Origin: Gordius sp. MW1
Taxonomy: Eukaryota > Nematomorpha > Gordioida > Gordea > Gordiidae
Reading direction: 5' to 3'
DNA length: 64,000 nucleotides
Assembly (NCBI GenBank): GCA_964036665.1
Contig: OZ038526.1
Coordinates: 5,084,001 to 5,148,000, forward strand
The translations under genes and the position numbers were made by a program. Positions 1 to 64,000 of the stretch are shown one piece after another (within the stretch, counting starts at the first letter, position 1; the number at the start of each line of letters is the position of its first letter). The notes beneath the pieces were generated by a model, which made no database searches, was not told the DNA's origin, and saw only the letters and a program-made list of their open reading frames with translations.

Positions 1-3000
1 TATGATCAATGATTTATCCTTTAAATTATATTCTTAACATAAACTTAAGAGATGATGTTACGGACGAAGGGTAAAAGATAACTGAATAAGAAGATTTTTA
101 TCAATTAAAATTAAAGCCGAATACCTTTACAGGGTTTCTTTCAGGAGGTAAAAGGGCAAATAAACCCCTGATCGATTCCCCGAATTTAAAGAAAAAAATT
201 AAATTTTTCACACATCATAAGCAAGTTTTTACAAGTTCCTACCCTCCTGTTAAATTTTGAGATACCAATTCACTAGGCGTCAATTTTCCAGAAATTAAAT
301 GTTATTTAGATTCAATTTTATATACGTTAAATTGTTAGCGATTGAAAACTTAACTAACATATTTTCTGTCATAATTTCATATTATTAAATCAACACGCTC
401 TGACATAATAAATTGAGGTCGCTTAGGAGATGAATTTATACTATATGATTAGAATCCCCGCTTCACGTATATGTAAAAATCACTTTAAAAAAACACGGGT
501 ATAGAGTAGATAATTTTATCATCAAACGCCGTTAAGTTGCTGTTGTGGGCACATACCATAAATTTACGCGTGTGATTTTAAAGCATAACCCATGCCGTGA
601 GGAGGCGAAGGGATGATGAGATGAGACGAGTTATTAAAAAATAAACTAAAACATATCTACCTATGATTTGACAAGATAATAATTGTGGAGACACGTATTT
701 ATACCTACCTATCTAAGAAGAAATAAACCTCAAGAGACTCATTGCTCCCGAAAGATGGGAAGTTAATTTGAAAATGTATCAGCAGGACATGTCCAGCAAA
801 AAACGTCTCCAAAAATGTATGACAAAATTTTGAAATTAAAAATTGCAGAAAAATAACCAAACGTGGGAGGGACTGGCTAGGGTAAGGGTAAAAGTTTAAA
901 AGGTCTTTCTTTTTTGATTCACGAGTCAGATCCTAGCTCTCTTGGGATATCTTCCAATTTTTAATTATGTAATAACTTGGGGAAAAATTGTAAAACCTTT
1001 TAGGGATTACAAATTATTATTTTAAATGATTTTAAATTATGTTTTAGGTTGAACAACACGAGCCAAAATGGCGATAAAAAATTAGATATATTTCATCAGT
1101 CAGTTTATAGGCTCGCATATTGTGTTGATGTAGCCGCGACAACTGCTAAATATCCTAGATAAATTGACACTAATGACACCCTATAATATTTTGTTAAAAG
1201 TGATTAAATAATAATTTATTGATTTATTTATATATACATAACTTAAATTTAGTTAACAGATTATTGATTTAAATGGGAAAAAGATAATAGTTTTTAAAGT
1301 GGTAATTCAAGTACAATTATCCAAAGATATCTGTATTTTTATCAATCAGAAAGCGAAAAATATTGTTTTACACCTATTTCAGAGCTCCTAAACACAGGCT
1401 TGGTCTGGAGGCGCAGGGCGAGCACCCTCCTCTCAATAACAACAATTTTTTAAATTGATTTTCGTTCATCAGAACGTCCAAAAGCTCTTTCCAAGTTATG
1501 TCAAATTGGTATTAAGGTGAAATGATTTACTAAAACGATATTGAAAACCCTTAAAAAAGCAACAATTTTTGTAAATTAATAAAGAAGATAGTATTAATTT
1601 ATAATTAAAATAATACTTCTAAAATATAGGGACCAAAACCACTAAATACTGAGCATTTTTAAATTTTTTACTGAGCTAATGTATAGAGTATTTACAGAGC
1701 AATTAAATAACATAAAATTCTATATTTGACTAAAAGTGAATTTTTTTGAAAATTATTATCTTGCCGTCCCTTTTGACTTCAGCCTTAGAAGTTGTAAATA
1801 GTGGTTTTGGAAATGCGATTTTATATAAAAACATTGTCTCGCGTCCTGTTAATATCATTGAGTATTATTTTTTAACAAGATGCTAGTTCTTCCACGTCTT
1901 TCACATGTAAAATTAAACCTTCAAAACAGTATTATAAAAAGTAATTAAATTCAAATAATTATCATTTTAGATTAAAGGGTTCAAATGAAATAAGTCAAAA
2001 GAAAAAGAGCATCATTATTCTATGACAGAAACGGTAGAGCTTCGCTTGCCTACCTCTCTTATAAATATTTAATACACTTCCACCATCATGTCAGGTATTT
2101 CAAACAACTTCAATAGGCCATTCCATATCATTTGTTGTACTTGTTAATTAAATTAAAGTGGCCTCCGCAACATTTAACCATAAATTTTTTCAAATTGATA
2201 TAACTCTTAGCCTAACTAAATTTCCTGAATTAGTTTAATCATACAAATTTATAAGAAATAAATTAAAATTATACATTTAAAATAGTAGGATTGTAAAACC
2301 TTAATGTTTGTTTGTTTGATCTCTTTAAACCAGTAACACAAATATCAAAAAAATAGGAATATTAATTTGATTATTTATAAATGCTTTTCATAAAATAGTT
2401 ATTAAATTTAAAAATTGCTTTTAGAAAATGAACATGCATTAAATCCTTAAACAATGTTAAATGAGGACGAATTCGTAGCTTTAAAATTGGATTCAATTTA
2501 AATCCTAGGGAATAACATATTACAAGTGAACAAATGTGTTTTTTATTTAATTCAAATAATTATTTGTAACTGGGTGGCATATATTTACAGATTAAATTAT
2601 GGCATCGCTAATGCATTCAACAACAGTGTCAAATTTAATGTAATTATTAAGCACGTGCACTACTTATATTAACCGTGTGTATAGGGTTAGGGCATAGGTA
2701 ATATAAGAAAGTCGCATCCCAATCCCAATACGAAGTTTTTGCTTATTCATTAAAAAGAAAAAATATTTTGTTAAATAAAATAAAAATATTTACAGTTGTC
2801 ATTAAAGACACTTGTAGATATCTAAAAGTCTAAGTTTTTAATCATTTGTGATAGACTAGTATTTTCCAATATCAGAATTCGCTTGTTAACTTATTTTGAA
2901 AAGAAACTTGACTGATTTTAATATATCGAAAATAAATCTTTTTCCATAAAAACAATTGCAGAAGAATAGGATTTTGATTTTCGACTCGATAACCGAAAAC

Positions 3001-3780
3001 ATTTAACTCAGAAAAGATCCACGAGAAACAAAGTTTTTGATGAATTTCAACACAATCTCTTATTAGCGGGAGTTTATAACAAAATGTATAATTTGCTATA
3101 GAAAAATAGATTTGCTAAGAGTCAAATTCATGGAAATACTGAACAAAATTCATCCCGTTGCAACTTTTACTTTGCAGCTAAATGAACGATTTATTTTTAA
3201 AAAAACAACTTAAGTATTTTAACTGAACCTGACTTTTATATGGCATCATCTTAAACTAAATAGGCCTGTGCCTATATTCTCAAATTTATTAACGCCATTG
3301 CTTAATATAAGAATGCTATTTTTATATATGGGCCTGTCTACGGGTAACCACATGTAGAAATGAGCTCCGTTATAGACACAAAAGATTAAAAAATAAGAAT
3401 ATATATAAATAGATTAGCATTTTTTACTTCGTAAATTATTTCTCATCCCAAAGCAAATTATAGATATACTATCGCTGAGCCTAAAAAAATAACTTATTTT
3501 TATAAGTAAAACGATTTTATAACGTTTGGTAGTTTATTAACTAAAATTTTATTTTCAAAAAATATAAATAAAAATTTAAAAATGTATGCGTATCTAAATT
3601 CAATCGATTATTCGTTTTACAAATGTGCAAACTCTTAAAAATTTAGGCTTATGTAACATGTAAGTAGGATAAATATTTTATAGTGATTTAAATATCAATT
3701 GTAAAAATGGAGTGCAAACACTAAATCAAAACTTGTCATCCGTTTTGTTTTCAATATGTTAAAATACAAATAAAATAACC
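1..3780. other. Gene-poor AT-rich flank
   Basis: No reading frame, splice-consistent exon or RNA gene could be supported here. The sequence is AT-rich with scattered homopolymer A/T runs. A small GC-richer patch near 1380-1440 has no coding character in any frame. Further exons of the minus-strand gene that starts at 4452 would lie in this direction, but I could not recognise any, so they may lie beyond the window edge. Confidence 0.5.
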
Positions 3781-3900
3781 TAATCAGGTGAATGTAAGCA
3801 ATAATAGCAGAGTAATAAACTTTATCAATAATGTAGGGGTCAAATTTGTAGACAAAGCCCATTGAGCGATTTTGATGTTATTTATATAAAAAAATGTTAC

Positions 3901-4452
3901 CTTGGTCCTCACGAGCTCCATGTCGAGAAGGTAAGGAAAGGTTGATATGGGGTGCATGACTTCCACCCTCAAATGCCGCATAGCCATATCCACCGACGGC
4001 AAAACGTCGAGCCGTTCGTTCAGCGCAACGGATTGTATGTATCTGGATCCAGATTGGGCCAGCTCTGTGACTTTATACCCTTGGTTTTCGGCGTACAAAT
4101 CCTGAATCACCCGCGAATCGGCATAATAGGAGAAGTCCGGATTGATAGGGAACAAACCCACGAAGTGAATGCTGGGCTTGAGTCGCACCTTGGGGGTGTG
4201 ATGGCTGAGGTGCATAATTTTCTTTTTGTAATGCTTAATCCGATGCCTGAAAGCCGATCTTGGAATTCTGGATTTGAGACGGTGAAATGTCCACGGATAG
4301 GAGGAGTCGGTATGGAAAATCCCTTGCGACGTGCCACATGTAGGAGCATTGAGTTTTGAGTCGTTTGCCCATTCGGTATGTGATATTTGGATTTTAGGAA
4401 TAAGTGTCATAATTGTCAACCATAAAGTTGTGGGAGGGTGAATGATTTTCAT
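3901..4452 (-). CDS. First coding exon of a secreted or membrane protein (partial gene)
   Basis: A 184-codon open exon starts with ATG at 4452 and ends in phase 0 at a good donor (CCAAG|GTAAC, 3901/3900). The first 25 or so residues form a signal-peptide-like stretch (MKIIHPPTTLWLTIMTLIP). Then come a polar Ser/Thr-rich segment and a basic patch (HRIKHYKKK, about residues 69-77). After that is a segment beginning KPSIHFVGLFPI. This resembles the start of type-1 periplasmic-binding/ANF-receptor ligand domains, as in GABA-B-like receptors and receptor guanylyl cyclases, and a later VALNERLDVLPSV weakly fits the same fold. The GC content is clearly above the surroundings, as in other exons of this window. 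No downstream exon was recognised on the minus strand. That this is a real first exon is likely; the receptor assignment is only an inference. An alternative is an unrelated secreted protein. Confidence 0.55.
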
Positions 4453-7400
4453 GCTATGAAGGTGAAATGTGAAATGCTGTGAGTTTCATCGAGCGATGCT
4501 TAAAGCATTAAAAAAATTTGACGATGGATGCCATCTTATGGGATATAAATTTTTAACGCGAGAACTTGCGATGCGAAAATTAGGAGAACTTCGCCAATAT
4601 CCAACGAACGTCATATTAATCAGGTAAAAGGAGACACTTTTGAAGGAGCCATACGTAATTTGTTAGTAACGCGATGTAATGGGGCTGTGATAAAGGAAAA
4701 GGTACTCTAAGTTTTCACCGTGAGTAACATTTCGATGATGTCTCTAACTATTATTTTAAAGATGCAAATCGATAAATCAGTTATTCATGTATCGGTAAAT
4801 AAATTCAATTGATTCGAAGCTACCAATGACGGGTGCCACATTTATTTACACAAATGAGCTAATGACTATGGGAGGTGCTGGAGTTAACGAATGTGATTTT
4901 TTTGACTTTTTCTAGGTATAAGATTCGATCGTAGTCAACCTTATCAGGACGGCATGGGTAGGGAAAAAATTACTAGAACGAGCGCCTAAAAATTGATTAG
5001 TACACATCGATGAAGCTATAAGCATATCGCCCTTAACACACCGTGTAAGCAAATGATCAGTCCCAATCAATCATATAGAGGCTGGGTGATGAGGTAGGGT
5101 GGCTAGGGAAATTTACCGCAAATTAATCACAGCAGACCGAGGAACAAGACTGAACGTTAATCAACTAAACAGAGCATAAGAATATGATGGGCACATTAAG
5201 TACGTTATACATGGGCGTAGCCAGGTTTTGGATTAGAGGGGGGGGGGGGCAAAACATAAATTTTTTAATTTTTAAGGGTTTTTGTATTGAAATTATTTTT
5301 TCATTTAGGGGTGGGGGCGCCCCCCTGGCTACCATGATTTTATATGATACTTTTTACACCAGACTAAACTTGTAAATAATATCCTTATTCTATCTAGAGC
5401 CACTTGATGAATAAAATTTAAATTGGGCCGCCAATATATCTATTGCCGAAAGGGGGAAGTTGTGAAGTTCGGTTAGTGCAGGAATTTAGTTTGCAAAAAG
5501 TTATGTGAGCTGATTGAAGTTATTTTTATTTAAAAAAGTATGACACCGTGATTGCCCGTATTTTATGTGTCGCTTTGTTGCTTCAAACCGCGGCACGCTT
5601 TGATCTCGCTCGAAAGTTAATAAATTTAACAAGAAAACATGATAGGAAAGATAATTTAAAATTTAATAATAGGCAACATAAGCTAAGTTACTCTCAGTTT
5701 TAATTAAAAAGAATTAAATATTAAATTAATTCTTAGTTAAGTTTATTTAGGCTTGTATTTATTAAATTAAAACGATTAAATCAAACAACGTCGCGACAAG
5801 TGTAATACCTTGCACATTGCATACTTTAAAAAAATATAAAATTCATTAAACAAATAGCTTTTAACAAAAAAGTGATATTTCACCATTAATTTTTTTAATT
5901 AAATAAAATATATGACACATGGCTCTTATTGATTATAAATAAAAATTAACTTTTTTGGTTTAAACTATAATTTTTTTAATAACACTCTACACCAATTTAA
6001 TGCTAATAACGACTTGATTTAAATAAAAATATTCAATATTTAAGGCATGAAAAAGGCGACCTTCATCTTCTAAGTTAAAGTTATCTTAATTTGTGACGCA
6101 AAAAGTAGCGAAAAATTATGACATATACCCCTTGACCAATTGGTTCATCACTAATTAATTTGGAACATCTTTAATCAATTTATTTATATATATAATAATT
6201 TCATAATTATTGTCTTTCACATTGTCCCCTTTAAAAGAATTATTGACTATAAAAAGTAGGCGTTCATGAAGGCATAGGATAATAGACAAAACCCGTGATC
6301 CTATTCCATCTTCCCTTGGCTAACCAAACGGTCTCATTATTATTATTACTAAAATCAAGCTGTTAAAATTTTTAGATAACAACGGGAAGATTCACGAATA
6401 ATTGACAAGTTAATTTTTTAGTGATCGGGCTGACAGAAATCGTTTAAGTCAACCCAAGCTCACAGATTTGGGTAAAATACTAACAATTATGCTATAACAC
6501 TTTTTCCAAGAAGTGGAAAACCTTTTCAGCTCTGTATAAGACAAATTTTACACTAAGAAATGGTAGGCAAGGCGCAATTAATACTCTTTAAAAATATAGG
6601 GAAAATCCTAGGGCCTTACTCATTTTGATGACTATTTAACACATGAACTTATTGATCAATCATATCAAACGCCGATCTAGGTTAGCTTAGTTAATCGATT
6701 TCAATACGTCATATATAAATTCTCCTAAAATGACGTCAGTCTCTTTTTATTATTTTAAAAAATTTCATTTTTAATTCAACTAATCTAGGGCAATAAATAA
6801 CTTAGAAAAATGGCATTAACCTTACTTTTTTTATACACTTTGAATTTTTTCAAATACTATTTGGTGATTCACATTACATAAATGTTTATTTCTGTAAAAG
6901 CCAACAATTTACTGAAAAAAAATAATTTAAAGATGGCCTATGTTTATAAAAACGTTCCCCAGTTTCGATAAATTTTATTTCCTCAACCAATTAAAGATAT
7001 GATAAATTGCTATTAAATTCGTTAAACTACGGCATCTTTCCCCCTATAAGTAATTGCGCGGGTTAGCTAGTAGATGTGATGAGCAAAGTTGTCTTTAACA
7101 ACATAATAGGATAAGTATATTATGTGATACAGAGAAAAGAGTAATAAAAATAATTTACTTTATAGTAATTTCCCTAAGGATCTTAATAATGGTCCATCAA
7201 AAGTTATATTTTGAAATTGACTGTTAATGTGGTTTAAATGCACTAAGCGTTCATGATTTAAACCAATCAATACCAATTAACATTGTCCCGTATGCCAAAA
7301 CTTAAAACATAACAATCACATCAAATTATTAACTCCAGATTATTATTATATGCAATCATTATAAACCATGGTATAATAATTTTTTAAATGGATTAAAAAC

Positions 7401-10400
7401 TAAGGTTTACAAAGACAGTTCACACATTGATTAATAATATTTAGCTTACCGTCAATCATTTGGATCAAGCACTTTGCGCAAATCTTTATTAATTTTATAT
7501 TTTGGTTAGACGATTAATTTAAATTCAGCTTTTAATACAAGTTTTTTTAATAAGTGTAGGATAAAATCAATTCATTTCTTACCAATCAAATCATACCCCT
7601 ACCCCATCTTTGAATTTTGATCAAACATATTTATATAATATTATTAACTAGATAAAAAACGTTCTAAATTTGCTGTCCAATATTGGAGGGGAATAGGCCC
7701 TAAATACTAATCCGTTAAGATTAATTTTTAATCGGTTGACGGGAGCGAGAGAAAGAACTAATAAGGAAATGTGGTAAGGGTCTAGAGACGAATACTATCA
7801 TAAACTATAAAAAATTTGCCACATCTTCATGCATTAATGAACACTCCTCATCCTTATTCAACTTAAATACTTTTTGATGACTTCTTAGGAGTTTTGCCCT
7901 TTCGATGATATTTCTTATAATCCTAAAACTTACTGTCTCCCATTCCTTTTTTAGTTGTATGATGTGACATCTATAAGAACGTACAAGGACTGAGACAGTC
8001 GAAGATTAGTCAATATATATCTAGAGTTAACTACTTAAGCCACTCTTCACGAAGGTGGGTAATACAATTATTAAAATTACAAACTATAACCGTATTAATA
8101 ATAATCAAAGATGCCTTATAATTTTGTATACGCACCGAATAAAAGGTAACTCCTTACATCCTATCTTAGTATATGAATATTGCTAAATGACATCAAATAA
8201 TCATGGCCTCTAATCAATAAAAAATATTTTTGGTCATTTTTTTATAATACATTAAAGTTTTGAGAATTATAAACTCATTTCTAAATAATTTGGCACGGCA
8301 TGGTATTAGTTGACGTATGATGAAATGTAAATAAGCCTTATTCCTGAACCTAATATTATGCTTCATTATTGATACTACAGTGTTTGTATAAAATAATTAA
8401 ATACAACTTCATTTATGTTTGTCGCTAAGCCTACCAGTTAATAACACTTTAATTCAAAGCTTGGCTATTTATTCTTATGTGGGTTTGAGATAAATAATCA
8501 ACTTATGTATTAACTTCGCTCCAACGATCTAACTCATTATAAATTCACGCCTTTTACTTCTATTCTCATGAACTTTTTCATCCCAGCTAAGATAATAATT
8601 GAAATGAATTTTGCACATTTTGCTTGATCGATAATAATAAATTGTTATAATACTTAGGTTTTTAAGCAAAGCTCTGATTACATACTTTAGGAACTCAATT
8701 TTAACATTGATGCTTGCAAGCATAAATCAATTACAGAGTAAAGCAATTTAATTCGTTCGGTAAGTTCCTTTATCTGCGCATAATATTAAGAGAGATTGAT
8801 ACAGAGTCATTTGAGTAATGAAGTCATTATCAAAGATTCACTATGAGCCGGAGGATGCTGTCCATGCAATTTAAATTTTGTTATATTAAACGAAGGGAGC
8901 TCGGCATACATAAACTACCCATAATTAAACCTCTGTTTATTTTGTGTATATTAGCATAATAAAGATATATATCTGAAAACAACAATTGGATCCCTTATTG
9001 TATAGCTTATTACTATATGTAATTTTCAAAAAGTCAATTATTTCAAAAATTGATAACTGAATTTTTTTGTTTGTCTGGGCCTGGATAAGTTTTAAAAAAT
9101 TTTAGCGCATTAAAAATACAACAATTCGGCAGGCCTAAACAATGTGGTAACCTGAGTTGGACACATTTAATCAAGCTTTTTCGGCAAAAGTTGTCCCAAA
9201 AGAGTAATTAACAATCTGTTTGGCTTATTAGGCGATTAATCTCTTTGGTAATTGCTAGGCATTTTACTTAGTTATTCAAAGTTTTCCTTGAAATGCAAAA
9301 ATGCATAAACATATAGTTTGCCCTCAATATTAATACTCAAGAATTTTGCAACTAAATTCGATGCATATATTGTTTTAAAGGAGATTTTAAATAAAATGTT
9401 GGTCTTTTCTATCTTGGGTCTATATTTTTTAGTGAATTAACTCGTCCCTATAAAGGAAAAATAAATATCCAAAAATTTAAATCGTGCGATGTAAGTGAGG
9501 GGGCGGGTGAGGACGGCCCTACTTAACATTATTAAATAGATAGCTGCCCGAGCCGCATAAATTTAAATCTTTTTCTTTATCGATTAGCGATTAAATCCTT
9601 ATGTTCCATTATATATCCTCGAGACTTCATAAATTTGGCTGCTCTCTAGTTCTTTTACCCTTTTAATTCTATTTAATGCATTAGAATTGCTGCGACCGCT
9701 AAAGTCGGTCCTTTAACATTTAATTGGTTTAAAGAGCCCCCCCCCCTGACACGGTAAGTAGCGAGATCCGTTTCAAAAGGCTGAACAAAAGCCGTTTAAA
9801 AACATTAGAGGCAAATCAATAGTTTAGGAGGGTAGGCGAAATTAATTGATTTAATTATTTACCACCACAACATTCCATTTTAACTGTGCTATTACTATAA
9901 CGAGTCCGTCTGTATTTACTTAGAGCATTACTGTCAAATAACGCAGCTAATTACATGCCAGCACTTATCATACGCGATTGCGTAAATTAGGTAATATCCC
10001 AGATGGGTGACTATTCCGAAGCCATCTATAATAAAAAAAAGTTTAATTGCGTCATGTCGGGGTACCCAGGTGTATATTGATATAATGCAAAAATACCTGT
10101 TAACACACCTAGAGCATCATGGAAGATTTTATTTTTGCAATTGGAGACAGCCATGGATTCGTTTATTAACTCCATGAAACAGGAATACCAAATGTGATAA
10201 TCAATAATTAATTAGATGCATGTCAACCAAAGGGCGAGTCCGTTAAAAAGTGAAATATAAACTCTATTTGAAGCAGCGATAGGATGGAAGCATTATATAC
10301 TCATGGGGTGGGCTAAAGTGCTTTTAAATAATTGAGTGCCACTCGGAAACCGATAGTATTTAGAGGCCAGGAGATGCTATTAAATGCTATCTGGTCCCGC

Positions 10401-11248
10401 CGATCCAAAATTCCTCAATAACCCAAACTTTCACTATTCAAATTTATTCACGTGAAAGATCTACTTCAAAAATAAAAAAAAAATTGGTTTAAAACATATC
10501 TTATGACAATATAAAATAATCAATAAATTTTATCATAAAGGTCTAATGCCAAAATAAATATTTTCGTCAAAAAATTTGTGCTTAGTTAAAAGAAATGACA
10601 AAAAAGGAATTTAATATGGAAGTGGAAGATCCTTTTGACGCTTACATTAACCGAGGTCAGCAGTTTATGGTTAGATAATCCGGCAATAAATTTTCTCAAT
10701 GGCTTAATACCCCTCTTTACAAAAACAGTTTCGGACGAATAATCATTTTTAATGAATCCCTAAAACATCGTTATGTAACCAACAAACTAATCCCAAGCTC
10801 TTATTTTAACGCAAAAATTTATTAATCAAATAAAAAATTAGTACGTACCAAAAATTCCAAATTTAAAGCCTTTTTACTGTTCGTAATGCATTGTAAACCT
10901 TATTGTAAATGATTATGAATTAAAAATAATCAACGTACGAGATTAGATGTATAATAAATATTATAACAAGACGGATGATCAAAGGGCAAAGTATAAAATA
11001 ACACCATGAATTAACATATAATTTATAACAAACGAATTATAAATTTTTTAGAAACATAGAATTGCAATTGTTATAAAGTATAACTTTAATTTAACACAAA
11101 CTACAAATATAAGCTTAAAATTTCTTAACTGCATAAATATCACACGTTTTTAGTATAATATAAAGTACAAAAACGATGGTTATACAATAAAAGTCAATAA
11201 ATTTTGGTCAACAATTTTTAAGGGAAAAAAGCGATAGCTGGCACAAGG
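4453..11248. other. Gene-poor AT-rich intergenic region
   Basis: Apart from the small transposable element at 5210-5336, nothing coding or repetitive could be supported in these 6.8 kb. The open frames are short and lack splice-site context. Single poly-C and poly-G tracts (for example near 9740) recall the GGGCGTAGCC family, but no terminal repeats are visible there. Confidence 0.5.
5210..5336. mobile_element. Short MITE of the CATGGGCGTAGCCAGG family
   Basis: The left end reads CATGGGCGTAGCCAGG and the right end is its slightly damaged reverse complement (CCTGGCTACCATG). Inside are a long G tract, an AT-rich centre and a G/C-rich right arm. The 8 bases on either side (acgttata / attttata) agree at 6 of 8 positions, as expected for an old 8-bp target duplication. 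The same ends recur at 12995, 16902 and 62129. Confidence 0.7.
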
Positions 11249-14045
11249 TTATTTATTATACTCGTAGAAACCGCGACCTGATTTTTTGCCAAATTTCTTG
11301 TCTTTAACCAATTTTTCGATAGTGCTCGACATGGTAAATAATTTATTTTCCGGATACTTCTTTTTCCAACCTAAAAAATTTATGAGAATCGTCAAAAAAG
11401 ATTTAAATGCTCGCACCATCTAAGATGAAATGGGTAGTATCGAGCCCGATGAAATCCAAAAGCTCAAAAGGGCCCATAGGATACCCAGCCCCCAATTTCA
11501 TGGCAGTGTCTATATCTTCTTTAGTAGCTTCACCTTAACGTAAATAAAAATTAAACGAAACTCATAAACAACACTTGGAACTTGTATAAATGTTTTTTAA
11601 ATCGTAACATACCTCGTTCATACATTTGAACAGCTTGAACGAGGTAAGGAATCAAGAGACGGTTGACAATGAACCCCGGAGTGTCCTAAATTATTATAGA
11701 ACAAACTATTTATTAACAAATATAAAATATTGTTAAAATTTGGACCACATTTGTAGTCAGTTTTTTAAACGTTTTGAGAATGCAAATATTAAATCTATTT
11801 TATTTATGTGGTAAATTTTGTTGGAAAAAATTAATTTATATTTGGGTCAGAAGTTGAGTTCAGTGTTTGCAAATTCATAATTTTGAATTAAATTATTACT
11901 ACGTGAAAAAGATAAAAGTTTTAATAAAAATCCAAAGTTGGAACATCATTTGAACATTCAAGGGTAATATTAATGACCACCGTGTTAGATGGGTAATGTA
12001 TCAAAAAAGATTATATATATATTTGTTTATTATATAAAAACTTGAGAAATTATAAGTAAATCATAACATTGATTTTATCAAATATCAGCTGTTGACCCTA
12101 TTAGAAAAATATCAATTTACAAACATCATATCTCTGAGTTATTTATAAAAAAAATTATGTAATATCAGGTGTGTGGGGCAAGTCAGATATAATAGGCAAA
12201 AAAAATTAAGGAAAATCAGTTGTTAGCTAACATTAGTTACTACAATAGCCTTTGCTTTGTAGTTATATTAAATCTATTTTTACCAATATTTATTGTATTT
12301 ATATGAGAAACACAGGGCATATACATTTAAAAAATGAATTAATTTAATATTGCATTATCCAAAAATGTAGATGATATACTAGTAGTCTGTGCCCTTGGTT
12401 GTTTCTAATATATAAATAACTTATTACTTCAAAATTCAAACTATCAAATGTAATTCTTATTGAAGACTCTGTTTAATTAATTTGATGAGCCAGACACAAT
12501 AAAATATAGAAAACCAACAAAGATTGGGCCAAAAATTTGAACATTATTTGACTACAAATATAGATCTCAAGTTAGAAATATTTTTAGCATAATAAAATCA
12601 ATGCCAAACATTTTAAAGTGTATATTTAAGATTCCACAATTTTTCTTTCTCCTTTGGTCAACTATTCTTATTAGTTAAAATTTACAATAGAATAAATGCA
12701 GACCACAATGACTAATAATATATACATATATATTGTGTATCATATAAAGCATTTACCTGACATTTTACAGGTTCCTTACCAATAGATTTGATGTATTTTA
12801 CCAATTTTTGTGAAGTAGCTTCACTTGTTTTAGAGGTTGCTATAATCTTTTGTAATTAAACATTGATAGAAGAAAGTTGGAAAAACATAACAATTGAAGA
12901 CAGATCAAAATTGAAAGTTAATATACAAGAAGATTAAAAATTCAAGAGTAATAGACTTTTAGATCTAGGTTATTTTTATAATTAAATATATGATCATGGG
13001 GGTAGCCAGGGGGGGGGCTGCCCCCCCCCCCAATTTATGAGAAAAAAAAATTTTCAATACAAAAACATTGAAAAATTAAAAAAATTTATGTTTTGCCCCC
13101 CTCTAAATGAACTTTGAAACGTTCCCCCCCCCCCCTAATTCAAAACCTGGGTACGCCCATGTATATGATTATCCAAGTTACTATACTTCAACCAATTTCA
13201 TCATAGGTACAGGATTAAAAAAGTGCAATCCTGCAAATTGATCTTCTCTGGTAGTTGCTGAGGCAATTTCTTTTATTGACAGAGAAGATGTATTAGTTGT
13301 TAGTATCGTATGTCTTAAAAATATAGAGAATCATTTTTTGTTGTAGTAATAATAAATATATAATTATGTTTACATATATGCAATTTAATAATGGTCCAAA
13401 TTGAAAGAAAAGTAAGTCTCAATTAGAAAAAGCTAAACATTCTATAAGTATAATATTAAAAAACATTAGCTCAAGGTAAATTATGCATTTCAATGATGAC
13501 TTTATAGATAAGATTATTTTGATAAAAAAAAAAGTCAAACTTTGGTAGAATTCTATCAATACTCGCAAAAAGTTTTTGCTTGATTTCCAAGTTTTCTGCA
13601 ATGGCCTCAATTACCAAGTCACATTTCTTTAAAGCCTGCACAGGATTATCATAGAATGCAAGTTTTTGCAGGGTGGTGTTAACAAAATTATGAGCTTTAG
13701 CCTAGTTGAAAAATAGTAATTATTATTTTATTTAATACTTTTTCACTTGGAAATTTTTTAGTGGCTACTTTGTTCAAACTATTTTGAATTCTATCTTTAG
13801 ATATTTGTAGTATTTCTTTAGATTGATCAACCAAAGTAACATTATAACCAGCCGTGGCACTAACCTATCAATTTTGCAACAAATTTTAAAATTCAACCAT
13901 TAACGAAAGAATAGTAAATGCAGTAAGTTTATACCTGAGCTATTCCTGAACCCATTAAACCACTCCCAAACACAACAATATCCTGGAACTCATTGTGAAG
14001 AAACCTTTTTAGAAAGTTTGCTGGAGAATAAAGCTTTAAAAGCAT
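11249..14045 (-). CDS. HADH: Mitochondrial 3-hydroxyacyl-CoA dehydrogenase, complete, 8 exons
   Basis: The enzyme oxidises L-3-hydroxyacyl-CoA to 3-ketoacyl-CoA with NAD+ in mitochondrial beta-oxidation. The exons on the minus strand are 14045-13935, 13864-13739, 13701-13541, 13313-13187, 12846-12757, 11685-11613, 11533-11417 and 11370-11249. All phases match and give 308 aa, close to the human 314. Residues 1-22 are basic and hydrophobic, fitting a mitochondrial presequence. The NAD-binding Rossmann motif is [14 protein letters not shown] (24-37). The signature [16 protein letters not shown] holds the catalytic His163 and Glu175. Ser142 (NTSSL) and Asn213 (GFIVNR) complete the active site, with a constant offset of 5 from the human numbering. 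The C-terminal domain is recognisable from [19 protein letters not shown] and [10 protein letters not shown]. Introns range from 37 bp to about 1.1 kb, and one carries a MITE with intact target duplication. Codon use is AT-rich. The AATAAA overlapping the stop codon (AAT AAA TAA) may be a coincidence. Confidence 0.96.
12995..13161. mobile_element. MITE of the CATGGGCGTAGCCAGG family with 8-bp target duplication
   Basis: The ends are CATGGGGGTAGCCAGG and CCTGGGTACGCCCATG. They are flanked by perfect 8-bp repeats, tatatgat, at 12987-12994 and 13162-13169. The element lies in the HADH intron between the exons at 13313-13187 and 12846-12757, only 25 bp from the donor side. The interior is dominated by G and C homopolymers and an AT-rich core. 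The 8-bp duplication suggests mobilisation by a hAT-type transposase. It has no coding capacity. Confidence 0.9.
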
Positions 14046-14519
14046 TTTTAACAAAATTTGCGCAAGCTAAAAGTAATAATTTCGCGCGTTTTTTAAAAAA
14101 ATTCGTAAAAAAATAAACTTTAAGACAATTTATTTCTTTCCCAAACAATATAAAACAACATGTTAAATTTTATTAAATTCAAAAAATATGTGTGAAACCA
14201 TAAGTCAAGGAGTGTCCTCGGTTCCCCCATCCAATTTGCGCTTATGGCTAAAAGATCTTACGTACTTCTTGTGAAGCTTAAGGATCCTCCTTTATATCAT
14301 TTATGTTAGCATTCCACATAGTATTAAAAAACTTGGCGGCAACATGGGAGAGAAGATGAGGTTAAATTGGTGTTAGGAGAAATTAGCAAGTGGGCAAAGT
14401 TAATGAATAAGAAGAAATATCTAAACATGTCCCTTGTACAATAAAGGTTGGATCAAATCTGATTCCACGATTGTGTGAAACACAGGATCTCGAACAGAAA
14501 GTTATTCCCAAATTTATAT

Positions 14520-14995
14520 TATATTAAGGTTTATATCATTCTCATTTCTGTGGCCTGTAATAGCTTTTCTTCTGTTCTGTTTAATGCCCAGGATGGATTT
14601 GTAGGCTTTGATCTTCAACTATATTGGGTTATCGCAAATTAAGCGGATATACTTCGCCACTTGAGCCATCCTTTTTTGGATCAGTGCATTGACTTCTTTT
14701 TGCGCAACCTCCTTGATGTAACATTGAGCTTAGATATTTAAAGCTATCTACTTTTGAGTTTATGAGTCATCTAGCGATGGAGTGCCAAGGAGATGGCCTT
14801 TGAGTTTCACTAGTTATCGTGTCCATTATTATATTTAATATAGGACTTAGAGCAAAACCTTGATGTAATCTAATTTCAACCCAAAAAGGTTTAAAAACCC
14901 CAAATGTCGTTCTAATGCAACAGTTTAGGTTTCATAGATGTTCTTTATGAACCTTGAGTATGCGTTAGGTACAAAAATATGATCTTTAAAATGGT
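14520..14995 (-). mobile_element. RTE-clade LINE reverse-transcriptase remnant
   Basis: Read on the minus strand, short pieces in shifting frames match RTE-type reverse transcriptase. These include RLHQGFALSPIL, equivalent to the GLHQGSALSPFLF block before the YxDD motif, and downstream text parallel to the better-kept copy at 51285-51860. Stops and frameshifts show it is dead. It lies on the 5' side of HADH, on the same strand. The boundaries are approximate. Confidence 0.7.
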
Positions 14996-14999
14996 CTGG

Positions 15000-16134
15000 T
15001 TAAAATAATTTTAAAAACGAAATTTTATCGGAAAGATATAGCTAGGTCAAATCTTATCCCAATGACCTGAGTGTAAATTAATAACGAAATAAATTTGTTT
15101 TGTACTCATTTTATTGCCTCTTTCTCAAATGGAGCAATTTAGATTAACTTCATCTTTTTGCAATAAGTATCAATTATCTTAAAAAATATTTTTTTATGGA
15201 TTAGAGAATTATCTATTTTTGCACTTTTATTTATAACTGATTGTGCCTAATGAATAATGGTATAAATTGTAAATAAAGTTTATATTCTTATTGTAAATCT
15301 ATAATTAAGGTAAGTTTGTTTATAACTTTGAAAAGCTTAAGCTAGTGTTAAACTATTGATTTTTTTGATGTTGTTGTCCAAACTAAGCTAAATATAAGTT
15401 CTCTTAAATAATCCATATAAAATCTAAATGAAAATTGGTTGCATATAATGGTTCCATTGATACGGTACACGGCAGAAGAATTAAAAGAAAATGAACAGTT
15501 TAAGAAAAAATCTATTAAAATGAGAGACGTATATTGACACTACCTGTCAAATAGTTGAAAGCTTGCGCGTACTTTTACATATAAAGCGTTTGTCTCTTTT
15601 TTTTGTTAAATGACAGATTAAACTTTTTAAGGAATTAAATATGGTTCTTGAAACTAGCTTATACTTAAAAACTGAAGTGAAACTTAATAAGATATGCAAT
15701 ATTGCGTTTATTGTTTGTTTTATCTTGTTGAAATTCAATATATTGGAAAAAGTAAAAACAATAAGGAAAAAAATCATTTTTCAATGTTTTACCCTAAGTT
15801 GGTTCTACCACTTAGAGGTTAAAATTTTTTTTAGCCATTCAATATCGATCTATTGAGCGTTAAAAAGGGTCAAAAACGGTTCTGAAAAACTTGACGTATA
15901 GGAAAACAACGAGAAACATATTTGTGTTCACCACAAAAAACTCTATCAGAATATGTTGCCTGTTTCCCGGTTGATTACACAAGACCTTTATTTGTAGACC
16001 AGTGTTATTTGATTATTTGAGTATCAATTTATTCTGACACCACTGAAAAGAAGAATGAGTTTGTTACTTTCATTTTATTAATTAGTAAACTTTGTTATTG
16101 AAACAAATAGTTTTATTCTTACCTTATTTCATCT
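15000..16134. other. AT-rich intergenic stretch with a fragment of the foldback family
   Basis: No gene is supported; two overlapping short frames on opposite strands around 15550-15860 have no splice or domain support. At about 15922-15976 the sequence (gtgttcaccac ... cccggttgatt) matches one end of the large foldback element at 42063-42832, so a solo terminal repeat of that family is present. Confidence 0.5.
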
Positions 16135-16142
16135 ATTATAAC

Positions 16143-16599
16143 CATAGACTACATAGACTGCTCATCACGGTATAAAATGTGTGTGTTTTTTTCCGCCATT
16201 TTGATGAACAATACCGTCCTATATCACATAATGGCGTTTTGCGCTCTGCCGTTTTTTTCGAACAGGAGAGGTAAAGAAAAAAGGTTTTGATTCCATAAAT
16301 AAGTAAGATATTACTAAATATATGATATTTTTAAAAAATTTTAATAACATTACAGTTTTTACATTTTTAATTTTTATGAAATGTGTCAATAATAAATTTT
16401 TTAAAAATATCATATCTTAAGTAATATCTTACTTATTTATGGAATCAAAACATTTTTTCTTTACCTCCCCTGTTCGAAAAAGACGGCAGAGCGCAAAACG
16501 CCATTATGTGATATAGGACGGTATTGTTCATCAAAATGGCGGTTTCACACACAATTTGCCATATGGAATATATGACATGAGCAGTCTATGTAGTCTATG
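16143..16599. mobile_element. 457-bp palindromic hAT-like MITE with perfect 8-bp target duplication
   Basis: The element is an almost complete inverted repeat. The left arm begins CATAGACTACATAGACTG, the right arm ends with its reverse complement, and similarity between the arms continues inward for about 200 bp through blocks such as CACATAATGGCGTTTTGCG. The flanks carry the perfect 8-bp repeat attataac at 16135-16142 and 16600-16607, which marks the exact ends and points to a hAT-type transposase. It has no coding capacity. A second, more decayed copy lies at 31395-31849. RNA read through it would fold into a long hairpin. Confidence 0.93.
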
Positions 16600-16659
16600 A
16601 TTATAACCGAATAACATAATTCATAACGTCCGTAGCCGCGCGAAGGTAGGGAATATATA

Positions 16660-16885
16660 TATTATAATAAGCGTGAGACTTCGATACGCGAACGCGATTA
16701 CAAAAAAAGGGAGATTATAAAATATGTTGTGTTAAGGTACAACGATCTCATGAATGCACGCGTGACTTGCCAGCGGAGCTGGCATTAGCACACGTTTAAC
16801 AAAGCGAGGGGGAGAGAGGGGACAGGGGGATGACGCGCATAGGAAGATGCGCATGGTAGACTGCGCATGGTAGTATCCAACACAA
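16660..16885. repeat. Dispersed repeat, copy 1 of 3
   Basis: The core (aaggtacaacgatctcat ... cacgttta acaaagcgaggggga) matches copies at 21923-22160 and 25584-25830. Shared features are a conserved stretch of about 70 bp, a following purine-rich GAGGGGGAGAGAGGGGA run and a GCGCAT-containing flank. The nature of the repeat is unknown; no terminal inverted repeats or poly(A) tail were recognised. This copy is the most diverged of the three. Confidence 0.65.
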
Positions 16886-16901
16886 GAGTAAGAAAAATTT
16901 A

Positions 16902-17063
16902 CATGGGCGTAGCCAGGGGGTGGCAGGGACGAGTGGCTGCTCCCCTCTAAATCCAAAAAATCTTAGATTTTTTATCAAATAAGGGCTAAATTAAAAAATG
17001 GTTATTTTGCCCCTCCCTTAATCATTATTGTCCCCCTCTAATTTTAATCCTGGCTACGCCCAT
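16902..17063. mobile_element. MITE of the CATGGGCGTAGCCAGG family
   Basis: The left end is CATGGGCGTAGCCAGG and the right end CTGGCTACGCCCAT. The interior contains the typical G-rich, AT-rich, C-rich order. No clear target duplication is visible, so one flank has probably mutated. It directly follows the dispersed repeat at 16660-16885. Confidence 0.75.
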
Positions 17064-17544
17064 AAGGGTGTTTAAAATTTAATCGACAAATTAAAGTTCG
17101 ATTTATGAAACTAATTGATACCACAAGATTTGACTACCAAATTATTTGAATGATTTACACTAAAGATGTTCAAATATGATAGCAGCTACAATATCAGGTC
17201 ACATTTAATTTGAAATATATAGTTATGCAAATGAATTATTTAATAAATTTAAACTTACTTTTCTTTGTTTTATGAATATATATTTATGTAATTTAAATTA
17301 ATAATGAACTAACACTTCACACTATTTAATTACAAATAAAAAATATTATTTTGTTTATATATTTTACCTTTCACGAATCTGCGTCCAAATTAAAACATCA
17401 GATTTAAAAAACAAAAGGAATTTAATAAACTCAATGAATGATCTTCAGTTATACATTCCGATATTAATTAAAAAATATTATACATAATAGCATTAATTTA
17501 AAATATATGTCTCTTGTGTTTTGCAATGCAAGATTTATAACCTT

Positions 17545-17706
17545 TGACCCGGCAACCCGACCCGACCCGAAAGCATATTAAAATTTTCAACCCATACCAG
17601 ACCCGAAATCATTTTAAAGCTTTCAACCCGAACCTGGCCGGAAGATATTTTAAAATTTTCCGGGTCGGGTCCGGGTCGGGTTTCAGGTCACCCGTGCAGT
17701 TCTCTA
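17545..17706. repeat. Fragment of a GC-array hAT-like element
   Basis: Arrays of CCCGACCCGAAA-type units end in cacccgtgcagttctcta, which is the reverse complement of the left end of the intact element at 36020. The opposite end has no terminal repeat, so this copy is truncated. An apparent open frame across it only reflects the repeat. Confidence 0.7.
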
Positions 17707-18369
17707 AGCCAGGGTTAATAAAGGTCCCAATTTGCCTAAATTTGTAACTAAGTCAAATATAGAATAACTTATAAATTTCTTAATCTATTTATATTTGACA
17801 GACACAGTGAATTGATACATATGTTATAATTTGCTAAATTTTATATATTTCAAACTTATTTATAGTTTTTTTTAATATGCACTCTCCATATAAAATATTG
17901 TCTTTATGAATTAGTTCATACCTTTATTTTGTCTAAGAGATGTCGTGTCGCGCTAAATCCTTAAAAAGTTTGTGTATTAAGGTTTTTAAAAATATACAGG
18001 TTTGCCATTTGGATTTTTTTAACACTAAAATAGTAGGAATTTTCATTTCGTGTAATTTTTTTTTAAAAGTCGAGACAAGTCAAGAATTCTCGTCTAGACG
18101 AGATCGAGATTTTTCTAGACTGTGACTTGACGAGATTTTCGATATCGCTCCCGGATTTTGCTTTCGAGACCGACTGGAGATCAAAACACTAACCATTACC
18201 AATACTTTCTTTACAAAGAATGTCAATTACCTAATAACCAACAAAAGTGAGAATCGGTCTTTGCAAATTGACTTTCTCTTAATATCAATAAAGGAATTAA
18301 AAAAGTGTACATGATTGTAAGTTTATACCAGGCGAGGCTATTGCAGCCCAACGCAGACTTGTTGTGATG

Positions 18370-19395
18370 TAATATGTCATCTGCAATGCGAAGGCACAAA
18401 TGCCGAAGAGAATGGATGGAAAAATCAAATGGTTTTGGCTACCACTTGAAAGATGTTTACAATGATCAAGTAATTAAACGCCTGCAAATAAATGATGAGC
18501 AAAATGCGAATGTTATGTGGAATAACATAGCTAACACGGTATAATCCGAGCGAAATGTGTTCTAGCAGGTATACAAAAAGATATAATGACTTGGTGGTCG
18601 AACGAAGACGTGCTACGCCTAGTCAGGTTGGGAACAAAAGTTTTTACAAATTATGGTCAGGCAACAGAAATGAAGAAACAAGATTGGCATATGTGAAAGC
18701 GAAAATTGAGGCAAAACGTTGTGTGGCAAGCTAAAGCAGATGTTTACGAGAATTTGAACGCTAAGTTAACTACTAGAGAAAGGGAAAGAATCTACAAAAT
18801 TGCAAAGACCAGGGTAAGGACACAAAGGAGGTGGTAAACCTAAAAACCATAAAGTGCAAGGAAGCCAACACATTAGCTCTGGACCATCAGGTCATAGACC
18901 GTTGGGAAGAATACTATAAAGGGTTTTTAAACAATGAAAATGGGTTTCGGACCATTGCGAAAGCATGAGCTATGAATATGACCCAGAGTTGTAAATGACA
19001 GAAGAATAGATTGACCAGATTTCTAAAAGGATGATCATGAATAGAGCGGTGGGACCTGAAAATATACCTATGGAAGTTTTAAACTGCTAGGGCCCCTAGG
19101 GTACATTTACTTGCAAAGTTGTCCAACAATACTTGCAAGGGATGATGCTTTATGAGTTCAGGGAAAGCTATGTTGTACCAATCTATAAAATGAGGGGAGA
19201 TATATAAGAGTGCAATAACTATCGGGGATAATGTTAACGAGTCAAGTAATAAAGGTGCGGGAAAAGGTCATAAAAGTTAGGCTTCGGGCAATAATTTCTA
19301 TAAATGGACGGCAATTTGGGTTCATGCCTGGAAAGTCAACTTTAGAGACTTTATTGCATACATCTTTAATTAAGTTTAACGTGCTGCACAGCCAA
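18370..19395 (+). mobile_element. RTE-clade LINE remnant (reverse-transcriptase N-terminal half)
   Basis: Translated in shifting plus frames, the stretch follows RTE reverse transcriptases in order. It shows a WW-type segment (IMTWWSNEDV), a long basic helix (KAKADVYENL-like, here QAKADVYENLNAKL), EREIYKIAKTR, AVGPENIPMEV, FRESYVVPIYKMRGDI, and NGRQFGFMPGKSTLE at 19300-19360. Many stops and frameshifts are present, so the copy is dead. It runs opposite to the two other RTE fragments in this window. Confidence 0.85.
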
Positions 19396-19703
19396 CGCTT
19401 TCAACCGAAGAGAGTTGGGACTCAACTAATTCCAAGGCCTTCATCATGTTCTTCTTCTTGCATAACTTTCAAGAAATTATTGCATATTTAGTCGCCTAAT
19501 GTGGATTCGACCCTGCATATATTGATTAAAGAAAAATTGGTTTATTGATTCTTATTACAAAGTTGATCATAGTCTCTCATCTGATGGTAGTCCGACTATC
19601 AGTAACCAACCTAAATTAAATTGCATAAATCAAATGTAATTTTCATTTATAATTTTGCTACTTTGTTATATTGACTATTTAACAATGAAGTCTCTAATAG
19701 AGG

Positions 19704-20101
19704 TAGAGGCCTGCAAAGTCACTTTTTTCATCCCGAACCAGACCCGACCCGAAACCGGTAAAAGTTTTTTAACCCTAACCCGACCCGACATAAAAGCCTT
19801 AAAAAATTTCCAACCCAAACCCGACCCAAAAGCGTCTCAAAATTTTACTCAAACTCCTAACGACCCAAAAATTAAAAAACTACAGTGCAAATTTTTTCGC
19901 CAAGTTAAAGTGTCACAGATTTTAAGAGCTAAATTTATTTAAATCATAAAATATAATTATGTAAGTTTTGTTGCAACCACAATTTTGGGTAGCATATTTG
20001 ACCTTTTTACTTTTAAAAGTAACCTAACAGTCGACGACCTCCCGCTGCTCGAAGAGCAGGAAAGGCCAAAATTAATGAGTTCCAACAAATGCAGGCCTCT
20101 A
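19704..20101. mobile_element. 398-bp hAT-like non-autonomous element of the GC-array family
   Basis: The 12-bp ends TAGAGGCCTGCA and TGCAGGCCTCTA are exact reverse complements. The flanks aatagagg / atcagagg (19696-19703 and 20102-20109) agree at 6 of 8 positions, fitting an 8-bp target duplication. Inside the left end, gcaaagtcacttttttcat followed by CCCGACCCGAAA units matches the reverse complement of the right end of the element at 36020-37182, so both belong to one family. Confidence 0.82.
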
Positions 20102-20129
20102 ATCAGAGGTCATATTTGTTAAAAAGTTT

Positions 20130-20545
20130 CTGCACGGATCCAAATTGATTTTTAATTAAGCCGTGCACTCGGGTCCGCCGGAACCTTTCTAAGTGTCCGC
20201 CCGCCCATGCCAAATTAATAGAGCTGCACGGACTTTCCGCCCCGTAATGTTTTTTTAAAGGTTAGCAATAATATCGTTATATTTCGTAAAAAAAAAATTT
20301 CCGATTTTTTTGTATAAGCACTAGGATTAACTGAAATTAAGAATCTAAAAACGAGAGTCAACTTCAAAATTTTTGGAAAATATAACTAAATTTTTGCCAA
20401 AAATTAAAATTTCGGCGCAGTTCGGGCAGCTCTAATGATTTGGACACTGTCGGGCGTACACTTAGACGAGTTCTGGCGGGCCTGGGCGGGCAATTAAGCT
20501 ATATAATTAGACCGGACCGGGCTCTGGTAAAAAATATAAACAAAT
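20130..20545. repeat. GC-patch repeat related to the GC-array family
   Basis: Patches such as gccgtgcactcgggtccgcc, ggcgggcctgggcgggcaat and accggaccgggctctgg alternate with AT-rich sequence. The right part, running from ctctaatgatttgg into ataaacaa, parallels 29500-29630. The ends are eroded and no target duplication is visible. A further patch of this kind is at about 21005-21085. Confidence 0.5.
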
Positions 20546-21922
20546 GATCTATGCTAGCTATATGTAGCGACTCCAGCCACCTGAAATATTTGTATAATAT
20601 TTTTATTTTAATGTAGTGTGTTTTTATGATGATCATCAAATTTTTTAATCATCTAATTTTTTACAATAAAGAGTTAGATAATAATAATTTTTTCTCATTA
20701 TTCATATACCTGATTTTTTAATTAAGTAGAACCCGAAAGTTATAATTGTTTAATAAGGTTGAAAATTTTAAATTATTTAACCATGCTTAGAGTTCCAAAT
20801 TCATGACAAAAATGGTTTTATATAGCTACAAGTGCTATTAGTGAAAGTTAAACGGCAGGTCGCTTGTTGGAAAAGATAAAGACTCGTTTTAAACTGATAA
20901 TTTTTAAATTATAATTATTGAACATTTTAAACATATTAAATAAATGTTTGCATATTAAAATTTGCATTTAAAAATCAGCAAAAGAATATTTTTTGGAAAT
21001 GTGCAGAGTGGGTCCGTGCTTTGCAAAAATAGCGGGTCGAGCTAGGGTCACATTCTAAATCACGGGTCCGGGACCGGGAAATCTAATATTTTTGTACTGG
21101 TGGACCATATAGGCCAAAAGACTTTTTTATAACCCTAGTTCAAACATGGACACGGGTTGGCATATATAAAACAATTTTGCGTGCTTGAAGGATAGACCGC
21201 AGTCGAAATTGGGTGAGTAATTTTAAATAACTAAGTATAAACACAATACTGAAGAGAGATCTCCCGAAGGAAAATACTCAGCAAGTTTTCTTTTGCGCCA
21301 AAAGGAATTTTAATTGCCAAATACAATTATAAGGCATTTTCCGACACCTGGCCTCTGGCCCTCGATGAAGATGACGAGTAGTCACGCTTTTTATTTTTTT
21401 TATTGATCGTGTTTTATATTTTTCATTTTACCTAATAAAATTTAAAAAAAAAAAAAGATATTATTAATGCATTTATATCCAAACCCCATCGTAGATTTTC
21501 GAATGTATATAAGTTTAATTAATTTTTGTTTTATCGAAAATTTTTAAAATACCCCTACCCCCTCTTTGGGCAATCCTGCCTCCGTCACCGATTTATATAA
21601 TCTTAATAAGTATAATATTATTTATCAAAATTTTTAAAACCCCCCTCTACTTTAGTCTTAACTAGTACACACTATGGGTTAATTAAGCATGGACTACAAT
21701 TATTTACCTAAATATCCTTTTAACTTTTTCATATAAATTATCCTTTAAGGACTATTTTATATTTATTTATTTCATATAACCAGCGCAAAATTTCAAAATT
21801 TTTCAATATTTACCTATCTTATCTATGGGAAGAGTCTAGTTTTATAAACATTGAGGTTTTATAAGTGTAAAATTTAAAATGCTAAAAAACTCATTTTGTT
21901 TTCTTACTTTATTAATATGAAT

Positions 21923-22160
21923 TATAATTCCACATCGCGCAGAGGTAAATATATAGGAATAATATGATGCGCATACATTGAGAAAATAAATATATAATAT
22001 TGCGCGAGATGCATATATGGAAAATTGAAATTGTGTGGTAAGGTACAATGATCTCATTAATGCACGCTTGCTAGCGCAGATGGCGTTAACACGCGGCATC
22101 TAACAAAGAGAGGGGGAGAGAGGGGACAGGGGGAAGAAGGAGAGAGAGAGACGAAACCAC
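21923..22160. repeat. Dispersed repeat, copy 2 of 3
   Basis: This stretch is collinear with 25584-25830. Shared blocks are ttccacatcgcgca, atataggaataatatgat, aaggtacaatgatctcat and gcggcatctaacaa, followed by a purine-rich GAGGGGGAGAGAGGGG run. The frame on its minus strand is open in both copies with similar residues (MPRVNAICASK versus MPRANSICASK), but this mirrors the DNA similarity and is not good evidence for a protein. Confidence 0.8.
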
Positions 22161-22339
22161 AACACGATACCCTTCAAGATAAAATACTCCGACCCAAGTG
22201 TTGACCTCTAGTACGGTCGTCGACCTGAGGTCCTGATAGCATACATTTTTCTCTTGTCCCTTGTTCGGGCGTACGTATGCATTGAACGTTTGAACGACCA
22301 AAATTTAAATAACACTTCCCCATCGAGCTGCTAGGAGGG

Positions 22340-23425
22340 GGGGGGGGTTGTGGTAAGGTAACGTCATCGATGGCTAACGTAACATGTATATTTGGGCGTC
22401 GTTGGGTTCAGGATACTCTACCCCAAATGTTTTCGTTTCAAGCAACCCAAGAAATTTCCCTGTTTTTCCCCAAGAGAGCGAGACATAAACATCTTCGTCA
22501 CCTTAAGTCGTTCAGGCCGCTCCTCAATAAGAGCTCCTAGCCTCTCTACCATAAGAGTTCGGATATTTCCGTTAAATTATCGGTGACGTCGCCATACAAC
22601 ACATCAGCTATCGGCGCTGAAATGGCCACCAGAGACATCACTAAGTGTAAAAAAATGTCATCAGGCTTATCTCGCATAATATGCAACTCCGCCGACCAGA
22701 ACCACCTGGGAGCTACGAACTCAATAACGGCAACCTTGGACCTAACTACGATGGTATTATCTCTCATCGAACAACATGCGACATGTAACCAACCAAATGT
22801 ATAAATCATACCATGCGCAACCAGCAAAAATATAGCTCACCCAGGGAATTCGACCTCATCAAACACTTAAAGGTGATACGGCATATAGCCAAAAAACAGG
22901 TCATTACAGGCATCAGGCTTCCGAAATAAATTCGCATCTGGGTTCAACGTGCGCGCATTTAATTCTAAACTTCATATTCGGATCATCGTCGTGCACGCGT
23001 TGCTGTGTAGCGGGCAAAATTTCTTCGGGCTTGGCCCTACCGTCCCCATGCACCGGCATTACCCTTAAGCGCATATTGACCACACTGCCCTGTACAGGCA
23101 ACTTTTATGAATAACGTTATGTACCACCGCGTCGTTTTGTCCACCCGTTATATTCCGATCATCAAGCAGGTACCGACAGAATTTTCCAGAACCGCAATAG
23201 CGTCCCACAGCACCAGAATTACAGATCTTCGGCGCTATATTATTGCACTGTCCGATACCAGCTGATTTATCAAGGATAATGGCGGACGACGATTGACGTA
23301 TTCTTATAGCCAAGTACAACTTTAAATCGTTCGCGGATTCTTGGCCAATTTTGGAAGATCCCCTCGATGATGATATATCCGAATAGTGTATTATTTTATT
23401 CGGCGCATTTTGCCTTTTATATTTC
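22340..23425. other. Unexplained GC-richer, coding-like island
   Basis: About 1.1 kb stands out from the AT-rich surroundings and contains long open segments on the minus strand in different frames. They span roughly 23427-23065 (including VGRYCGSGKFCRYL), 23101-22913 (including GDGRAKPEEILPATQQRV) and 22827-22546 (including DKPDDIFLHLVMSLVAIS), followed by MVERLGALIEERPERL in another frame. Read together they look like one protein broken by frameshifts. I do not recognise a family. Plus-strand frames are also partly open, so strand and reality are unsure. On the plus side it ends in a polyadenylation-like signal and an A tract (23461-23493). It could be a decayed retrocopy, a pseudogene or part of an unknown element. 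Confidence 0.35.
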
Positions 23426-23474
23426 ATGTATTTATATTATATTACTGTCAGTGGATTTTTAACAAATAAACTTT

Positions 23475-23475
23475 A

Positions 23476-23522
<47 letters not shown>
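23475..23522. repeat. (A)n(TA)n simple repeat
   Basis: About 19 A residues are followed by about 15 TA units. It directly follows a block shared with 49410-49487 that contains aaataaactt, so the A tract could be the remnant of a retroposed poly(A) tail that later expanded into a microsatellite. Confidence 0.9.
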
Positions 23523-23525
<3 letters not shown>

Positions 23526-24289
23526 GCGGCAATATCATGCGAAAAATTTACGAGAATAAAAACATGCATTATAAAAAATATTTACCTTCGCGCGATTCTC
23601 ATAGGACATATGATCTAGTTAATCGGATTTAAAAATATTGCCATACCCTTATTTCCCCAAAATTTAAGTTATTACAACAATAAAAATAGTTTCTTTTATG
23701 AAATTTAAATCTTATAATATTATTCTCAATTTTAATCCAAAAATATAAAATCAAATCTACACAAAATATTATTATCATTTTAAAATCCTCAACTTTTTAA
23801 TTTACCAAAACATTAATCAAAACATACTAGAGTATTTATTCTGACACCATTAACAAATTTAATTTTTATTAATTATGATCTCTTACCTTATTTTTTTAGT
23901 CAAAATCGCTTAAGTGTGAGTTCTTGGGCCTTAAATTATAAAAAATTCTCATTTAAGCGATTAGCACTTATTCGATTAATTTAATTATTCATTTAATTCA
24001 TGAAATCTTATCAACTCACGCTATTTATATCAGGGTAGAGGCTCCAAAAATTGCTTTTTTTAATATACAATACATATATATATGTTATTTAGAGAAATTT
24101 AAAATTTTAAGCAAACTTAATTTTATGCACTTTATGGTGTTAAGCGGAATCAGCTGACACTTGTATCTATTGTATACATGCATTAAAAATTAAGATGAAT
24201 TTATTGCAATCATATTAAAAATACATATTTTTGGTAAAAATTGTATGATATTGATCTTTTAATATATGATGGCCTTATTTGGCTAAAGT

Positions 24290-24940
24290 AAAAAATCCCA
24301 TCTGTAGATCTTCTTTGGTGGTGTTTCCTCAACTAACTCACCTTCATACTCATCAAAGGCGGGATCATCTTGACGTTTCAAATGTTCTAAAAAAATTATA
24401 AATTAAAATGTAAAATTATCTATTTCCTCTATAATAGCAGCATCAATATACCAAAACAGCTAATACAATCATCATTTTAGGTAATTAATCATTGGTTGTA
24501 GAAAATGAGGTGCTAACTATAGAATGTGAGCTGCTAGAATCTTCTATAAACACATTCGAACAACCTGTAGCATCCATACTGCTGTCGTTTTTCAGATTAA
24601 AATTAACATTAAAGCCTGCTTTTTTGAAACAATTTTTTATAGTTTTGCTAGAGACGGCATTCCAAAATGCTTCAATCAAAAATAAACTGTCCAAAAAAAA
24701 AATTTTCAAAGTCAAGTCCATTATTTTCATAATACAGTCGAAATTGTATAGATGATAATCAGATAAATGATAAATTTCATTATGTAGGCAAATTTACCTT
24801 CATTAACATGCGTTGAAAAATATTTTGCCTTGTTAAGAATCAAAGCATTAAATGCACATCTTTTTAAACTAATTTCTGCATACCATTTTAGTAAAGCTTG
24901 TTTGGTTTTAGGTATTGTGCTAAATGAAACAATTTTGATT
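24290..24940 (-). mobile_element. Internally deleted pogo/Tigger-like (CENP-B-type) transposon remnant
   Basis: Two minus-strand pieces belong to Tigger-class transposases. Around 24935-24790 the text ALLKWYAEISLKR ... KAKYF fits the CENP-B-type HTH domain. At 24730-24485, FLIEAFWNAVSSKTIKNCF followed by KKAGF is the hallmark end of the DDE_1 domain (AW..V...TI.NCF..AGF). The catalytic DDE core between them is missing, so the copy is dead. At the junction near 24734, CAGTCGAAATTGTATA looks like a terminal repeat, and an inverted match is at about 25283-25320. At 24387-24290, after a possible acceptor, there is an open tail with DDPAFDEYEGELVEETPPKK, acidic like many transposase C-termini but not certainly part of it. 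Confidence 0.65.
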
Positions 24941-25583
24941 TATATCAACAAGATTACTTTTCCATTGTCTTTTTTTATTGAGTGATATGTTATTAGAAGC
25001 AGTTGTCTGCAATTAAGCTGCATTTTTGCATATAGGGTAAATTGTCCCTAGTCCCACTCTGTAATCATTGAAAGTTGATTTGCTGGTCATAGTAAGTTAA
25101 ATTTTTTAATTCTCACTTAAACACCTAAATTTTATGTTAAAAATTAATTCAAAAATTTTATAATCTTACCACTTATCCGATTTTAAGCATTTAACCAAAT
25201 GTCACTTATAAATAGATTTAGCCTAAATTTTAGGCAATGTGTCCAAAAAATCGCGGTTATTTATCATTTATCAATATTTTCATTTATCCGATTCTCCCTT
25301 ATACAATTTCGAATCTGGTTCATTAGGCGATTTTTCAGTTCGCGATCATTGAACACGTGACTGCAACATAATCATTATGCAAATTAAAAATTAAAATAAT
25401 ATAGTATAAATATGATATAATACCATAAATATAATACAATAAAATAAATATTATACAACAGATTAAATACAATACAATATAATATATATTACATTATACA
25501 ATTAATATAACCCTAACCCTAATTGGTTGTCGCCTAACAGGTCAATCGTCTAATGTACAGAAGCGACAATTTCGACTGTATAT

Positions 25584-25830
25584 GTAATTCCACATCGCGC
25601 AAATGTAAATATATAGGAATAATATGATGGGCATACATTGAGAAATTTAATATATATTATAGCGCGAGGGTTTACATCTATGGGAAAAAGTGCGGTAAGG
25701 TACAATGATCTCATTAATGCACACTTGCTTGCGCAGATGGAGTTAGCACGCGGCATCTAACAACGAGAGGGGGAGGGAGGGGAGAAGATGAAGAAGGAGA
25801 GAAACAGGCGAAACCACAATAATAAGATTA
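25584..25830. repeat. Dispersed repeat, copy 3 of 3
   Basis: Collinear with copy 2 at 21923-22160 over about 240 bp, including the purine-rich tail. A short CCCTAACCCTAA run lies 60-70 bp upstream (25511-25522). It sits about 400 bp before the first exon of the alpha-mannosidase gene. Confidence 0.8.
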
Positions 25831-25932
25831 AGACATTTGTGAATAGTAGTTTAATCTTGAACTGTGTTAGGGAAGGGCGCGGTGTAGAAATTGCAAGATT
25901 AGTTTTTCGAGTCATATTTCATCTGTCTTGGG

Positions 25933-26171
25933 TTCAAAATGTCACAGTCCAAAATGTCACACGAATATCACGAAAAATTAAATCTCAAATGGGGAGGGAA
26001 TTTGATGTGCATCTAAACCTAACCCCAACCCTAACCCTAAAACGCTGACCTAAAACACTACCCAATGGAAATTATGCGCTTGCGCAATGAGTAATTGCGA
26101 ATCTCACGATCGTGAGATTCGCGAATCTCACGATGTGGCTTAGTTGCATTTTGGACTGTGACATTTTGAAA
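25933..26171. mobile_element. MITE with AAAATGTCACAGTCC ends and an internal perfect palindrome
   Basis: The left end TTCAAAATGTCACAGTCC and the right end GGACTGTGACATTTTGAA are inverted copies at 25933 and 26147-26170. Inside are a CCCTAA-rich stretch (26010-26040) and a perfect 26-bp palindrome at 26097-26122, whose half-site is GCGAATCTCACGA, followed by a third half-site. The flanks carry similar 12-mers (atttcatctgtc / atttcatctatc), but not directly at the ends. The element ends 52 bp before the mannosidase start codon, so it lies in the likely promoter or 5' UTR. Confidence 0.75.
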
Positions 26172-26222
26172 TGATACCATTTCATCTATCCTTTATCATA
26201 TGTTATAATTTTGAATAGTGAC

Positions 26223-29200
26223 ATGCTTAAGGTGTTTTTTGCCATCTTATTTTTAATATATCACTCTATGAGTTATGCACAAAAATGCTCCTATCAACAA
26301 GTATATTAATATTTACCCTTCAAATACCGTAAAATTTAGAAATGTGACCTCGGTGATCCAGACATGATTAATATACACATTGTTTCTCATAGTCATAATG
26401 ATGCTGGATGGCTTAAAACTGTAGATGAATATTATACAGGGAGTAATAGCATATTTAAAATAATTGGTACTAAAAAAATTTTTTAGCCAAAAAATATATT
26501 GACAAAGCAGGAGTTCAATATATATTAGACTCCATTGTTGAAAGTCTTGAACAATACCCAGCACGAAAATTTTCTTACGTTGAAGGGACTTATATGTACA
26601 GGTGGCTTACTGGAAGATCCGATTTTGATAGGCATCGCATTAGCCGATTGGTTCAACAAGGTTTTGATTATATATTCATCCTTTAATATCTATTGATTTA
26701 TTCAATTTAAAGTGAATAAGCTTACACTTAGAAATGTTAATAAAATAAGCTCAGATGCCTAAGTTATGTTGCTAGCTCCTTCCTATAATTAATAAAATTT
26801 GAATAAATTAAAATTTCTTATAAAAGCATTTAATTCTTTAATATTAAACATTTTTCCTTCTTTTTAACATTTGTAATAAACCACCCTGCCTGATTAAAGG
26901 AGTGTTAGATGCAAAATAAATTTAATAAAATATGTTGTATTAAAACCTAATTAAAATAAGTTATGAAATTTGTTATGTTCTTAATATTAAAAAAATAAAC
27001 ACTTGCCATTTATTGTGAATTATCACAATATAATTTTTTGCTTTCACATTTTTTCATATATTTTTGTAAATTATATTGGTACTGATGCATAGGCACTGAT
27101 CAATGTAATATAAACTACCAATGAAATTCAAAATCTCATATAGAATGATTTCTAAAGTTTAATAATAATAATTGCTGAATTTGGTCTTAAGGGTCAGCTA
27201 TTTATCATGTACAATTAGAAATTTGTTTCTCTATTTTAATTTATTTAAATAAAATTAAAGCTATAAATGCTCTTTACGTTATTTTTTAATTCCCAATTTA
27301 TTAAAATTTTAATAAAATAATTTTTGGGATTGATTACAGTGAATTAGGAAAACAGAAAAAAACAAAGAATATACAAACTATATTTAAGCAACATTTGTAT
27401 AAAAACCATTGTATCTGCCAGTATATTAACTTATAAGTTTAAATATATTTAATTCAGTTACAAATTTAAGCTAGCTGGGACCCTTAGTTAACACTGGCAA
27501 ATAGTAATACCCTTATTATAAAAAAGCCTGACTGATTTTACCTTTTAGGGCAAAAACAATTTGTCATGTGTTCTTTGCTTCATAATATTTTTGAAGTTAT
27601 ACTGAAAAATATTTAGTTTTTATGGTGCATCTTTTTTAAAATTTAGGATAATCTTTTAAAAACACCAATGTGAATTTGGGACAACATATGTTACTTAAAT
27701 TGAAACTTCATTTTAAAGGTTTTAACTATAAAAAAATAAATTTGGATTTCACAAAGTGGTAGAATGAATATATACAAATATGATTGTCCTTAGCCGCTAT
27801 TCTTCTAATTTAATTTCCGAGGGTGATAATTTTTCAAAAATTCTTAAAGCACCAAGAATAACGCAGCGTAAAAAACTTCACCGTCCTCACTCAATCATCA
27901 AAAGTAGGTGGATAAAAAATCCTTGACAAAAGTTAACAGCGACCTTTTTTGGTAGCAGAATAACACTTTAAAATTAATTTTTTTAATAAAATGTGATTTT
28001 TCATTCGTTTTTACGATAGGGCAATTGGAAATATTGTCGGGAGGCTGGGTAATGAACGATGAAGCTTGTGCCCATTACAATGACATCATCAACCAGATGG
28101 CCTTGGGCTTCAAGATTTACAAGGACGCCTTTGGGGGTTAGTACCATATTCTCACAAAAACGATTTTCAGCATTTTGACTATCTAGTACCTACCTCCTAG
28201 GAAATTTTAATATAAAAATATAATCATCTCATTGTTTTATAAAAAATATATAAAAATTTTGTTGTGGTTTTGCCCTAGGGTTTGGCCTCGAACCTACCCG
28301 ACATGACTGTTTTTTCGTATTTTGACCTATTAGTTACGCGGATAACAGAAAACTTTTTTATTACCCGGTTTTTTTATAGGAAATCAAGGAGCATTATTGA
28401 TAAAAATCGTAATTTAGTTTTTGTATTTTATTGAGTTTAGTCACATCCGTTTCTAATATTTTGCATTTAGATAGACTTTTAAATTTGATTTATATAAAAC
28501 TTAATTACCCCTCCCGCTGTGTAAAGCTTCCGCCACTTTGTCCTACGTCACCAATTAATATTTGATCATTTTTAACAAATCGATAATCGATCAATGAGCA
28601 GTAATTAGAGCGTCGCAACAATTTGTGTGGGAAATTCCAAATTCTTGTAAATGTTGAAACTCGATTTTAGGTTGCCAAAAAACATGTGTTTCACCAAATG
28701 GGGGCCTTATTTTTTTTCTACAATTTTTTTAAATTGTATATTTTTTAGTTCGTTGCACATTTTGAAAGTAGAAAAGGCAAGCAGGCACGCACAGGCGTAG
28801 CCCGGGTTTGGGCAGAAGAGTGAAATAAAAAAGATGAGTGATGGTTTAGGGAGAAAAGATGAAGAATTTAAAAATTTATAACTTATCTTGCATAAAAATT
28901 TGATAAAATCTGGATTTTTTTTCAAGGAGGGCGGGGGGGGGAATGGCTTTTGCAGGCACGTCTAATAGGAGGTACACTTTCGTTATTGATAAAAAAGGAG
29001 CATCTTCATCATCGTTTCAACCTTAAGTTATTCCAGCACGCACTCAATACATTTAGGAATTGCTATCAAACTAACCCAAATTACCTCGAACTTTAAAGCC
29101 AACCCTAGTTTTGCTAAATCATTTACCTCGTAATTCATATTTTTAATGAATACAAAAGTGATCAAAACCATCTTCAAAAAATAACTTGAAGGGTTCAAAG

Positions 29201-32200
29201 GTAAAATGAGCTTATTAATTGGTAAGCGTGATGGGTTGATATCAGAGACCAGAAAAGCCCGACCAGCTTTTTGGCCCGGCCCCATTTTTCCATGTCCCTG
29301 GGCCAGGCAACTGTCGTAAATTTAGGTTTTCGGGTGGATCCTGGCGGGCACCATAAAAATATCGGGCTCAATGATATTTTCTTAAAGGTGTGTTATTTTG
29401 TTTTCGCGTATTATTTTGTCACTTTTTTATATGATTGTATGATGTTTAGTTAATTTAGTTCTTATCCAAAAGATCAAAACTCTGCTTTAAAATCAAAAAA
29501 TAATATTTTTTGGGCCTCTAATGATTTGGGCTTGATCGGGCGGACACTTGATGGGCTCGGGCGGTGCCGGGTCGGCAATTTAGTAATAAAATCGGACCGG
29601 GCCGGGTTCGGGTCGAAAAGTATAAACAAGTCTGCTCTGGTTACGATCCCGTCCCCACACATGTTGTTTTAAACGGCGATTCAACCGGTATATTTTTAAT
29701 AAACGCGCAAGGAAGCGGATCGTTAATTGCATATAATGTTACTTCAAAAATTTATTTTATTTACTTAATTTACCGATGGCCTGACTCTTCTATAGTATTT
29801 TGACGCACCTAAAACAAATTTTTGGGTTATCCTTGTAAAAATAGCCCAATGTAAATTGAAACTACAACTACACTGGTTTAACCCTTTTTTGGTATATACA
29901 TAGCTTGCGGTATCCCCCGGACCGGGTGGCAAATAGATCCCTTTGGCCATTCCGCTGGTCAAGCCGCCCTGCTAGCCGCCATGGGTTTCGACGCCCTCTT
30001 TTTTGGTCGCATCTCCGATTCCACCAAAAACGCTCGCATGCTGGACCATACGATGGAATTTTTGTGGCATCCCCTTCCACGTTGTACGCCCTAAAACAAT
30101 AAAGATGCGCATAGTTTTTTGCGTTTTTTTTCTCTTTTTCATTTTATTTTTCTAGCAGCATTCGATAAATTTTTTAGATTTTTTATTATTAATTTCAGTT
30201 TACGTAAGAAGCGAGTTAGCACAAGTTTTAAGAGAAATATCGTATGTCGTATTGAGGGCATTCCTTATTACTGAACCGATTGTTCTTTCTGGCAGATTTA
30301 AAGGATTTTGATTACATTACTAAGATTTTTTCAAAAATATTCAAATGTTGACCTTTCAATGTTTTTGCGATTGCTTGAGACTGAGAGTTTTACATTTACC
30401 GTCGTACTTGATTTTGATCAAACGTTGTTTTAATGTAACTCCAATTATGCTAGTTGAAGAGATTTACGGGGATAGAGCTTTCGTAATGAGGAACTCGGGA
30501 GCTGCTCCAAACAGCAGCAATAGCGACATGTTCGTCTCCATCCTACCCAACGTGTACTGGCCGCCCCCCGGCTTCTGCTTTGACATCTTTTGCGACGATG
30601 ACCCTATACAGGTGCGAAACTTATATTGCATGAAACGTTTTTGATAATGACAGCTTTAATAAATCTTCACATTGAGTGATATTTGTGAATTGATTAGAGT
30701 AATAATAGAACTTATTACATGACATGGTTCGACTCCGACCGAAGACGTTTGCATTATCTTTTGGAACATTTATAAAGTGTTGGCTGGGTTTGTTGGTTTT
30801 AGTCGAAATCAAAACCAAAGGTTGACCAAACAAAACTCAGCCGTTTTTGCAACATAGATTTCTAATATAGAGCTCACAAGTACTACGATGTTAATTAAAT
30901 TACAGTCATATATGTGAATGTATGAAAGACGAGGCGTTTATCATTATACCTTTCTTTTATTTATATCGGTTTCAAGTTAATGCCATATCATTGTTATTAT
31001 TATTATTATCATCATAAACTCGTCTTTATACGTTTCATCATTTTCATCATTCCAGTAATTATTCCTTTATTTATTTATTCCTTTATATATTTATCATTTA
31101 TTTATTTAATCTATTTATCTTTTTTTTTGTATTAAACAATTATTAATAACGAAATTTGTGCCCGAATTTCCGATTTAGGATAACCCGATGGAGGGTGGCT
31201 ACAATATGCCCGAACGCGTGTCCGCCTTCCTGTCCGAGATGGAGCGCCAAGCCAAGAACTACGACACCAACCACCTCATTGTCACGATGGGCAACGACTT
31301 CAACTACCAATCGGGCGACAATTGGTTCCGCAACCTCGACAAGCTCATCCGCTACGTCAATCAGCAGGTGGGAATATCGTGGCACTATTGTATACATCTA
31401 GATAGACTGCTCATCAACGAACAAAATGTGTACCCTTTTTTCCACCATTTTGAAAGGCACATTGTAAAGTGGTGATCATATAGAAGTTCGTCATTTTCGC
31501 AAATTAAATAATCTTAAAAAGGTAAATAAAAAAATATTGAATAGGGTAGATGTCAAAAACAACATTTTAAAATAAATATCATTTACACAATACATAAAAA
31601 TTAAAAATGTAAAAGATGCGATTAAAGTTTGTTTATTAATATAGCGCCATCAATATTAATTGATATTTTGTATAATATTAATTTATTGACGTTCGTTTTA
31701 ATTTATAAACTAGTTAGGAAGGTAAATTGACTGTTATAGAGCAAAATTACATGGTTAAAATACACCAGTTGCCCTCTTCAAAATGGAGGAAAATCTGACA
31801 CACAATTTACCATATGCAACTATGGCATGAGCAGTCTATCTAGTCTATGGTTACAAAGTTGTTAGGGAACAAATATATAGTTATTTTGTGTGTGTGTGTA
31901 TGGATATATTGATTTCGATTGGGGAAGAGACGGTTATTTTTTCGATTGGGGAAAGGAGATTAGAAAACTTTACAAAACATATGATCTTACCATTTCGGTT
32001 TTGGTTTACAATATTAAAATATATAAGTCTAATACAATAATATAAAACCGATATTAATATGCAGTTAATGTGATATATGAATATAAGTTATCAACTAAAC
32101 GAATCTTTCTTTAACGGGTGTTCGTTCCTATGTTCGCGTCGACTCGAATTAATATTGAATTGATACCTAATAGATTTTTTGATACCATTATAGGCAAAGT

Positions 32201-35200
32201 CTACTTTGTTTAGTGTTTTGCCTGGGCTTAATTTTGCGTGAGACTTTTTTATGTTTTTCCGTCGAAGTGCTCCTCGGGCTTTGTCTGCAAATTCTTGACT
32301 TCCGCGAATTAACAAGCTTGCTCTTTTCTCGGTCCATCCGAAAAACATGAACGATCATGGTTGTAAATGACAAACGTTTTAGACCGGAAAAATTGGCTGG
32401 CTAGATTTGGATAAAGGCTTTGGCCTTTCTTTTAACCTTTTAGTGAACTTAATTTTGTTTTAGCGTTTAAGTATATGGGTTTGTTATTCCTGCCAGACAC
32501 AATTTCATTGTAACTCGGTGTAGAATTTTGTATCTCATGTTCACTCCCCACTCATTTTCCGATATAAAATAAACTTTGATTTTCCCTGTAATAACATCGC
32601 TCGCAACCTTATATAAAATAAGTCGGGCTTCAAACTTTTGTACTCTCGCGCGTATATAAAACTATTACTCAATCGAACGCAGCGTTCTCTCAACGGCTCT
32701 TCCTTGGAATTTAACGCCTTCTACTCCACGCCGGGCTGCTATTCCTACGCCCTGAACCAGGCTAAAAGCGGCGGGCCGAAGGCTAGCCTCAAACGTAAAC
32801 GGCAAGTTAGGAGGCGATTAATGAAAAACAAACTTGACACGACCCTGGTGTCCACCTATCAAAAGACTTGGCCCGAGCTTAAGGGTGGCGATTTTTTCCC
32901 GCTCGTAAACGCGCCCAGCATGATTTGGACCGGCTATTATACCAGCCGGCCCACTCTCAAAGGCATGATTCGTGATTCTAGCCGATTTCTCCAGGTAAAG
33001 CACCGTGGATTCATTAAGAATTAGATCGAAATTGCTAAATTAAGCCCACTTTTTATTATGATTTAGTCGTCCTTTTCAATCCTGTGACTTGATTTGTTAG
33101 TGGTTCGAGTATAGATTTTTATTGTTTAAGGTATACTCTGTCATTAAGGGTTGAGTTGTTAGTTTTTTCAAATGCCACTTAAACCATTTTTGTAGCCGGC
33201 ATGATTTAAATATAATCGATCCCCTTTATAAATAACCTGGTTTGTGCAAACTAATATTATATTGTCATTTTTAAGGGGGGGGGGGCAATGGTGGTTTTTA
33301 CCTTAAAAACACATTAATATTTGCCCTATATATAATTCCAAATTGAAATGAATAGATTAAGATTGCTACCTTTAACTTAGGTGTGCAAACAAATAGACGC
33401 CCTAGCCCTGCTCCAGGCGCACCACAAGCACGACATTCGCCAACTCGATCGAGCCGTGGCCCTTGCCCAACACCACGACGCGGTTACGGGTACGGCCAAG
33501 CAAGTGGTCAGCTACGATTACGCCCAGAGATTATCACTGGGCCACGAGGAATGCATGGTTAGCTTGACTCGATTGACTTCATTTAGGCATTTTTATATAC
33601 ATTGCTGAAGAGTTTTTTATTTAATAATTTAATTTATTTATTTATATGAGAATAAAGGTCATGTTAAAATGTATGTAATGGATTCCTTAGAGGGCACTAG
33701 TAGTTATAGTTGTGTATTAAACACTTTCACTATTATCTTATCAATGATTTAACCCTCTAACGATAAAAATCATTAGTTTTTGGGTACACGAGAAATATTA
33801 AGCTCTCGCTGGCTGAACTGCAATGAAAGCTTTTGGCCTGTGCGGATGTTTATGCTGTTGTTAATTTGTCTTAATTATGGATTGCTTAGATAGCTATTGG
33901 AGAGGGACTTAGGAAGTTGTCTGTGATCGGGAAACAAGAAAATTTGCGATTTTGCCAGCTCCTCAACATCAGCAGATGCGCCTTCACTCAAACCCATCCT
34001 GAAGTAAATTAGATAGGCCACAAACATTTTAGGGAGACCTTTATTAAAACCCCCTTCCTTTTTTATTGCCTTAGTAAAATTTTGCAACGCAATCTGGACT
34101 TGATCCAAACTTTTATAAAGATGTTACCAATTTGACCCAATTTTTCAGTGTATATTTACTACCATCAATTGCTAAGCAATTTATTCGTACTGATAGACAC
34201 CATTTAGTCGTTTTGTTTATAATAATATCACTTTTTAGGTTTTGTTTAATAGTAAAGCTACCCCAGATTGATTATGGATTTTATAACGACACTAGATCCC
34301 TGCAATTGTTTAAAGTGATTCTCGCAAAATTCTTTAATAGTGCTTTACAACTTTCTCGCTATGTCATACTTTTATTCCTCTTATGTGGCATCTAGTTTGA
34401 CATTGTGGTTTACAATCCGTTGGCGTGGCCAATCGACACTCATGTAACTGTACCCGTGCGTAAAACCGGACTTATCGTGTCCGATATCAACGGGACAATT
34501 CTTCCCTTTCAAGTGACTCTTTATGCGACTATGGCTTAACTCATTTCAGGTCCCTACGCAGAAATTTTTTTTTTTTTGGGGGGGGGGGGGGTGGTTCAAA
34601 TTTTTTCTTGAAATATCAAAAAAATTTATAAGAAAATTGTTTTTGCAATTCAATTAAAGTTTAGATACATGTAGCATCCAGGCGAGTTTGTACAGCAAAA
34701 TTTAGATTTTAAATTTTATTGAGGCTGGTGTAAAGAAGACGAATATAAAAAGCTAATTTGGTATTAAAATCTTTCTAATACAACACATTATTATGTTGAT
34801 GTGAAGTCTCACTTGGTAATTGTCCTACATTTGTTCTAATAAGCAAAAAAAACAAATTATCACGATAAATACCCTATTTTAAAACTTACATGAAATTTCT
34901 CTATAAACGTCTTTTTCAGTTGTTTCCCCGTTTCGACTTGACACCATTTAATGCCTGTGATAGGTGTAGATTAACATTTGTGGTTCTAAATTTGTTATTA
35001 ATAACTCCGGCCTTAAGAAGGTAGGACAAATTGATAAGGACCGAATTCCGAAATTTCAAATTAAACACTTGTTAAAGTTATACCCACCAATTTTCCTATC
35101 GATTTCCCGGGGTCCTTCAAATTGATTACTTAAATCTTAACTAGATTTAAACTATTTTTATTGATTTCACAGCACAACTATTATGTTTTGCGTTTTTATT

Positions 35201-38200
35201 AATTAATTTTCAACTTACAACTGTCGATTTTCACTCGTTTACGACACCTATACCTTACCCTTAAATTGTAGGCACATTTTTGTTTGGCTATTCCAAGGTG
35301 ATCCCCCTACCCCAATCCCTCCGGCGCATCCCAGAACGGCGGACCGAGCTCAATCCCGAGTCCGGCCACGACTCGTCAGCTGTTTTAACGCCACGCGACG
35401 ACAAAGTAAACGTGTTAATATTCCCCGCCAAGTTACCAGCCCTTGGTGCTGCCCGGTTTACCGTTAGAACCAGCAATTCTATCCAAAAGAGCCGAGACCT
35501 TAGTTCTAACGACTTTAGCGCCAAGTAGATTTGTACATAAAAATTATTATTTCGCTTAAAAAACCAGAGCCACTGCGTAGAGACAGTGTAATTATACAAC
35601 TTTTCCTGTTTGGTTTTATTAAAATGCTTGAAAAGTTGGATTAAATATGTTATGGCGGCTTTTATTTAGATTTTTATGCATTTTTTGTCGAAAATTAACT
35701 GGTACTTTGGCAGGGCTTCTCCCTTGTTTAAGGTCATAGAGAGACCGTGTTTTGACTCAGGATTTAAATGAACTTGCATCCTGAAGCATAACGCAACACC
35801 GGTTGATGAACTGCAAAACTTTGTTTGAGCTTAATTTGTTCCATATCGGCGAAATTTGGAACTTTATAATTCATCTTATATTTATCTTTATTTAATATAT
35901 AAAACATTGGTAAAGCGTGATTCGGATAATTTGGCAAATATTTAGTGAAACTAATTTAAATCTTGCAACGTCATATGATTAGGCTGTGCTCAATCCATGA
36001 TTATTTGATCCTTGGGTATTAGAGAACTGCACGGGTGACCCGAGACCCGGGCCCGACCCGACTTCGGGTCGGGCCGGGTTCGGGTAGAAAATTTGAAAAT
36101 GATTTCGGGTCGGGTCGGGTCCGGGTAGAAAATTTGAAAATGATTTCGGGTCGGGTCGGGTCCGGGTAGAAAATTTGAAAATGCTTTCGGGTCGGGTCGG
36201 GTCAAATTTATAGAGTCGGGTCCAAGGTTTGTACATTGTAAAAAACACGCGAGACCTATTTTTTTAATTAATATTAATGTTAAGCCAAGTGTGTTTTTAA
36301 ATATCGAAATGTACAACTAATTTGGATCATTCTTTCATTTAACTCTTCCTCTTTTTTTAAATTTTAAAACTCCTATTCTGAAGTGCTAGCTAATTCTCAT
36401 CACTAAATCAAACTACATAAATTACTCCTGTTTTTAATTTGACTATTAAAAGGTAAATTATTGCAATAAAGTTATATTTTAAATTTTCTTAGTGTTCACC
36501 GTGAAGTTTTAGCTAATCCTCATCGTTAATTTAAATTACATTTAATACATATTCAAAAGCCAACTTAAAAGTAAGTTATAATTTTATATATGTTTCATTT
36601 GCAAATTTATAATTATTTAATATTTTTGTTTATAACAACTCATAATTATTTTTAAGTTTTATATCAAATGAATTTATCTTAAATTGCACTTCAAACTTAA
36701 AACATTTAAACAATCACTTAAATTTCATCATATTTACTATATTGATCATAATTAGCTATATAAGAATGGTTTCATAATAACAATAAAGGATGTTTAATAG
36801 TTGTCTAAAGTCTATAACATATGAGCAGTTTACTTGTTATCACGAAACTAAATATAGATAAATAAATATGAGTTTTTTTCACCATCCCCTTTAAAGAATA
36901 CAAATCATCATGGCGTTTATTTGTCGATGTAATTTTACACACAGCAATTTTCGCGCTCGAAAGTAATTTGTTTTAAAAATTTTTCGGGTCGGGTTCGGGT
37001 TGAAGTTTTTAAAATGCTTTCGGGTCGGGTTCGGGTAGAAAATTTGAAAATGATTTCGGGTCGGGTCGGGTCCGGGTAGAAAATATGAAAATGATTTTGG
37101 GTCGGGTCCGGGTAGAATATTTGAAAATGATTTCGGGTCGGGTCGGGTTCGGGTTGAAAAAAAGTGACTTTGCAGTTCTCTATTGGGTATTGTCGTTATA
37201 CAAACTTTGGCTAAATGTGATATTTTAGCGTAAAAACTAAGCGCGTTTTCTTATTTTAGAACAAGATTTGCGGGAGACGACATCGAACTAAATTCGATTC
37301 TGCAACCAGACGAGGCCCTAACCAAAGGTACCCTTGATGCAGAGGGAGGCGACCAAGACCATACGTCGGACAATCAGGATTACTTTATTGAAAACGAGGT
37401 TTAGCTTTAAACGATTTAAACATATTTTATTTTGTAAGGTGTTTTTTTCAATTTGTTTATGTTGTTGTCTAAGATAATAATACATTGTTTGCGGCTTGAA
37501 ATAATAACAAATAATTTTGGGAATCTTGTGATTTTATCTTAAATTTGATTCATGAACCGTGATAGATGACCTTCACTTTTTAGTTTTCTTCAATTTATCA
37601 TTTCATTAGTGCCTAAATATTTTACATCAATGATTACATAATGTTTAATACCGAATTCGTTATCCTCACTATGTATTATAACTTTTTTTACCCATGTTTG
37701 ACGGGATCTGTTGTTTTTTCACTTTGCCTACCATTAACTACGATTATTTCCTCAGATTCTCAGGTTGGAGTTCGATCCGGCTACCAATCACATTAGCAAA
37801 TTGACCAACAAAAAGACCGGCCTGACCACGGCCTTAAACCAAACGTTCGGTTATTACGGCGGCCCTGTAACGGCTGCCTCCTCGGGTGCCTACGTTTTTC
37901 GATCTCATACCCTGGTGCCCAATGATTTGTCCGAATACTCGTCGGGAACAACCTTGAAAATCCTCAAGGTAAATATCAGATTTTATTTTTTGATCTAACC
38001 CGGTTTAATGCCTTTTGCCACCATCGCGTAAACATTTAGAATAAGTTTAACATCATCTGAACTATTATAAGTGTCTGGATGAGCTTTTGAGTTTTTCACT
38101 CGAAAGGGACTCCCACATTTCAAAGTTCCTTTAAGTGTTTTTAAATAAAGCGTAAGGAGCCCCCGTTTTGCTTGAAAAACGTTACGCGACAAACACGCTT

Positions 38201-41200
38201 ATTGATGTTGCAATTTCTGATTTCTATCTTTGAATATTCGTGGTAAATATACTTATATTTTATAATATATTCCTTTTGTGTGGTGTTTTTAACCAGCCAT
38301 GATTTATTAATTTTTAGTCAACTTGTAATTTGAAAATTGGGATTTAAAATTTAATATAATGTAAGTTAAGTTAAATGAAAACTTGTCTTTTATTTTGTTT
38401 TCTCTACAATTGCTTAACTTTGTATTTTAAATAAACACCTTGTCAGGCCCAAATCATTTTTATTTTACGTGGCTCAGTAGTTTACAAACGCGATTGGGAA
38501 AGCGTAAATAATCTAAATTAGTAAACTCGAACATATGTCAAGATCTGCTTAGTTGTTAATACAGAGCTATCCACTGATATTTACGACAAGCGCACTAATG
38601 CAACACCTCGCGTTGTAATTCCAAATTTCAAATATAGCCTTAGCAGCCTTGATTTATCAATCATTTCTAGGGCCCAGTCTTACAACAAGCTCGTCAAAGT
38701 TTTGCCCCTTGGATCGACCAAGAAATTACGCTATACCCGGGAGTCCCCGCGGTTGAGCTTACTTGGACGGTTGGCCCCATCCCCATCAACGACACCGTGG
38801 CAAAGGACGTGGTCACGCGCTTCCATTCGGACCTAGCGTCTTGGCAAGAGCGCGCCGATAACGTCGGCGTCGACAACATTTTCTACACCGACTCCAACGC
38901 GCGTTTCGTGGTGCAGCGTCGTTTGACGCTCCAACCCGACGCTGTCAGGCGGGAACCTAATTTCATAGCCCGCAACTATTACCCCCTCACCTCTCGTATC
39001 TTTATTAAAGACGAACTCACGGTTAGTCCGCCCCCTTTATAGACTTATTACCGCGATTTTATAGGGACTTCTTCGATCTGCCTGTCTAATAATTTCCTCA
39101 ACTAATTGATTGCGAGTCTAAGGGTTTTGCTTGAGAGAATTTTAATTGATAAGTTTGAAATATTGATACAAAGCCGATCAATTGTAATAATCGTATATTT
39201 TTTTAACAAAATGTCATTAATTGACGCATAAATGCATGTAGTATTAGTAAATTTACCAAATTAAGCACTTAAACCGCTCAAATTTGTGTTTGTCTGTCCC
39301 CCCTCCTATAAAAGTATAATGCTATTGATGTATGTTAAAGGTATTTAAACGTCGGAGTGCCCAATTGTAAATGTATAAATTCCATGATGATGTCGAATAT
39401 CTGACTCTCGTAACTCCTTATGTTTTTTTATCATCTCTTTTAATAATTGCTTTAAATATCTTGCCGCATTCTGACTTATAAATTGAACGGCGAACAATAA
39501 ATTATTTTTATCTTAAGATATACATATTAATATTAGGTAGAAACCTTATTTTTTGAATAATCTATTTAACAATATTTACTAAAATAAAAAATCGATTGGC
39601 CTTAAGGGAGGAAGCACTTCTGATCAGGCACCCCGCCAACTTGGTATACTGGTTGATCGGGCTCAAGGGGGCACGAGCCCCGACAAGGGAACCCTGGAAA
39701 TCATGTTACATCGCCGTTTGTTGACGGATGACAATTTGGGCGTGGGTGAACCACTCAACGAAAAAGGTGTCGATGGCCAAGGTAATGAATGATTCATAAG
39801 TGTGGGCAGGGTATTTTGGATATTAAGATTCATTGCTACCCTAGATTTTGGACGCTAACAGTTAATGGCATTATTGATTTAGTACATTTGATTAAGAATT
39901 AATTGTAAAGCAACTATTATAACATTTGGTGTGCTCTTAACAAAATAACTTAAGCGTATAATTTATCAAGGTGTCTATATGCCGCAGAGCATGGAAGTTG
40001 TTTTTTATTATAAATATTTGTATTGTGGTATAATTTTGAATAAAAATTTTTAACACATACATCTATGTTGCCATTTTTTAATTGCAATATATCATAAATA
40101 AGGCTTGATCGCGAGGGGTAAGCACTGGCTCATATTCGATGCACCGATGGAGTGCGACGCTATCTTAACCAAGATGGCCCAAATTCAATATCTCAGACCG
40201 CAGGTCATGTTCGTTGCGGCGCAATCAAAACCACCCAAAATCCCTTACGACGTACGTTAGTTTTCACTTTGTATTTTGCAAGTGTCGTTTAATACATTTC
40301 GTTTTCTTCTACAGGGTCAATTCGTGAGTAGGCCTCTTCCACCCAATCTTCACCTCCTCTCCTTGGCTCAATGGGAAAGATCGATTCTGCTTCGTCTGGA
40401 ACACATATACGCCCCCGGCGAGCACTCCACCCTCTCTCAGCCCGTCTCCATCGACTTGACCGTATTCACTTTCAATTTTATAGATTCTATTTTTGTGAAA
40501 TTTATTTATTACAACGAACTAACTCCTTATCTAGTGTGGGGATTAGTTATTTAGGTGGAGGGGGAACGGATATTCAGTAGCTTTTAATTAACTAGGAGGC
40601 TGTTATACTTTTTATTACGCCTTCAAAATACAAATGACTGTTACATCTCTAACAACGAATGAATGAAATGAATGAATGTGTTACATATGTTTTTCGCTAT
40701 TTATTGCAAAACCCGAAATATATATATACACAATTAAATTATAACAAATCGCGTCGGGACGTGTCGGCTGGTCACCGATTCTCGCACTTCTACAATGCCA
40801 AACATAAACGTAGCAAGAATAACTAGAGGGGGGGGGGCAAAATGATTGCTTATTGAAATATGAGCTATAATTGTTTGGAAATTTCAAGACAGTCTGGATT
40901 TAGAGGGGGCAGTCGACCCTCCCTGCCTCACCACGTTTACGTCTATTGTGTCAAATATACATAAATAATCAAACACTAGGATTACATGCGCATTATATAT
41001 CACTCAAAAACGACTAAGTAAATTTTATCGCAAGGATAGTCAAGAGATATTTATATTTTTAGAAAATTTTTGCCACCTTTACCGTCACGCGAATAACCGA
41101 AATGTCGTTGGGCGTAAATCAATTGTTGAGCGAAGTTGATCGATTTAAATGGCCGGTCCAGGACTCGACCCCTGAATCTATTGAGACACGGCCTCAAGGC

Positions 41201-41429
41201 CCCCAAAACATAAGTAAGATGTTTAGGCATGCTTGTCTTTCTCCAAATATTTTAAAACTATAAAGTATAAGCATACACCCTATGCTATTAGAAATTCAGG
41301 AAACTGCTAAAACTCGAAATAACATATGAAAATATTTTCCTTTAATACCTAGGTGTCGAGTCAAATTCAACTATCGTCGAGCTTTGGCCATTGGACATAA
41401 GGACCTTTTTGCTGAAATATGAAGGCTGA
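26223..41429 (+). CDS. MAN2B1: Lysosomal alpha-mannosidase (GH38), complete, 20 exons
   Basis: The enzyme removes alpha-linked mannose from N-glycans in lysosomes. Exons: 26223-26300, 26340-26442, 26487-26660, 28020-28136, 29904-30080, 30502-30611, 31179-31367, 32683-32994, 33381-33557, 33890-34003, 34396-34512, 35298-35524, 37260-37398, 37756-37968, 38671-39021, 39607-39781, 40103-40251, 40315-40461, 41063-41213, 41353-41429. All phases agree, giving about 1098 aa (human 1011). Residues 1-20 are a signal peptide ([19 protein letters not shown]). Zinc site and catalysis: HSHNDAGW (His45/Asp47), WQIDPFGHS (Asp170, nucleophile) and [10 protein letters not shown] (His451/452). Other anchors are [39 protein letters not shown] and the end [15 protein letters not shown]. 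The donor at 30080 (or 30083) and the acceptor at 30501 (or 30453) are the least certain splice sites. Residues 345-377 form a basic insertion. Introns hold several transposable elements. Confidence 0.96.
29243..29639. repeat. Old GC-patch element in a mannosidase intron
   Basis: The segment starts cagagacc and ends gtctgctctg. It carries GC-rich patches at both ends (cccgacc...ggcccggcccc and cggaccgggccgggttcggg) and shares its right part with 20445-20545. The flanks gttgatat / gttacgat match at 5 of 8 positions only. It is probably a decayed member of the GC-array hAT-like family. Confidence 0.5.
31395..31849. mobile_element. Second copy of the palindromic hAT-like MITE, in a mannosidase intron
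   Basis: The right end agcagtctatctagtctatg and the left end catctagatagactgctcat correspond to the termini of the element at 16143-16599, and the sub-terminal blocks (acaatttaccatatg, ccaccattttga) also match. The left terminus lacks about 3 bp. No target duplication is clear. It begins 27 bp after the exon ending at 31367, very close to that donor site. Confidence 0.85.
36020..37182. mobile_element. 1163-bp hAT-like element with sub-terminal CGGGT arrays and perfect 8-bp target duplication
   Basis: The ends TAGAGAACTGCA and TGCAGTTCTCTA are exact inverted repeats. They are flanked by ttgggtat at 36012-36019 and 37183-37190, a perfect 8-bp duplication. Next to each end lies a tandem array of a roughly 42-bp unit (GGGTCGGGTCGGGTCCGGG plus an AT-rich spacer aaaatttgaaaatgattt), at about 36053-36200 and 36983-37165, both in the same orientation. 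The centre of about 780 bp is AT-rich with no coding capacity. The element sits in the mannosidase intron between the exons ending at 35524 and starting at 37260. Sub-terminal repeats are typical transposase-binding regions in hAT elements. Confidence 0.93.
40815..40945. repeat. Degenerate G/C-tract repeat
   Basis: A gaggggggggggcaaaatga block and a ggggcagtcgaccctccctg block frame an AT-rich centre, the order seen in the CATGGGCGTAGCC family. The diagnostic ends are not intact, so assignment is tentative. It lies in the mannosidase intron between 40461 and 41063. Confidence 0.35.
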
Positions 41430-42062
41430 CCTCACAACCTTAGTCACTTGTTTTATACCTTCAGCCTTATTTAATTAATATTTGTTGCCAAAGTTTTAGT
41501 TATTCGAATTTTGCGCATGAAAATCATTTAACAATTGATTTAATACAAATTTTAATTAATATATTTGTTTAATAAAAGTTTTTTTATGAAATAGTTTGTT
41601 TGATTAAATCTAGATCTGTATCTACAATGGTATGATTATTTTCAATCGTTTGCACTTTAAATTATTCAGATCTGGTACTAAAAATGTTTGAAAATTTATT
41701 ATTAACCTACTATGTGAAGAACCTTTAATGATTGATTGACGAACGGTATATCTTGACATCAATTTGTGGTCTCGCTTCGTCATGTTGGACAGGTCAGGAA
41801 ATTTTTCATAGGGGAAGGGAAGGGGGTGCCTTAGGAATTGCATAGCAATCAATATCTTTTTATGTGAGAAAAATCATCTATATAAGTATGCCAGTGAATA
41901 TTTTCCCTTCTCACTCTAGTGTGTTTATGTAATTTTATTCACCTGTTACAATTTACGCATCTCTTTCGGCACATAGATTTGAAAATTAACACATTTTATA
42001 ACTAATGGTAATTTATGAGGGGTCAATGTATGAAAATTAACACTGGTCAATAGACTTATAAA

Positions 42063-42832
42063 ATCAACCGGCAAACTGCTTGCTGATTCTGGTAGAGCTT
42101 TTCACAGTTAACACAAATATATTTAAATTTTTTCCCCTATGCGCCAAGTTTTTGAAATATAAGTTGTTAAAAACAGCAATATTGGCATTTTTGAACGCCA
42201 ATATCTTGCAATTTAATCGGTGAATTTTCAGCTTAATCAATTTCATATTTAAATAACGGGAGAGCGATCCATTACAGACTTTTTTATCCTAGCATTAATA
42301 ATATTTGACTTGTATACAAAATTAATTTCTGTCCTTTTGCGATGACAAATTGCCCCAGCCGATTTTATATGCTTTAGCTTAGTTAATTTATGAACAAAAC
42401 ATAATATTTTTATACAGATAATTAATTTTTAAGCAACGTCAACTTGTTTTTAATAGTTCGGGCCTGATGAGGCGCTATTTTGGGTTTATCTGCGGGATGG
42501 GTGGGTTGAGGCCTAAAAAATTAATTTTTGCGGGTATGGGCCGGGCTTGACCCTCATGCGGGTACCTGTTTCTAATCTAAAAGGGAAGGAAGTGCCACCT
42601 TATGTCTGGGGCAATTTGTCAATGTAAAGGGATAGGCATAAATTAATTTTAAAAAAAAATCTAAAATTTGTTATGCTAGGATACAAATTTGTAGGATTCC
42701 TTCCCCCGTTATTTATAAATCAAATTTGTTAAAATAAACGGATTAATTAAGCTAATAGAAAAAAAATTAAAAATATATTCGTGTTCGCCGTGAAAAACTC
42801 TACCAGGTTATGCAAACAGTTTGCCGGTTGAT
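42063..42832. mobile_element. About 770-bp foldback element
   Basis: The outer ends AATCAACCGGCAAACTG and CAGTTTGCCGGTTGATT are inverted copies. Three more inverted blocks follow in the correct order: gtagagcttttcac / gtgaaaaactctac, aaataacggg...tcctagcat / atgctagga...cccgttattt (42256-42293 and 42673-42716), and gacaaattgccccag / ctggggcaatttgtc (42345-42359 and 42607-42621). The loop (about 42360-42606) holds a GC patch with gggccgggct. No target duplication was visible and there is no open frame. A solo end is at 15922-15976. It lies between the mannosidase and ZC3H14 genes. Confidence 0.85.
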
Positions 42833-44702
42833 TATTTCGTTCAACTTATTGACATAAAAAGTTAAAATAAAAAATATGATCAAACACAAGATATATGAAA
42901 TTTTGGTGTTTCTAATTTCCTTTTATCCAAAAAATTCCATTACATCCAGTATAGGCTTATCCCTTTTTCTTGCATCTTCTGCACAATCCTCAAAAGATAT
43001 CAGAGACCTACGCAGGATACCCTAACGACGGTGGCTCTAATTTTTAAAAACTGACACTATGTGTGGATGAAAAAATCTGTTATTTTTTGAAATAAAAATT
43101 TTTCAAACTGCATGTAAATGATAGTTTTGTTGAATGATCTTAAACCGTTTTAATCGCATATCTAGTACCTATTAAATGCATTAGTATTTAGCGTATTTAA
43201 ATTTTATTATCCAAATCCATCAGAGGTTTTGGCTGTAGGGCATAATAATATAAAAAGGCTTCTGCTAATAATTTCAAATACGTCAACCATGGCATCAAAT
43301 TTAAAATACGTATTTAAAAAATTGTGATTTTAATTTGACACCAAAATAAAAATTATTTTTGCCTGCCAACTAGTGATTTAGATCTTAATGGCAATGCATT
43401 TTTAATGTTATATTAAAGTTAAGGTATTGAGTTTAAGGATTTTAATTTTAGATTAGATTGACGAAATTATCCATAAAACTGTAAATATTTGTAAAGTTTA
43501 ATTAAAAAATTTTAAGAATATCGTTTCGGTTACCTAGAAACAAATATTTAACAACCGCTTGATTTTTAAATTATACTTTTTTCTTGTTAAAAAGGTTCTT
43601 GATGTAAGATGCAAAAACAGTAATGAAAATTGTAAAATAATCATCGAATAGCAGGGTAAAAGGGGGAATTAACGGGCTTATACTTAATCGTTTATAACTT
43701 GAAATGCATAAAAAGTTTTTCATATTATTTTACCCCTATTATAGTAAATTATTTCAGTATATTTTTCCCCATTTATATCTAGATTCAGTTTTAAAAAAGG
43801 CTATTATCACAAATAATATATTCGGAGCTTAAATTAATAAAAACGCATGTAAAAGAATTATTTAAATAACTCAATTGAAAATCTTTATAATTATGGCTAA
43901 AAAGCTAGATCTTATAGGCCTAGACCAACGCTGTTCTACAAATAAAGTAAACCTATGTTGGGGTAAAAAATTACTTTTTTAGGTGAATAAATAATAAGAC
44001 TTAAAATTTTACCTTCTTGATAGAAACTTGTGTGTTTCCAAGGAATACGATTTATAATAGTTTGCTGGATGCATATAAGCTTTACACTCTGTAAAAATTT
44101 TAATAACCTTGAGTAGTGCTTATTTTCTGAAATCTATATTATCTTCCTATTATTTATTAGTAAAAGTATAGCTGTTATTTTCTGTGTAAATAATAAGTTA
44201 CTAAATTTATCTTCGTTTTTAACATTCATTAAGGCGAAATATGTCAAGACATTAGATTTAATCAAATATTTAGAATGTTAAACTTAAATGCGCTAGAATA
44301 TTGTAAGGGATTTTTATTTTAACACAACTAACAAGCTTCCAATCAATTCAGAAAATCAGTAATTTTAAGCTTTGGTATCACCGCCCCCCCCCAAGCTAAT
44401 GCACACTCTTGGTCCGTTTTACAGAAAAATAAATTGGATCTTTGTGTTGAGCTAATATTTATTTTCTTATGTGTTTTAACTGTGACCTCGTCTTCGTACA
44501 TGAAACTACATAATGTTCAACCTTTTACTATAAAATTATATTCCGCCCTTTGATTAACTAATGACCTTTAATACGAGTATTAATTTAATCAATAAAAACT
44601 CAAAATTGTCAATAACCAATGATGAAATTTTAAAGTAGTCTATGTATGTATAAAGCAGACGCTTTTTAAAATCATCCGCGTAATTCATTCATTAGAATAA
44701 TC
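42833..44702. other. AT-rich intergenic region before the ZC3H14 gene
   Basis: No exon, RNA gene or repeat with clear ends was recognised. The stretch should contain the promoter and 5' UTR of the plus-strand gene that starts at 44703, but no TATA-like or initiator element could be singled out in such AT-rich sequence. Confidence 0.4.
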
Positions 44703-47700
44703 ATGGACAGGGATAAAGCATTTTTACAGCGACTTAGGGTATTAAGACCATAAAATTGTTCTTAATTTTTTATAGAAATTAATTAAGATAAAGTTAACGG
44801 AGCTTGAAGTTTATGTTGGTAAGATTATAACATAAATTTTATTTAATTGAATTTGGAAAAGATGATGAGTTGGTGGATTATATTACAGTTTTACTAGTAA
44901 ATAAAAAAACTGCATCTCAAATGATTGAAGATCTAAATTTGTTTTTAAATGAGCATTCTGAAAGTTTTGTTATTTGGTAATTTAATATACATTATATACT
45001 AATAAAATATTAGGCTCTTTAACACCTGTGAAAACTTTAATACTCATGGTAAGATATTTATATATAAATGACTTGATGATTATTAGAAATGTCACATGAA
45101 AATGATACCAAGTTCAAGAAGTCAAAAACTAGTAATTTATTTGATAAGGAGTAAGATATTTTTGTAGAAATAAGTTCAAGAGATGTTAAAAAAAGAAAGG
45201 ACTCTTCATGCTCAAATGATGATAAAACATCCACTAAACCTACAGCAGAAATAAAGGCAAGGGAAAATGTTTATGAAAGGGAACCTAAACTATCCAAAAG
45301 ACAACACATTTCCCCATTACCAGAAAAAACGAGAAAAAGACATGTTAGAGTAGGTATAAATATTTTAGACATAAAATTTTGTTTCATATAGACATCCAAT
45401 AACTCACATAAAGAAGACCAAACCAACAAGGCTAAGCATGAAGAAATTAGAAAACATGCAGATGGAAATAAGGGCACAAACACTGTTAAAAATACCACAG
45501 TGTATCCACAATCTGAAGCTCAGGATAAGAATGGTTCTAAAAATGTTGTAGCTAGTGAAAACAATTACACCATGAGAGATTTTATAGATGTTCAAGCCAA
45601 TGAAGGCTTTGACAATGTCTTATATGAAAATCATGTTGAACATATTCAAGAAGAGCAAGAATATAAAATGAATAAATTCACTAGTGAGTTGGCAAATTCA
45701 AATATTGAATTGAGTGCCAATTTAATTGTCTCTACCCAAGATTTAATATCCAACTCTAATTCTAACCTTACACCTACCATAGTACAATCATCAGTCATGA
45801 AAATTTTACATGAAAAAAAGTAAAAATTACATTTTTATTTATTAATAAAAAAAATTATATAGAAATATAGCAAGTCAAAGTCTATTTCTTAAAGCCTTAC
45901 ACAATGCCGACTTAAGACTCAAAATAAACCAAAATAGTATTAATTATAATTTTTATATATGTAAATACATGTGAAACTAATAGATTTATTAGAACTTTTA
46001 TTTATATATCTCAGATTATAATTTGGATTTAATTATATGTTTTAATATCGTAAGCTGAAAGTTGGTAGAATCATATTTTTTATGTATATAACCTTTTTTT
46101 CTTTTTTTTTGCATTTTACGTCCCCTCCCCCTGCTTTAAAGAACTTATAATTACATATATATTTTTATCTATTCATTATGCTTAATTCTATATTCCTATT
46201 CTATTCATTATCCTTTAATAAGAAATTGATAAATGGTGTCAACAATATACATAATTTTTTTTATTGTGTGGGAAAAGAGTGTTTTAGTCTCTGTTAACTA
46301 TAATTATTTGTTTGATTGACAAATATAATTTATGAATTTTTCTTCTCTGAATACAAATCTAAGTACATCATTGTTTACTATAACTTTCAACCTTCTCATT
46401 TTTAAATTTAATATATATTGCAGTTATAGGAATTATTTAAAATGCTAATCAAATGTTATCAGATAAAGAAGTAGTTAAAGAAAGGCAAAAATTACCATTA
46501 ACACTTGATGAGGTTCAACAACAAAGACTCGTACGTTTTGGGAATGACATCAATGATAGGTTTTGCCAATCACAAATTTTAAATTGAAAATTGTATTTTT
46601 CATAATTGAGGGCTGTTCATTTGTGGCGTATTAATAACATTAATTACTTAGTTCTTTGAATAGGAAAAATGTTGTATTTTCGCCCTTCATAAGTCAATAT
46701 TCTCCAACATTTTTATTTCAATGATATATAAAATAAAGAATTTTGGATTGAATTAACTTTTTAAATGTGATCTCTGAATAAGAATGTCCCTCTCTTAGCA
46801 ATGATCGCGTGCCACGTGTCAAAATAATAATTTCCCTTATTTTATAAACTAGACATTTTATATCCGCTCTAGGAAATACACGTTAAACTACCCTACCCTA
46901 TCTTCTGCCTTTGCAAAATTAAAACCGATTTGCGCGTCACTCATTTTTGAATCGCGCGATATTGTACAGAGAACATTCTATTTAGAAAGTGATACGTCAC
47001 TTTGCTCATTTACCACTTAAGGCATAATATTTTCGCTCGAACTCTTTTTATATCGCTTCCCATGAATAGTAAACGTCCAGTTTCAGCTAGCCTAGCGCCC
47101 GAGATGAGTTATGAATCCGAGCTTACGCCTGCGGGAAAACGGTTTAAAGAAGACTACCCTGTGGAGCCCTTCCACGCCCCGTTATTCAATACCGTGCATT
47201 CGGACATGGAGGAGGTTAGTTCGATTTATAAACGATTTAATTTTTTTTTTCAACTAAGCCTCTCTATAATTTGTGTGGGATGCTTTTTGATTGCGATGTG
47301 GAAATAGGATTGAAAGCATAAATTACGCTAAGAGATATTTTTACGTCGGTGCTTTTGGTTACATATTGATCGTTTAGTTTTTATCCTTTATAACAAGTTT
47401 ACTATCGGTCGAGCCAAAGGTATTTAAAATTTTTGCGTTATTTGCTGATTATCTGAATTAGCTAATTAAAAAATAAAGGTTTTTAGGTGATAATTCAGGT
47501 GAAATGCGTTTTTATAAAAGCATCTAACGGTATTCTTTGAGCATAGATAGGGTTAAATCCAAAGCTTGCCCGAATGTGTTTCGTTATTTTATCATAAAAC
47601 TTTTCCCAAATACTAGGCCTTTCGGTAGGTTTTGCAGACAAAGTTTTTTAAAACTTAATTTGGTAGTAGTGACGTAAAATGGAAAAGGATAGTTATAACT

Positions 47701-50083
47701 TGTTCTTCAGGTTATGTTTAAAACCTTGTCAGCTTGATATCACCACTTTAATACTTAAATTGATATATTAATTTTATCGCTACTCGATTTAATGGCTATA
47801 ATTTTAAATCATCATCAATTATAACGGCTCCCAAAATTGTCCAACGTTTTTTCTAACCCCATCCCCTCGCGAAGTGTTATATAACCCACGTACACGCGTA
47901 CATCATTGCTCCGCATTACGCTCTTGTTTAGGCTTCGATCAATTCAATCGTCACCTCGCCCAAGTTTATCGTGACACTTGACCCTGTGGCTCGGACTCGA
48001 GGTGAAAGTAGGAAAGTGGTGTTTGTCGAGACCCCGACCCATGACTCGACGCCGCACTTGGCCGCCCCTAAACGTTATCGGACGACCCCGTTTGCTGCCA
48101 ACGCCACACCTTACCAACCCGATCAGGGGTCTTTCGTTGGGGAGGCTTCCATTTCTATGGCAGATTTCCCAGGTTATTACTACACTAAACGGTTGAATAG
48201 GTTTCGCGCACAATTTACCACCGTGTAAAGTTGTGTTGTTTGCTAAAATGCGTGAAACAAATATTTTAACCGTTAGAAGCTGATGTGGGAAAGAGCTCGG
48301 TGAGGTTTGTTATTATTGAAGGGGGGATCTATTATCCTCCCATAAGTTTTGACTAACATCTCATAACCTAGCGAGCGAGACTATTTAATCACCTCAGAAT
48401 TTGCGTTTCATAAATTGATAGTGCTAAATTGTGTGCGTTGATTGCGAGGCAATTGATATTCATTTTAAAGGGCAGTTTCCTGTGAGAAATGGTCGCCATC
48501 GCTCCAAAATTTATAAATTAATATGTAGTATTCGCTATAATGTATAGTCGATTTTCTCTTGTTGACCATACGCTAAATACCACGACTATTATAAAATAAA
48601 ATGTAAGGGTAAGAATAAGGTATGCATTAAAAAATAATTTTAAAAAGGTATTATTGGCGAAATATTGATGTTTATATAATTACTTTTTAGATGACGATGA
48701 TGTTATGGAGGGGATTGAACAAGAAGGACGCATCATGGAGCGTTGCAAATTCTGGCCTGGGTGTAAAAATGGTGACAACTGTTTGTACCATCACCCCACT
48801 ATTCAGTGCAAGTAATAATCTTGCCCACACACTATCGCGAAATAATTGACAGGAGAAAGTTTTCTAAGTCTTGCCTTCTATTTGGTCTCTATATTACAGT
48901 ATAATATTAACGCTCTCTTTTAGTAAAATATAGAAAAAATATACAAAATTTAGTTACTTCCCTGTTTCAAATTTTTGATTGTCGACACAAGCAATGAGCG
49001 TGCAAATAGTCTCATTAAAGCTGGTTTAGGATTCGCGTTTCATGGAAATGAAACTTTTTTTGTATTTGTAAAAATGCATTTTCAGAAATTTCCCTCAATG
49101 CTCATTCGGTGATAAATGCCTTTTCATCCACCCCAATTGCAAATTCGACGCCGCCTGTACCAAAAAGGATTGTCCCTTTACCCACGCCAGCGTCCGTAAA
49201 GATCTCAACAAAGTTTCTAAGCCGCAAGTTATCAACCTACCGCTCAGTAGCAATCGAAATTCCCATTTTTCCGGTACCTATCGGATCATCTAATAATTTA
49301 TTTGTTTGTTTGTTGATTAGTTTACATATTTAATATTTGAAAAAATTGTTTAAAAACTGGCGAAATGGCTTAGTATTATGGTCAGGTTATTGTTGATTTA
49401 TGTATTTGTTTTGTTATCTCTTATATTTTATAAATTTATATTATATTACTGTCAATGGATTTTTAACAAATAAACTTTTAAAAAAATTATTTGTTTTGTG
49501 CTATGAACAGGTGTCAGTACTCTTGGAACCTTCAAAGTGCCTTGCAAATTTGGATCGTCGTGCCTCAATATAGGCTGTCCGTATTTACATTTCCCGGTAA
49601 GTATTTATGCTATTAGTTGAAATGTTTAAGGCGTTGAGAGATAATAAGCATAATCTAAGAGGATTAATTGAAAACTATAACCACGGTGCGTTAATGTGTA
49701 GGACATTATGTGACTAAGGAAGCGAAACATAATTTTGCTGATATATGTTTAAAATTAAATACCTGGTCATTAGTCTTTCAATAACGGTTCTTAATTCCCC
49801 CCACCGCCCCATTATGGTTTTGTAGTCATTGCTTAACGCTTTAAAATTGTTTAAAAGTTATCCTAATACCTACGTCGCTTTGTCCAATCTATAGGAATGT
49901 AAGTACGGTATTCAGTGCACCCGGTTGGATTGTATGTTCACGCACCCCAACGAAAGCACTAGTTTTAAATCAAAAACCAAGTGGGTCTCCCCCTGTTACC
50001 GACCCTCTAATCCAGTGCCTCCCAGGAATGAATCGGCTAATGAAGAATTAAATCGCTCCCATACCATGGTTCCTATGGAGTAG
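44703..50083 (+). CDS. ZC3H14: Poly(A)-RNA-binding CCCH zinc-finger protein, ZC3H14/Nab2 type
   Basis: ZC3H14/Nab2 proteins bind polyadenosine tails in the nucleus and control tail length. Supported exons: 44703-44738, 44776-44818, 44862-44976, 45014-45048, 45087-45131, 45168-45349, 45392 to 45683 or 45819, 47062(or earlier)-47214, 47932-48172, 48691-48811, 49086-49273, 49511-49596, 49895-50083. The N-terminal PWI-like fold is clear (VYVDDELVDYITVLLVNKKT, MIEDLNLFL). A charged linker follows, then the family motif SPKFIVTLDPV (exon at 47932). Five CCCH fingers end the protein: CKFWPGCKNGDNCLYHH, CKNFPQCSFGDKCLFIH, CKFDAACTKKDCPFTH, CKFGSSCLNIGCPYLH and CKYGIQCTRLDCMFTH, the same number as in animal ZC3H14. 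A further candidate exon is 46463-46530 (LPLTLDEVQQQRL, then a GTACGT donor). The join between 45392 and 47214 is unresolved because phases do not all match. Exons before 45.8 kb are AT-rich with 36-43-bp introns; later ones are GC-rich. Confidence 0.92.
49410..49487 (+). promoter_or_regulatory. Possible intronic polyadenylation site, or inserted 3'-end fragment
   Basis: In the ZC3H14 intron between 49273 and 49511 lies a block atttatattatattactgtc ... ttttaacaaataaactttt followed by an A tract. It is nearly identical to 23421-23478, where it ends the coding-like island. It contains an AATAAA-type signal on the gene's sense strand. Translation past the donor at 49273 meets a stop within a few codons, so use of this site would give a protein with only three fingers. 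Alternatively the block is the 3' end of a retroposed sequence. Confidence 0.35.
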
Positions 50084-51206
50084 CCTTGCGTCTAAATAGA
50101 ATTTTTCCCTTTTAAAACAACTATATAAACATACAACGTTTAATGGTTATCATTATTTGTATCGTTAGCGCGATTGTTTTATGCATTACTACCCCCTTAC
50201 CAATTTGTACATACGCTTATATTATGGCACTTACTTGTGTAATGTGTATTATTTGTTTTGTGCGGGATACATTTAATAGACTGTATAATTATTTTTTAAA
50301 CACAATGTTTTAAGCGGACACTATTATTATTCTGCGGATATCTCTTCCGAAAGAAGTTTAGTTGGTAGCCTTTCGCTATAAAAATACAACTGGGAAAGAA
50401 GATTTGTATGTAAAGAATATTTGTTTACATCGAATATGTTATACGTTATTATAAATAATTACTGTTGCGGTTGTAAAAATGTAAAAATATGCCTATTTTA
50501 ATATAGTTAGAGATGATTTGTGTTTTTTTAAATTGATCCTACACACTTAAGGGCTTGTCTTAATTTCGGATTTTGCTGCGCAGCTAAAATCGTCGTACTC
50601 GTTATAACATAACCGTGTTTTAACTTTGAATTCACGGCAGATTTACATATCAGACGCATAACATAACAGCAATTTTGTAAGATGCAAATTTTTTCGTAAG
50701 ATTTAAATGTTATACTATTTTCATGTTTTTAGGTATCAGCAAACTTTGGATTTAAACAAGTGTTGAAATAAACTTTTTAACTTTAAAAAAAGTAATAATA
50801 ACCATCGAGTTTGACCCATGAAATTGAATCTGATATTAAGAAAAAGAAAACTCCCGCGATTTACATCTGAATCGGATAATAAGACAGGCCGCCCTTCATA
50901 GGGGTAACAAATAATTTATTTGTTTTGTTAAAATTAAATAGGACTTTTAAAATGTTAGTTGCTCTATATATGAAAAGTCAATCACTGGTCAGAAAATATG
51001 TGTTTTTCTATTTCGACGAAATTATAGATTTGCTTTGTTTTTTTTAATGAATATATAAACCTCCAACGGGCAGTTCCTAGAAGTCCCATTATAAATTAAG
51101 CATCTTGAGCCTGTCAATATTTTATTATGCACTAGATGCCCCTTCCCTACAAGAGCTTTTTGCCCACCCTTTTAAAATATCTATAGCCATTAATAGATTA
51201 TGACAT
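50084..51206 (+). other. 3' flank of the ZC3H14 gene
   Basis: No further exon was seen. AATAAA-type signals occur, for example gttgaaataaactt near 50762, so the 3' UTR may extend about 700 bp beyond the stop. The rest is AT-rich without recognisable features. Confidence 0.35.
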
Positions 51207-51284
51207 AAGCCTAGCCATGGGGAAGCAGGGAGGGGCGGCTGGCCCCCTCTAAATGCAAAAATTCCTTTAAATTTATAAATACTT
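51207..51284. repeat. Fragment with G/C-rich MITE-like sequence
   Basis: The text agcctagccatggggaagca ... ggctggccccctctaaatgc resembles a partial or rearranged end of the CATGGGCGTAGCCAGG family. It directly precedes the RTE fragment. Only one end is recognisable. Confidence 0.4.
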
Positions 51285-51860
51285 TTCTTCCATGGTGTTT
51301 AATGCCCATGTTTCACTTCCATAAAGTTACACCGGTCTTACGATGGATTTGTAAGCTTTGCTCTTCAACCATATGGCATCTTATCGCACATAATGTGACA
51401 TTACACCGGATAAACTTCGCCATTTAAGCTTCCTATTGGATACGGGCATTGCCCTCTGCGCAACCTCTCTCTTATGTAGCATCAAGCCGAGGTACATAAA
51501 CATGTCTACTTTTGGGTTTACTTTAGATGGTCGTCTAGCGACGGGGTTCTTGTAACGTTCATCTCCATGTCTACGTTTTTCCATCATTCCCTTAGCGCTT
51601 TGACCACTCTTCGGGTTCGGCTACTTCAAATATTTTTGCCTTTGTGTCTTCGCATTAATACTCTATCAATGACATATAGCATACAGGATGAATGGCTTTT
51701 GAATGTCTCGTTATCGTGCCCTTTATGTAATCCAATTTCAACCCGAAAAGATGTAAAGTCTCCAATTGTCGTCCTAACGCACGAATTTGAGGCTCCACAA
51801 ATATTTTTCATTAGCAGTACATATGAGCCAGGGGCCGGGTCGGGCATTCTGATCTCTGCT
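51285..51860 (-). mobile_element. RTE-clade LINE remnant (reverse-transcriptase C-terminal half)
   Basis: On the minus strand the order is typical of RTE elements: VRTTIGDFTSFRVEIGLHKG, then after deletions KVDMFMYLGLMLHKREVAQR, NRKLKWRSLSGVM and KAYKSIVRPV with LYGSETWALNTME. The YADD catalytic centre has been lost through deletion. Stops and frame changes show the copy is inactive. It is parallel to, and better kept than, the fragment at 14520-14995. Confidence 0.85.
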
Positions 51861-54800
51861 TCATAGCCCGCTTGGAGCATTATGAAGCCTGAAATTTTAT
51901 AAAGGCCAAACAATTAGATAAGTTCTTTATATTTTCAATACAAACATTCTAAATCATAACCTTAATGGCTTAAGAGAATCTGAGGCTAAATTAGAAAATG
52001 GTTCTGTCCTAAACAGCAGAAGTTAAAATATTAAATTATGTTTGAATCAATTCGAATTGAATTTATATTTTTCCAACAAAGTCGTGAAATTTGACTGTTC
52101 TTGCCGGTCTCCAAAACATCAATGTCGGTAATAAATTTCTCATTATAATGACATCAACAATACAATTAGTGGCTGAAAAGTCATAGAATATAATATGATG
52201 GTTAATGAAAAAATGCAAATATGTGCTCACCCACCCTAGACATATGCCCACCCTCATCCGCCCGAATTATTTTTTCATTAGGCATGCGGGCCGGACACGG
52301 GCCTGGTTAAGCTTGCAGACCTCTGATTGATATATCTGATAATATATTTAGGGATGTCCATTTGCAGTAAACAAGACATATTTTAAAGCAAAATGCGACA
52401 CGTCACCTCCGTGGCAACTAACTTACATTAGTGAATGGCTTATGGCTAGATTGCACCAAATTCGATCTGGTCACTAGATGTCTGTAGAGCATTAACAAAA
52501 TAACATATTTATTTGTGAATAAGTGCAGTCGCCTATATGCACTCAATTTGCAAAAAATTATTATTTAATTAACATTTTTATCCAGCAATTTTTTACCAAT
52601 TTTTCTCGTAACAAGTGATTTGCAATATAAACGCTATTGAATTTTATTACCAATTTTATTTAGGCCAATTTTTTATTAAATCCTTAATTGCATTCATTTA
52701 TAAGATTTGCTAGGACTCAAGTAGGGGCTCGAGTAATTTATCTGAGTCAGATTTAAGAATTTTTCAATAACGTTTTAATATAAGACTGCACATTAAAAAA
52801 GTTTAAAGCTATTAACTTGAAAAATTTGAAATATAAGATAACGATTTATTGCAGACATCTTCCTCTCAAAACTAACGCTACATTTTGGCAGGAAATTTAT
52901 TACTAGACTACAAAAACTTTCTTTGCTCCTCCGGTACCTCGATTTAAGTGTTATTCAATATCATAAAACACTTCCAATTACCCGCCAACCCTCTTCACAA
53001 AAATTTCAATGAGCAGAAAATTCCAACCCTGTCCAAATGTTTTAAGCAAAACTCTGTTTTTTTATATATGTGCATCTCCCGACTTTAGTTAAGTATGATG
53101 ATGATGCCATCTCACGGTAATAGTATCATCATGAAACCAGCTTGCTTTGGGGGTTTGGTTAAAGTTAGACACTCACTTACGCTCTTCTTCTTCCTACCAT
53201 ATCATTATCATCATTCATAATATGAGTTGTATGATTTACAGCTAGCGCTCAACAGTTTCTAAGCTTCCGAAGTTCTAAGGATATGATTTGGGGGCCAAGG
53301 CTAGTGCAGTGCAAAAAAGCAAAGCGTCTTAGAAACGCGCGTTGTTTGAATTAACTTAACTAAATTGCTTAATTCTCAAAACTTATTTGATAGACGAATA
53401 TTAAGGATTAAATAAAAACTCTAATCGTCCAATCGAATGATGACCACTTAACTTTCTAATTAGGAGCCAATATGCCGAGGGTGGTCATTTTCGAAATTGT
53501 AAAGCCAAAGCAAACCATAACGTTTAAAATATCAAATTTCTTTAAAAATTAATTTTAAAATTTTCCTGCCAGTTTAAATGTGCGGGAGAAGACTTTACAA
53601 AATCGTAGAGTTCGAGGGGAACTATCAGTCCTGCTGCCCCTCTCCTTTCTCCTAAAAGAAATTCTGATTTAATTTGCTATTCGGTTAGTTTTACCTCAAT
53701 TACGAATGGATGAGCGTATCCCTGCCATTAAATATTTATAAATATTATTGGGGCAAAATCGTGTGATGTAAATCATTAATCAGATCGAACATGCTAAGTA
53801 CCGACCGATTTACTAGATGGAGTTATAAATTGCGTGGGCGCCCTTGCGCAAGATTTATTCATAGAGGGGAGGGAGCCTTAGTATAGGCGATACTTACTAA
53901 TACACTTAAATCCTAATCAATACATCATTTAACTTCGTGCATTGAGGAGCTAGATAGTATTGTCATTTGGTATCGAAGAATCATACACGTATCTTGAGAA
54001 ATGGCGGGGAAGATACTTACTTTATATTGCTGCTGGTGCTACTCTTTGAAGAATTTTTTTTAATCAACTACCCAAAATGTGATCATGCTTGATTGTGATG
54101 ACCGAGAATGATTTTGTTTGTTTAAAAAACGTAGGACATCTAAATATTCCTAGAGGTACCCAAAAGTAGAACTACCTATAATTTAAACTAAGAAAGCACT
54201 TTTTTTTGAATTTTTTCCAATTTTTTTATTAATAAATTTTGATTAACTAAGGTTTTTTACATCAATTGATGGTATCGGAGGGTATAAATAGTCGATGAGA
54301 GAGACAAACATCGGGAGGGTTTAAGGCAAATTCTACCAATTTGTACAACGTACATCAACGGATTTGGATTCAAGTAGAATTTATTAATTAATCCACCACA
54401 ACATTAGAATACTTATAATATATTAATTATCTAAAGGCAGCTTAATCTTTTTTCAAGATCAAAATGTGTGATTAACTTAATTAAAATCACCTGTAACTTA
54501 TAGGCCCATTAATATAATATAAATCAATCAATAACCCCCCCCACCCTGACCTTGCTAATACAATGATGATCTCTAATCAAGTTTAATCTAATTTAGGAAA
54601 TTAATTTTATTAAATTACGCTAGCAAATTTCAATATAAAACGGTTAAACGGTATGCAAAGTGGTATGCTATAATATTAAGTATTATTCAAACTAGATAAA
54701 TAATAACATCGTTTGAGTGCTCCGTATAACAGTTTCAATTTATATTAACATTAATTAGCAGGAAAGTAATTTAGATTATTATATTTATCAATGTTTTCTC

Positions 54801-57800
54801 TAAATTATTTTTAGCCTTTTTAATTTGTATAATATAAAAATAAAATATATTGAGTGGCTCGACCCTTGCTACAAATGTGTGGGCGTTATTTGCTAAACCG
54901 ACATGGTTATGCAAGTCAACTTCATGTTGAAATAATATACATATGTAAAAACGCGTTTGTAAAAAGTTAAATTATCTTATAAAAATTAAAAATCACATAA
55001 ATATCTTAATAACGGTCACCATAGATCATGACTTTAAACACCCATATGCCCATCAGGTACATAAGACTCAATAAAAAATAAGTTTAAAAAAATTGATATT
55101 TTTGAAAAGTATTTAAGTCGCGTATATGGCGTAAAAAAAAAGCATTCGTGTTTAACCATATAAAAATCAATATTAACTTAATCAGCAGGCATCATTTAGT
55201 TCACACCACACCTAGCACTCCATATATATATATAGATAAAGTCTAACATCGTTAACGTTATATCATCTATCTGTAAAGCGGAACCTATTTTGGCGGTAAT
55301 GTCCTAAGGACCACTCGCCTAGGGCAGGTTGGACTTTAACCCGTAGTAGTAAAATAAACTGAGTCCGGTCTTCAATTTGCAACGAGGAAGGGTGTGTAAT
55401 TATAGCGTCTCCGATAACTGTTAAAACTCCGTGAGTCCTCACCAACATACGACGACAACTGAAATTGGCTATCAGTAATTATCAGGATTAAATTTCGCAA
55501 AACACATCCCGCGTCCAACGCTAAACTACTAACACACAACAATTATCAAACAAAGCGCAATTAATATTTTTTTTTATATTACTCTTTATTAGTGATTATT
55601 GGTGGTAAGTAATTGTATATTGGCCTTTAACTTTCCTACCCTCCGCTCCCTTGATCGTATCATCATCCACACGCTCTTGCTCCCAGAAACAATGCCAAAA
55701 TTTTTGAAATCACTTTTCGTGAGCAACTTAACTTCGCATAAATTTTTGCATACTTCACCCAATTCAAGTGTCGCCTTTGAGGTAAACTTTTATTTTTTAC
55801 ACATTTATAACTAAAATATGTTTATTTGAACAATTTAAGTTTTTTTATATTATATATCGATGATTATCGAATATAACGTGATTTTTCCATTATCTTGTTA
55901 TTAAAATAAAATTTGCTGGAACTTTTGCCATTCCTTTAAATTCAGATTAAATTTAATGTATCCCAGTTACATTTAAAACATTCGGGTCAATTAATTCATA
56001 TTATTTATAAAACTACTTATCTGTGTTGTGTAGTATAATTTTTATTCTGAATTTATTTATGTTTATATTGAATAATTTAAAGCTACTTTAAAACGAAAAA
56101 AAAACACATTATTATTATACCTGGATTTAATTGTAAATTCTCAAAAATTTATTAAGTAGCTCTACCTACACCTTTAACTTTTAAAATTTAAACAATCATT
56201 AATGACTCTCTTCTATATAAATTGAGCAAATTCTGGTTAATGTCAAAAAATAAATTAAAAGCCTATGGAAACTGAACATATTCGGAACTTCATCTAATTT
56301 AATAACAACTACAACTCAAAAATTAATGGGATTTTAAATAACCGAAAATTCAATTTTTAATAATTCGGTCGTGAAGCGTCATACATATAAAATCCAGATA
56401 TCTAAAATTATTGAGTTTGCTTATAAAAAAATTTATAATAGAAATTCAAAATTAAGACACGCTATCCTACAAGGCAGGGTGTTTAAATGATTTTTTAATA
56501 AAAAAAGAAGATATATCTGAAAATGAAATTAGAAAGAATTCGTGACTAATGGTCTGTGTCGTTAATACAATTTAAATTGATAGGTAGCCTCTGCTAGGTC
56601 CAATTTGGGCAATTCGATGATTGATAATTTTGGACTTTTTGAACTTTAAATAAACTTATGATTTAATTTAATTTTTTGGTTAAAGGCCAATAATTATTGA
56701 AATAATTGATTGACATAAATTTCTAAGTGATAAACTATAATAAACTTAGTCTTTCTGTTGTCATAATCAGGTTAATATACTCTTAACTTTTTTGTTAACT
56801 TTAATGTTTATTAAGCTTTTGATATCTTTTCTAAAATAAATTTAAAATTTATTATTCAATGTTCAATTTGAACTTATGTAAAGTCAGATAAGTGGGTGCC
56901 TTAGTCACTACAAAAATCACCGCTGGCACTTTCTAGAAGATTATCCACCTTAAATACGCGAATCTTCAATTTTAAGCTCTCAATTATTTTGATATTGATA
57001 AGTTATACTTTTTGGGGCTATAAAAACTTATTTTCCAACGAGAACTTTTCAGAAAGGGATAGTTTTTGCCAAATTTGATCAATATTTTAAAGGTTGTTAC
57101 CCTATTAGGAGGAAGGACAACCTTTATAACACGACAAAATTGGTTTTAAATTGAATTTTTTTGAAGGAAAGAGTAAGCTAACTTAATAATCATCAATCAT
57201 ACATAGGCCAGACTAGTTAGGTAGGGCGAAGTTGGGACAAAAATGTTACTGAGCGCCTTCTCGATAGGTATTTTAATAAAAGATAATTAATAATATTATT
57301 TTTTTCATTTTCCAATAAATTTCACCGCTGATTAAACATAAGTTAGTACCCTTTTAGTTCACTAACAATATGCACTGAAAGCAATAGTGCGATCAGCATA
57401 TTTTATTGGTGGAAATTAATTGTCCTCGATGAAGATTTTGAATATTTTGGAATATAAAATTCGATGGTATATTTAATTGTAATCTTTTCTTGTTTTTATA
57501 GAATTCCCTAATAACATAATTTTTGGTCACAACATACAATATCCAGGAAAGGGAAATATATGTTTATTTTCAAGAGATGGGGACTAATCACCCTCGAGGT
57601 GATCGAAATTAATATCAAAAACTTGCCTCTAGTAACTTTTATTTTCAATGTCAAAGGTTAACCATCCTTTTTTTTAACTTTCAGAAAATTTTATTCAAAG
57701 TTTAAAAAGAGGGGGGGGGGGTGTTTAAAAAATGTCAGAGAGCAAAATTCTCTTTATTTATCCTCATTTTTTTAATCATGGGTAAGGTCACCCTCCGACC

Positions 57801-59312
57801 TTGACAAACAGTTTCTAAGGCATTTCTCGCACTTCACTTCCCCCCAAATTGTACCTAAGTTTCAAGCTTATTAGCGCTGCATCAAAATTTCGAATTTTAC
57901 AATTATTTCCCCGTTAAGAAGTTTAATGTACACATTTTAAGACTGAGCGAGCAGAGGGCGCTAGTAATGGAACGAGTTAATTTAAACGATCCCCAATAGC
58001 GCTAACAACACCTAACCCCTTGCCATTGAGCCGCCAATACTTCAGTAAATGAACCGTGTTCAAATTAGGTTATGTCAATACCGTATGCAGCAATGCAATG
58101 CGAGACATAACGCTACTCTAGCCCTCACTTGCGGCGCGTTAAGAGGGTTGAAGCGGAGGAGGGGTGGGGCCTAAACACTTAACCGATCACCGAACCAGTA
58201 ACGAACGGTCCGACACTTCCCTTTATATCTCGTCATCATAAATTGATTATATTTCTTATGTTTAATTATGTCAATTAGCTCTCAAGGGTTAGCGAGTGAG
58301 TGCTATATTTACTTTGTCGTCGCAGGAGAGTGCGTCTTTAAATCATTATCCATTGATACCGGTGTAGCCGCCTGAACTTTGGTTTATGAAAGAAGCAGGG
58401 GGGGGGGGGAATGGTTCGATGGGCTGGGGTAGAATGATACACCGAGCTAAAGCATCATCACCCACCGCATTATGGATCCACGAGACTCTTTACTTTTTCA
58501 CTAATGAGATTAACAATGCTCCATAACGCACAAATATTTTTAAGTGCGCCATTCGTGATTAGATATAATAGAGAAAAATATGTGTTTAACATATTTTTAT
58601 AAAAATACACCCCACACACAATAATTTTTATCAAATATATTGAAGCGCAATATGCTTAAAGCAGGGAGGCGAGGGTAGACCGAGCTCGTTTGTATTGAAT
58701 TTTTTTGCACTCCGGATATGCAGGTACAAATTTTTTGATCTTAAAAGGGAGGCATATTGTACCATACCAGAACCATATTGCTATAAAAGGGGATATTGGT
58801 TAAGTCATAACTCATAAGCTTGTTTTGCATCTGGTGAAGTCATTTAAACTTTGGTGATATAATAACCATCACAACAATTCGCTCAAGGCATTTATTTGCA
58901 TATACAATCATTTAACCGTCCGTGTCTATTGACTAATATAAAGTTAAGGGGAGGATTAGGCATACTGTCAAATTTGTCACCCTTAACCCTTTTTTGACAT
59001 ATTAGGCTATTATTACTACCTCATTCGTCATAAATCTTTTTCGCTCCGATGACGTCCGAATGTTTCAAACTTCTTCCCCACCGATACTTCCGCCGATCAA
59101 AACGCATTGGGCCATCCCAATGGAACGCGGGTTCTTCAGCCCCTTAATGACTCCAATAGACTAAACATCCTTAAATAAATGACGATGAAAAAGCCCCAAA
59201 TTATTCGTGCTATAGGAAGGGGACAAAATTCCGAGTGTGATTACGAATCATTCTTTGCCTGTTATTACGACCCATATTAAAGTCAAGGTCACCCCAGCGT
59301 AGGGGACCACTC
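51861..59312. other. Gene-poor region upstream of the acetylcholinesterase gene
   Basis: I can support no complete gene in these 7.4 kb. A GC-rich patch at 52258-52330 (gggccggacacgggcctgg) belongs to the GC-array repeats. Poly-G tracts occur at about 57709-57720 and 58398-58409. Just before the acetylcholinesterase start, 59283-59291 reads TCAAGGTCA, an extended nuclear-receptor half-site of the FTZ-F1/ERR type; a single site in 7 kb may be chance. Confidence 0.45.
55692..55781 (+). CDS. Possible first coding exon of an unknown gene
   Basis: Thirty codons from ATG at 55692 end in phase 0 at GAG|GTAAAC. The predicted peptide begins MPKFLKSLFVSNLTSHKFL, basic and Ser/Thr-rich without acidic residues until the end, which would suit a mitochondrial presequence. 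No second exon was recognised downstream before the acetylcholinesterase gene, so this is weak. Confidence 0.2.
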
Positions 59313-62300
59313 ATGATCCTTTTCACCGTGCCATTTGGTCAATGTCATAAATTCCAAACTTCCACCACATTCTTTCTAGTGATTTTGGTTGTCGCTTTGG
59401 CGTGGGATAAAAACACGGCAAAGTCGGAACTCCTCAACAATACCACATTCGATAACGCGGCCCCCCAATTTGATGAAAACAACCTGTCGTTAAATCAATT
59501 TGAGGATGGTAAGGAATATGTCATAGTGTCTACTCATTCAGGCAAAGTGAGAGGTTTCCGATCGCCCCCTTCATCCTTCTCAATTTATTTCAACGACCCC
59601 ACGTCACGCACTATAGCTCTAGCGGTGGATAACTTTCTAGGCATTCCCTATGCCAAACCGCCTGTTGGAGTCCTACGCTTTCGGAGTCCCCTACCATCAG
59701 AGCCATGGTCCATATTTGATGCTACTAAGCCGCCGAATGCCTGCCCCCAGTTAAAAGATACAACTTTTGGACGAGATTTTAAAGGAACCGATCAATGGAA
59801 CGCAAAAACTGTTATAAGTGAAGATTGCCTGACTCTTAATATTTGGGTTCCTTATCCAAGGACTGGTGTTGAAGGCCAAGGTTCAAAGCCCCTAGCTGTC
59901 CTTGTATGGATTTATGGAGGTTCCTATGCCAATGGAGCCACAAGTCTACTGCTGTACGATGGCCGCGTCCTTGCGTCACGCTATGGGGTCATTGTAGCAT
60001 CCATAAATTATAGAATGGGTTCGATGGGCTTTCTTTATCTGGGGCCGGGGAGTGAAGTGACGGGGAACGCTGGGCTGTTTGATCAGCTTCTAGCCATGAA
60101 ATGGATCAAACGCAACATTGGTCGTTTTGGAGGCGATCCTGAGCGGATCACTCTGGTGGGAGAAAGTGCTGGAGCCGCCAGTATTTCTTATCATCTTTTG
60201 TCTCCAATAAGTGCGCCCTATTTCAAAAATGTAATTTTGCAAAGCAGCGCCGCCACCAACCCTTGGGGCCTGGTAAAGCGTGGCGAGGCTCTCCGGCGTG
60301 CCAAACACTTAGCCAGAGCAATGCAGTGCGAAATTATTGACGGGCAAGTATATAACAAGTCCAGGTCACGCGCCACGACACCACCCCCATTTTACTACAG
60401 GTACCACGATTACAGCGTGCGCCAGGAATCGGACGACCTTACGCATTTACCCAAACATCAAATAAAGCAAATCCTCGCCTGTCTTAGGTCGCAGAGTATA
60501 TGGAACATCTTAAGGGAAGAAGCCACTACCGTCTCCAAAGCCATGGATTTTCCCTTCGCTCCTGTCGTGGACGGGGAATTATTAAGGGCTCACCCCAAAC
60601 ACCTCCTTGACATGGGACTCTTCAAGCGGGCCGACGTACTCTTAGGAACAAACGCAAACGAAGGTCCCGCCTTCCTCGTCTACTATCTCGATAAGGTGTT
60701 TCACCCTTTACGAGAGAACGTTTCCATGAGCCGAGAGCAGGTGATGTGGTCGGTAGACCGTCTTTTCCACGCTTTTAACAAGATATCTCGCAAAGCCGTC
60801 CTCTTTCGTTACACCGGTTGGGTATCGGCCACCACAGGTCCTACTTTTACCGGCTCGAATCCCGACGACGATAACGGTAAAAATTTAAGGGCCGTTGACC
60901 GCATGTCCAGCGACTATTGGTTCACATGCAGTGTCACGGAATTGGCTGACTACTACGCTCATATCGGAGAACGGGTTTACATGTACCAACTGAGTCACCG
61001 GTCGTCGCAACACGCTTGGCCCCGGTGGATGGGCGTGATGCACGGCGATGAAATCGCTTTCGAATTCGGAGACCCTCTGAGGCTCGGTTCAAATTACACG
61101 TATGCCGAAAAAATTCTTAGCACCACAATGATGCGGTTTTGGACCAACTTCGTCAAGCATTCGTGAGTAACCAAACAAATTCCTTCACGCCGTTTATATT
61201 AAGCTATTAATAAACCAATATAGTAGAGTAGGACTGAAGAATTTTTAAAAAGCTAGTAACAAAAAAATTAAAATTAAAGGTGTGTCTGCCAATTGGTATA
61301 TGCATAACACATTGCTTAAAAAAAAAGAACTCTCTAGTGCGAAATTATTTTGCTGATAGTAGTAGCCTAAATTTTTTTGATTTGTCAACATTTTTGGTTA
61401 TATATTTTCAGCTAATTTAAAATTTATATTATAAAGAGATTATGAATGACTACTTTGCATTTAAAATGTTTTGATAGAATAGGTTATTATGATGTCATCA
61501 AATTCTATATTTATTTTATTTATTTTTCATAAAAAATTACTTTTACAATGAATTTAATAAAAAATTATGTAACAAGAAAATGAAAACATAAAAGGTTATT
61601 CTTTGGGCACTTCTATTTAGGAATTTAATTATTCCGAACTAAATACCAAAGCTTTCAATTATTTCTTCCATCATCGAAATTGACCATGAGCCTATAATTC
61701 AATAAGTTTTTTGATAGATTTTGCTGGAGCACCTTTTAATTTTTAAAACTACTTATGCCCCCATCTCCCCTATAATTATTTCAATTAAAATACTAGCTAA
61801 GCCTTGAGTGGGTTTGGTTAGCCACGCTCCAAGCGATGTTTTAAGCCGTGATTAGATTGGCGAAATTGAAGCCTAGAGATAATAAGTTATTTTTTCGCTT
61901 TTTATAATGAAAATTCTTTGACCCTCATTGCTTTTCTATATTGTATAAACGAGAGGGAGCACTTAAAAATTAGATACTTTAAAAATATTGAACATAAATA
62001 AATTCACAAAGAATTTTTGTTATAATTAAAGATTTCTATAAAATAACAAATCATCAATGTATTTACGTTTTTTTGCTGTTATATAAGGTAGGAAAGAAAG
62101 GTAATTTAATGATTGATATATTATATGCCATGGGCGTACCCTCCCCCCCCCCCCCCCCCTAATCTTGAGGGGAAAAAATTTTCAATGCAAAAACTTTGAA
62201 AAATTAAAAAATTTATGTTTTGCCCCCCTCTAATTGAACTTAACGTTTTGCCCCCCCCCCTAATCCAAAACCTGGCTACGCCCATGTTATAGGCAATACG

Positions 62301-63584
62301 AACTTCCTGGCGTCAAACTAATTAGGATGATCAATTGGCCGGCTTTTAGGATAAGTGTTTTGTATACGTTTTACATCTGTTTTAAAGTATTACTTTGCCA
62401 AAGTGTATAGATCAAAAACATTACAAACATTACCCTCATTCCCAAAAAATGCTATTATTTATTGCGGAGCAAAATATTTTTCATGGGGCAAACCCACTTA
62501 TAATACATCCTATAAAAAAAAGCTAGCTTTACATTCAAAAAAGAGAGAGAAAAATAAACGACAAAAAGTCCAAGTTTATTGAAATTTCTTTTTTAAATTG
62601 AACATATGTTTAAGAAATCCCAACATAAACGCTGAATACGAATGGACCCCGATCCATTGGCCCATATATACGCATTACGGGAAGGAGTGCCTTGAATTAA
62701 ACGCCAACATGACAAAATACAATTACAATGTCACTAGGGGACCAAGGAACAACGAGTGTGCCTTCCAAAAAATCTACTTACCTCAATTACAAAAAGAAAC
62801 GGGTACTGTCACATGGATAGGTTTTGTTTTTGTTGGAATATTTACTGAATAAAATTGTTATGCAAAACCCAACAAGATTTTAAATGGGAGGGGAATTTTA
62901 TACCAAAAAGGTGATAAATTTTTTTAAGTGAAAACAAAAAGGCATTTGAACCCTAACTGATTTTTTGTTTCATTCTTATCTTATCTATAATCTTATGTGA
63001 TATTTTAAGGTCGGACTTTCAAAAATTTACTAAAGACAAGTTTGGTAGGATATATAAAATTATTCTTATGTTAAACAAATTATGGGTCGCTGTTACTATA
63101 GCTTTATATATGCTTTGCAAAAATATTTAGAGGAATTTAATTAAACTGAGTTAAACTGCATTTATAAAATCATTGATAAAAGTTCCCACATTGGTTGGGA
63201 AGGACAACTTCCATTCGAACTATAAATAAATTGGGTGAACCATAAATAGTTAATATTCGAGCTCGGCTAACCAATTTAAATACTCCCCTAAAAATGGACG
63301 TGACTTTGAATTCATATATTCTAATAGATTAAATTACAATTTTACCTTTTAACAAATCAAAAATTGTAAAAACTCCTGCATTTTACAAATTTCATTACCG
63401 CAATATATATGATGGTTGAATGACACTTTTAAAAGAAATACTCCTGTCCGAATCCTCGTGCCAAGCTAATGAGCCAACTAGCGGCTCCAAAACATACTCA
63501 GAAAATGCATTGTGTGGAAGGCGGCATCTCATCGTCATAATGACTTTAACAGTGGGCAAATTATTAGTCAAATCGATTCTTTGA
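59313..63584 (+). CDS. AChE: Acetylcholinesterase, 3 exons (last exon inferred)
   Basis: The enzyme hydrolyses acetylcholine at synapses. Exon 1 is 59313-61162, exon 2 62615-62802, exon 3 probably 63466-63584; the phases agree (718 aa). A signal anchor or peptide covers about residues 15-32. The catalytic triad is Ser285 (GESAGAAS), Glu450 (TNANEGPAF) and His577 (GVMHGDEIAF). The choline-site Trp is Trp162 (GTDQWNAKTVISEDC), and disulfide cysteines pair as Cys144-Cys172, Cys339-Cys390 and Cys539 with the Cys in NNECAFQKIYLPQL of exon 2. NPNINAEYEW and WPIYTHYGKECLELN confirm the family end. Two oddities: the oxyanion segment is YGGSY instead of YGGGF, and Ala453 stands where Phe or Tyr 330 is usual. 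There are insertions at about 83-104 and 343-375, the second as in many protostome enzymes. Exon 3 would add a Cys and a hydrophobic tail (HLIVIMTLTVGKLL). The intron contains a MITE at 62129-62286. Exons 1 and 2 are firm; exon 3 is a guess. Confidence 0.93.
62129..62286. mobile_element. MITE of the CATGGGCGTAGCCAGG family in the acetylcholinesterase intron
   Basis: The left end CATGGGCGTACC and the right end CCTGGCTACGCCCATG are inverted copies around long C tracts and an AT-rich core that closely resembles 12995-13161. The flanks ttatatgc / ttataggc (62121-62128 and 62287-62294) agree at 7 of 8 positions, showing an 8-bp target duplication. Confidence 0.88.
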
Positions 63585-64000
63585 TACCAACCGTGCATGG
63601 GACATTTAAATTTATGACTCGCGTGCTTTAATATACCTTATTTTGTAAATTTATTATAACCTATATGATGTACGTATATCTATTTTCTGGTCAATTCTCA
63701 AACCGAACTCGCCACATTATTTTTAAAGTGTACATCCATCCATTAATTTAAACAGAAATGTTATATTGGTTTTAATAAAACACTCATCATAAAAATAATT
63801 ATTTTTTTAAACAAGTTGAAATAATAATATAATATTTCAATGGTCAATTAAAAAGCTTTACTTTTCTTTGGCTAGGCTTATAACTTAACTTTTTGCTTTG
63901 TCATTTTAAATTGTTTTAGGAAATGAGTTGTTTTTATAAATTTTATTTCGTCGAACTAAGCATCTTATATATATTTTTTTTCGATATGAACTGCATATAT
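63585..64000. other. AT-rich window end
   Basis: No feature is supported here. If exon 3 of the acetylcholinesterase gene is correct, its 3' UTR lies in this stretch; ttttaataaaac at about 63771-63781 contains an AATAAA signal that could end the transcript. Confidence 0.4.

Follow-up and report, generated by a model that had tools for sequence, protein, structure and literature searches.

The analysed window, a stretch of 64,000 nucleotides, carries a cholinesterase gene in which serine stands at the oxyanion-hole position that corresponds to Gly119 of Torpedo acetylcholinesterase (AChE). We read this gene, with a probability of roughly 0.6, as a diverged Ace1-type AChE paralogue that stems from the duplication that also left a second copy in the same genome (hereafter, L002) and that has been retained as a second, specialised cholinesterase.

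Gene structure and family assignment

A 617-codon open reading frame on the + strand (59313-61166, ATG at 59313) encodes a protein of 617 aa. Given its match to PF00135 (COesterase; E = 3.2e-123, 412.8 bits against a curated cut-off of 27) and to the best AChE chain found by phmmer among solved structures (E = 4e-125), this frame is not a chance one. The top five solved relatives were the AChE chains 6ary, 6arx, 5x61, 5ydh and 5ydj (E from 4e-125 to 4.6e-124), named in the search output as 'Acetylcholinesterase' without a species, and we take all five to be Anopheles gambiae AChE1 (AgAChE1). Among them, 6ary and 6arx presumably represent the G119S mutant and 5x61 the wild type.

The frame is followed by a second exon that ends in CAFQKIYLPQL and aligns to residues 480-537 of 5x61 (phmmer, E = 1e-6), with a donor, G/GTACTG, at 62803. 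The last intron, which precedes the NPN of this exon, is common in position and phase to the window gene, L002 and a further paralogue, L006. For the end of the gene, a mechanical scan of the first 1190 bases downstream gave three nested last-exon candidates, where 200 Markov-shuffled sequences averaged 0.395. With PF00135, the catalytic triad, Trp84, the six disulfide cysteines and the paralogue-like last intron all recognisable in the sequence, the gene looks intact (Table 1).

Table 1 Features of the window cholinesterase gene, with residues in window-protein numbering, Torpedo equivalents and splice points marked by a slash
Feature	Position	Strand	Details
Exon 1	59313..61162	+	Signal-like N-terminus to ...NFVKHS; last codon split TC/A; PF00135
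Trp162, choline-site Trp84, kept	59796..59798	+	Residue alignment
Oxyanion-hole loop IYGGSYANGA	59910..59939	+	Aligned to IFGGGFYSGT of 5x61
TCC codon, Ser204 at the Gly119 position	59922..59924	+	phmmer and alignments
Ala206 at the peripheral-site Tyr121 position	59928..59930	+	Residue alignment
Catalytic Ser285 (Ser200) in GESAG	60165..60167	+	Residue alignment
Enlarged 50-residue loop, Cys339-Cys390 (Cys254-Cys265)	60330..60479	+	Counted from alignment
Ala404, aligned to peripheral-site Trp279	60522..60524	+	One residue inserted nearby; alternative column Thr, likewise non-aromatic
Catalytic Glu450 (Glu327)	60660..60662	+	Residue alignment
Ala453 at the choline-site Phe330 position	60669..60671	+	Residue alignment
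Catalytic His577 (His440)	61041..61043	+	Residue alignment
Exon 1 donor TC/GTGAGT	61163	+	Equivalent split site in L002 and L006
Exon 2	62615..62802	+	NPNINAEYEW...ECAFQKIYLPQLQKETG; Cys521 equivalent inside; acceptor TTTAAG ends 62614
Tentative last exon	63466..63584 (start 63436 with alternative acceptor)	+	Cys and hydrophobic, GPI-signal-like tail; without homology support

Serine at position 119 and its codon

An AlphaFold2 model built from the single window-protein sequence was unusable (mean pLDDT 32.0, pTM 0.23), and Ser204 was therefore mapped by alignment to solved chains. phmmer aligned it with Ser in 6ary/6arx and with Gly in 5x61/5ydh, with no gap nearby, and when a 51-residue query was used its counterpart in the five AChE chains displayed was the third Gly of IYGGGF. 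The loop is encoded by ATT (59910), TAT (59913), GGA (59916), GGT (59919), TCC (59922-59924), TAT (59925), GCC (59928) and AAT (59931). A sequence-only reading of the window had reported Ser at residue 204 within IYGGSYAN and had equated it with Torpedo position 119, and both statements agree with the translated frame and with the alignments. The span of 59922-59939 that it gave for the motif does include the serine codon, but covers SYANGA; IYGGSYAN itself occupies 59910-59933.

The distance of two changes that the same reading gave between TCC and GGN is correct as a minimum, at least two being needed from any Gly codon, and all three bases differ from the position-119 codons of the Gly-keeping paralogues, i.e., GGG in L002, GGT in L006 and GGT in the more remote L004. 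In the two papers that give the codon, resistance Ser119 is AGC, which a single change can make from Gly; TCC does not fit such an origin. The G119S codon of Hyalella is AGC in every case (PMC7086107), the G228S change of Tetranychus urticae is GGC to AGC (PMC4636269), and the absence of G119S in Aedes aegypti has been attributed to its Gly codon usage (PMC4598118). Because TCC lies at least two steps from Gly and the paralogue sits on a long branch, an old state is favoured, and the earlier argument from the codon against a recent one-step resistance mutation holds. Ser119 is thus probably an old fixed state of the window copy and not the product of recent pesticide selection.

Catalytic triad, choline site and gorge

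We tabulated 32 functional sites, with Torpedo numbers that were compared with Table 1 of PMC4919072. The Ser-Glu-His triad (S285, E450, H577) and the GESAG elbow are present. In Torpedo numbering, the residues of the window gene include W84, D72, G118, S119, Y120, A121, Y130, E199, S200, A201, W233, A279, M288, F290, E327, A330, F331, Y334, W432 and H440; the gene shares 25 of the 32 tabulated residues with AgAChE1 and differs at 70, 119, 120, 121, 279, 288 and 330. All six cysteines of three predicted disulfides (C67-C94, C254-C265 and C402-C521) are aligned, the last of them in exon 2. The C254-C265 loop, by alignment count, has 50 residues, compared with 13 in L002 and 21 in L006.

Of the 14 classical gorge positions, 8 are aromatic in the window gene, 10 in L002, 11 in L006, 9 in L004, 6 in its neighbour L005 and 11 in AgAChE1. 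The peripheral anionic site, typified by aromatics at 70, 121 and 279, here has Leu, Ala and Ala (or Thr). A non-aromatic peripheral site is compatible with an AChE identity because AgAChE1 itself has Ile70 and active spider AChEs without Trp279 exist. The sequence-only reading had described the triad and the choline-site Trp as intact; the triad and Trp84 are, but the choline site is partly altered, with Ala at position 330. Its expectation of a working enzyme fits the intact triad and Trp84, and the protein is probably active.

Other cholinesterase-like genes in the genome

The window's own genome (211,818,799 bases in 12 contigs, of which C12 is taken as mitochondrial) gave 19 matches in the Pfam search and 13 matches, at eight places, in a search with the window protein; matching proceeded exon by exon, so that a multi-exon cholinesterase could be missed, and a large family may have more genes than were counted. 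Five of the eight places hold a cholinesterase-like gene whose first exon is large (the window gene, L002, L006, L004 and L005), and the remaining three are short exons of remoter relatives. L002 lies on the window gene's contig (C8, 7.15 Mb), about 2 Mb away, and has GGGY with G119, Y121, F279 and S330. L006 (C1, 21.06 Mb) reads GGGFYSG, with G119, Y121, W279, Y330 and F331, and equals AgAChE1 in its number of gorge aromatics. The sequence-only reading had treated the window gene as the acetylcholinesterase of the animal, which is not supported in that form: judged by sequence, L006 (11 of 14 aromatics) and L002 (10 of 14), both with Gly119, are candidates for a further AChE suited to the synaptic role.

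The other two genes adjoin each other on C1. L004 (21.83 Mb) keeps GGG (G119) and the triad, and its choline site is altered (F84, F233). In L005 (G000:C1:21834369-21835820, - strand), GQNAG replaces GESAG, with E119, Q199 and N200, and the catalytic Ser is lost; judged from these residues it is not a working Ser hydrolase and likely a non-enzymatic family member. L011, the one exon of a more distant relative in this genome for which the oxyanion site was covered, reads GGFF there. Searches for outside relatives returned 11 pattern matches in genome contigs, among which one was a relative (a bacterial MAG, 35% identity), and four in viral contigs, among which none was. We take GGSY at the oxyanion site to be a neuroligin feature; a neuroligin identity of the window gene was considered and rejected, as the intact triad speaks against it.

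Phylogeny and sequence constraint

The window protein is 48.8% identical to AgAChE1/5x61 (500 columns), 48.3% to L002 (611 columns), 42.7% to L006 (590 columns), 38.1% to L004 (548 columns) and 33.8% to L005 (538 columns). A six-row maximum-likelihood tree paired the window gene and L002 (100/99) and grouped this pair with AgAChE1 (100/98), the latter being the single outside AChE row; the long branches of L004 and L005 meet in this tree, and their placement is unsure. The end branch of the window gene measures 1.29 changes per column, compared with 0.58 for L002.

Among 497 four-way columns, those in which L006 and AgAChE1 have the same residue show 32 changes private to the window gene and 16 private to L002 (p = 0.03), an excess that would also fit relaxed constraint. 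Columns common to the other three are kept at 173 of 206 in the window gene, 173 of 189 in L002 and 173 of 208 in L006, and the window gene is thus not more eroded than L006. Its 33 lost conserved columns (one a gap) include 204, 206, 207 and 209 in the oxyanion/peripheral loop.

Neighbouring sequence and the mitochondrial contig

Upstream of the cholinesterase gene, the exons of a GH38 alpha-mannosidase extend over 31179-39042 on the + strand, with PF01074 and one PF07748 match over the cut-off and PF09261 and another PF07748 match below it. Minisatellite arrays with TCGGGT-rich units of 36-77 bases occupy 36063-36203 and 36981-37160, and the open reading frames across them appear to be translated repeats rather than genes. 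A poly-C run with a CCTGGCTACGCCCATG-like end, noticed by eye at 62140-62290, lies in the intron that separates cholinesterase exons 1 and 2 and suggests a small repeat element.

The contig taken as mitochondrial (G000:C12, 14,798 bases; L024 and L025) was translated with code 5. It holds 28 inverted-repeat pairs of at least 25 nt (12 + 16; e.g., L024:6700-6889 and L025:1899-2095), 21 of them perfect and 17 with arms at most 30 nt apart, and several lie within open reading frames. Centres of exact 25-mer inverted repeats occur at 1.96 per kb in this contig versus 0.125 per kb in the window. A nuclear copy of the mitochondrial DNA (L026, G000:C8:2825500-2834500; 98% over 2860 columns) contains a slightly shorter version of the palindrome at mitochondrial 6700-6889 and lacks mitochondrial 3280-3495, which makes up most of another palindrome. 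Given this presence and absence, some of the mitochondrial hairpins seem genuine, and one or more seem to have been inserted later or to be artefacts of assembly.

Proposed role of the Ser119 copy

We propose that the window enzyme hydrolyses acetylcholine, as its sequence leads us to infer, and that the Ser119 side chain, beside the catalytic Ser200, would crowd the acyl/oxyanion site. Such crowding would slow turnover, disfavour larger acyl esters and make acylation by aryl carbamates and organophosphates poor, and the lost aromatics at 121 and 279 would make the binding of peripheral ligands weaker. Most of the hydrolysis at synapses would probably fall to the Gly119 copies L006 and/or L002, and the window gene is probably not the main nerve AChE. 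By analogy, we expect a slow, acetyl-selective auxiliary cholinesterase on which many carbamates and organophosphates would act poorly.

The expected poor inhibition is proposed because the measured G119S enzymes, AgAChE1 and that of a sand fly, behave so. In the AgAChE1 G119S enzyme, printed Vmax/Km values fall from 19.6 to 5.5 with acetylthiocholine, from 16.3 to 0.27 with propionylthiocholine and from 1.6 to 0.08 with butyrylthiocholine; inhibition by propoxur is merely marginal, and eserine remains inhibitory (PMC4598118). The sand fly G119S enzyme is more than 1000-fold less sensitive to paraoxon and has a propoxur ratio of 19,213, with ratios of merely 27 for eserine and 64 for compound 4, a pyrazolyl carbamate, and in mosquitoes Ser119 carries a cost in turnover and fitness (PMC4268798). 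On this analogy, the altered inhibitor sensitivity claimed in the sequence-only reading is likely. Two findings temper these expectations: aromatics at 8 of 14 gorge positions speak against an auxiliary AChE, and the substrate may have changed because of them; and insensitivity is not readable from one residue, because the altered-gorge paralogues of a wolf spider work as AChEs and differ in their sensitivity to inhibitors.

A change of function is unlikely. The window gene would then encode a neofunctionalised esterase whose main substrate is another ester, or a binding or scavenging protein, which would suit the remodelled oxyanion loop, the non-aromatic residues at 121, 279 and 330, the enlarged C254-C265 loop, private changes that outnumber those of L002, and the presence in the same genome of L004 and L005, which have diverged further, L005 to the loss of its catalytic Ser. 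Precedents are described for mites, where the Acari-specific esterase clades J' and J'' stand beside the AChE clade J (PMC4965064), and for a schistosome cholinesterase paralogue that works as a scavenger (PMC6919630). However, Trp84, Glu199, Asp72, Trp233, Phe290, Phe331 and Tyr334 are kept, as is a share of conserved columns (173 of 206) like that of L006 (173 of 208). A gene in decay, at an early pseudogene stage, is very improbable: several conserved gorge residues are lost and L005 shows that catalytic Ser has gone from a paralogue, but 617 stop-free codons persist despite the long end branch, with splice sites in place and the triad intact.

That the gene is instead the animal's working synaptic AChE, naturally insensitive to organophosphates and carbamates, seems quite unlikely to us. 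Its triad and Trp84 are intact, and its nearest solved relatives are presumably mosquito AChE1. AChE1 is the enzyme behind the catalytic AChE activity of mosquitoes (PMC4598118), and G119S enzymes of other animals retain activity and are insensitive to several such inhibitors (PMC4268798, PMC4598118). Better candidates are nevertheless present in L006 (GGGFYSG, Trp279, Tyr330) and L002 (GGGY), and of these three genes the window gene is the poorest in gorge aromatics (8, versus 10 in L002 and 11 in L006). As improbable as decay is a recent pesticide-selected G119S allele of the kind seen in mosquitoes, spider mites and Hyalella. The residue is identical, and Ser stands at 119 in the AChEs of a carbamate- and organophosphate-resistant strain of Metaseiulus occidentalis and of T. 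urticae London (PMC4965064), but TCC is unreachable from Gly in one step and shares none of its three bases with the paralogue codons, the conserved residues 206, 207 and 209, at most five positions beyond 204, have changed too, and the tree makes the gene an old diverged paralogue.

Within the preferred reading of a retained second cholinesterase, a further suggestion is speculative and itself unlikely: that a dedicated Ser119 AChE has been kept beside Gly119 copies since long before synthetic pesticides, as a permanent natural counterpart to the duplication that pairs sensitive and resistant copies in mosquitoes. Its remodelled gorge (Ala121, Ala330) would then compensate for what Ser119 costs in catalysis, and natural anticholinesterases in food or hosts may have maintained it. 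If expressed and active, the window gene would provide a natural test of AChE function with Ser119, including second-site compensation in the gorge. For genome or amplicon scans it means that Ser119 may stem from an old paralogue rather than from a resistance allele.

Comparison with known systems

Non-Gly residues at 119 in arthropod AChEs and altered-gorge AChE paralogues in spiders are already known. In the titles and abstracts searched, with subscription papers mostly outside the scope, we found no description of a natural TCC-coded Ser119 AChE paralogue; nor, in the literature as far as covered, of the combination of S119 encoded by TCC, A121, A330 and a long loop beside Gly119 sisters.

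The AChE2-5 of the wolf spider Pardosa pseudoannulata are likewise altered-gorge paralogues, active as recombinants, and PpAChE4 has Ala at 119 (PMC4919072 for PpAChE4). They differ in having Arg288, changed Trp233/Phe331 and, in PpAChE3/4, an Asp triad, whereas the window gene keeps Trp233, Phe331 and Glu327. Ser119 is shared with the AChEs of T. urticae (AAO73450; G228S) and M. occidentalis (G193S) (PMC4965064, PMC4919072). However, the AChE of M. occidentalis is described as single-copy (PMC4965064), and the Ser of T. urticae is a resistance allele, with a frequency of about 0% in the two susceptible reference strains (PMC4636269).

AgAChE1 (5x61 and 6ary/6arx) comprises the nearest solved relatives and shares the triad, Trp84 and the six cysteines, 6ary/6arx also Ser119; in contrast, the window gene exists alongside Gly119 paralogues, with a TCC-encoded Ser, replacements of Tyr121, Trp279 and Tyr330, and a long C254-C265 loop. 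One Anopheles ace-1 duplication reportedly joins Gly119 and Ser119 copies. The heterogeneous ace-1 duplications of Anopheles resemble the present case in linking a duplicated ace-1 locus to the resistance substitution (PMC10997782). Those duplications arose under insecticide treatment, whereas the window gene and L002 are 48% identical.
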